A stretch of DNA of 36,513 bases from Chamaesiphon sp. 336R_metabinner_41 (GTDB lineage: Bacteria; Cyanobacteriota; Cyanobacteriia; Cyanobacteriales; Chamaesiphonaceae), in assembly GCA_025359915.1 (NCBI GenBank), contig JANYDE010000134.1, positions 1 through 36,513 of the forward strand, written 5' to 3'. The stretch's first letter is position 1. Every line of letters starts with the position of its first letter. Positions 1 to 36,513 of the stretch are shown in pieces. The position numbers and the translations under genes were made by a program. The notes beneath the pieces are model-generated. The model worked only from the letters and a program-made list of their open reading frames with translations, ran no database searches and was not told the DNA's origin.

Positions 1-60
1 GGGGCTGGGGGGATGGGGGGATGGGGGGATGGGGGGACGGGGGGACGGGGGGACGGGATT
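1..60. repeat. G-rich 8-base tandem repeat
   Basis: Six consecutive 8-base units from base 7 to 54, three GGGGGGAT followed by three GGGGGGAC, with degenerate flanks. Runs of six G separated by two bases could fold into G-quadruplexes on the plus strand. It lies beyond the 3' end of the minus-strand mrp gene and is cut by the window edge, so its full extent is unknown. Confidence 0.9.
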
Positions 61-70
61 GATGTTTTTT

Positions 71-140
71 ACCCTTTACCCTTTACCCTTTCCCCTTTAC
101 CCTTTCCCCTTTACCCTTTCCCCTTTCCCCTTTACCCTAA
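71..140. repeat. Heptamer tandem repeat NCCCTTT (STRR type)
   Basis: Ten consecutive 7-base units of the form ACCCTTT or CCCCTTT, the last one degenerate. Such short tandemly repeated heptamers between genes are typical of filamentous and some unicellular cyanobacteria. It sits just downstream of the mrp stop codon. Confidence 0.9.
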
Positions 141-151
141 AGCCTAAACCA

Positions 152-1201
152 CTACCCCAAAGCTACCATTGAAGCTCTGCCAGCGATCGATTTAGCAATA
201 CTAACTAAAGCTTTGGCTGAAGCTGAATCTGGCTCTGATATGACGATCGGAATACCATTGTCACCGCCTGTACGGACAGGAATTTCCAGGGGGATTCTAC
301 CTAATAAGGGTACCCCTAATTCAGCCGCAAATTTCTCGCCACCATCAGAACCGAAAATATCATACTGCTTATCTGGCATATCTGGGGGGATAAAGTAGCT
401 CATGTTTTCGACTACGCCTAGTACGGTAGTGAATTTTTCAAACATCCGCAGTCCTTTGCGTGCGTCAGCGAGGGCAACGGTTTGAGGTGTCGTGACGATG
501 ACGGCTCCAGCCATCGGGACGGCTTGGGCGAGGGTAAGTTGTGCGTCGCCAGTTCCAGGTGGTAAATCAACGATCAGATAATCTAATTCGCCCCAATTCA
601 CTTGGTATAGAAATTGACGAATAATGCCGTTTAACATCGGTCCCCGCCAGATCACAGGCTGATCTCGATCGATCAAAAATGCCATCGATACCAATTTCAC
701 GCCATGACTGAAAGCTGGTTCGAGGCTACCATCTTCCGTTGGGACTAATCTCACATCGCTCAAACCAAACATCAGTGGTGCGTTCGGCCCATAGATATCG
801 GCATCTAGTAGCCCTACTTTAGCACCCAACTGGGCAAGCGCAACCGCCACATTCGCCGCTACGGTACTTTTACCCACGCCACCTTTACCGCTGGAGATAG
901 CGATGATATTCTTGACTCGATCGATGCCCTGACGGTCTGGCAATCCCTTCTGTTGAGGAATTTCGGCAGTTACTTCGACATCGACATCCGTCACGCCTGG
1001 GAGCGTTTTCACTGCCTGTTTGCATTCATCAACGATAAACTCCCGCAAGGGACAAGCGGGAGTAGTTAATACCACTGTAAATTTAACTAAACCACCATCC
1101 ACCTGAATATTGCGGATCATATTGAGTTCCACCAGACTCTTCTGTAGCTCTGGATCTTGGACTGGTTTGAGTACTTCTAAAACAGCACTTGCATCTAACA
1201 T
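152..1201 (-). CDS. mrp: Mrp/ApbC-family iron-sulfur cluster carrier ATPase
   Basis: A 349-residue P-loop ATPase of the Mrp/NBP35 family, thought to carry or insert iron-sulfur clusters in the cytosol. Residues 1 to about 85 form a MIP18/DUF59 domain with a conserved TPACP motif (47-51). The deviant Walker A motif GKGGVGKST is at 105-113, followed by DADIYGPNAP and DLPPGTGD. The C-terminal ENMSYFIPP segment lacks the CxxC found in many Mrp proteins. The length matches the family. The gene stands alone, divergent from the tocopherol methyltransferase across a 319-base gap. Confidence 0.95.
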   Translation of the reverse strand: MLDASAVLEVLKPVQDPELQKSLVELNMIRNIQVDGGLVKFTVVLTTPACPLREFIVDECKQAVKTLPGVTDVDVEVTAEIPQQKGLPDRQGIDRVKNIIAISSGKGGVGKSTVAANVAVALAQLGAKVGLLDADIYGPNAPLMFGLSDVRLVPTEDGSLEPAFSHGVKLVSMAFLIDRDQPVIWRGPMLNGIIRQFLYQVNWGELDYLIVDLPPGTGDAQLTLAQAVPMAGAVIVTTPQTVALADARKGLRMFEKFTTVLGVVENMSYFIPPDMPDKQYDIFGSDGGEKFAAELGVPLLGRIPLEIPVRTGGDNGIPIVISEPDSASAKALVSIAKSIAGRASMVALG

Positions 1202-1520
1202 AGTTATTTATATATTTTTGTGATTCGGTTCGTTGGTGGTATCGAAACGTCTGCCTTTGCCGACGGCAGACTAAAGCCAAAAGCATTAGCCTCTTATTTC
1301 CTGCGGAAGCCTGCGCTTTTCGCTTATGGAGAATCGAGCTTTTACGCCACACCATAGGCATTTTAACTGGGAATAGCCTGTGCCACCAAACTCGATCGAA
1401 AATAGATGTGTTAGTCAAGCCTGTCAGTGATCACCGATTGGCGGAAGCATCAATTTCAAGACGCAGTCAGAGCAATTTCGTTAGAATGTGTGAGATCTAC
1501 CAGCCGCAATACTTTCCTCC
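1202..1520. other. Divergent intergenic region with a hairpin and repeat debris
   Basis: This 319-base gap separates the starts of mrp (minus) and the tocopherol methyltransferase (plus), so both promoters should lie here, though I cannot assign boxes. Bases 1249-1271 form a hairpin with 7-bp arms GTCTGCC/GGCAGAC. The stretch from about 1275 to 1330 (AAAGCCAAAAGC, TTTCCTGCGGAAGCC) resembles the dispersed element at 4897-4960. Open frames through it look accidental. Confidence 0.5.
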
Positions 1521-2375
1521 ATGAGTACCCAGCTTTACCAAGAAATCAAAGAATTTTATGATGCATCTAGCAATCTGTGGGAAGGAGTTTGGGGCGAACA
1601 CATGCATCATGGCTATTATGGGCCAGATGGAAACTATAAACTAGATCGTCGGCAGGCGCAGATCGATCTGATTGAAGAGCTACTAAAATGGGCTGGTGAT
1701 TTTGACAAAAACCCACCCCAAGATATTCTTGATGTCGGTTGTGGGATTGGTGGTAGTAGCCTCTATTTGGCGCAGAAATTTGGTGCTAGAGTGACGGGGA
1801 TTACGCTTTCTCCCGTTCAGGCAAATCGCGCCAAGGAACGAGCAAGAGCGGCCGGATTAGATGCAAAGACTGATTTCCAAGTAGCGAACGCTCTAGAGAT
1901 GCCGTTTGCTGACAATAGTTTCGATTTTGTCTGGTCATTGGAAAGTGGCGAACATATGCCGGATAAGGTGAAGTTTTTGCAGGAGTGTTATCGCGTATTG
2001 AAACCAGGCGGGAAGCTGATGCTGGCAACTTGGTGTCATCGCCCGACAACTGCGTCAACGCCATTGAATCGTGAGGAGGAACAACATTTACAGGATATTT
2101 ATCGGGTTTATTGTTTGCCCTATGTGGTTTCACTACCCACATATACGGAGATTGTCGAGCAGTGTGGATTCAAAGATTTACGGGTGGATGATTGGTCTAC
2201 GGCTGTCGAACCATTTTGGGATGTGGTGATCGATTCGGCGATTACTCCTCAGGCAATTGTGGGGCTATTTAGGGCTGGTCGGAAAACGATCGAGGCGGCA
2301 ATATCATTGCGGTTGATGAGCAACGGTTATCGGAGCGGTTTGATTCGGTTTGGGATCGTTGCGGGCACGAAATAA
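1521..2375 (+). CDS. Gamma-tocopherol methyltransferase (Slr0089-like)
   Basis: A 284-residue SAM-dependent methyltransferase. Motif I LDVGCGIGG is at 70-78, and the characteristic stretches EHMHHGYYGP (26-35), SLESGEHMP, and TWCHRP are as I recall them in Synechocystis Slr0089, which methylates gamma-tocopherol to alpha-tocopherol at the membrane. Unlike Slr0089 it has no N-terminal hydrophobic extension. The neighbouring gene encodes 4-hydroxyphenylpyruvate dioxygenase, the same order as slr0089-slr0090, which strongly supports the tocopherol role. Related MPBQ/MSBQ methyltransferases are less similar. The gap to the next gene is 211 bases, so co-transcription is possible but not evident. 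Confidence 0.88.
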   Translation: MSTQLYQEIKEFYDASSNLWEGVWGEHMHHGYYGPDGNYKLDRRQAQIDLIEELLKWAGDFDKNPPQDILDVGCGIGGSSLYLAQKFGARVTGITLSPVQANRAKERARAAGLDAKTDFQVANALEMPFADNSFDFVWSLESGEHMPDKVKFLQECYRVLKPGGKLMLATWCHRPTTASTPLNREEEQHLQDIYRVYCLPYVVSLPTYTEIVEQCGFKDLRVDDWSTAVEPFWDVVIDSAITPQAIVGLFRAGRKTIEAAISLRLMSNGYRSGLIRFGIVAGTK

Positions 2376-2586
2376 ACAGTTCGAGAACAATTGCGTCATC
2401 GATATCGTCAATGGATGAAGAAAGCTCAAATTTTCTCTATCTATTGACTCGAATAAAGATGCTAGCTTTCACTCTAATGAGAGATAGTGAGATTTAGATC
2501 AGACTGGTAATATACAAAGAGAGTAATGATTCGACAATTCACGATCGATAGTTGGATCTGTGAAATGAGTAGTATACTTTGACCTT

Positions 2587-3600
2587 ATGGAAATCGATCG
2601 GATTCATTTTTATGTTCTAGATGCCACTCAAATCCAAGACTTTTTAATCAAAAAAATGGGTCTACGGTATTTGGGATGTGAAATTAAGGAGCATACGATC
2701 GAGTATTTAGTTGGTAATGCTCACTTATTATTCTCCATTTCATCACCGCTCACTTCAGCTAGTCCGGTTGCCAAATATCTTCAGTTTCATCCATCGGGTG
2801 TGAGCGATATTTCATTTCGGGTGCGAGATTTAGCTGCTGTTGGGGAAAAAATCGATCGATTAGGCATCAAAATTTTAGAAACGTCAGCAACAGATGATCG
2901 GTTGCCGTGGTTGAGAATTCAAGGTTGGGGTTCGATCGAACATACGATTATTCAGGCTCCCCCAAAATCGATAAATTCACCCAGCGATTTAGATGAATCA
3001 ATTACAGGTATCGATCATCTCGTGCTAAATGTTGCCGTTGGCGAACTAGCACCAGCGACAATTTGGTATCAGAATTTGTTTGATTTTCAGGTGAAACAGA
3101 CGTTCGATATTCAGACTCAGCAATCAGGACTAACAAGTAATGCACTAGTTAGTACCTGTGGGAAAATCAGATTTAATATCAATCAACCTAGTTCTATCAA
3201 CTCTCAAATCCAACAATTTTTAGATCTAAATCAAGGAGCTGGAATTCAACATATCGCCTTGCAGACCAAGAATATTCTGCCGACAGTCCATCGAATGCAA
3301 CAGCAACAATTACCATTTCTATCGATCGATCCCACCTACTATAACCAGTTGCAAATTAGAGCCAGAACAGCTCAAAACTGCATCCTCACCCCTGATGAAT
3401 GGCAACAACTTCAACAGCTTCAAATCTTGGCCGATTGGTCTGACTCCTCACCTGAAGCCCTCTTGCTGCAAATATTTACCGAACCAATTTTTGAAGCCCC
3501 CACCTTCTTCTTTGAAATCATCGAACGCCGCAACCGCGCTACCGGATTTGGACAAGGTAACTTCCAGGCATTATTTGAAGCGATCGAAGCTAGGATCTAG
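2587..3600 (+). CDS. hppD: 4-hydroxyphenylpyruvate dioxygenase
   Basis: A 337-residue non-haem iron(II) dioxygenase that turns 4-hydroxyphenylpyruvate into homogentisate, the head-group precursor for tocopherol and plastoquinone. It has two vicinal-oxygen-chelate domains. The likely iron ligands are His144 (GIDHLVLNV), His222 (GIQHIAL) and Glu310 (FFEIIERR), and the C-terminal GFGQGNF helix motif that closes the active site is present. It is shorter and more divergent than proteobacterial HPPD, as is usual in cyanobacteria. It follows the gamma-tocopherol methyltransferase on the same strand. Confidence 0.93.
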   Translation: MEIDRIHFYVLDATQIQDFLIKKMGLRYLGCEIKEHTIEYLVGNAHLLFSISSPLTSASPVAKYLQFHPSGVSDISFRVRDLAAVGEKIDRLGIKILETSATDDRLPWLRIQGWGSIEHTIIQAPPKSINSPSDLDESITGIDHLVLNVAVGELAPATIWYQNLFDFQVKQTFDIQTQQSGLTSNALVSTCGKIRFNINQPSSINSQIQQFLDLNQGAGIQHIALQTKNILPTVHRMQQQQLPFLSIDPTYYNQLQIRARTAQNCILTPDEWQQLQQLQILADWSDSSPEALLLQIFTEPIFEAPTFFFEIIERRNRATGFGQGNFQALFEAIEARI

Positions 3601-3684
3601 ATCGCTTGATGTAGTTTAGAATAGGAAACGAGGAATCGATCGTCCGCTCATCCCGATGTCTGACAGTTAGCGTTTACGGCAAAT

Positions 3685-4860
3685 ATGTATCAATCTTCCC
3701 CCCGCAAAAACTTTTCAGACGCTTTACTCGATCCTACCGCGATTGCGCTCCTCGGTTCGATCGCCTTACATGCCATCCTTGGAGCTGGATTACCTTTCTT
3801 CACCCAGCCAGAAAAAACAGGTAAAAAAGCAGATCCTGGTACAGTTAAGGTCGTGCAACTAACGCCCAGCGAACTTCAACGTATTCCCCAAGCACCGCCA
3901 ATTTCCACACCTCAACCTTTACCTCCAGTCACTTTACCGACAACTCCTACCACCAAAGTAGTTCCACAACCGATTACGCCCAACTCTTCCACCATCCCTT
4001 TTTCGCCGATTCGCGTTCCGTTGGAAAAAATTAATGTTCCGCAGTCCAAAGGCAGCAAAGATCAGAAAGCAGTCCCCCAAGCACAACCCACTGCACCAAC
4101 ATTCGATCCCAATATTAGTTTCAAGCCCACTAAACCATCAATTAAAATAGACGTTCCGACGAAGCCAAAACCAGCCCCAAAACCAGCCCCAACGTCAATA
4201 ATCACGCCAACGCCAATCGCTAAAACCAAGAAAAAAATATTAGTTACGCCAGATCCATCAACAGCGGCTTTACTAGATGACGATGGCGGTGATGTATCAC
4301 CGACTCCAGCAGCTACTCCCAATCGTCAAGCGACGGAGCCAGTAAATAAGCCAGCGATACCATTAACATCGACTGCACCTAATTCCACACCATCAGCTCA
4401 ATCGCCAACTCAGTCATCAGACAATGGTGGGGACAATAAGAGTAGTTTTATCTATGGTAAATATGCGGCAGCAGCCAGCGAAAGAATCAGAGAATATTTG
4501 ACAGCTTATCCAGATATCCATTTGTACAAGCCACAATTGTTGTCGCAAAGTTATCCAGTTGGCGCACCTTGCAGCAGGGAAAAGCAATCTCCGTTTATTG
4601 TGTTGATGGTAGCTTTTGACAAAGTACCTGAAAATCCTGAAAACAATCCTCTCGGTGATTCTACCGCACCGGCGATCGACAAACCCTATGTTGCCTCAGA
4701 TCGAGATACACCAGAAAATCGTAAGTTGGGCGAACTCGCAATCAATACAGCTCTCTATGAAGCTAATAAAGCCGACAAAGATCGTCCAGCAACAGAGAAA
4801 GGAAAGCGAGTTTTGTATCAATATCGGGTTCAATTCGATCCGACAACTTGTAAGAAGTGA
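3685..4860 (+). CDS. Proline-rich TonB-like single-span membrane protein
   Basis: A 391-residue protein with a short cytosolic tail, one hydrophobic segment at about 18-39 containing SIALHA, as in many TonB N-termini, then about 210 residues rich in Pro, Thr and Lys (with KPKPAPKPAPT). The C-terminal part from about residue 253 is compact and contains conserved-looking Cys296 (GAPCSREK) and Cys389 (near the end), which could form a disulfide outside the cytoplasm. The architecture is that of a periplasm-spanning linker protein. I do not recognise a TonB CTD in the C-terminal domain, so energy transduction is only a guess. No ExbB/ExbD neighbours are present. Confidence 0.75.
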   Translation: MYQSSPRKNFSDALLDPTAIALLGSIALHAILGAGLPFFTQPEKTGKKADPGTVKVVQLTPSELQRIPQAPPISTPQPLPPVTLPTTPTTKVVPQPITPNSSTIPFSPIRVPLEKINVPQSKGSKDQKAVPQAQPTAPTFDPNISFKPTKPSIKIDVPTKPKPAPKPAPTSIITPTPIAKTKKKILVTPDPSTAALLDDDGGDVSPTPAATPNRQATEPVNKPAIPLTSTAPNSTPSAQSPTQSSDNGGDNKSSFIYGKYAAAASERIREYLTAYPDIHLYKPQLLSQSYPVGAPCSREKQSPFIVLMVAFDKVPENPENNPLGDSTAPAIDKPYVASDRDTPENRKLGELAINTALYEANKADKDRPATEKGKRVLYQYRVQFDPTTCKK

Positions 4861-4998
4861 ATAGGGGATAGGGGATAGGGAATAGTGAATAGTGAATATC
4901 AACTATTTTCCTACGGAAAGGCTATTGCTTTTGGCGTTAGCCTGCCTTAGGCACAGGCAAACGCTCCGCTACCGCCAACAACTGTCAACTATCAACTA
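4861..4998. repeat. Cluster of heptamer repeats and a dispersed palindromic element
   Basis: Just after a stop codon come heptamers of the ATAGGGG/ATAGTGA type, then a 27-bp block at 4897-4923 that recurs as its exact reverse complement at 9554-9580. A palindromic segment follows (GCCTGCCTTAGGCACAGGC, about 4939-4957), then CAACTAT heptamers at the 3' side of the DUF456 gene. The gene ends face each other here, so it occupies a convergent spacer. Confidence 0.8.
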
Positions 4999-5544
4999 TC
5001 AACTAACTACAAATCCCAAATGCCAAGTAGTAGCCGCAAAAACGATCGCAGCGAATAGGGATAATAAACCTTGGAGAATTAGCCCGATTACCGAACCTAA
5101 GACAATTCCTACCCCAGCTTTGAAAGAGATCGTAAATCTATCACCAAACGGTAAATTACGCGGGTATAGTAGCTCCCCGACGACAGCCCCGATAAATGGC
5201 CCAAAAAACATCCCCACTAGCGGACCACCCAAGGGTAAAGCTGGCAGCAGCCCAAAGAATCCGAGGAATAAGCCCACGATCGAACCAATTTGACCCCAAT
5301 GGCTAGCTCCGGCTTTTTGGGCACCCCAGATGCCCGATAACTGCTCGATCGCGAAACACATGACAAGGACAACACCAGAAGCTATGAGCGAAATAGTGAG
5401 ATCGTCCCAATTATATAGAAATCCAGCCATGATCGAGGCACCGAGAATCAAGCTTGGCCCAGGCATCACTGGTACTACCGCCCCGACGACTCCTACTAAG
5501 GTCGTCAGGAGGAGACCAATATAAATTAGTGTTGTAGTTGTCAC
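4999..5544 (-). CDS. DUF456 family membrane protein
   Basis: A 181-residue polytopic protein with about four to five hydrophobic segments rich in Gly (GVVGAVVPVMPGPSLILG near the N-terminus; FFGPFIGAVVGELL near 116-129). The Gly-rich hairpins and PGP motif match DUF456 proteins, which have no established function. It starts 13 bases after the YggT gene ends on the same strand, so the two probably form one operon. Confidence 0.85.
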   Translation of the reverse strand: MTTTTLIYIGLLLTTLVGVVGAVVPVMPGPSLILGASIMAGFLYNWDDLTISLIASGVVLVMCFAIEQLSGIWGAQKAGASHWGQIGSIVGLFLGFFGLLPALPLGGPLVGMFFGPFIGAVVGELLYPRNLPFGDRFTISFKAGVGIVLGSVIGLILQGLLSLFAAIVFAATTWHLGFVVS

Positions 5545-5557
5545 GTTGGAGATACTC

Positions 5558-5878
5558 TTAGTAAGACGAGAACGCGGGCGCGAGTGTTGTCAATGCATTC
5601 ATCGCAAATTGCAACGCAAAGATCGCGATAATAGGGGAGAGATCGATCGATCCGATGGGCGGTACAAAGCGGAACAGATTGAGATAGGGATCGGTGACGG
5701 GACTGAGAAAACCCACGATTTGCTGCATCCAATCGATATTCGGAAACCAGGTGAGTAATAATCTGACAAAAATAATCACTAAGTAAAGATTGAGGAAGTT
5801 GGTGAGACTAGCAATCAATAAGGGTGCGATCGCGGAATTGTTCATAAAAATTATTGGATAAGCGATAATCTGCTGCAC
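5558..5878 (-). CDS. YggT/Ycf19 family membrane protein
   Basis: A 106-residue protein with two hydrophobic segments separated by the family signature around NIDWMQQIVGFLSPVTDPYL, where YggT proteins carry the conserved P-x-L-x-P-x-R-like loop. In chloroplasts and cyanobacteria the YlmG/Ycf19 family influences nucleoid distribution and thylakoid complex assembly. The start could also be Met12. It is the first gene of a probable two-gene unit with DUF456. Confidence 0.9.
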   Translation of the reverse strand: MQQIIAYPIIFMNNSAIAPLLIASLTNFLNLYLVIIFVRLLLTWFPNIDWMQQIVGFLSPVTDPYLNLFRFVPPIGSIDLSPIIAIFALQFAMNALTTLAPAFSSY

Positions 5879-5952
5879 CTAGTTTAACCGATCGACTGGT
5901 ACTTCTGGACGATCGTCAAGTACCGTACTAACCGACTAAATCGACAGAAATT

Positions 5953-6285
5953 TTAGTTAGATTGTTGAGTATTGCTATCTTTATCCATCCGCTGAATTAA
6001 TGGATCGAGCGTATCGTCAGCGGCATTCCCGATCGAGGATCTCACCGCATCGATCGTATTATTTAGGTCATTGATTTTATCATCTAAACTCTGTCTTGCC
6101 ATCTCCATTCGATCGATCTGACGGCGGCGGCTAGACTTAAATGGTCTTTTTTCGCCACTTTCCAATTCATCATCGATCCGATTAGCTCTTTGATTGACGA
6201 TTGACGCGCCAATTACCCCGCCAACAACACCACCCACCAACGTTCCCAACCAAAATCCAGCCCCAAACCCATCACGATTACTCAT
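5953..6285 (-). CDS. Small glycine-zipper (YtxH-like) membrane protein
   Basis: A 110-residue protein. Residues 6-30 form one Gly-rich hydrophobic segment (GTLVGGVVGGVIGASIV) typical of glycine-zipper proteins. The remainder is charged, with a basic cluster (KSSRRRQ) and a helical, probably coiled-coil stretch from about 57 to 95. Similar small proteins are common in cyanobacteria and are annotated as YtxH or hypothetical; the function is unknown. Confidence 0.75.
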   Translation of the reverse strand: MSNRDGFGAGFWLGTLVGGVVGGVIGASIVNQRANRIDDELESGEKRPFKSSRRRQIDRMEMARQSLDDKINDLNNTIDAVRSSIGNAADDTLDPLIQRMDKDSNTQQSN

Positions 6286-6338
6286 AACTCAATCTAAAAT
6301 TATTACCTTAATTAATTATAGCAGCCGCCAATGTGCGC

Positions 6339-6728
6339 TTAGTTATCGACCAAGAAAGCATACTCAGTCACGATTTGACCTGCTAACAGATGCTCTTGAA
6401 TAATTCGTTCGATTACTGCTGGTGTCGCCGAATGATACCAGACTCGATCGGGATAAACAACTACAATCGGCCCATGATGACAAACCCGCAGACAATTTGC
6501 CTTGGTCCGAAAAACGCATTCTTGGGGTGCGTCGGGAGTATCTAGCCCTAACTCTCGTAATCGGCGTTTGAGGTAGTCCCAGGCGGCGATACTGTCTGCC
6601 TTATCGCAACAAATGGGTTTAGTTTGATCGGCACAAATCAGGATATGGCGGGAAATGCGATCGAGTCCTAGTTTAGCAATCGAATTAGTAAACATCATTT
6701 TCTCTTTCGACTCTTCATCCTGCAACAT
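6339..6728 (-). CDS. Thioredoxin-like [2Fe-2S] ferredoxin domain protein
   Basis: A 129-residue protein resembling stand-alone thioredoxin-fold [2Fe-2S] ferredoxins. The likely cluster ligands come from Cys32, Cys40/Cys41 ([14 protein letters not shown]) and from Cys79 and Cys83 ([10 protein letters not shown]). The second half carries the typical [12 protein letters not shown] strand. Such proteins carry electrons in the cytosol, but the partner is unknown. Starts at Met11 or Met12 are equally possible. No operon partner is evident. Confidence 0.85.
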
Positions 6729-6821
6729 AAATCACCAAAGTCCCGTCAGTACAAATGCTAGTTGTTAGAATCAATTTAGCTCTTTTTGCTCCAACTCACA
6801 TTATTTTTAAAGATGAGATTT

Positions 6822-7667
6822 ATGTTAGCCAAAGTAGCTTCACTCGGTCAGTGGTTGCCAAAACGGTGGCTATATTCCGGTATCTGTGTGCTTACAGTCG
6901 CTACTATTACAGTGGGTCAACCACAAGTTAGCCAAGCGGCGGAATGGTGGCAATTACTGATTCAAGGTGCTCAAATTGTTCAGTTGTCTAATATGTCTGA
7001 TGCTCAAGAAGTTGCTTTAGGCGAACAGACTAATCAATCTTTACTCGGACAAGTCAAAATTTCTCATAATCAAGCTCTGACTAATTATGTAAATCAGATC
7101 GGTCAACGGTTAGCTAGAAATAGTGCTAGACCAAATATTAAGTATACATTCCAAGTCGTTGAAGACGATAATATCAACGCTTTTGCCACGATGGGCGGCT
7201 TTGTTTATGTCAATACTGGCTTGATGAAAGCCGCCGATAATGAAGCGCAATTAGCTGGCGTAATTGGTCATGAAATCGGACACATTACTGGTCGCCATTC
7301 GCTCCAACATATCAAACAAGCAGCCATCGCTCAAGGGGCTAGTTCGCTATTGGGAGTCGATCAAGACAAACTCGTTCAAATTGGCGTACAAGTGGCTCTG
7401 ACACTGCCAAACAGCCGTCAAGACGAGTATGACGCAGATCGTCGCGGCTTGACTACGATGATTCAATCTGGCTATGCACCTAGTGCGATGCCTGAGTTTA
7501 TGAAGAAGCTCATTCGCGGTACTTCGGCTCCAGAATTCCTCAGCAGTCACCCTGCTGTAACGGAACGAGTCTCCAATCTCCAAAAAATGATTCCCGCTGC
7601 TTATCGAAGTCGCACTGATGGCTTAAATACCAGTACTTACAAGCAAAGTCTTCGCAGCTTTTTCTAG
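6822..7667 (+). CDS. Secreted M48-family metalloprotease
   Basis: A zinc metalloprotease of about 281 residues in the BepA/Oma1-like M48 group. The N-terminus has a basic region then a hydrophobic signal ending near SQAAEWW. The zinc motif HEIGH and the downstream DEYDADRRG glutamate ligand are present, plus the HPAVTERV motif typical of this group, in which the His can cap the active site. It probably acts in the periplasm on misfolded proteins. The frame is open upstream to a TTG at 6786 and an ATG at 6813; I prefer 6822 because of the AGATGAG-like site before it. The gene ends just before a GC-rich hairpin. Confidence 0.88.
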   Translation: MLAKVASLGQWLPKRWLYSGICVLTVATITVGQPQVSQAAEWWQLLIQGAQIVQLSNMSDAQEVALGEQTNQSLLGQVKISHNQALTNYVNQIGQRLARNSARPNIKYTFQVVEDDNINAFATMGGFVYVNTGLMKAADNEAQLAGVIGHEIGHITGRHSLQHIKQAAIAQGASSLLGVDQDKLVQIGVQVALTLPNSRQDEYDADRRGLTTMIQSGYAPSAMPEFMKKLIRGTSAPEFLSSHPAVTERVSNLQKMIPAAYRSRTDGLNTSTYKQSLRSFF

Positions 7668-7677
7668 AAATCTTACT

Positions 7678-7712
7678 CCCTCCCCTTAGAAAGGGGAGGG
7701 CTGGGGTGGGGT
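7678..7712. repeat. GC-rich hairpin repeat, copy 1
   Basis: Perfect 10-bp arms CCCTCCCCTT/AAGGGGAGGG around the loop AGA, followed by CTGGGGTGGGGT. It belongs to a family with further copies at 21642-21747, 26673-26707 and inside cobB. It lies 10 bases after the M48 stop codon, between convergent genes, where it may also act as a terminator. Confidence 0.9.
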
Positions 7713-7761
7713 ATAGATCTCCGCAGCAGCTCCAATCCATCCGCGATGGCTTAATCCAAAC

Positions 7762-8661
7762 CTACCAACAAAACCCCCAAGCCAAGAGCAAACCACTGAC
7801 AAAATGCAACCTTACCGCCAGATATTTAGAAGTCCTAACGATTTCTGGTCGATCGTGATATTCCCAGACAAAATTAGTTAACTTAAATGCTAATGGTAGA
7901 CTGATAAATATTAACAAAGTGGCGATCGGAAATAATTTACTAACGACACCAACTGCTGTTAATAGATAAATGCTGACAGTACTCCATTGCAATACCCGCG
8001 TCCCCATCTCCGTTCCCATTCTGACGATTGGCGACAATTTACCAGCAGCCAAATCATCTTTGACTTGATGAAAATGCGAACAAAATAAAATTAAACTCGT
8101 AGAAATACCAATAATTAACGAGGCTGCAAAATTGGCGATCGACCAAGATTGAGTCTGACTATAATAAGCTGCACTTAGAGCTAATGGACCGAAACAGATC
8201 GTGCAAATTACTTCGCCGAGACCCTGATATCCCAATCGAAAGGGTGGCCCCTGATAAGTATATCCCAGAAAACAACATACCAAGACGATCGCCACCACCG
8301 TAATATCTTGCTGCCACCAAGCGATCGCGCTAATACCTAAAATACCTAATAATAGAAATAAATTTCCGACCCAAAACATCAGATTGCGATTGCCAGTCAA
8401 ATTTACAATCGATTCGGCTTTATTAACATCAATTCCTGTATCACTATCAAATACATCATTGCTAATATTCATCCAAGCAATAATCGCAATTGCCGATCCT
8501 AAAAACGTTCTCAAAATATTGAGATCGATAGCTTGAGTCTGACTATAAGCAACAGCAGAACCCACTGTAATTGGAATAATAGCTACAGTATACATCGGCG
8601 GTTTAATTGCCGCTAACCATAGCTTAAACTTGGGTTGCTCGATCGCGTTAATTACAGCCAT
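7762..8661 (-). CDS. menA: 2-carboxy-1,4-naphthoquinone phytyltransferase
   Basis: A UbiA-family prenyltransferase of 299 residues with about eight to nine membrane spans that attaches the phytyl chain to 1,4-dihydroxy-2-naphthoate in phylloquinone (vitamin K1) synthesis. The first Asp-rich motif is NDVFDSDTGID; the second region is HFHQVKDDLAAGK, both binding Mg-diphosphate. A TTG two codons upstream would give 301 residues; ATG at 8661 is the better start. The pathway enzyme MenC is encoded in the same window at 30631-31551 rather than beside it. Confidence 0.92.
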   Translation of the reverse strand: MAVINAIEQPKFKLWLAAIKPPMYTVAIIPITVGSAVAYSQTQAIDLNILRTFLGSAIAIIAWMNISNDVFDSDTGIDVNKAESIVNLTGNRNLMFWVGNLFLLLGILGISAIAWWQQDITVVAIVLVCCFLGYTYQGPPFRLGYQGLGEVICTICFGPLALSAAYYSQTQSWSIANFAASLIIGISTSLILFCSHFHQVKDDLAAGKLSPIVRMGTEMGTRVLQWSTVSIYLLTAVGVVSKLFPIATLLIFISLPLAFKLTNFVWEYHDRPEIVRTSKYLAVRLHFVSGLLLAWGFCW

Positions 8662-8844
8662 AATCAAATTAGTGGATAGGGGATAGGGAATAGGGAATAG
8701 GGGGTAAAAGATTTAAACCTCAGATCGATAACTGTAAAGCCTTACCTAACTAGCTATAGCACGATCGTCAATTCGCTAATTCTCCCTGACAAAGAAAATT
8801 AACAAGTTCAGCACCTGGCTCTCGATGCTCTCCCCACCAAAATC

Positions 8845-8892
8845 AATCTTCATGTATACTACTTGGATGACTTAGTAGCATACATGAAGATT
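8845..8892. promoter_or_regulatory. Long inverted repeat upstream of lepB
   Basis: Arms of 19 bases, AATCTTCATGTATACTACT at 8845-8863 and its complement at 8874-8892, match at 18 of 19 positions around a 10-base loop. It lies between the divergent menA and lepB genes, 44 bases before the lepB start. No T-run follows, so it is not a standard terminator. It could be an operator, an mRNA-leader hairpin, or the remains of a small mobile element. Confidence 0.75.
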
Positions 8893-8936
8893 CTGAAATC
8901 ATTTAGGATGAGTAAAGAACGCATATCCCTCCCGTC

Positions 8937-9527
8937 ATGAAGACTAATCCTGATAAATCTCACCCAGACTCAATCTCACCCCAGCCATTACTGGCGCAAT
9001 GGTGGGAAAAATGGGGCGAAAATATCAAAATTTTAGTTCTGGCGTTAGGATTGGCATTCTTCATTCGGACATTTATCGCCGAGCCACGCTATATCCCTTC
9101 TGGATCGATGTTACCAACATTAGAGATCGGCGATCGATTAATTGTCGAAAAAATCTCCTATTATGCTCATCCACCCCAACGCGGAGACATTATCGTCTTT
9201 GTACCACCGCAGCAGCTCCAAGATCAAGGTTTTGGGACTGATCAAGCTTTTATCAAACGAGTCATCGGTTTGCCTGGAGATACTGTCGAAGTAAAAAGTG
9301 GTCGGGTATTTATCAACCAACAACTACTCACCGAATCATACATCGCTGAAGCACCTAATTATCTGATGTCACCAATGGTTGTACCACCAGCCGAATTATT
9401 TGTCATGGGTGACAATCGCAATAACAGCAACGATTCCCACGTTTGGGGATTCTTACCAAATGCTAATATTATCGGTCATGCTTGCTTCCGCTTCTGGCCA
9501 TTAGAGCGGTTGGGTGGGATGAGATAG
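8937..9527 (+). CDS. lepB: Signal peptidase I
   Basis: A 196-residue type I leader peptidase that cleaves signal peptides at the outer face of the inner or thylakoid membrane. One N-terminal span is at about 30-47. The serine nucleophile is Ser57 in PSGSM, the general-base lysine is Lys107 in IKRVIGLPGD, and the conserved GDNRNNSNDS box is near 158-167. The size is typical of cyanobacterial LepB. The gene is preceded by a long inverted repeat and followed by a dispersed palindromic element. Confidence 0.96.
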   Translation: MKTNPDKSHPDSISPQPLLAQWWEKWGENIKILVLALGLAFFIRTFIAEPRYIPSGSMLPTLEIGDRLIVEKISYYAHPPQRGDIIVFVPPQQLQDQGFGTDQAFIKRVIGLPGDTVEVKSGRVFINQQLLTESYIAEAPNYLMSPMVVPPAELFVMGDNRNNSNDSHVWGFLPNANIIGHACFRFWPLERLGGMR

Positions 9528-9553
9528 TTAATTTAGTTGATAGTTGTTGGCGT

Positions 9554-9580
9554 AGCCTTTCCGTAGGAAAATAGTTGATA
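9554..9580. repeat. 27-bp dispersed element, inverted copy of 4897-4923
   Basis: The 27 bases from AGCCTTTCCGTAGG onward, ending in a TTGATA heptamer, are the exact reverse complement of 4897-4923. The core TTTCCGTAGGAAA is itself palindromic. Both copies sit among TAGTTGA-type heptamers in spacers between genes. Confidence 0.9.
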
Positions 9581-9640
9581 GTTGATGGCGAAATTAAATC
9601 TTTAGATCTCCATCCCATAATTTACAATTTATAGTCTCTG

Positions 9641-10018
9641 ATGTATTATTTTCCTCAAGATCCGCCATATTTTATTTTAATTGCTGGTTTATTAGCTGGT
9701 ATCGCTTGCGGTGCGGCATTTGATGGTACTTTACGCCAAACTGTCAAGAATTGGTCGGTAAATCGTAAGAATATCCAGCTCTCGACTAGTGATGATACTA
9801 GTTTACGATTAACCTTTCTGGGGATTTGCTTGGGGATTGTTTTCTTTCTCTCGGCTGGTTTGGAGATCTTCGGCTTTCCCACTTGGCTGGCTTATAGTAT
9901 CGCGCTCCCATTGACTATTTTTATTGCGATCCTACTCTGGTATCAACTTCAAGTAGTATTCAAACAACTCGATCGCGGTGGTTCACCTGCACTAGATCTC
10001 GATTCTTGGGAAGAGTAA
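9641..10018 (+). CDS. Small conserved-type membrane protein of unknown function
   Basis: A 125-residue protein with three predicted hydrophobic segments: about 9-27 (YFILIAGLLAGIACGAAF), 56-77 and 84-107, and an acidic C-terminal tail (LDLDSWEE). I do not recognise the family; it looks like other small membrane proteins conserved in cyanobacteria. The start ATG follows a 113-base spacer after lepB, and the gene ends 9 bases before a strong hairpin. Confidence 0.7.
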   Translation: MYYFPQDPPYFILIAGLLAGIACGAAFDGTLRQTVKNWSVNRKNIQLSTSDDTSLRLTFLGICLGIVFFLSAGLEIFGFPTWLAYSIALPLTIFIAILLWYQLQVVFKQLDRGGSPALDLDSWEE

Positions 10019-10027
10019 TTGTGAGTA

Positions 10028-10058
10028 TATCCCCGACTTCTCGAAGAAGTCGGGGATA
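10028..10058. terminator. Two-way terminator hairpin
   Basis: Perfect 14-bp stem, TATCCCCGACTTCT at 10028-10041 and AGAAGTCGGGGATA at 10045-10058, with loop CGA. It lies between the converging ends of the membrane-protein gene and gmk. Very similar hairpins are at 11958-11996 and 14544-14577, so this is a reused terminator or repeat. No long T-run is present on either strand. Confidence 0.8.
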
Positions 10059-10063
10059 GGCAC

Positions 10064-10612
10064 TTAGCCAGTAACCAATCTATCCAACTCATCTAAAGCT
10101 AATTCAAAATCGTCATTGACAATCCGATAGTCAAACTCATCTTGGGCGGCGATTTCGACTGTGGCTTGCGCCAATCGGCGTTCGATAGCTGCCGCTGAAT
10201 CGGTACCGCGTTCGCGGATACGGGTTTCTAGCGTCGCGATATCAGGAGGAAGAATAAAAATGCGTAAAGCAGTAGGAAAGATCTTTGCCACTTGTCTGGC
10301 TCCAGCCAATTCAATTTCTAGAATGACCGAATTTCCCCGATCGATCTGTGCTCTGACAGGTTCGATCGGTGTACCATAATAATTACCTGCAAACTCTGCC
10401 CATTCTAACAATGCTCCAGCCTCGATCGTGGCTTCAAATCGATCGCGAGGATAGAAATAGTAGTGAACACCCTCTACCTCACCTTCACGGGGCAATCTGG
10501 TCGTAGCAGAGATCGATAAATATAGTTCTGGATGTCGTTCGAGTAGAGCTTTGAGTAATGTCCCTTTGCCGACACCACTAGGTCCAGTTAAAACTATCAA
10601 TCTACCCGTCAT
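10064..10612 (-). CDS. gmk: Guanylate kinase
   Basis: A 182-residue cytosolic kinase converting GMP and ATP to GDP and ADP. The P-loop GPSGVGKGT is at residues 10-18, followed by [19 protein letters not shown], the GMP-binding region, and the RIRERGTDS lid motif. The length is typical. In many bacteria gmk sits beside a remA-like gene; no such gene is visible upstream here. Confidence 0.96.
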
Positions 10613-10965
10613 ATTCTAGTCATTCAACCTGCGATCGTGTGTATCTCGCATTGTACCGTCTCAATAACCCCTGGTAAAGCAATTCTCCAATCTCCCCTCT
10701 CCCATCCCCTAAAATCAATTTTAGGAGTTGACCAGAAATTGCTAGAATAGAGCCGAAGACCTTCCTGCTAAACATCGAAGCCCTTACATAGTAGTTTGAG
10801 CTAGCGATGTGGGCATAATGATCGTATCGCAGGAGTCTCATTCCTAGCATCCTCAATCTGCTTAGTTAGTTCAGCACCGACAATTCAGACTCGAAGATCC
10901 CGATTACTATGAGAGGGAGATCGAAAAATTTGACTCAGTGGTTTCCCGTCTCCCGTTTATCTCCT
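10613..10965. other. Divergent intergenic region with a small palindrome
   Basis: This region lies between the starts of gmk (minus) and a plus-strand gene of unknown function. Bases 10708-10725 form an 8-bp perfect palindrome, CCTAAAAT/ATTTTAGG, with a two-base loop, a possible operator. A 78-codon minus-strand frame covers part of it, but its composition and lack of recognisable features argue against a gene. No RNA gene was recognised. Confidence 0.5.
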
Positions 10966-11889
10966 ATGAGTTTTGCACAATTCCCCAGTAATCAGCCGCC
11001 ATCGCATCCAGAAGCTGCAACTAGACCTGCCAAGCCTATTAAACGTCCGAAAAGACCAGATCCATCGGATTATCCACCTTTGCCCCCGATGTTGCAACTG
11101 ACGGGAAATACCCCAATCCCCCCAGCTAGTGAGCCACTTCAGTATCGGGCAATCGGCTTGATTTTAGGTAAATATGTACCCTCGATCGAGGAATTCAATC
11201 AGGGGATAATGTTGGCGGATGATGGTACAGAGATCGATGCTGTCATTCTCGGTCGCATTATGAGTCTGATCAAAAATCACCTTGATCTAGAACAGTCTCA
11301 TCTGTGGGTAGTTTATCCCCGCATTCGCAAAGAGGACAATAAACTCCACGCCCAGATTATGGGCATCTGGGATCCTCAATTAGTGATCAAGCAACTCGAT
11401 GGATCGAGTGACGATCGGGATCCCAATGAGCTACCATCAGAGGTACCGACGATTCCCTCGATCGAGACTTTAGGTATTCCCGATAGTTATTTCTCAATTC
11501 GTGGTGAAGTGATCTATCAGTCGCGCGAGACGAAAGAAATATTTGTCAAAATTCGCCAAGCACCTAAGAAAAAAACCGAAGAAGAGCGGTATTTCAAGAT
11601 CCGCTTGGTTGGCGATCTTGCTCAAAAGTTGGTTGGTAATTTTTGGGACTTTGATGTGATCAGAGTCAATAACGACTTAGAGATTCGCAGTGCCCAATTC
11701 GTCGCACCGCTCCGCGCTAAATTGCCCCGTAAAGGTGGTAGTAGACCGCCAGGTGACTTCGGGAGCAAAACACCCTTTAGAAGGCCGTGGGAGGAGAATG
11801 AGCCAATGGCAGCAACAGTAGATAAACCGAAGCCTGCGGCACCAATCAAACGCTCGCTACCGCCTAAGTTAGAATTGCCGGATGCTTAA
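10966..11889 (+). CDS. Hypothetical protein with proline-rich ends
   Basis: A protein of 307 residues from the ATG at 10966; the frame is open upstream to 10909, but Met20 of that longer form (MSFAQFPSNQ) is the more natural start. The N-terminal ~60 residues are Pro- and Lys-rich and probably disordered. A central globular region of about 170 residues includes YRAIGLILGKYVPS and a later YFSIRGEVIYQS strand pattern. The C-terminal ~65 residues are again basic and Pro-rich. No signal peptide or span is seen. I believe similar proteins occur across cyanobacteria, but I do not know a function. Confidence 0.8.
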   Translation: MSFAQFPSNQPPSHPEAATRPAKPIKRPKRPDPSDYPPLPPMLQLTGNTPIPPASEPLQYRAIGLILGKYVPSIEEFNQGIMLADDGTEIDAVILGRIMSLIKNHLDLEQSHLWVVYPRIRKEDNKLHAQIMGIWDPQLVIKQLDGSSDDRDPNELPSEVPTIPSIETLGIPDSYFSIRGEVIYQSRETKEIFVKIRQAPKKKTEEERYFKIRLVGDLAQKLVGNFWDFDVIRVNNDLEIRSAQFVAPLRAKLPRKGGSRPPGDFGSKTPFRRPWEENEPMAATVDKPKPAAPIKRSLPPKLELPDA

Positions 11890-11957
11890 ATAGTTGATAG
11901 TTGATAGTTGATAGCTAGTACTAAGTGGTGGCAGTACTAGCCCTGGTAGCTCAAAAT

Positions 11958-11996
11958 AAAACAGCCCCGATTTCTTCAAGAAATCGGGGCTGTTTT
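11958..11996. terminator. Two-way terminator between convergent genes
   Basis: A perfect palindrome: 19-base arms AAAACAGCCCCGATTTCTT (11958-11976) and its complement (11978-11996), folding as an 18-bp stem with a TCA loop. A-run on the left and T-run on the right give Rho-independent terminators in both directions, for the plus-strand gene ending at 11889 and for metK ending at 12008. TAGTTGA heptamers lie just upstream at about 11891-11911. Confidence 0.9.
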
Positions 11997-12007
11997 GAGG
12001 TCGAAAT

Positions 12008-13267
12008 TTAACCTACTGAGGTAGTTTCAAACTTCGCAGCAGCAGCTTTTAAACCAGCAGCCTTGTCGGTTTGTTCCCAAGGTAAATCTAAGTCGCTGCG
12101 ACCAAAATGACCGTAAGCGGCGACATCTTGATAAAAACGACCACCACGTTCTGCGGGTAAATTTCGCAGATTGAAAGTGGATAGAATTCCCTCTGGACGC
12201 AATTCAAATTGCTCTTCAATCAGTTCAAAGATTTGGTCGTCGCTAATTTTGCCAGTGCCGAAAGTTTCGACTAAGATACTGACAGGACTAGCTACGCCAA
12301 TTGCATAACTGAGTTGAACTTCACACTTATCGGCTAAACCAGCCGCGACGACATTTTTCGCGACGTGACGACAAGCATAAGCAGCAGAACGATCTACTTT
12401 GGTGGGATCCTTACCGGAGAAAGCACCGCCGCCATGACGGGAATAACCGCCATAGGTATCGACAATAATTTTACGTCCAGTCAAACCAGCATCCCCTTGA
12501 GGACCACCAATTACAAATTTACCCGTTGGATTAACCAGGAAATGAGTATTAGCGTCTGGCTTGATATCTAAGTCTGCGAAGACAGGGAGCACCACATATG
12601 TCCAGAGATCGGCTTTGATTTTAGCCAAAATGCCAGCATCGTCGGTAATAGTACCAATCGTCGCATCGTGTTGAGTTGAAATCAAGATCGTATCGATCGC
12701 AACAGGCACACCATTTTTGTATTCAACGGTGATTTGGGTTTTGCCATCGGGGCGGAGATAAGACAGATCCCCAGTCTTCCGCACAGCGGACAACCGACGC
12801 GCGACACGATGAGCCAAACTGATTGGCAAAGGCATTAATTCGGGTGTTTCGTTACAAGCATACCCGAACATAATCCCTTGATCTCCAGCACCAGTCTGGT
12901 CGAAGATATCGGTACTATCGTCACGATTTTCTTGTGCTGCATTTACACCTTGGGCAATATCCGGTGATTGCTGATCCAAGGCAATTAGGACTGACGCACT
13001 ATTTGCCGAAAATCCATTATCGGCATTGGTATAGCCGATTTCAGCAATTTTCTTGCGAGCTAAGTCAATATAGTTGACAGTCGCTTTGGTGGTAATCTCA
13101 CCAGTGATCAAGACGAGTCCGGTGTTGACTACAACTTCCGCTGCAACCCGACTATAGGGATCCTGCGCGAGTAATGCATCCAAAATCGTATCAGAGATCT
13201 GATCGCAAATTTTGTCAGGGTGTCCTTCCGTCACGGATTCCGATGTAAAAAGATATCTACGAGACAA
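12008..13267 (-). CDS. metK: S-adenosylmethionine synthase
   Basis: A 419-residue enzyme that makes S-adenosylmethionine from methionine and ATP. Signatures [12 protein letters not shown] (126-137) and GGGAFSGKD (279-287) are intact, as is the N-terminal [13 protein letters not shown]. The start codon is TTG at 13267, supported by a strong AAGGAGGA site seven bases upstream and by the [12 protein letters not shown]-terminus. It supplies the methyl donor for several methyltransferases in this window. No SAM riboswitch was seen in the short leader. Confidence 0.97.
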
Positions 13268-13274
13268 GTAACAG

Positions 13275-13282
13275 TCCTCCTT
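13275..13282 (-). promoter_or_regulatory. metK ribosome-binding site deciding a TTG start
   Basis: AAGGAGGA on the minus strand, seven bases before the TTG start codon of metK. It is near-perfect and supports the non-ATG start. Confidence 0.85.
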
Positions 13283-13410
13283 CTAGTACTGGCTAATGTT
13301 AGCCTATATATTTACACAATGCTTGCAAATTAATCCAGAATTTTACCATTCTGCGTTTAATGTGCTAGCACGTGGGGTAGTTGCTATTACAATCTATACT
13401 AAAACTGACC

Positions 13411-13417
13411 AAAGGAG
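13411..13417 (+). promoter_or_regulatory. pdxJ ribosome-binding site deciding a TTG start
   Basis: AAAGGAG on the plus strand, nine bases before the TTG start codon of pdxJ. The 159-base spacer between metK and pdxJ must hold both promoters. Confidence 0.8.
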
Positions 13418-13426
13418 AATCGAAAA

Positions 13427-14152
13427 TTGTTGACGCTTGGGGTAAATATCGATCATGTTGCCACGATTCGGCAGGCTAGGCGTACTGTGGAACCAGATCC
13501 GATTGCGGCGGCGGTACTAGCAGAATTAGCTGGTGCTGAGGGGATTACGGCTCATCTGCGGGAAGATCGGCGACATATGCAGGATCGAGATATTCGATTG
13601 TTGCGCGAAACTGTCCGCACTCGTCTCAATCTAGAGATGGCAGCGACGGCGGAGATGGTGCAAATCGCCCTGGAAGTAAAGCCTGATTATGTCACGCTGG
13701 TACCAGAAAAACGGGAAGAAGTAACCACCGAAGGCGGATTGGATATTGCGGGTCAACTCGATCGAATGAAGTCAGTCGTCGATCGGTTACAATCAGCAGG
13801 GATTCCTGTTAGTTTATTTATCGACCCAGAACCCGCCCAAATTGCCGCTTCAGCCCAGGTAAAAGCTAAATTCATCGAATTGCATACGGGACGCTATGCT
13901 GAAGCCAAGGATTCGATTTTGGTGGCGCAGGAGCTAGCTAATTTAGCCACGGGATGCGAACTGGCAATTGAGGCTGGTTTGCGAGTGAATGCCGGACATG
14001 GACTGACTTATTGGAATGTACGCCCGATCGCTTGTCTCCCTGGCATGGAAGAATTGAATATCGGTCATAGTATCATCAGTCGATCGGTTCTAGTCGGAAT
14101 CGATCGAGCCATCCGCGAGATGAAAGCAGCTATGTTTGGCGTTAATATCTAA
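13427..14152 (+). CDS. pdxJ: Pyridoxine 5'-phosphate synthase
   Basis: A 241-residue TIM-barrel enzyme that condenses 1-deoxyxylulose 5-phosphate with 1-amino-acetone 3-phosphate to form pyridoxine 5'-phosphate. The N-terminus [18 protein letters not shown], the [13 protein letters not shown] active-site loop, [22 protein letters not shown] and [10 protein letters not shown] are all present. It starts with TTG preceded by AAAGGAG. It is followed 39 bases later by ycf54 on the same strand, possibly as one transcript. Confidence 0.97.
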
Positions 14153-14191
14153 ATTTTTAGCTACAAATCTATTCACTATTCACTACTTACC

Positions 14192-14518
14192 ATGCAAACT
14201 TATTACTATCTAGTCGCCAGTAAGAGATTTTTACGGGAAGAAGAAGATCTCGACGAAGTATTTGCCGAGCGAGTCCGCAATTATCAAGAGCAAGGCAAAG
14301 AAATAGATTTCTGGTTTATCGATCGACCTGCATTTTTAGATGCTCCAGAATTAGCCAGTGTCAAGTCTAAAGTCCCCCAGCCTGCTACGGCAATTATCTC
14401 TACTAATAAGCAGTTTATCACTTGGTTTAAACTTCGTCTAGAGTTCGTCGCCGTTGGTGAATTTCAAGCTCCATCGGCAACTATTCCCGATCCGATTGGT
14501 GTTTTGACTACAGTTTAA
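14192..14518 (+). CDS. ycf54: Ycf54, Mg-protoporphyrin ester cyclase factor
   Basis: A 108-residue soluble protein matching Ycf54 (DUF2488), the accessory factor of the aerobic Mg-protoporphyrin IX monomethyl ester cyclase that forms ring E of chlorophyll. Recognisable stretches are TYYYLVASKRFL, KEIDFWFID, PAFLDAPELA, IISTNKQFITW and GEFQAPSATIPDP, similar to what I recall of Synechocystis Slr1780. The full length is present. The catalytic subunit AcsF is not in this window. It ends before a two-way terminator. Confidence 0.93.
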   Translation: MQTYYYLVASKRFLREEEDLDEVFAERVRNYQEQGKEIDFWFIDRPAFLDAPELASVKSKVPQPATAIISTNKQFITWFKLRLEFVAVGEFQAPSATIPDPIGVLTTV

Positions 14519-14543
14519 TTAAAGTTAAGACTTACCACCACAC

Positions 14544-14577
14544 ATATCCCCGACTTCTCTGAAGAAGTCGGGGATAT
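14544..14577. terminator. Two-way terminator hairpin
   Basis: A perfect 15-bp stem, ATATCCCCGACTTCT (14544-14558) and its complement (14563-14577), with loop CTGA. It lies between the convergent ycf54 and L,D-transpeptidase-like genes and is nearly identical in sequence to the hairpin at 10028-10058. Confidence 0.82.
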
Positions 14578-14585
14578 TAATTTAA

Positions 14586-15164
14586 TTATCGATCGATTCT
14601 CACCTCTAGCGATCGAGGATGATATTTGATCACAAAATCTCTGACACGGCGGTAGTCCTTTTTTGTGGTAAGTCCTACACAACCGGAAGTACCATCTTCC
14701 TTTCTATCTCGATTGAAACTAGGATCCCAATGAATACCTAAAGCACTTCTAGTCATCCGAGAATTGAAACCAGGCTTGGGAAAAATCGGAATCATCGTAC
14801 CACCAACCTCTGGAAGAGTACCCTGAACAACCCTAGCGGCGACTGAATAAGATCCATCGGGTAGCGGCGCATGTGTCTGAGTTTGATAACGATTTTTGTT
14901 TTGAGTAAACGCTCTACCACTCACAGCATTGAGTTGAAATGTTTGACGCGATCCTCCACTTTGATAAGCTGTCAATTTATAGATCGGATTGTTGAATCTA
15001 TTCTTGGGATTACTGGCAGCTCTACTTAAAACTAGACAAGGAAAAGCCCGACAAGAAGATGATTTAGTGAGAGCATTTGCGGTAGAATTAACATCGTAGA
15101 TGCCCATTGATAGAGCGATTGTAGTCAATCCAATGATCCGAGCGGCAATTAGAACTTGATGCAT
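14586..15164 (-). CDS. Secreted L,D-transpeptidase-like (YkuD-type) protein
   Basis: A 192-residue protein with a hydrophobic N-terminal signal (about 7-21). The C-terminal half has the YkuD-like catalytic pattern: His145 in GIHWDP and the nucleophile Cys162 in TSGCVGL. L,D-transpeptidases of this fold crosslink peptidoglycan or attach proteins to it in the periplasm. The core is compact, there is no LysM or PG-binding domain, and the spacing is like that of the shorter YkuD relatives including DUF2778 proteins. The extra Cys38 and Cys43 near the N-terminus could pair. I am sure of the fold more than of the reaction. Confidence 0.75.
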   Translation of the reverse strand: MHQVLIAARIIGLTTIALSMGIYDVNSTANALTKSSSCRAFPCLVLSRAASNPKNRFNNPIYKLTAYQSGGSRQTFQLNAVSGRAFTQNKNRYQTQTHAPLPDGSYSVAARVVQGTLPEVGGTMIPIFPKPGFNSRMTRSALGIHWDPSFNRDRKEDGTSGCVGLTTKKDYRRVRDFVIKYHPRSLEVRIDR

Positions 15165-15332
15165 ATATTTTTATATCTAAAGAAGCTATCTCATAACTGA
15201 CGATCGATAGCATAGATGGTTGCATTAACCAACAGATCTGCTAAAGTTAATCTTTGAGATCTTGCTACTCTAAGTATTCCCAAATTTCAGTCGGATCATC
15301 AAATCTCTCGATCAAGAATTACCTAACTATTG

Positions 15333-16004
15333 TCATTTCGGCGATTTTATTGGTAAATTCTGGATTTGAGCAGCAAACCACAATGCCGCATTACCATTAT
15401 TATGATCCATTCGATCGATCGTTTCTTCCAATAACTGAATCGGTAATCCTGAAAGTGCGATCGATTCGAGACACTCTTCATACTCACCATTAATTAACCG
15501 AAAAGCAATGACTTGTTTTCCTCTCACATTAACTACCCAATATTCAGGGATTTCTAAAGCGAGATAAAGTTGTTTCTTTCGATCCAAATCAGTTGATAGA
15601 GTAGTGTCAGAAATTTCTACCACTAAATCTGGTACGCGCCACTGATTTAAGTTCACGCGGCGGGAACCACCTGCTGGAGACTGCGGAGAGTCGCCCCCAA
15701 TGTATAATACTTCATCTGGCGCAGCCCCTTGATATGGCGGCTTTTCTAACACACAGCCACCCAAGAGATCGAATTTTACATCTCCTTGTTTCATAAACCA
15801 GCTATACAAAATCATTGTTAGCAGCTTGTTGAATCGTGAGTGGTTGATGCCTTCGTTACCCATATCCTCAATCCACATTACTCCAAGATGAAAAAAAACG
15901 CACTCTAATTCACTGTTCGGATTTTCGACACGGTGAAGGTAGTCTTCCCACTTAGCTTGTCTATTAGCGATAATATGTGCTGATGTTGTGATAATAGCAG
16001 TCAT
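15333..16004 (-). CDS. Uma2 family (DUF820) putative nuclease
   Basis: A protein of about 223 residues in the Uma2 family, a PD-(D/E)XK-fold group greatly expanded in cyanobacteria, with no settled function. The core PDLVVEISDTTLSTDLDRKKQLY contains the acidic and Lys residues of the nuclease motif, followed by IPEYWVVNVRGKQV. A TTG start at 16010 is possible; the ATG at 16004 has an AGAGGT site nine bases upstream. It sits next to, but is probably not part of, the nine-gene locus. Confidence 0.85.
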   Translation of the reverse strand: MTAIITTSAHIIANRQAKWEDYLHRVENPNSELECVFFHLGVMWIEDMGNEGINHSRFNKLLTMILYSWFMKQGDVKFDLLGGCVLEKPPYQGAAPDEVLYIGGDSPQSPAGGSRRVNLNQWRVPDLVVEISDTTLSTDLDRKKQLYLALEIPEYWVVNVRGKQVIAFRLINGEYEECLESIALSGLPIQLLEETIDRMDHNNGNAALWFAAQIQNLPIKSPK

Positions 16005-16082
16005 GGGCAATTACCTCTCAATCTAAGGCTCTAGATACTTTAATTCTACCGCAGATGTTGAGATTTCATGAAAATGCTATAT

Positions 16083-17423
16083 TTATTTCATCTCATTATA
16101 AACAAGTTTAGATATTTCTGGAAAGATGGTTTTATCTTTGTCAAAGGCTGGATCTTCGGCAAAAACTGCCAAAACATAAGACTTTTTGCGATCGAGTATT
16201 TCCACTAAGCATACTTCCGATCTTGTCAATTGCGGTACCCATCCAGCCTTAGAATAGAATTTAACATTTTTACTGGGTAGATATTCACCAAAGAAAGACT
16301 GGATCGGATTGAAATCATCGGCTTTTATTTTTGACCATTCTTTCTTATCGACTTGTCGTTCCAACAGGGAACATATTTTAGTGCTTGCAGCTTGTGAGAC
16401 AGCTTTTTTTTGATAGCAAGCTTCATACATTAATCTAGCAGCATCAAACGTAGTCAGTCTATTTCTAATTGGTTGACTGGGGTTAGTTGGATTAGATCTA
16501 ATTTGCAATTCATTACCTGTCGGCTTGGATAAATCGAGATAAGGAATTGGATAAGTTTTTTGGGTGAGATTAATATTTTCGTTGTATCCTGCGGCTTTGA
16601 AATAATCATTGATTCTAAATTCACGATTTTTTAGCCACGGTTCTAAAATATTATTAGTAACCTGTTGTTTTGATGAATAAGAACCTGTGAGGCTATCGAT
16701 GATAAAGCTGCTAGAATCATTGTCTGATTCTTTCATCATTTTATCGATAAATGGATCGAAAGCAACTGAATTATTCCACATTTTAGCTGCTATTTGTCCC
16801 TGCAAATCGGCTAGCCAAAATAGTTTAGCAACACTAGCCGGAAACATCAGTTTGTCTTTCTTATATTCGCCGATCTCGCTAGTATTTGCATCAATCAGAG
16901 TAATCGAGAGATTGCGATCGCTTAGTTTTTTATTTTTAACTAGCTTAATAATTTTTCCAACAACTTCTGTCAACTTTTTACTAGGCTGGAATAATGGCTT
17001 TTGATCTGGGAAATAGGAAATACCTCGACTACTATCCCATGCAAATTGATGAATGGGAGGCTGAAAACTCACACTTTTTTTAGCCCAATCTGGGACTATT
17101 GGGAGTAATTGAGGATTAGAATTAGGGATAGCAGTAGATGAGGTGATCGATGGTTGTTTAATAAGTGGATCAGTCGATTGAGTCGGAATATTATTAGCAT
17201 CGACTAAAGATTGTTTTTGGCTATTTTGCCAATTCGATATACTGTAAATAATTATTAGGATAGATATGATAGCCGCGATTGGCAAGAACAATAACAACTT
17301 GTACGTATTTTTTAAATGCGTAAAATAGCTTATTAATTCGGTAAGCTTAGATCTAATCTTAATAAATACTTTGCGAACTAACCTTGCAATAAATCGCAAC
17401 CTTTTTACATTTTTCTTGTTCAT
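16083..17423 (-). CDS. Membrane-anchored SxxK serine hydrolase (PBP/class A beta-lactamase fold)
   Basis: A 446-residue protein. Residues 1-40 are strongly basic and cytosolic, 41-63 form one membrane span, then a Ser/Pro-rich linker leads to a periplasmic domain from about 105. Penicillin-recognising motifs are Ser197-x-x-Lys200 (ASVAK), Ser233-Asp234-Asn235 and Lys392 in SKAG, the KTG-equivalent with Ala for Thr. It could be a D,D-peptidase, esterase or beta-lactamase-like enzyme; the Ala in KTG suggests altered substrate. It starts 12 bases after the pseudokinase gene ends, so it is the last gene of a three-gene minus-strand operon. Confidence 0.82.
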   Translation of the reverse strand: MNKKNVKRLRFIARLVRKVFIKIRSKLTELISYFTHLKNTYKLLLFLPIAAIISILIIIYSISNWQNSQKQSLVDANNIPTQSTDPLIKQPSITSSTAIPNSNPQLLPIVPDWAKKSVSFQPPIHQFAWDSSRGISYFPDQKPLFQPSKKLTEVVGKIIKLVKNKKLSDRNLSITLIDANTSEIGEYKKDKLMFPASVAKLFWLADLQGQIAAKMWNNSVAFDPFIDKMMKESDNDSSSFIIDSLTGSYSSKQQVTNNILEPWLKNREFRINDYFKAAGYNENINLTQKTYPIPYLDLSKPTGNELQIRSNPTNPSQPIRNRLTTFDAARLMYEACYQKKAVSQAASTKICSLLERQVDKKEWSKIKADDFNPIQSFFGEYLPSKNVKFYSKAGWVPQLTRSEVCLVEILDRKKSYVLAVFAEDPAFDKDKTIFPEISKLVYNEMK

Positions 17424-17435
17424 ATAAGCTGAATT

Positions 17436-19103
17436 TTATCGACATGAGTCGAATAAATCTGGTGTCTTTGAAATTTTCCAGCGATTATCAATTTTTTTAA
17501 ATTCATAACAAGATGTAGCTCTATTGCTAGCAGAATCTTTCGCACTACCCGTTCGCGTATTGTGGAAAGTACGCTGCTCTGAGACAATTGCTATCACCCT
17601 TACTTCATCAGAACTGATCGATCGAATATCGGCAATTTTGTGTATCTGTTGGTTGCCATAAGTCCAATACATCCCATCATTTGCCAAATCATCTACTGAA
17701 CTTCTATCTCTACCAGAATTATCGGTGATATTTCTTTGATAGGCTAAACCAGTAGTTAAATCTTCACCAGCACTCTTGCGGTAGCCAGAGCCAAATATAC
17801 TTTTCTTAGCTTCCAACCATTGACTAATTAAACTACTAGCTTCATTATTATTCATTAGCTCGATCGAACTATCATCAGGTTTTGAGGAGATAGGAGAGCT
17901 GGGTGAAGAAACTGAAATAGGAGATTGCGACGAATTTCGATCGATTGATGGAGAAGCTGAATTAGTCGATGAAGGTGTGGGATTATTTTTACCGATCGAC
18001 ATACCTACAAATAGCATGAGCGCACCTAAAATTCCACCAATTAATAAAGTTTGTGGCGATTTATTCTCTGCTGGAGCCGGTTGAATACTCGTCTGGGGAG
18101 GTTGAATATTAGTAGGCGTGGTGAAGACAGTATTTGGTTGAGTAGAGCTAGTTGGTGGCGTGGTTTCGGCAAATGTGTAAATACTCGTTTCTGAGATCGA
18201 GATTGGCGGAGTTGGAGTAGGTGTATAAGTACTTGTTTCGGGAATCGGCGACAGAGGATCGATAATTATTGTCGATTGAACTTGAAATTCTTGGAGAACA
18301 TCCGCCGCAGAGGTGGGATGATTTAGTAATCTATCGATCGATCTTCTTAGTTTACCACTGCTAGGGCGCAGATAATTTTCCCACTGCCATTTTTGGGTAT
18401 TGGAATCGTATAAGTATTTTAATTCTCGATTACTTAGTAGATAAATAACAGTTACACCCAAACTGTACAGATCGAACTGTTTTCCGTTGGGAATATTATC
18501 TATACTAAGTGCTGTCAATTGTTGGCTAATGGGTTGAGCTACTTCACCACCAGCCGCAATTTTGAGTTCGGTAATGGCTCTAAAATCAGTTAAGATTGGT
18601 TGATTTTGAGCTTTGAATAAAATAGTATCTGGTGAAATGTTCCCGTGAACAATGCCCTGATCGTGCAGATAAGTTAAGACTGGAAGTATATCTTTGAGCA
18701 GTTTTTCGCAACGTTCTTCTGATAAGGGAACTGTCACCGCAGCAGGCTTACCTTGCACCGCGCCCGTAACTAGATGTAAATTATCACCTTCAACAAATAT
18801 CTCGATAATAGACTGAATGTTTGGATGTCTGAGCGAAATCAGTCGATCGATCTGACTGGTATAGGTTGCGAGAATTTCATCGGCTCGATCGGTTGAATAG
18901 GATTGAACGATCGCTGTTTTATCTTCTTTGTCTGGACAATCTACCATCACAGATTGCTCGGTGAAAGATGATTGGATGACAGTGATGGAAGTATACTTAG
19001 TTTGATTTAGCATCTTAGGATTAAATTGTAACTTTTTAGTTGCTTCGTTGTCAATATTTAATTGCCAAACTGATGTTTTAGCGATCGATCCCAACGAAAT
19101 CAT
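17436..19103 (-). CDS. Predicted pseudokinase with one span and an ARC6-type IMS-like domain
   Basis: A 555-residue protein. Residues about 40-280 have a Ser/Thr-kinase fold (HPNI 93-96, HGN at 153-155, DFR at 173-175, DLYSLGV 211-217), but the nucleotide Lys is missing (TAIV, 63-66), the helix-C Glu is Gln84, the HRD Asp is Asn155 and the DFG Gly is Arg175. No glycine loop is seen. A Pro/Thr/Ser-rich linker surrounds a span at about 353-371. Residues about 421-555 (ASSLISQWLEAKKSIFG onward) resemble the IMS domain (DUF4101) of ARC6/PARC6/CDP1 and cyanobacterial Ftn2 division proteins, which would lie in the periplasm. Cys532 and Cys554 may pair. It is 76 bases downstream of the VWA gene. Confidence 0.8.
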   Translation of the reverse strand: MISLGSIAKTSVWQLNIDNEATKKLQFNPKMLNQTKYTSITVIQSSFTEQSVMVDCPDKEDKTAIVQSYSTDRADEILATYTSQIDRLISLRHPNIQSIIEIFVEGDNLHLVTGAVQGKPAAVTVPLSEERCEKLLKDILPVLTYLHDQGIVHGNISPDTILFKAQNQPILTDFRAITELKIAAGGEVAQPISQQLTALSIDNIPNGKQFDLYSLGVTVIYLLSNRELKYLYDSNTQKWQWENYLRPSSGKLRRSIDRLLNHPTSAADVLQEFQVQSTIIIDPLSPIPETSTYTPTPTPPISISETSIYTFAETTPPTSSTQPNTVFTTPTNIQPPQTSIQPAPAENKSPQTLLIGGILGALMLFVGMSIGKNNPTPSSTNSASPSIDRNSSQSPISVSSPSSPISSKPDDSSIELMNNNEASSLISQWLEAKKSIFGSGYRKSAGEDLTTGLAYQRNITDNSGRDRSSVDDLANDGMYWTYGNQQIHKIADIRSISSDEVRVIAIVSEQRTFHNTRTGSAKDSASNRATSCYEFKKIDNRWKISKTPDLFDSCR

Positions 19104-19179
19104 ATCCAGTGCCTGAAAGACTTTTTGATTGCTTGTCGATTCTTACCAATCGATAGTTACTAGAGCTATGAATCATTTA

Positions 19180-20511
19180 TCAATTACGCTGAATTGCAAA
19201 ACAAAGCCGTCCAGCAGTCTTCTGTTGTTCGCTGACTTTACTTCCGAGCGAATCAATAAAGTCTACCAAGCCTAATGTTTTTGAGCCATCATTATTGCGA
19301 GACTTATTGATATCTTGATGCCAACTTTTCCACCCTTCAGGAACAGTTATGCCACTTGTGGGTAAATCGGCTGTCATATAATATATCCCGACGGGCAGAT
19401 CTTGAGGATTGATGGTGAGATTTGCGGTTGCGGTTGTGTCTTTTTGGGTGAGATTAAATTTTAGAGCTTTGGCTGCTGTGGTATTTTCTACCATTTTTTT
19501 TGTTTTGAGATCGTAGGATTGAGCAGTGGTGATTTGGACTCGATTAGTTGCAATGATTGGTGTTGTCGCTCCTTCACCTGTGGGAAAGTTTAGTTCATAA
19601 GTCATTCCCGTTAGAGGTTCTTGGGCGCGTTTATCGATTTCAAATAGTTCGATCGGTTGATTTCCGCGCTCGATCCGGATATCCTGCTGTAGGGATTGAG
19701 GTTGTGACAGTTTACCGCGTAGTTTCTCGACTTTTGCTCCAGGGACTTTGAGATAAGCCAATTCATCGCCAGGTACTTGATGGCGGAAGATTAATGTTTG
19801 GGCTGATTTCTCAAATTTGGTTTTGATTTTACCGATTAGTTGCGATACTTCGGCTTCATTCCCGATCGCTAACATGTAAAATGGTCGTTGTTTATCATAG
19901 CTAAAGGATGAGTTATTCAGGTTGTAAACAGTACCTTTGAAGTTGCTCTTAATCCCGATTAAGCCGACAGCGGAGTTAGGTTTCTGGACGTATGTGGCTA
20001 ATTTTTGGACGATCCGATTGACATCGCCTTTATCTTGCTCTAAATCAGTAACAACTACTACTAGGCTGCTCTTGCGCCCCTGATCGCTGTCTAGAGCTAC
20101 GTCAATTTTGCTATCTTTACCTTGATAAAAACTCGGTTGTCGTGCTGATTCAAAAAACGCATCGCGACTAATTGATTTAGCCGTACTGTCAAAGCTGAAA
20201 TACTTGGTTTGCTTGGGATCAAAAATTGAGTCTAATGCATTGATCGCCCCAGCATATTCACTACCATTGCTATTGACATAGCCCCCCATCGAGCCAGAAG
20301 CATCGACGAAAATTGCACCGGAGACATTACTATTATCAGTGCTTTTTTTGTCGATCGAGTTCGCCAATTGACAAGGTAAAGATTGTTTACCAGATTGAGT
20401 TTCCCCCTCTCTAGTTCCAATTGCAACATCTTGTCGATCGCAACTAGTTACGATCGATATTAAAGCGATCGATAGCGAAAATTTAGCACAATTAAGTAAT
20501 GTTTTATACAT
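19180..20511 (-). CDS. VWA-domain lipoprotein
   Basis: A 443-residue protein with a lipoprotein signal (SIVTSC, lipidated Cys24). A von Willebrand A domain starts at about 62 with the metal-ion-dependent adhesion motif Asp70-x-Ser72-x-Ser74 (DASGSM) and the later Thr155-Asp156 (VVTDLEQD). The C-terminal ~180 residues contain beta-rich segments with no family I recognise. The predicted location is the periplasmic face of a membrane, where VWA domains bind partner proteins through a metal ion. It is the first gene of the minus-strand arm and faces the divergent spacer. Confidence 0.85.
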   Translation of the reverse strand: MYKTLLNCAKFSLSIALISIVTSCDRQDVAIGTREGETQSGKQSLPCQLANSIDKKSTDNSNVSGAIFVDASGSMGGYVNSNGSEYAGAINALDSIFDPKQTKYFSFDSTAKSISRDAFFESARQPSFYQGKDSKIDVALDSDQGRKSSLVVVVTDLEQDKGDVNRIVQKLATYVQKPNSAVGLIGIKSNFKGTVYNLNNSSFSYDKQRPFYMLAIGNEAEVSQLIGKIKTKFEKSAQTLIFRHQVPGDELAYLKVPGAKVEKLRGKLSQPQSLQQDIRIERGNQPIELFEIDKRAQEPLTGMTYELNFPTGEGATTPIIATNRVQITTAQSYDLKTKKMVENTTAAKALKFNLTQKDTTATANLTINPQDLPVGIYYMTADLPTSGITVPEGWKSWHQDINKSRNNDGSKTLGLVDFIDSLGSKVSEQQKTAGRLCFAIQRN

Positions 20512-20952
20512 GCAAATCTATTTCAGCAGTGGGTTGAGTTGAATCAGTCAATAGTGTTAGATCGATCGAAACGTTGTTGGCTATCGATCCTTATATCCAA
20601 AGGTTTCGGTAATAGATTGTCACCTCTGTGATGATAGCATGCCCAATTATCCAGTCAATCTACTCAGTGACTACTCGCAATCTAATGTATGTAATAATAC
20701 TAGATCAGGTGCCCGATCTGAGTTCAGGAGAATTTTTGACCACGACCTCAATTTCAGTAACTTTTGTGGGTAGGTTAGAAGTATATCCTCCGATCGTCGC
20801 TATTTTTCAGGAAAATATTAATATTTGTTGAACTTAGATCTAGGTTGTTAAGATGTCGATCTTTGAATGAATTGGCTTTCACGACATCTATTAAATACCA
20901 GTGTTAGAGTAGGCAATATTCGGCAGTAAATTATTTTCAGTCACTTAAGAAA
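20512..20952. other. Divergent control region of the nine-gene locus
   Basis: The 441-base spacer between the VWA lipoprotein (minus) and the four-span membrane protein (plus) must hold the promoters of both arms. The only structure I see is an 8-bp inverted repeat, AGATGTCG (20851-20858) and CGACATCT (20882-20889), with a 23-base loop, about 65-100 bases before the plus-strand start. A 67-codon frame at 20628-20831 shows no protein-like features. Confidence 0.55.
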
Positions 20953-21450
20953 ATGAACAGTAAAAATGTCGGGGAAATTATCCGTTTATTCGTGTTTACC
21001 CTCGTTGGTTCTCTCCTCATGTTTGTCTTGCAGCCGCTGATTTATACGGCTGGAGTTGTGCGGCTATCAAATATTGAGAAGCAGGATCTGTGGCTCTCAG
21101 ATCATTACATGTCAGCAGCAACAATTGTATTTATTGTTTCTATATTAGCTACCTTTATCTGGTATGTATGGAATCTATATTCACCTCCTGCTGATGGCAA
21201 AATGGCATCGGCTCGATCGGTTGGATGGTGGATCTTATTGTTATTACCGATTTTGGGGATTGTAGCGGCTTTGGTATTTGCGGTTCAGCCCTCGCCCACC
21301 ATTGGCAAATTGACAGGTACTGACTTACCAATCTTGGCAGCGATGTTTAGCTTCGACGTACTGGCGATCTATTGGGGAGCCACTGCCAGTAGTACTCCTG
21401 GTTTAGCCAGAAGACTACCACCTGGATCGCAAGCAATCTTTCGTCGCTGA
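20953..21450 (+). CDS. Four-span membrane protein of unknown function
   Basis: A 165-residue protein with four predicted membrane spans at about 9-32, 52-73, 89-111 and 125-146, and a basic C-terminus (ARRLPPGSQAIFRR) likely in the cytosol. I do not recognise the family. It is the first gene of the plus-strand arm and is separated from the tubulin-like gene by 357 bases of repeats, so co-transcription is plausible but unproven. It could anchor the cytosolic proteins of the arm at the inner membrane. Confidence 0.72.
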   Translation: MNSKNVGEIIRLFVFTLVGSLLMFVLQPLIYTAGVVRLSNIEKQDLWLSDHYMSAATIVFIVSILATFIWYVWNLYSPPADGKMASARSVGWWILLLLPILGIVAALVFAVQPSPTIGKLTGTDLPILAAMFSFDVLAIYWGATASSTPGLARRLPPGSQAIFRR

Positions 21451-21807
21451 TGGGCTTACCCCCAACCCCCTTATCAAGGGTTGGCTCTCCGGCTCCCTCA
21501 ACTTTATAAGGGCTACCGTGTATACACAAGTCGGCTAGACTTCGTTGTCGATGGGCTTACCAACCCCCCTTATAAAGCGGATGCGCGTACTGTTCGGGTT
21601 CCTAGGGCACGTGTAGCGCGCCAAGCAGGGGGGGCTTTACTCCCTCCCCAAGGGGAGGGCTTTTCCGGCTCCCTCTCCTTTCTTTCCGGCTCCCTCCCCT
21701 TTCTTTCCGGCTCCCTCCCCTTTATAAGGGGAGGGCTGGGGTGGGGTAAACAACCCACGAAGCAACTCCAAAGCCAACCGAATATTTTCAAAGCAGATAT
21801 ACAAAAT
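21451..21807. repeat. Repeat-filled leader of the tubulin-like gene
   Basis: It contains three direct 21-base units starting at 21664, 21685 and 21706 (TCCGGCTCCCTCCCCTTTCTT with one variant), a hairpin CCCTCCCC/GGGGAGGG at 21642-21659 and another with 10-bp arms at 21713-21735 followed by CTGGGGTGGGGT. The outer parts (21465-21560) hold degenerate units of the same family. The whole stretch stays open in frame with the downstream gene because the units are multiples of three, but I regard it as non-coding. Confidence 0.8.
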
Positions 21808-23328
21808 ATGTCAACAAATAAATTATATGTAATTGGTGTCGGCGGATCGGGTGCTAAATGCCTAGAATCCATGATTCATTTTGCAGCGACGGGGCTGCTC
21901 GGTGACAGCAAACTCGAACTATTATTAGTCGATCCTGACGAGTCGAATGGAAACGTCGAGCGGACTCGCAATAGTCTGAATATCTATCAAAATTGTCAGC
22001 AATTAGTCAATGCTGGAGATAAAGCGGTAGACTCTGGTTGGATGGCGGCTTCGATCAAATATCATGGACTATGGTCGCCGTTTGCTAAAGAATCTCAAAG
22101 CCGCGAATTGGGTTCATTTTTTCGGTATAGTTCGCTCAAGAGTAACGAACCAGCTTTATCGAGTTTCTTTGATGTCCTGTATAGTGCCGAGGAACGCACT
22201 CAGACGCTCGATGAGGGCTTTAGAGGACGACCTTCGATCGGTTCGGCAGTGATGAGCCAAATCGACATGGATCGGCTGGCAGAAGAACCTTGGAGTACTT
22301 TGATCCAAAGTATTGAAGCCGATGCAGGTAATGGGCAAAATCCCAAGATTTTGCTGTGTGGCTCGATGTTTGGCGGTACTGGAGCTTCAGGCTTGCCAAC
22401 GATCGCCAAATTAATCAATAATCGGCTTAATCCCCCAGGTGAAAACAAAAATATTCGCGGATCTGTCAAATTAGGCTGCATTTTCTTGCTACCTTATTTT
22501 AGTTTTACCGCACCACCAAATGCCGAAAGTAACGAGGGTTTATTTGCTTCGGCGGATCATTTCTTGCTGAATACCGAAGCCGCACTGCGTTATTATGTCG
22601 ATCGCAGTGGCGATTTATTTGATAGTATTTATTTGCTAGGTAATGAAAGTACTGAGGCAGTTAAGTTTAGTGTCGGGCGCGGATCTCAGAGCAACAAACC
22701 CCATTTTATTGAATTGATGGCGGCTCTAGGTGCCAGAGATTTCTTATTAAACGATCGCGTTGATAGTCTGATGCTGCTAAGTAGACAGAAACAGGGTTTG
22801 GTGACATGGAGCGATCTCCCAGATTGGCCGAATGTCAAAAGATTGATGGCGAATACCACTAGATTATCTTATCTCTGGCTGTCAGAAATTGAGAAAGAAT
22901 TAGAACAAGCTCGAATTCAAGGTTTTAGCCGCTTTAGTAAACTCGCACCTTGGTTGGATCGTTATTATGATACGGGAGATCGCAGTGAAGCTGCCTTTAA
23001 ATTTGATACACCCCATCAACAGGATGCGATCAAAGTAATTAGTACTTGGAGTCGGGATTATCTCCGCTGGATTAATAGTCTACATGAATGCGAAAGCGAT
23101 CGGATCGAACTATTCAGAACTCAAAATTTGGGCGATCTAAATGGTAATATCCGCCGCGATAGTCTCAGCGATTTGATCGTCGATGATACCCGCGATCCTC
23201 GCACCAAACGTCAGCAAGATGATTTGGCAAGTATTAAGGATGGCTTAAATAGTAAACGCCGAGAAGAGATTAATCGCGGTACTTCTGGACTCGCCAAAGC
23301 CCTCTACAAGCAAGTCACTCTAGGTTAA
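21808..23328 (+). CDS. Tubulin/FtsZ-like GTPase (Tubulin_2 type)
   Basis: A 506-residue protein. The N-terminus LYVIGVGGSGAKCLE (6-20) matches the first nucleotide loop of tubulin/FtsZ, VDPDES (41-46) the second strand end, and SMFGGTGASG (186-195) the GGGTG(T/S)G signature loop that binds GTP phosphates. It resembles the bacterial tubulin-like family named Tubulin_2 rather than the cell-division FtsZ. The C-terminal half (from about 290) is helical and charged, without the FtsZ C-terminal peptide. The frame extends upstream through repeat DNA, but the ATG at 21808 directly precedes the family-like N-terminus. It precedes the SrfB-like gene by 68 bases. Confidence 0.85.
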   Translation: MSTNKLYVIGVGGSGAKCLESMIHFAATGLLGDSKLELLLVDPDESNGNVERTRNSLNIYQNCQQLVNAGDKAVDSGWMAASIKYHGLWSPFAKESQSRELGSFFRYSSLKSNEPALSSFFDVLYSAEERTQTLDEGFRGRPSIGSAVMSQIDMDRLAEEPWSTLIQSIEADAGNGQNPKILLCGSMFGGTGASGLPTIAKLINNRLNPPGENKNIRGSVKLGCIFLLPYFSFTAPPNAESNEGLFASADHFLLNTEAALRYYVDRSGDLFDSIYLLGNESTEAVKFSVGRGSQSNKPHFIELMAALGARDFLLNDRVDSLMLLSRQKQGLVTWSDLPDWPNVKRLMANTTRLSYLWLSEIEKELEQARIQGFSRFSKLAPWLDRYYDTGDRSEAAFKFDTPHQQDAIKVISTWSRDYLRWINSLHECESDRIELFRTQNLGDLNGNIRRDSLSDLIVDDTRDPRTKRQQDDLASIKDGLNSKRREEINRGTSGLAKALYKQVTLG

Positions 23329-23391
23329 GTAATAAGTAATAAGTAATAAGCTTCCATAGCTATCAACTATCCCCTATCCCCTATCCCCTAT
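23329..23391. repeat. Heptamer repeats between the tubulin-like and SrfB-like genes
   Basis: GTAATAA occurs three times at 23329-23349 immediately after the stop codon, and CCCCTAT three times at 23371-23391, ending five bases before the next start codon. They leave no room for a Shine-Dalgarno site. The first heptamer also occurs, inverted, three times at 28953-28973. Confidence 0.92.
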
Positions 23392-23396
23392 CCCCC

Positions 23397-26300
23397 ATGC
23401 CCGTATTTGTTTTACCGAAACTCAAAGAAAATTCAGAACTGACTTTACCCGACAAAAGTGGAGAATGGCAAGTATATTCTCGCTCCAGACTCAAAACCCT
23501 CGCCAAGGATCTCGACTATGCGGCTCCTGGAGATCGTAATCTAATTAACTCAGTTCCTACCATGTGGGCTGCTTCCCTGACGATGGAGATGGGATTAGTC
23601 GATACCAGTCATCCACTCCATCTCGATACCGTAGTGCAATGGCAAGGGATGTTAGCAAGTATCGCCCTAGCCAAAGTCCGTAGTCTCCCGCTCAAGGTAG
23701 CGCGGATCGATCTCGAAGAATACCGTCACCATACATTTGCCGAGGCTCTGGTAAATCTTCAACCCGCAGAAACCCATAACCTCTACAAACTCAAGAACAA
23801 AAATGCTTGGTTAGATAACTATGTCTGGTTTTGGAACGATCGTCCAGTCGGCATGACTAGCCCTAGTACCTTAGTAGTACCTACTGTTGACGGGCGGTGG
23901 GAAGGCTTACCCTGGTGGAATCGCGATACCAAACGCTTCCGTCGTCCCCATGACTACCTCTCCGCCGAAGAGCAAGCCCTACTCAAGGGCTGGTTGTTGA
24001 ATCTAGAAAATCAACTGATGACGGGAGAAGACAACTCCACCGCTATCAATCGAATCGTAGGGCTGATTAATCTCTTTCAGGCTGATTTAGTCGGGAATAT
24101 CTCTAAAGCAGAAATAAACAGCATCCTGGATGACGATCCGGCTTACTTTGGTGTGCCGATTAGTACCGGAATTTTGACAGCTCTCAATCAACCAGCCAAA
24201 CTCAAAGATATCGGTAGTGGTGACTCTCATGTGCGGGTAGTCGGGAGTGAGAGCAAAAAGCCCACCAAGCCATTGCTGATCATCGATCTAGCCGTTGCCA
24301 ATCTCTGGAGTCTCCAACCCCAAGATATCCGCGTTCACAAGGATAAAACCCTCGCATCACTGAATCTCGACGATCTCCGCAGTGGCAGGATTATGAACTG
24401 GGATGACGTAGTATGGCGAGAAACTAAGGATTTATTCTTACCCAACCTGGCTTTTATCGATCGAGAAGCTGCATTACTAGGCGGGATTTCCGTCACCGCG
24501 AATCAACCGCTAGTATTTAACGGCAATAAAATCACACCGTTGATTCCCTTAGATAACATTTTACTCGAATACTTCACCCCCGAAGATTTAGTAAAACGGT
24601 TGAAATTTACTCAAAATGGTACGGGCAATACCGTTCGTGTCACCTTAAACTTACCTTTGTCTGGTGTCAATACGACTAGCAATCGCCCTCAAGAATTTCA
24701 AGTCTACAAAGACTATCCCCTAGAGGAACAACACGCTCTATTTGATGTCCCAGTCTTAGAAGTATGGCCGAACTTTCGCATTCCTAGCTGGCAAGAATAC
24801 TATGGTTTCTACTTTGATTGCAACTTGGGAGAGCGTACTTTCAATATTGAATTTACCGAAGCAAAAGAACCTCATCAATTTGAAGAAAATAGTGGTAAAT
24901 ATCTAATTACGCGCTTGAATGAATTTCCTAGTGCGATTAAATGTGTAGACAATTATCGCGACTCCCTCGGCTTAATTTTAATCAAACAACCGCCAGAATT
25001 AAAATTAACCGAAATCTGGAAAGTCGGAGTAGATTTTGGGACTTCCTTTACTAATATCTATGTCAATCATCGCGATGCAGTCAGCCAACTAAAAATTAAT
25101 TCCCAAGATGAGCGAGATACTTTACATCTCAAAATAGCTGATGCTGACTTATCTACTCGCGTCAACGTTCTGTTTGAATACTTCATTCCTGAACGATTTT
25201 TACCAGTCGATAATCCGCTACCTTTAGCAAGTATCTTAACTACTCGTGGTCAAACTGGCACCAATCCTCGGCGTACTATCTATGATGGACGGATTTACAA
25301 TCCCAAGTATGGCAGTGCCCAGCATCGAGAAATAGAAAATACTTATATTGAGACTGATATTAAATGGAAAAGCGTCGATTCAAATCGACTATTTCTCCAT
25401 CATCTATGCTTGATGATCACCGCAATTGCTGTCAAGCAAGGCGTTAAACAAATCGAGTGGAATATTTCTTATCCTTCAGCTTTCTCTAGCAAAGAAATTG
25501 GTAAGTATGCAAGAAACTGGAAAGATATTACCACCGATCTTCAAGAGAAAACTGGTATTCAACAAATATGTCCTAACCAGGGTGATTTCCGCACCGAAAG
25601 TTTGGCAATCGCCCAATACTTTGGCGACAAAGAGAAATACGACTTAATTCGCAGCGTCTGTATCGATTTAGGTGGTGGTACTGCCGACATTTCACTCTGG
25701 CAGGAAAATCAATTAGTCTATCAATGTTCAGTCCAATTAGCTGGACGACATTTATTCTCAGAATTGATCGAAATGCGCCCAGATTTACTCAGTAAATGGT
25801 TTGACAATCAAGATAATTGGAACAATCTTTCCCCTGATAAATTCAAAACCAAAATTGATGTCCTCCTCCGAGAAAAAAGCCAACAATGGTTGAGTCAAGA
25901 ACGGCATAAATATGAGGAAGACGAACAATTCCTCGGCTTTACGCGATTAGTCTCCTTGGGGATGGCTGGGCTATACTATTATGTCGGTACGATCGTCGGC
26001 GTAATGAAGCGTACAGAGGGTAAATACACCGAAACGAAGAGTCCATCTGTATACATCGGTGGTAATGGTTCTCGGCTGTTAAATTGGCTAGTAGCAACTG
26101 GTGAATTTGATGAATATTCCAATATTAATGGATTATTTAATCGGATGTTAAGTAGTGCCTCCGATCTGCAAGAAATTAAAGATCCTACCAGAGTTAGTAA
26201 AGCTCCTAAGGATGAAGTTGCTTGTGGCTTAGTGTTAGGGCGAAGTCGTCTAACTGGAATGGATCGAGGAACTGTCGATCATCCAATCGCCGGAGAAAAC

Positions 26301-26666
26301 TTTACCATCAACGGTGAGGACTTCTTATTTAGCAGCCGATTGAATACCGATGATATTGATGGTAATATCAATAGCTTTACCATCCCAGATCTCCGCAATC
26401 TCAAAGAATTTGTCGATCGATTCAATGAAGCCGTCATCGATCTCAAAGTTGACGATCTCAAACCCTTGGATAACTATAACAAACGTGAAAAATGTTTGGA
26501 TCAAGACTATAGCGATCTATTATGGGATAAAGTTGATCGCCAACTGCGCAGCGTACTCGCTAATATTCGTGGTGATGCTACCGCAATTCGTGAAGAACCT
26601 CCATTCATCTTAGGCTTAAAGGCGTTACTCAATGTCTTAGCCAAAGAATGGGCTAGTAAACGCTAA
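23397..26666 (+). CDS. SrfB-like protein with actin/Hsp70-type ATPase motifs
   Basis: A 1089-residue protein. An ASKHA (actin/Hsp70/sugar kinase) domain occupies about 540-960: phosphate-1 motif VGVDFGTSFTN (Asp546), phosphate-2 motif IDLGGGTADIS (Asp757, Gly759-761) and adenosine motif YIGGNGSRLL (Gly888-889). The overall size and motifs fit the family called virulence factor SrfB, whose role is unknown; the name does not imply virulence here. The first ~530 residues are soluble with no recognised domain and no signal peptide, so the protein is cytosolic. It lies 68 bases after the tubulin-like gene and is followed by a hairpin repeat. Confidence 0.82.
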   Translation: MPVFVLPKLKENSELTLPDKSGEWQVYSRSRLKTLAKDLDYAAPGDRNLINSVPTMWAASLTMEMGLVDTSHPLHLDTVVQWQGMLASIALAKVRSLPLKVARIDLEEYRHHTFAEALVNLQPAETHNLYKLKNKNAWLDNYVWFWNDRPVGMTSPSTLVVPTVDGRWEGLPWWNRDTKRFRRPHDYLSAEEQALLKGWLLNLENQLMTGEDNSTAINRIVGLINLFQADLVGNISKAEINSILDDDPAYFGVPISTGILTALNQPAKLKDIGSGDSHVRVVGSESKKPTKPLLIIDLAVANLWSLQPQDIRVHKDKTLASLNLDDLRSGRIMNWDDVVWRETKDLFLPNLAFIDREAALLGGISVTANQPLVFNGNKITPLIPLDNILLEYFTPEDLVKRLKFTQNGTGNTVRVTLNLPLSGVNTTSNRPQEFQVYKDYPLEEQHALFDVPVLEVWPNFRIPSWQEYYGFYFDCNLGERTFNIEFTEAKEPHQFEENSGKYLITRLNEFPSAIKCVDNYRDSLGLILIKQPPELKLTEIWKVGVDFGTSFTNIYVNHRDAVSQLKINSQDERDTLHLKIADADLSTRVNVLFEYFIPERFLPVDNPLPLASILTTRGQTGTNPRRTIYDGRIYNPKYGSAQHREIENTYIETDIKWKSVDSNRLFLHHLCLMITAIAVKQGVKQIEWNISYPSAFSSKEIGKYARNWKDITTDLQEKTGIQQICPNQGDFRTESLAIAQYFGDKEKYDLIRSVCIDLGGGTADISLWQENQLVYQCSVQLAGRHLFSELIEMRPDLLSKWFDNQDNWNNLSPDKFKTKIDVLLREKSQQWLSQERHKYEEDEQFLGFTRLVSLGMAGLYYYVGTIVGVMKRTEGKYTETKSPSVYIGGNGSRLLNWLVATGEFDEYSNINGLFNRMLSSASDLQEIKDPTRVSKAPKDEVACGLVLGRSRLTGMDRGTVDHPIAGENFTINGEDFLFSSRLNTDDIDGNINSFTIPDLRNLKEFVDRFNEAVIDLKVDDLKPLDNYNKREKCLDQDYSDLLWDKVDRQLRSVLANIRGDATAIREEPPFILGLKALLNVLAKEWASKR

Positions 26667-26672
26667 AAAGCT

Positions 26673-26707
26673 ACCCCACCCCAGCCCTCCCCTTATCAAG
26701 GGGAGGG
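26673..26707. repeat. GC-rich hairpin repeat inside the plus-strand arm
   Basis: ACCCCACCCCAG followed by CCCTCCCCTT (26685-26694), loop ATC, and AAGGGGAGGG (26698-26707). It is the reverse orientation of the copy at 7678-7712. It lies seven bases after the SrfB-like stop codon and 38 before the next start, so it could reduce expression of the three downstream genes or protect an mRNA end. Confidence 0.9.
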
Positions 26708-26745
26708 TGCCGGAAAGCCATCGCATTCTACCCAGTGATTAAGTT

Positions 26746-27543
26746 ATGTCTAATCTAACGATCGATCTTCAACACATTCTGCAATCCTTAAGCAAGGAAC
26801 AACTAATTAGTCTTCAACAGATGCTTCCCGCATTGAAGATCGAGATCGATCGATTAATTGGGCAAATTCCCGCAGTAGATCGATCGACAGATCTCCAATC
26901 TTTGATAACGAAAATTGCACTAGAATCTCCAGTATTTATCGAATCTCTTGCGCGAGAAATCATCAAACAAGAAGCCGGAACGCCAAGTTCCCAATCAACA
27001 GATAATATTTTACCAATCGAGCATCAATCTATAGCTAAATTAACTCAGTCAGAAAATATATTTCTACCGATTTTTTCACAAGAATCGCAAAATGTGGTAC
27101 CATCCGGAGCAAATCCACAAATAGAAATTTCAAATCCCAATGATGCTCGCAGAAATGCTTTATTTCAATTAATCGATATTTATAATAATAGTCATGAACA
27201 GCTTATCAGAAAATATCCGACAATACCAGTTATAGAAAGTCAAGCTAGTATTGAAAAAAGACGCAGCAATAGTGGTACTATGCCATTTCTATCTAAAGCT
27301 AGAGCAGAGCGATCGACATATTTAATTATACAAGACCAAGAACAAGCATACATATTTCCAGATCCCAACCTAGTTGTCAACCCACATAATCTTGACACGG
27401 TTGAAGCATTATTCAAAACCACAAATTACTATTCAAATTACAAAAGTATTCAGATAATCGATCCATCTATTGCCAATCTTAAAAATCCACCAGATGGCGA
27501 AGAATGGATAGTGGTAAAAAAGGGTAATTTAATCTTTATATAG
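26746..27543 (+). CDS. Cytosolic protein with the shared YN-P-VN domain (protein A)
   Basis: A 265-residue protein without signal peptide or membrane span. Residues 1-75 look helical (SLSKEQLISLQQMLPALK), 76-130 are polar linker. Residues about 140-265 form a domain that matches the C-terminus of the next protein with identical spacing: Tyr146-Asn147, Tyr192, Pro205, Val211-Asn212, Asp217, Glu220, Phe223, Tyr232, Pro240, then a KKG turn (258-260). I know no name for this domain. It is the fourth gene of the plus-strand arm, 18 bases before the next gene. Confidence 0.75.
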   Translation: MSNLTIDLQHILQSLSKEQLISLQQMLPALKIEIDRLIGQIPAVDRSTDLQSLITKIALESPVFIESLAREIIKQEAGTPSSQSTDNILPIEHQSIAKLTQSENIFLPIFSQESQNVVPSGANPQIEISNPNDARRNALFQLIDIYNNSHEQLIRKYPTIPVIESQASIEKRRSNSGTMPFLSKARAERSTYLIIQDQEQAYIFPDPNLVVNPHNLDTVEALFKTTNYYSNYKSIQIIDPSIANLKNPPDGEEWIVVKKGNLIFI

Positions 27544-27561
27544 TCGTATTTTTAGATAATT

Positions 27562-28824
27562 ATGAAAAATTTAAAATTGCTGATATTTATCGTTACTTGT
27601 GCTAGTTTATTTAGCAGCTTTAGTGAGATGGCGATCGCCGAAACCGATCCGAGAACAGAGTATCAGAACTTGCAAACCCGAAAATACAAAGATTTGCAAA
27701 CAGAATTAATTTATTTATTGGGTAGAAGAGTTGAAGAAAAAGATGCGAAGAAAGGAACAACGATCGGTACTAAAATCATGGCAAATCTCAAACAGACTAA
27801 TAGCAGTCTGGACGAATTAGCCCAACTAACTCCAGACGATGCAACCAAAACAGAGTTGTCAAATCTCAAAACTATTCTGTCATTTACCAGCCTTTCAGAT
27901 CCAATTCAGATCGCCAAAATTCAGGAATCATTAAATCTAACAGACAAAAGTAAAACATTCGACAAATCGACTTATGAGGCTCTGAAAGCAAAAATAGAAG
28001 CCACGGGTAAAAAGATCGTTCCTTCATCTAGTAACGCGGAATCAAATCAAAATCCTGAAAAATCCAAGGACTTAGACGGTAAATCAGCACCACAAGAATC
28101 TAATCCTACATGGTTCTTACCTTACTTACTTTCACTATTTTCGACTATCGGTAGTGGTGCTGCGATCTTTTTTGTTTGGAAACACAATCAAAGATCTCAA
28201 GAAAAGGGTAATAGTAAATTAAATATTTTCAAAAATGAAGTTAAATCTAAAATAGATCGATTAGAATCTCAGAATTCAACTTTGTCAACTAATATTGGCA
28301 AGCTATCGCAACAAATAAGTACAGAGTCTATCCGCTCATCGAAAGGAACTACAAAACAGTTGCCTAGCTACAATGAAAATCAAGATTTGTACAACATAAA
28401 TACTCATTCTGTTAGAGAAACTGTACCAGCTCCACAGTCTCCACTGCCGCGACAATCATCTTTAGTTGATGAATATAATCAAGATCCAAATGTATTTAAA
28501 AATAGACGCTCGATTCAAGAAGTCGGCGAAGAACAACACAATATAGAAGGGCGCAGAAGTGGTCAAATTAAAACTGTCAATCTTAGCCCGATGGAGCGAC
28601 GGCGTGGTGGTTACTGGGTATTGAGTCACGAGCGACAACAAATCATCGTTCCATCCGCAGATCTGCGAGTTAATGATTTTAATCGAGACACTACCGAATC
28701 TATTTTTGATTGCATCAATTTCAATGCCAGTTATCGCAAAATTATATTGATTCAACCAGCAATTGTCGAATCAATATCAATGGGATATCAAGTCATTAGT
28801 AAGGGAATAATTGAGTTTGAATAA
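27562..28824 (+). CDS. Membrane-anchored protein with the shared YN-P-VN domain (protein B)
   Basis: A 420-residue protein with an N-terminal signal (about 4-26, cleavage after AIA likely), a helical external region (28-180), one span at about 184-205, then a positively charged, coiled-coil-prone segment (225-255), a linker, and a cytosolic C-terminal domain (300-420). That domain repeats protein A: Tyr305-Asn306, Tyr351, Pro364, Val370-Asn371, Asp376, Glu379, Phe382, Tyr391, Pro399, Lys414-Gly415. It could link an outer-membrane-side or periplasmic partner to cytosolic members of the locus. The family is unknown to me. Confidence 0.75.
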   Translation: MKNLKLLIFIVTCASLFSSFSEMAIAETDPRTEYQNLQTRKYKDLQTELIYLLGRRVEEKDAKKGTTIGTKIMANLKQTNSSLDELAQLTPDDATKTELSNLKTILSFTSLSDPIQIAKIQESLNLTDKSKTFDKSTYEALKAKIEATGKKIVPSSSNAESNQNPEKSKDLDGKSAPQESNPTWFLPYLLSLFSTIGSGAAIFFVWKHNQRSQEKGNSKLNIFKNEVKSKIDRLESQNSTLSTNIGKLSQQISTESIRSSKGTTKQLPSYNENQDLYNINTHSVRETVPAPQSPLPRQSSLVDEYNQDPNVFKNRRSIQEVGEEQHNIEGRRSGQIKTVNLSPMERRRGGYWVLSHERQQIIVPSADLRVNDFNRDTTESIFDCINFNASYRKIILIQPAIVESISMGYQVISKGIIEFE

Positions 28825-28866
28825 ATCGAATTTAGTCACAATCGCGATAGAATAAACATAGTCACA

Positions 28867-28950
28867 AACTAATTGTAAAAATTAGTTAGAGGGTTTATGA
28901 CGATCGCTACTTCTCCTTTAGACACCCAAGCTACGATCTCCTACGATTGA
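28867..28950 (+). other. Hairpin and 17-codon reading frame, possible gene remnant
   Basis: AACTAATT/AATTAGTT (28867-28887, loop GTAAA) precedes a short frame at 28897-28950, MTIATSPLDTQATISYD, which has a plausible site (TTAGAGGG) just upstream and then stops. It reads like the normal start of a cyanobacterial protein cut short, but I cannot name the parent. It may equally be chance. Confidence 0.35.
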
Positions 28951-28952
28951 AC

Positions 28953-28973
28953 TTATTACTTATTACTTATTAC
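28953..28973. repeat. TTATTAC heptamer, three copies
   Basis: Three perfect units, the reverse complement of the GTAATAA triplet at 23329-23349. It lies 30 bases before the WD40 gene start, so the two sets flank the SrfB-like to protein B segment in inverted orientation. Confidence 0.9.
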
Positions 28974-29003
28974 TTAATTTAAGTGCTAACCTAAACCAGA
29001 TAT

Positions 29004-30644
29004 ATGACCATTCCGGCGATCGATCGACTCATTCAACAACTCCAAACCCTCGAAACGAAGTTCGATGAATTGATGCTATCGTTGATGGCTGGTCAAATTC
29101 CAGTTAAGCTGACTAAAGCTGCGAGAATCGAAGGGGCGAAAGTTGAAGCTCCTACCCCTCAGCTCAAACTATCTGAGTCAAAATTTGTTGAAGTATACAA
29201 CGAAATCCCCGTTTTACTCAAAGCCTATACCATTCCAGTCGATTGGACTACAGATAGCTACCAAAATCCCAAGCGTCCACCGCTGATTCTCGAACCTTGC
29301 AATAATAGTAATTATTGGGTAATTCCCGTATTGGTAGCCGATGCGATTACTTATTGGCTAGTTCCCAATCCCCTGCGTCAAATTCGATTAGATCGACTAG
29401 AACGCCTGAGCTACTTATTTGAATACTCCCTCCTCAACCCCGCAGATCGAGACTCAGAATTTCACTTAGTCGCACCCGCCAAAGTGAGCTATTACTTCGA
29501 TACAGGTGCCCCAAAGTGGAAATTGGAACAACCAGGTCAACTCGCTGTTACCAGTGGTGCCACAGCCAAATCTGACCCCGTACAGCTCATCGAAGCCCTT
29601 GGGCAACAGGTGCGGCGACAGGAAGCAACCATCGGACAACTTCAGCAACAAATGGCGCAGATCCTGAGCGGGAGGACATCAAATCCCCCCGCAGCTCCCA
29701 GCCTTGAGCCGATTGAAGCAAAGCCAGATCCAATTTCCCCTTGGGCTAATCCCAAATTAATTCATTCGCTCACAAGTCAGGCAGGTACGATTAAATCGAT
29801 CGCATTGACTCGATGGCAAGGAAATAATAAACTGATTCTGTTCGCCAGTAGCCAGAGTGGAACGATCGAAATCTGGGATCTCGAAGCTGGTAGTTTCTTT
29901 TCCGGCATTTCTCGGAGTAAAGAATTGATGCCAGATACCCCAACGATTGCGATTATCCCACACCAAAAAATTCTCATTTCCACGACTGAAAATCACCAGA
30001 TTACGGCGCATTCTATTGGCGAGGGAAAAAAAGACACTTATGGCGAACATGATGCATGGATTCTAGCTCTTGCTCTAAGTAAAGATTCCACTTATCTAGC
30101 CACCGGAGATCGACAGGGGATTGTCAAAATCTGGGACACCGAGCGGAAATCTCTGATTAAAACGATCGAACATGATGCCCCGATTATCTGCATGGAAATT
30201 ACCCCAGATAATCAATATCTAGTCGTGGTGGATGCTAAACATCAAATCCTATTTTGGCTGATGAAAACAGCTCAAAAACATACAGTAAGAGGATTAGACG
30301 ATTTAGCAAGATCGATCGCCATTAGCCCTGACGGTAAATATCTCGCACTCGGTTTTCGCAATGGTAGCATCCAAATCTGGGATGCCCAAAATTTTACCGT
30401 TAAACACGATCTAACTCAAAGCCATCAACAAGTTTGGAGCCTAGCCTTCGATCCTCGATCTCAAGTGCTAGCTTCTGGTGGTGCTGAAACTAACCTTTGT
30501 CTCTGGGATGTTGCTACTGGTAATTTAATCTCTCAGCCCAGCAGTCACCAAAACTCAATTTATGCTTTGACATTTAGTGCAGAAGGTGAAACTCTAGTCA
30601 CGGCTGGAGCCGATGGAATTATCGATTGCTTTAGGAATCGCTAA
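29004..30644 (+). CDS. WD40 propeller protein with a divergent shared domain (protein C)
   Basis: A 546-residue cytosolic protein. A short helical N-terminus (1-30) is followed by a domain at about 60-182 that resembles the C-termini of proteins A and B (Tyr65-Asn66, Tyr104-Trp105, Pro121, Leu124, Glu133, Phe139, Pro158, Trp172, Gly178). A predicted coiled coil follows (192-222), then a Pro-rich linker and about seven WD40 blades (250-546), for example GIVKIWDTE, GSIQIWDAQ and LCLWDVATG. Such propellers are protein-binding platforms. It is the last gene of the plus-strand arm; its end overlaps the converging menC gene by 14 bases. Confidence 0.88.
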   Translation: MTIPAIDRLIQQLQTLETKFDELMLSLMAGQIPVKLTKAARIEGAKVEAPTPQLKLSESKFVEVYNEIPVLLKAYTIPVDWTTDSYQNPKRPPLILEPCNNSNYWVIPVLVADAITYWLVPNPLRQIRLDRLERLSYLFEYSLLNPADRDSEFHLVAPAKVSYYFDTGAPKWKLEQPGQLAVTSGATAKSDPVQLIEALGQQVRRQEATIGQLQQQMAQILSGRTSNPPAAPSLEPIEAKPDPISPWANPKLIHSLTSQAGTIKSIALTRWQGNNKLILFASSQSGTIEIWDLEAGSFFSGISRSKELMPDTPTIAIIPHQKILISTTENHQITAHSIGEGKKDTYGEHDAWILALALSKDSTYLATGDRQGIVKIWDTERKSLIKTIEHDAPIICMEITPDNQYLVVVDAKHQILFWLMKTAQKHTVRGLDDLARSIAISPDGKYLALGFRNGSIQIWDAQNFTVKHDLTQSHQQVWSLAFDPRSQVLASGGAETNLCLWDVATGNLISQPSSHQNSIYALTFSAEGETLVTAGADGIIDCFRNR

Positions 30645-31551
30645 ACCAATCCTCTACGCCAAAACCCATACTGCGACTTAGATTTAATCCTGCTGCTAGT
30701 CGAAAAGCCGCATCTCTCCCGACGCTGGTTTCTAGCACTGATGAAAAAACAACGTCAAGCTGATGTTGGGTGATAAATTCAGCCAGTCGCCACGGAAATC
30801 CAGCGATTCCAGGCTTAATCACATAGATCCCGCGCCAACCTTGGATATAGGCGGCTTGGATTCTGGCAAATGTCGCGACGGATTCATCGATCGCAATTGG
30901 AGTATCATATCTTTGAGCTAATGCTTGCATTCGATCGATCTCATCTACACCCAAAGGTTGCTCGATAAACTCGATGCGCGCTTGGTGACTACAGATTTCT
31001 AACCATTGCTCGGCTTCTGCATCCGTCAAACCCCCATTTGCATCGAGCCGGAGTTTTGCACTCGCAGGTAGAGCCGTGATTAATTGTTTCCAGATTGCCA
31101 TCTCCTGGACGATTGGCAGTACTCCAATCTTCCATTTGAAGGTTGAGTATCCCTGAGCAGATAAGGCTGGTATTTTGGCGATTGCAGTGGCACCTGATGG
31201 CAATAGTGTACTAATAGCTGGGGTTGATTCGGTGCTGATAGCTGGAGCAGGGTTAAAAGCTGTTAAAGCACTTCCAAATCCAAATTGACAGGCGGGTAAA
31301 GTATCGGGAATTTGATGGATTTTGGCGGTGGTAATATTATCGCCGATTTTTCGACACCATTCGATCGCTTGTTCGATCGATTCTGAGCCAAACCACGGTA
31401 TCGGTGCAATTTCTCCCCTGTGAGATTTTCCCAACTTGTCTATAAGTTGAATAATTATCCCCTCTCTAATTTCCCACTCGCCATGACTAGTTTTCAATGG
31501 TTGTCTAAATGGACGTTGATAGATTGAATAGGTGAAGTTATATCTACTCAT
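30631..31551 (-). CDS. menC: o-Succinylbenzoate synthase
   Basis: A 306-residue enolase-superfamily enzyme that dehydrates SHCHC to o-succinylbenzoate in phylloquinone synthesis. Catalytic Lys139/Lys141 (KWK), metal ligands Asp170 (RLDANGG), Glu197 (IEQPL) and Asp222 (IDES), and Lys246 (VIKPG) are all present. Residues about 100-118 contain the near-duplicate PAISTESTPAIST, a small low-complexity insertion. It is followed 34 bases upstream by the methyltransferase gene on the same strand, so the two probably share a transcript. Confidence 0.93.
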   Translation of the reverse strand: MSRYNFTYSIYQRPFRQPLKTSHGEWEIREGIIIQLIDKLGKSHRGEIAPIPWFGSESIEQAIEWCRKIGDNITTAKIHQIPDTLPACQFGFGSALTAFNPAPAISTESTPAISTLLPSGATAIAKIPALSAQGYSTFKWKIGVLPIVQEMAIWKQLITALPASAKLRLDANGGLTDAEAEQWLEICSHQARIEFIEQPLGVDEIDRMQALAQRYDTPIAIDESVATFARIQAAYIQGWRGIYVIKPGIAGFPWRLAEFITQHQLDVVFSSVLETSVGRDAAFRLAAGLNLSRSMGFGVEDWFSDS

Positions 31552-31585
31552 AGTTAAGAAGATGGGAGATGGATTAAGAGATGGA

Positions 31586-32746
31586 TTAAGAGATTGATAA
31601 ACCCATCAATAATGTCTCCTGTTCTTCTGCTGTCAAGCCTTGACTTTGAATTAAGACACCAAATTTACCCAATTCCATTGGATCGATTAATTGATGGAGG
31701 TTTTGGCGACGGCTGAGTAACGACTGAATATCGCCACCGCTACTAGAAATTGCCGCGATTCTTTCGCCTAAACCCAATGCCATCAAAAACATACCCTGTG
31801 GTATAAATCCGATGGTATTGAAGCCTAATAATTCACCCTGATTTTGAATTGCGGTAAAATCTACATGAGCAGTGAGATCTTGATTACCGATATTGAGATA
31901 GGGATCGTTATGATAGGCATGTTGATAATAACATTGCAAGGTTCCTTGGGAACGCATCGGATTGTAATATCGATCGGCTGTATAGCCATAATCGATCGAG
32001 ATTATATATCCTCGCTGCAACTTTTTAGAAACCTGTTCCAACCATCCTAATCCGGCTAAATTTACCTCAGTGCGATATTTGGCTGGATATTTGCCGTTGA
32101 GTAAGTTAATATTATTTAGTTGCCAGTAGTGAGCTAATTTATCTGTAGATAATTCACCAACAGTCTCTCGAAAACTGTTGTTCTCATCGCCAGCAGTCAC
32201 ATAAATTTCTTGCAATTTGTCACCGCTAACGATAACTTGATGAACTGGTAATGCATCAATTAGTTCATTCGACAAAAAGCACCCAATAATCGATCGATCG
32301 ATTATTGCTGTCCAATCACACCATCGCACAGGTAAATCCTTTAACCTTGCCTGCTGTGTCGTAATCATTGCTGGCGCGATTTCGATAATTAGATAATCGA
32401 TCGATCGAAAGAAGTCAGGATATACTCGACTTGAGTAGTCTAAAATCTGAGCAGCTAATAATCCTTGCCCCGCACCCATTTCAACAATACTAAATACCTG
32501 CGGCAAACCTAATATCTGCCACATTTGATATAACTGAATAGCAATCATCTCCCCAAAATCAGCAGCTAAATGCGGCGATGTCAAAAAATCACCACTTTCA
32601 CTAATTCGCTCTGCACTACTAGCATAATAACCACGATCGGGATGGTATAATACCAATTCCATATAGTCAGCAAAAGTAATCCGATGCTGTGGTGAATTCT
32701 CGATTCGATCGCGAACAACTTCAATTAACTCTAAATTATTACCCAT
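31586..32746 (-). CDS. MidA/NDUFAF7-family SAM-dependent methyltransferase
   Basis: A 386-residue class I methyltransferase of the DUF185/Methyltransf_28 family. The N-terminal signature FADYMELVLYHPDRGYY (about 25-41) and GDFLTSPHL, the SAM-binding motif VEMGAGQG and SNELIDALPVH are diagnostic. The mitochondrial relative NDUFAF7 methylates an arginine in complex I; a role in NDH-1 assembly in cyanobacteria is an inference. It sits just upstream of menC. Confidence 0.9.
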   Translation of the reverse strand: MGNNLELIEVVRDRIENSPQHRITFADYMELVLYHPDRGYYASSAERISESGDFLTSPHLAADFGEMIAIQLYQMWQILGLPQVFSIVEMGAGQGLLAAQILDYSSRVYPDFFRSIDYLIIEIAPAMITTQQARLKDLPVRWCDWTAIIDRSIIGCFLSNELIDALPVHQVIVSGDKLQEIYVTAGDENNSFRETVGELSTDKLAHYWQLNNINLLNGKYPAKYRTEVNLAGLGWLEQVSKKLQRGYIISIDYGYTADRYYNPMRSQGTLQCYYQHAYHNDPYLNIGNQDLTAHVDFTAIQNQGELLGFNTIGFIPQGMFLMALGLGERIAAISSSGGDIQSLLSRRQNLHQLIDPMELGKFGVLIQSQGLTAEEQETLLMGLSIS

Positions 32747-32800
32747 TAACTAGTTTTATCCTGGAACTCTAGATCGAAATTAAGCATCTCTATTCTCCTT

Positions 32801-32820
32801 CCTCTGCGTCCTCTGCGCCT
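32801..32820. repeat. CCTCTGCGTCCTCTGCGCCT repeat motif
   Basis: Two near-identical 9-10 base units (CCTCTGCGT, CCTCTGCGC). From memory this motif occurs often between genes in cyanobacterial genomes. It lies in the 113-base divergent spacer between the methyltransferase and the EamA transporter. Confidence 0.6.
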
Positions 32821-32859
32821 GGAGCAGTTAAAAAATATTAACGCTATTTATCTAAATTC

Positions 32860-33792
32860 ATGGAACTTCATCGGACAACGGGTAACTGGCGGTTGGGATT
32901 AGGACTATCCCTGATTACTGTAATATTATGGGGATTAGTTCCAGTCGCGCTAGCAATTGTCTTAAATAAATTAGATATTTATACAATTAATTGGTTTCGA
33001 TTTCTCTGTGCATTTCTGCTCCTCGGCTGTTACCTTGCCAAGCAAGGCAATGTACCAACATTTTCTCAGTTAAGAACAGTCCCAACTTATCTACTTGCAA
33101 TTGCTACACTGGGATTAATTACTAATTACATCTTCTTCGTGATGGGGCTAAAAGCTACTTCGCCTTCTCATGCAGAAGTCTTAATTCAGTTGGCAGGAAT
33201 ATTTTTGAGTCTAGGCGGATTGCTGATTTTCAAAGAACGTTACACTCGTTATCAGTGGCTGGGATTCGGTGTTTTGATTGCTGGATTTATCGGTTTTTTT
33301 TATGAGCAATTAAAAGTATTAGCCACAGACACCGATAGATATATTAGTGGTAGTCTGATGTTAATAGTTGCCGGACTCAGTTGGGCAGTTTATGCATTGA
33401 TTCAAAAGCAACTATTGACGAAACTAGACTCTACCCATATCATGTGGGTTCTATATGGAGCATGTGGATTATTTTTCTGGACATTAGCTAAACCCCAAAC
33501 CCTAATTCAGCTCAATTCGATCGAATGGATTGCCCTAATTTTTTGTGGTTTGAATACCGTAGTTGCCTATGGAGCTTTTGCCGAATCGCTGCAACATTGG
33601 GAAGCTTCGAGAGTGAGTGCTATTTTGGCTCTAGCACCCATTTTTACGATCGTTTCGATGAGTGTCGCGGCTGCCTTTGCACCTGGATTAGTGAGTCCCG
33701 AACATATCACTTCACTGGGATTATTTGGTGCAATTCTAGTTGTCATTGGCTCGATGTCGATCTCACTAGGAAAAAGTCGATCTTCAATCTAG
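32860..33792 (+). CDS. EamA-family (DMT superfamily) transporter
   Basis: A 310-residue protein with about ten membrane spans forming two EamA repeats. The first repeat includes SLITVILWGLVPVALAIVL and LKATSPSHAEVLIQL; the second includes SGSLMLIVAGLSWAVYALIQ and the closing helices FGAILVVIGSMSISLG. Members export or import amino acids and other small molecules; the substrate cannot be told. It stands alone. Confidence 0.9.
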   Translation: MELHRTTGNWRLGLGLSLITVILWGLVPVALAIVLNKLDIYTINWFRFLCAFLLLGCYLAKQGNVPTFSQLRTVPTYLLAIATLGLITNYIFFVMGLKATSPSHAEVLIQLAGIFLSLGGLLIFKERYTRYQWLGFGVLIAGFIGFFYEQLKVLATDTDRYISGSLMLIVAGLSWAVYALIQKQLLTKLDSTHIMWVLYGACGLFFWTLAKPQTLIQLNSIEWIALIFCGLNTVVAYGAFAESLQHWEASRVSAILALAPIFTIVSMSVAAAFAPGLVSPEHITSLGLFGAILVVIGSMSISLGKSRSSI

Positions 33793-34092
33793 TATTGAGC
33801 GGCATAAATCCAGGTACTATTTCGGGAAGAGATGGGAGATGGGAGGTAGAGCTTAGTCAATGGTTACTTTACTTACGCTGCTCAGTACTAGTGCAGTTAA
33901 TTCTTAGGGGCGGTGCTATCTTGTCGTTTTTTTATTCTGCGGCGTTTTTATTCGAGGGTTCCCCCGAACAAAAACGCCGCTTCATGCCCGCCCTCCAGGT
34001 GCCCGCGCATCTGATTTAGGATTGCTACAAATCAGTAGTTTGAACCCTTGAGAGCGGTGCTTTATGACCGCCACTACCAACATTAATTAAGA
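33793..34092. other. Non-coding spacer with three successive hairpins
   Basis: The spacer contains a long hairpin at 33939-33980 (20-base arms, 18 pairs, starting GCGGCGTTTTT), a second at 34011-34035 (CTGATTT/AAATCAG) and a third at 34054-34071 (GCGGT/ACCGC). It separates convergent genes. It may be a terminator, a structured RNA or a small non-autonomous element. I see no coding sequence with protein-like features. Confidence 0.6.
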
Positions 34093-34560
34093 TTAATTAG
34101 GTAATTTGGTGGGTAAGGTGGGCAACGTTGGTTTGGTAATTTCAGGAGTGGGAACACCAGTGGGGACAGTGGGTATTTTGGTACCAGCAGCGGGAACCTT
34201 CATCATTTTGTCAGCATTAGGGCTAGAGCCATCAATTACTGTTTGGTTGGTTTTAATAGTGGAACGACTAGTTCCAGAGGGTGCTGGCTTATTTGGATTG
34301 ACTGGGTTAGCACCGGATGGCATCGCTTCAGGTGGCTGACTTGTCGCATCCACCTTAGATGGCTTTTGCTTGCGAGTGCCAGTTGTCATCGACTTCTTAG
34401 CTTTTTTGATTCTTTTCTTCCGAGTTTTGGTAATTGCGACGGATACGGTAGAAACGTGCGAAGAGGTATGATGAGCAGCAGCGGAGGTAACGAGACTAAT
34501 CAGGCTCAGTGGCGCAAAGACTACCGCAGTCAGAAGGATAGTTTGAATTAATTTATTCAT
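34093..34560 (-). CDS. Small secreted low-complexity protein
   Basis: A 155-residue protein with a clear signal peptide (about 1-29, ending SAAAHH), then a very basic stretch (KTRKKRIKKAKK, about 45-56) and a long Pro/Thr/Ser-rich tail with PTLPTLPTKLP near the end. No domain is recognised. It may be a periplasmic or surface linker protein. The signal peptide and continuous frame support a real gene, but low complexity makes homology uncertain. Confidence 0.6.
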   Translation of the reverse strand: MNKLIQTILLTAVVFAPLSLISLVTSAAAHHTSSHVSTVSVAITKTRKKRIKKAKKSMTTGTRKQKPSKVDATSQPPEAMPSGANPVNPNKPAPSGTSRSTIKTNQTVIDGSSPNADKMMKVPAAGTKIPTVPTGVPTPEITKPTLPTLPTKLPN

Positions 34561-34701
34561 GAAAACTTGTTAATCTGGGGATATTTTACTTCAAAAGCAC
34601 ATTAATTTATGCTAATTAACGTGCATGTATTTTAACATCAAAATTATGTAGTTTGTCGATACATAGAATATGTTTTCTAAACATTGTAGCAATCGATCAA
34701 A

Positions 34702-36198
34702 TTATTTTGAGGATATAAATAACTTACCAAATTTGCGACAACGATCGATAAATCGATTTGGTAGATCTGGTCTAGCTCCAAAATGTAAATGAGTATATGC
34801 CGCCTGCACCTGTTGTTTAGACCAACCTTCAGGTGAAAAGATTAGATTTGATTCATAGCCTCCGAGGGTACATAGTGGCTGTGGCGGTAAGTCAGTCAGC
34901 GTCGATCGATGAAATTCATGCCCCCAGACTCGATCGCCTACATTAAATAGTAAACTATCCTGCAAAGCGGTAAGTTGTCGATAACCGAGCGTTAATTTTT
35001 TACCCATCACTGCTGTGGTAGAAAAAATTCCTACCATTGGATAAGATCGATCGTTGAAATCAACAATTTGATCGCATAAATACATCAATCCGCCACATTC
35101 GGCATAAGTCGGCATTCCAGCCGTAATCGCTGCTTTGACGGCTTGTCTGGCTGGCTGATTGGCAGCAAGTGTCTCAGCGAAAACTTCGGGAAATCCACCC
35201 CCAAAATACAAGCCTTGGATATCTGGCGGTAATTGTGGATCCGATAATGGACTCCACTCAATTAAGTCTGCACCTGCTTCTCGCAGCAAGTCTAAGTTAT
35301 CGGCGTAGTAGAAGTTAAATGCTGCGTCTTTAGATACTGCTAGTCGAATTTTTGGAGTATTTACCCTACCCCAGTCCCCCCGTTGGCAAGTTTGCGGGGT
35401 TGCGTAGATTTTTACCCCACCCCAGCCCTCCCCTTGGAAAGGGGAGGGAGTAAGAGAATCCTCCCCTTGGAAAGGGGAGGGGGCAAAAGCCCCCCCTTTA
35501 TAAGGGGGGGTACACACAGGCTTAGAAATGAGTAATGGTAATAGCCGCTCCCAGTCAAAACAAGACTCTCCAACATCCGCAAGTCGATCGAGTGTAGCAT
35601 TCAAATCCGTCAATTCCCCCGCCGGAATCAGCCCTAAATGTCGATCGGGTATCTTGAGGTCATCTCGCCGCCGGAGTACGCCGAGGATCGGTAGATGGAG
35701 CGGCAAGAGGGCAGCAGTGAGCAGTTCGAGATGTCGATCGCTCCCTACTTGATTGAGAATTAAACCCGCAATCTGAACTTGGGGGTCAAAAGTCCGATAA
35801 CCGTGAGCAATTGCCGCGATCGATCTCGAAGTACTACTACAATTGAGAATTAAGACCACAGGCACATTCAACAGCTTGGCAACCTGGGCCGTACTACCCA
35901 CATCAGTCGTCCCCGACGCGCCATCAAATAGCCCCATCACCCCTTCAATCAGCGCGCAATCGGCTGTCTGGCGATGTCGATCGAAACATTCCCGAACGTA
36001 TGCATCAGAAGTTAAAATCGGATCTAGATTCCGACAGGCTCTGCCAGTGACATAGGAGTGAAACATTGGATCGATATAATCCGGCCCAACCTTAAAAGAT
36101 TGTACCGTCTGCTGTCTACGTTTGAGAGCAGCTAGTAATGATAATGTGACAGTGGTTTTACCTACACCACTACGTTCTCCAGCGATCGCGATCGACAT
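34702..36198 (-). CDS. cobB: Cobyrinic acid a,c-diamide synthase with a repeat-derived insert
   Basis: A protein of 498 residues from ATG 36198 (GTG at 36243 would give 513). It amidates cobyrinic acid side chains at a and c using glutamine and ATP in cobalamin synthesis. The N-terminal P-loop GERSGVGKTT, KVGPDYIDP and MGLFDG are present; the C-terminal glutamine amidotransferase domain has AECGGLMYL with the nucleophile Cys. Between the two domains, about 54 codons encoded at 35356-35517 derive from the GC-rich repeat family. The frame is kept, and the insert lies in the inter-domain linker, so the enzyme may still work. Confidence 0.92.
   Translation of the reverse strand: MSIAIAGERSGVGKTTVTLSLLAALKRRQQTVQSFKVGPDYIDPMFHSYVTGRACRNLDPILTSDAYVRECFDRHRQTADCALIEGVMGLFDGASGTTDVGSTAQVAKLLNVPVVLILNCSSTSRSIAAIAHGYRTFDPQVQIAGLILNQVGSDRHLELLTAALLPLHLPILGVLRRRDDLKIPDRHLGLIPAGELTDLNATLDRLADVGESCFDWERLLPLLISKPVCTPPYKGGAFAPSPFQGEDSLTPSPFQGEGWGGVKIYATPQTCQRGDWGRVNTPKIRLAVSKDAAFNFYYADNLDLLREAGADLIEWSPLSDPQLPPDIQGLYFGGGFPEVFAETLAANQPARQAVKAAITAGMPTYAECGGLMYLCDQIVDFNDRSYPMVGIFSTTAVMGKKLTLGYRQLTALQDSLLFNVGDRVWGHEFHRSTLTDLPPQPLCTLGGYESNLIFSPEGWSKQQVQAAYTHLHFGARPDLPNRFIDRCRKFGKLFISSK
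35356..35517. repeat. Repeat cluster inserted in frame within cobB
   Basis: Three hairpins in a row: CCCTCCCCTT/AAGGGGAGGG at 35426-35448, a near copy at 35460-35480, and CCCCCCCTT/AAGGGGGGG at 35490-35510, with the TACCCCACCCCAG flank at 35414-35425. On the minus strand it encodes Pro/Gly/Phe-rich repeats such as APSPFQGE and TPSPFQGEGWGG. Confidence 0.88.
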
Positions 36199-36243
36199 AA
36201 TTTGGGTGTTAGACTTTAGATTCGATCTAGCCCTCGCCTTCAC

Positions 36244-36513
36244 TGGTGGTGGCTATTTCGATTCTAGCTGATCTAACTGGTCGAGTATTTCCAGTATTTA
36301 TCTCTTTCTAGCGATCGTCAATCCGTCGCCGATTGGGATTAAACTAATCTGAACTCAATCATCATGATAGATTAGTTAGGGCTTGCTGACAAAAGCCAAA
36401 ACCCAGACACAGAGAGAGATATAAACAATAAAAAGTTAGTCAAGTTCAATGAAATCGGCTAAAATCAACTAAAATTAGTGAAGAAATCGATATATCCGTA
36501 CAAGTAATGTATA
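36244..36513. other. Upstream region of cobB at the window edge
   Basis: AT-rich sequence with no reading frame of note. I looked for a cobalamin riboswitch box and did not find a convincing one. A short palindrome (ACTAAAATTAGT) is present near the end. The promoter of cobB and of a gene beyond the window may lie here. Confidence 0.4.

Follow-up and report, generated by a model that had tools for sequence, protein, structure and literature searches.

A common domain in three neighbouring proteins of a Chamaesiphon operon with tubulin-like and actin-like proteins: a candidate docking module for the actin-like protein

Introduction

Do three consecutive proteins in a cyanobacterial operon, here called A, B and C, carry one and the same domain on different bodies, and what might such a domain do next to a tubulin-like and an actin-like protein? 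We addressed this question in contig JANYDE010000134.1 of Chamaesiphon sp. 336R_metabinner_41 (assembly GCA_025359915.1), the whole 36,513 nt of which are referred to as the window. An earlier inspection of the letters only (the sequence-only reading) had proposed one unnamed domain, common to all three proteins and mounted on different bodies. Our profiles, profile-profile alignment and structural models bear this out. We use the label DOM for this domain.

Composition of the operon

As had been suspected, the operon combines a tubulin-like protein with a protein of the actin fold. The tubulin-like protein TUB (21808-23328, plus strand, likely start at 21808) contains a GGTGASG loop and matches Tubulin_2 (Pfam PF13809) with 23.6 bits, under the cut-off of 27, while four of five scanned relatives scored over it. 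The pattern GG[TS]G[AS] is found in 66 of 68 TUB ORFs, in line with Tubulin_2 proteins bearing a GTP loop.

The actin-like ATPase ACT (23397-26666, plus strand, 1089 aa) has the motifs DFGTS, GGGT and GGNGSR. In an eight-row ACT alignment the columns DFGTS, GGGT and GGN.SR are invariant and represent the phosphate-1, phosphate-2 and adenosine motifs, which places ACT in the actin superfamily. Pfam gave weak FtsA matches in all eight aligned homologues and weak MreB matches in six. ACT thus resembles FtsA and MreB in its motifs, but differs from them in its length of about 1090 aa, its large N-terminal region and the scores of the window protein, which stay under the Pfam cut-offs. The label 'SrfB-like' given to this protein in the sequence-only reading is not supported: none of the eight homologues matched the SrfB family (presumably PF07520) at E 0.1 or better. 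A phage origin of ACT was also rejected; viral contigs gave one weak match (24% over 97 residues).

Upstream lies TM, a small hydrophobic protein that is kept in the operon and, from its sequence, is putatively membrane-spanning (20953-21450, plus strand). Its divergent neighbour (19180-20511, minus strand) is a vWA-like protein with a lipobox-like IVTSC and a MIDAS-like DASGS motif. Homologues of it occur in 47 of the 63 loci that have 4 kb before ACT; among 53 such homologues, DxSxS is present within the first 140 aa in 29 and a lipobox-like motif in 35. Pfam found no vWA match in the two vWA-like proteins scanned, the window protein included.

Downstream, all on the plus strand, follow protein A (26746-27543, 265 aa), with an N-terminal part described as helical in the sequence-only reading and a C-terminal DOM; protein B (27562-28824, 420 aa), with a signal-like N-terminus, a predicted hydrophobic stretch that covers residues 184 to about 206 and a C-terminal DOM; and protein C (29004-30644, 546 aa), with a short N-terminal part, DOM and a WD40 propeller. 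For protein A, searches of Pfam and NCBIfam at E 1 returned no family. The WD40 repeats of C are clearly present (Pfam E 3.7e-32, 109.8 bits versus a cut-off of 27).

Several other associations were rejected. A comparison of seven window proteins with PADLOC gave a single match, to the WD40 part of C, and hence no known anti-phage system. Homologues of a neighbouring kinase were found in 6 of the 100 sequences searched, window counted, and this kinase is not regarded as a part of the system. CRP-type sites were no more frequent in the window than expected by chance (8 with at most 2 mismatches versus a chance mean of 14.7), and none fell within 19180-30644.

The operon resembles the FtsZl1/vWA operons of Makarova and Koonin (2010), in which a Tubulin_2-type protein (their FtsZ-like 1, FtsZl1) lies near a vWA protein (vWA-like here) and membrane proteins, and which occur in cyanobacteria, among others (PMC2875224). 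In the parts of that paper available to us, the partners named are vWA, GTPase, kinase and OmpA-like proteins, 'actin' turns up in the main text only in remarks of a general kind, in references or in unrelated words, and a domain common to the neighbours is not described; unnamed families A1-A2 and B1-B9 are listed in its additional files.

A common domain in proteins A, B and C

HMM limits place the first copy of DOM at residues 134-265 of A (27145-27540, plus strand), the second at residues 293-420 of B (28438-28821, plus strand) and the third, of the N-terminal type, at residues 53-183 of C (29160-29552, plus strand). The limits given in the sequence-only reading were about 140-265, 300-420 and 60-182. 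A search of the source genome detected no fourth copy at E 1 or better.

The relationship between A and B is apparent from direct comparison. Residues 146-240 of A align with residues 305-399 of B without gaps across 95 residues, as had been claimed, with 30/95 identical and 43/95 positive positions and a raw BLOSUM62 score of 118. The local score of the two domains (133) was reached by none of 2000 shuffles (mean 28.8, sd 5.1, maximum 60). Pairwise scores with the domain of C were not significant, being reached by 141 of 2000 shuffles for A and 230 of 2000 for B, and therefore the earlier description of C as a 'more divergent version' of the domain is an understatement. When A and C were aligned at full length, 15 of 2000 shuffles reached the observed score, but this alignment involves the N-terminal region of A and leaves its DOM out.

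That C nonetheless holds the domain follows from profiles. A two-row profile of A and B was searched against 790 ORFs from the window and 20 related regions, which had been selected because they matched ACT, B or C. It matched another 28 ORFs, one of them at E 0.0035 and the remaining 27 at E 4e-5 or better, and none of the reversed ORFs. Protein C was not matched in this first round. After one more round, with C held out, the profile matched C 56-183 at E 5e-21. This is further supported by hhalign, which aligned the A/B-type (28 rows) and C-type (51 rows) families across 123 columns with probability 100 and E 1.9e-43.

AlphaFold predicts that DOM is compact, of the alpha/beta type and some 125 residues long, with pLDDT 93.7 and pTM 0.86 for the copy of A and pLDDT 91.5 and pTM 0.86 for that of C, the latter modelled from C-type rows only. 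Both models contain the same 13 elements in the same order.

Searches for known relatives gave no convincing match in Pfam, NCBIfam or PDB. The comparison with Pfam covered 45 of 66 DOM domains and yielded single-member matches only, at E 0.016 or worse. Full-length DOM proteins (119 of 138 non-redundant, from 156) were compared with Pfam and NCBIfam, with the first 25 families listed for each; the NCBIfam names among the matches listed (25 of 45 families) were mostly of coiled-coil, propeller or FGE type. Against PDB, the best E-values were 0.046 and 0.067 for sequence profiles and 0.39 (A model) and 0.28 (C model) for Foldseek, and the best VIA-align Z scores were 2.1 (A model) and 2.2 (C model). 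A viral structure library gave no usable match to the A model, and PHROGs single-member matches only (best E 0.00099). Judging from its models, DOM may lack a structural relative in the searched libraries, although such absence does not prove a new fold.

Linkage to the actin-like protein

Many bacteria have DOM in the company of ACT and TUB. Of 159 relatives, the best 80 were kept, giving 79 loci (L078-L156); a genome may contribute several, for example three from Xenococcus MO_188.B8. Because this set overlaps with other loci analysed (e.g., L058/L086, L059/L089), our linkage counts refer to L078-L156 only. Four loci (L080, L104, L112, L117) had less than 600 nt downstream and were excluded. 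In 68 of the 75 that remained, DOM lies after, near or fused to the ACT gene. It is adjacent or fused in 63 of these, lies 313 and 467 nt further on in two (L085, L111), and was detected by a more sensitive scan in L152, L156 and L143 (E 1.3e-9, 4.8e-9 and 4.5e-4). In the other seven, no DOM was detected behind ACT. Upstream, a Tubulin_2 gene and a gene for a small membrane protein are usually present (55 of 63 loci). Linkage to a pilin-like gene was rejected: across the 79 loci the motif gave a single weak match, and none in the reversed control.

Among 146 cyanobacterial genomes, ACT was found in 16, DOM in 17 and both in 14 (Fisher p 6e-15). TUB occurs in 15, every one with ACT. Co-occurrence of TUB with DOM is almost as tight as that of ACT with DOM. 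One genome (G058) has a strong DOM (E 7e-23) without ACT or TUB, and three others (G083, G109, G119) have unlinked extra copies.

In three Selenomonadales genomes (L152, L155, L156), DOM is fused to the C-terminus of the only ACT found, and TUB lies on another contig, which points to ACT as the partner. The contig of L152 begins 1.4 kb before ACT, so that the separation of TUB may be a contig break there; in L155 and L156, TUB is missing from the 7.8 and 8.9 kb of contig that precede ACT. In L060 and L105, a second, altered ACT carries DOM at its N-terminus. No ORF in our set joins DOM to TUB, TM or the vWA-like protein.

A counterpart in Synechocystis

By gene order, the Synechocystis counterpart of the operon is probably sll0443-sll0449. 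The available parts of two papers describe it as one transcription unit (PMC2633013), with Sll0445 as Tubulin_2 and Sll0446 as an FtsA-domain protein (PMC9880817). The order of vWA-like, TM, Tubulin_2 and FtsA-like genes, followed by three genes, is like that of related loci such as L068, from a genome in the genus group of Synechocystis salina (vWA-like, TM, TUB, ACT, DOM, DOM, DOM). Because of this gene order in relatives, sll0447-sll0449 are putative DOM genes. A domain common to these three genes goes unmentioned in the available parts of both accounts (PMC9880817; PMC2633013). Sll0447 has been labelled a DivIC-domain protein (PMC9880817); the two S. salina DOM proteins after ACT gave no DivIC match in Pfam at E 0.01.

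Phototaxis was impaired in sll0445, sll0446 and sll0447 mutants, and the three proteins associated with Slr2015/Slr2018 in co-fractionation (PMC9880817). Regulation of the unit has been reported as well. It has a putative CRP site (PMC2633013), sll0447 is expressed less in a sycrp1 mutant (cited in PMC9880817), and a lexA-mutant table lists changed, apparently raised, transcripts of sll0443, sll0444, sll0445 and sll0448 (PMC4759255), again as far as the available parts of these sources go.

Function of the domain

We favour the explanation, at a probability of roughly 55%, that DOM is an adaptor or docking domain for the ACT protein of a membrane-linked machine of tubulin and actin type. Via DOM, each of the proteins that carry it would attach to ACT and contribute its own body: membrane-spanning in the B type, soluble in the A type, and in the C type a scaffold, for instance a WD40 propeller. 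A, B and C would bind ACT simultaneously, and tandem copies of DOM could cross-link several ACT subunits. In Synechocystis, normal phototaxis depends on the counterpart of this machine, which also associates with pilus proteins. Homology, predicted fold, conserved linkage and fusions come from our analysis, mutant phenotype and co-fractionation from published work. The sequence-only reading had suggested docking on the tubulin-like or the SrfB-like protein; docking is still what we infer, while the fusions and the lack of a DOM-TUB ORF narrow the likely partner to ACT.

The arrangement recalls the FtsZ-FtsA-ZipA division system, where proteins of both types, tubulin and actin, cooperate with adaptors anchored in the membrane. 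The DOM operon would likewise combine the two types with putative adaptors at the membrane, but DOM showed no relation to any solved structure.

An alternative explanation, to which we give about one chance in five, is that DOM is a self-association module: its copies, carried by different proteins, would bind one another and form a scaffold that is linked to ACT only indirectly. Loci with several DOM ORFs (up to five in L078-L156, seven in L060) and proteins with up to three copies are in line with this. So is our tree, in which N-type and C-type copies cluster apart (4 label changes versus a shuffled mean of 21), as hetero-pairs might. The tree comprises 74 of the 178 domain copies (139 non-redundant in the larger alignment) from 20 hand-chosen sources and 128 columns, with 32 of 71 inner branches open. 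In the same tree, C is placed with the third copy of L078 (SH-aLRT 98), and B with the second copies of L078/L079 (SH-aLRT 88, branch drawn open), while A has no supported grouping. Duplication within the operon, as had been proposed, is real and recurrent elsewhere, with domain pairs of up to 91% identity inside one locus, but B and C of the window did not arise from their neighbours by recent duplication. Against self-association, 22 of 79 loci have a single DOM ORF, some of them on short contigs, and the lineages with fused ACT and DOM imply a tie to ACT itself.

It is rather unlikely that DOM has a sensory or regulatory role, in which it would tune the machine by binding a small ligand or peptide. 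The reported regulation of the Synechocystis unit would fit such a role, yet it concerns the operon, not DOM, and the near-invariant positions (P72, F90, A108, W121, G127) are hydrophobic, proline or glycine, without a polar catalytic-like set among them.

ZipA docks on FtsZ, and DOM might by analogy dock on TUB. Since TUB, ACT and DOM occur in the same genomes, co-occurrence alone cannot separate the two partners. The missing DOM-TUB ORF and the three genomes with DOM fused to ACT and TUB on another contig speak against TUB, and we consider this slightly less probable still. Chance or low-complexity similarity, for which only the A-C and B-C pairwise scores inside the shuffled range would plead, is refuted by the profile E-values, the empty reversed controls and the confident, agreeing models.

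Beyond docking on ACT, a more far-reaching picture can be drawn, which we offer tentatively and regard as less likely than not. DOM would have a new fold and be dedicated to the ACT of a machine that couples tubulin-type and actin-type proteins across the membrane to the vWA-like lipoprotein and steers or supports pilus-based phototaxis, with exchangeable DOM proteins, fused degenerate actins included, setting its attachments.

With its confident prediction and no structural relative found, DOM is a good target for structure determination. Our results place in one family three hypothetical proteins that had seemed unrelated, and the little-studied Tubulin_2 operons gain a testable wiring diagram with ACT as the named partner. 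By gene order, this may also help to interpret Synechocystis genes whose phototaxis phenotype still lacks a mechanism.

Domain shared by proteins A, B and C

Three consecutive proteins of the window, A (26746-27543, 265 aa), B (27562-28824, 420 aa) and C (29004-30644, 546 aa), share a domain, here called DOM. The ungapped alignment of 95 residues that the sequence-only reading had claimed for A and B is exact, with 30 of 95 residues identical and 43 positive. Local alignment of the two domains scored 133, which none of 2000 shuffles reached (shuffled maximum 60). The same reading regarded C as a divergent copy. This holds by profile but not in pairwise alignment, where the C domain showed no link to A or B (scores reached by 141 and 230 of 2000 shuffles, respectively). 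A profile built solely from A and B matched 28 other ORFs and no reversed ORFs in 20 related regions, whose selection rested on similarity to B, C or the actin-like protein; C itself was not matched. One more iteration, with C held out of the training, recovered residues 56-183 of C at E 5e-21, and a further one did so at E 3e-25. Because this training included C's own relatives, A/B-type and C-type groups were kept apart in a second test, in which 28 A/B-type rows matched 51 C-type rows over 123 columns (probability 100, E 1.9e-43). No DOM copy beyond A, B and C was found in the source genome at E 1 or better.

The predicted models agree as well. Those of the A domain (139-row alignment; pLDDT 93.7, pTM 0.86) and the C domain (51 C-type rows only; pLDDT 91.5, pTM 0.86) both run H-H-E-H-E-E-E-H-E-E-E-E-E at nearly equal positions, as judged by order and position of elements; different folds, which the sequence-only reading had named as refuting a shared domain, were not seen for A and C. 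Among solved structures nothing convincing was found by Foldseek (best E 0.39 for A, 0.28 for C) or VIA-align (best Z 2.1 and 2.2), and viral structure models gave a best E of 0.14 against the A model. Searches of 45 DOM domains against Pfam returned single-member matches only (E 0.016 or worse), and PDB sequence-profile searches E values of 0.046 and 0.067. Hence, DOM is without a name in the libraries searched, and its modelled fold may be new.

Operon neighbourhood

Upstream of the DOM genes lies an actin-like ATPase (ACT) with weak FtsA and MreB matches and clear motifs, preceded by a tubulin-like Tubulin_2 protein (TUB) and a small membrane protein (TM). A vWA-like neighbour in divergent orientation has lipobox-like and MIDAS-like motifs, and no Pfam vWA match. 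The intergenic stretches 21430-21807 and 26670-26725 are GC-rich and laden with repeats (CTCCCC...GGGGAGGG type). As listed (start 21481), the tubulin-like ORF crosses one such stretch; its true start is likely the ATG at 21808. Short tandem heptamer-like repeats, TAATAAG and complement, lie between operon genes at 23328-23350 and 28940-28980. The minus-strand gene at 17436-19103 encodes a protein kinase that carries an ARC6-like IMS domain; of 100 sequences searched, only 6 contain a homologue.

Scanning the ACT alignment over one genome per species yielded 79 named loci (from the best 80 of 159 relatives). They are mainly cyanobacterial, with one labelled Poribacteria, one Euryarchaeota and seven Selenomonadaceae or Selenomonadales. 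The contig labelled Euryarchaeota archaeon CPC89 (L134), possibly mis-binned or mislabelled, has vWA-like, TM, TUB, ACT and DOM in an order otherwise mainly cyanobacterial. Where at least 4 kb precede ACT, TM-TUB-ACT stand in order on one strand in 55 of 63 loci, and the vWA-like gene is present in 47. Among the 75 loci whose contigs extend 600 nt or more beyond ACT, DOM adjoins or is fused to ACT in 63. It follows 313 and 467 nt further on in L085 and L111, and a more sensitive scan detected it in L152, L156 and L143, giving 68/75. That scan included, no DOM was found after ACT in seven loci (L095, L113, L122, L123, L145, L148, L153); the L153 contig stops 643 nt downstream of ACT.

Co-occurrence was counted across a sample of 146 cyanobacterial genomes (thresholds E 1e-10 for ACT, 1e-3 for DOM, 1e-5 for TUB). 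ACT occurs in 16, DOM in 17 and TUB in 15; ACT and DOM coincide in 14 (Fisher p 6e-15, a statistic that ignores shared ancestry), and all TUB genomes have ACT. ACT stands without DOM in G042 (ACT split, internal stop) and G035 (a short match, close to where a small contig ends). DOM stands without ACT in G048 and G087 (fragments) and in G058 (full copy, E 7e-23). The last, a genome in which TUB was likewise not found, is the clearest exception and suggests a possible second role for DOM. DOM proteins distant from any actin-like gene are encoded at L158 5461-7047 (G058) and L159 5296-6924 (G083).

Architectures and duplication

Among 156 DOM ORFs of the window and L078-L156, 104 carry a single DOM at the C-terminus, and a simple hydropathy rule places a hydrophobic segment in 58 of them; in 28 a tail follows a single DOM, and 24 contain two or three copies. 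WD40 was found in 5 of 119 DOM proteins scanned. At L111 18156-19976, a C-type DOM protein has an FGE-sulfatase domain where WD40 would be (Pfam E 9.5e-58). In a tree, N-type and C-type copies form separate clusters (4 changes versus a shuffled mean of 21). Duplication within the operon, as previously proposed, finds partial backing: domain identities of up to 91% in same-locus pairs indicate that duplication recurs, but B and C seem to predate the split from L078/L079.

Fusions and the probable partner of DOM

In three Selenomonadales loci (L155, L152, L156), an ACT protein of 1232-1245 aa ends in DOM. No other ACT was found in their genomes (G173, G175, G174), and TUB lies on another contig. 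The contig before ACT runs without TUB for 7.8 kb in L155 and 8.9 kb in L156; that of L152 begins 1.4 kb before ACT, so that the separation there may be a contig break. Conversely, in L105 (Lyngbya confervoides, 15404-18388) and L060 (11574-14687), a second actin-like protein with altered nucleotide motifs carries DOM at its N-terminal end. As the order is opposite in the two types, at least two fusion events are likely. Similar second actin-like proteins, with altered motifs but unfused, lie inside the DOM arrays of L089 (16735-18933), L090 (15816-18008) and L106 (15940-18165), as do the fused two; all five are possible pseudo-actins. No ORF in the set joins DOM with TUB, TM or vWA-like matches, and the fusions point to ACT as the probable DOM partner.

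Function and proposed mechanism

By gene order, the Synechocystis counterpart of the operon is sll0443-sll0449. Sll0445 (Tubulin_2), Sll0446 (FtsA domain) and Sll0447 of PCC 6803 are reported to associate with Slr2015, Slr2018 and photosystem proteins, and insertion mutants of each to show impaired phototaxis and altered fluorescence curves (PMC9880817). The genes sll0443-sll0449 are listed as a single transcription unit, for which a putative CRP site is given (PMC2633013); ratios of 3.8 to 5.9 for sll0443, sll0444, sll0445 and sll0448 in a lexA-mutant table are read here as raised expression (PMC4759255), and Sll0445 and Sll0446 are listed as deregulated in a comFB mutant (PMC12313861). The genes sll0447-sll0449 are probably DOM genes, because L068 (G076), in the genus group of Synechocystis salina (locus L130), has the seven-gene order vWA-like, TM, TUB, ACT, DOM, DOM, DOM, and DOM occurs in 5/5 genomes of that group.

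Homology, fold prediction, linkage and fusions are direct results here, and the most likely reading is that DOM docks on ACT carrying exchangeable bodies. We infer the binding itself. Through these bodies the machine would be tethered to the membrane (B), soluble partners (A) or a scaffold (C), and A, B and C would be used simultaneously. A pilus connection in the Chamaesiphon organism is likewise presumed. Our motif scan found no pilin linkage to the loci, in contrast to a reviewer's remark in PMC2875224 that Thermosynechococcus has a PilA-like neighbour.

Operons of this type are known in part, FtsZl1/vWA operons with predicted membrane remodelling having been described in that same text (PMC2875224). 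In the literature searched, mostly outside subscription journals and covering the main text of PMC2875224, we found no description of the shared domain. DOM would be a new domain family inside a known class of cytoskeleton-like systems.
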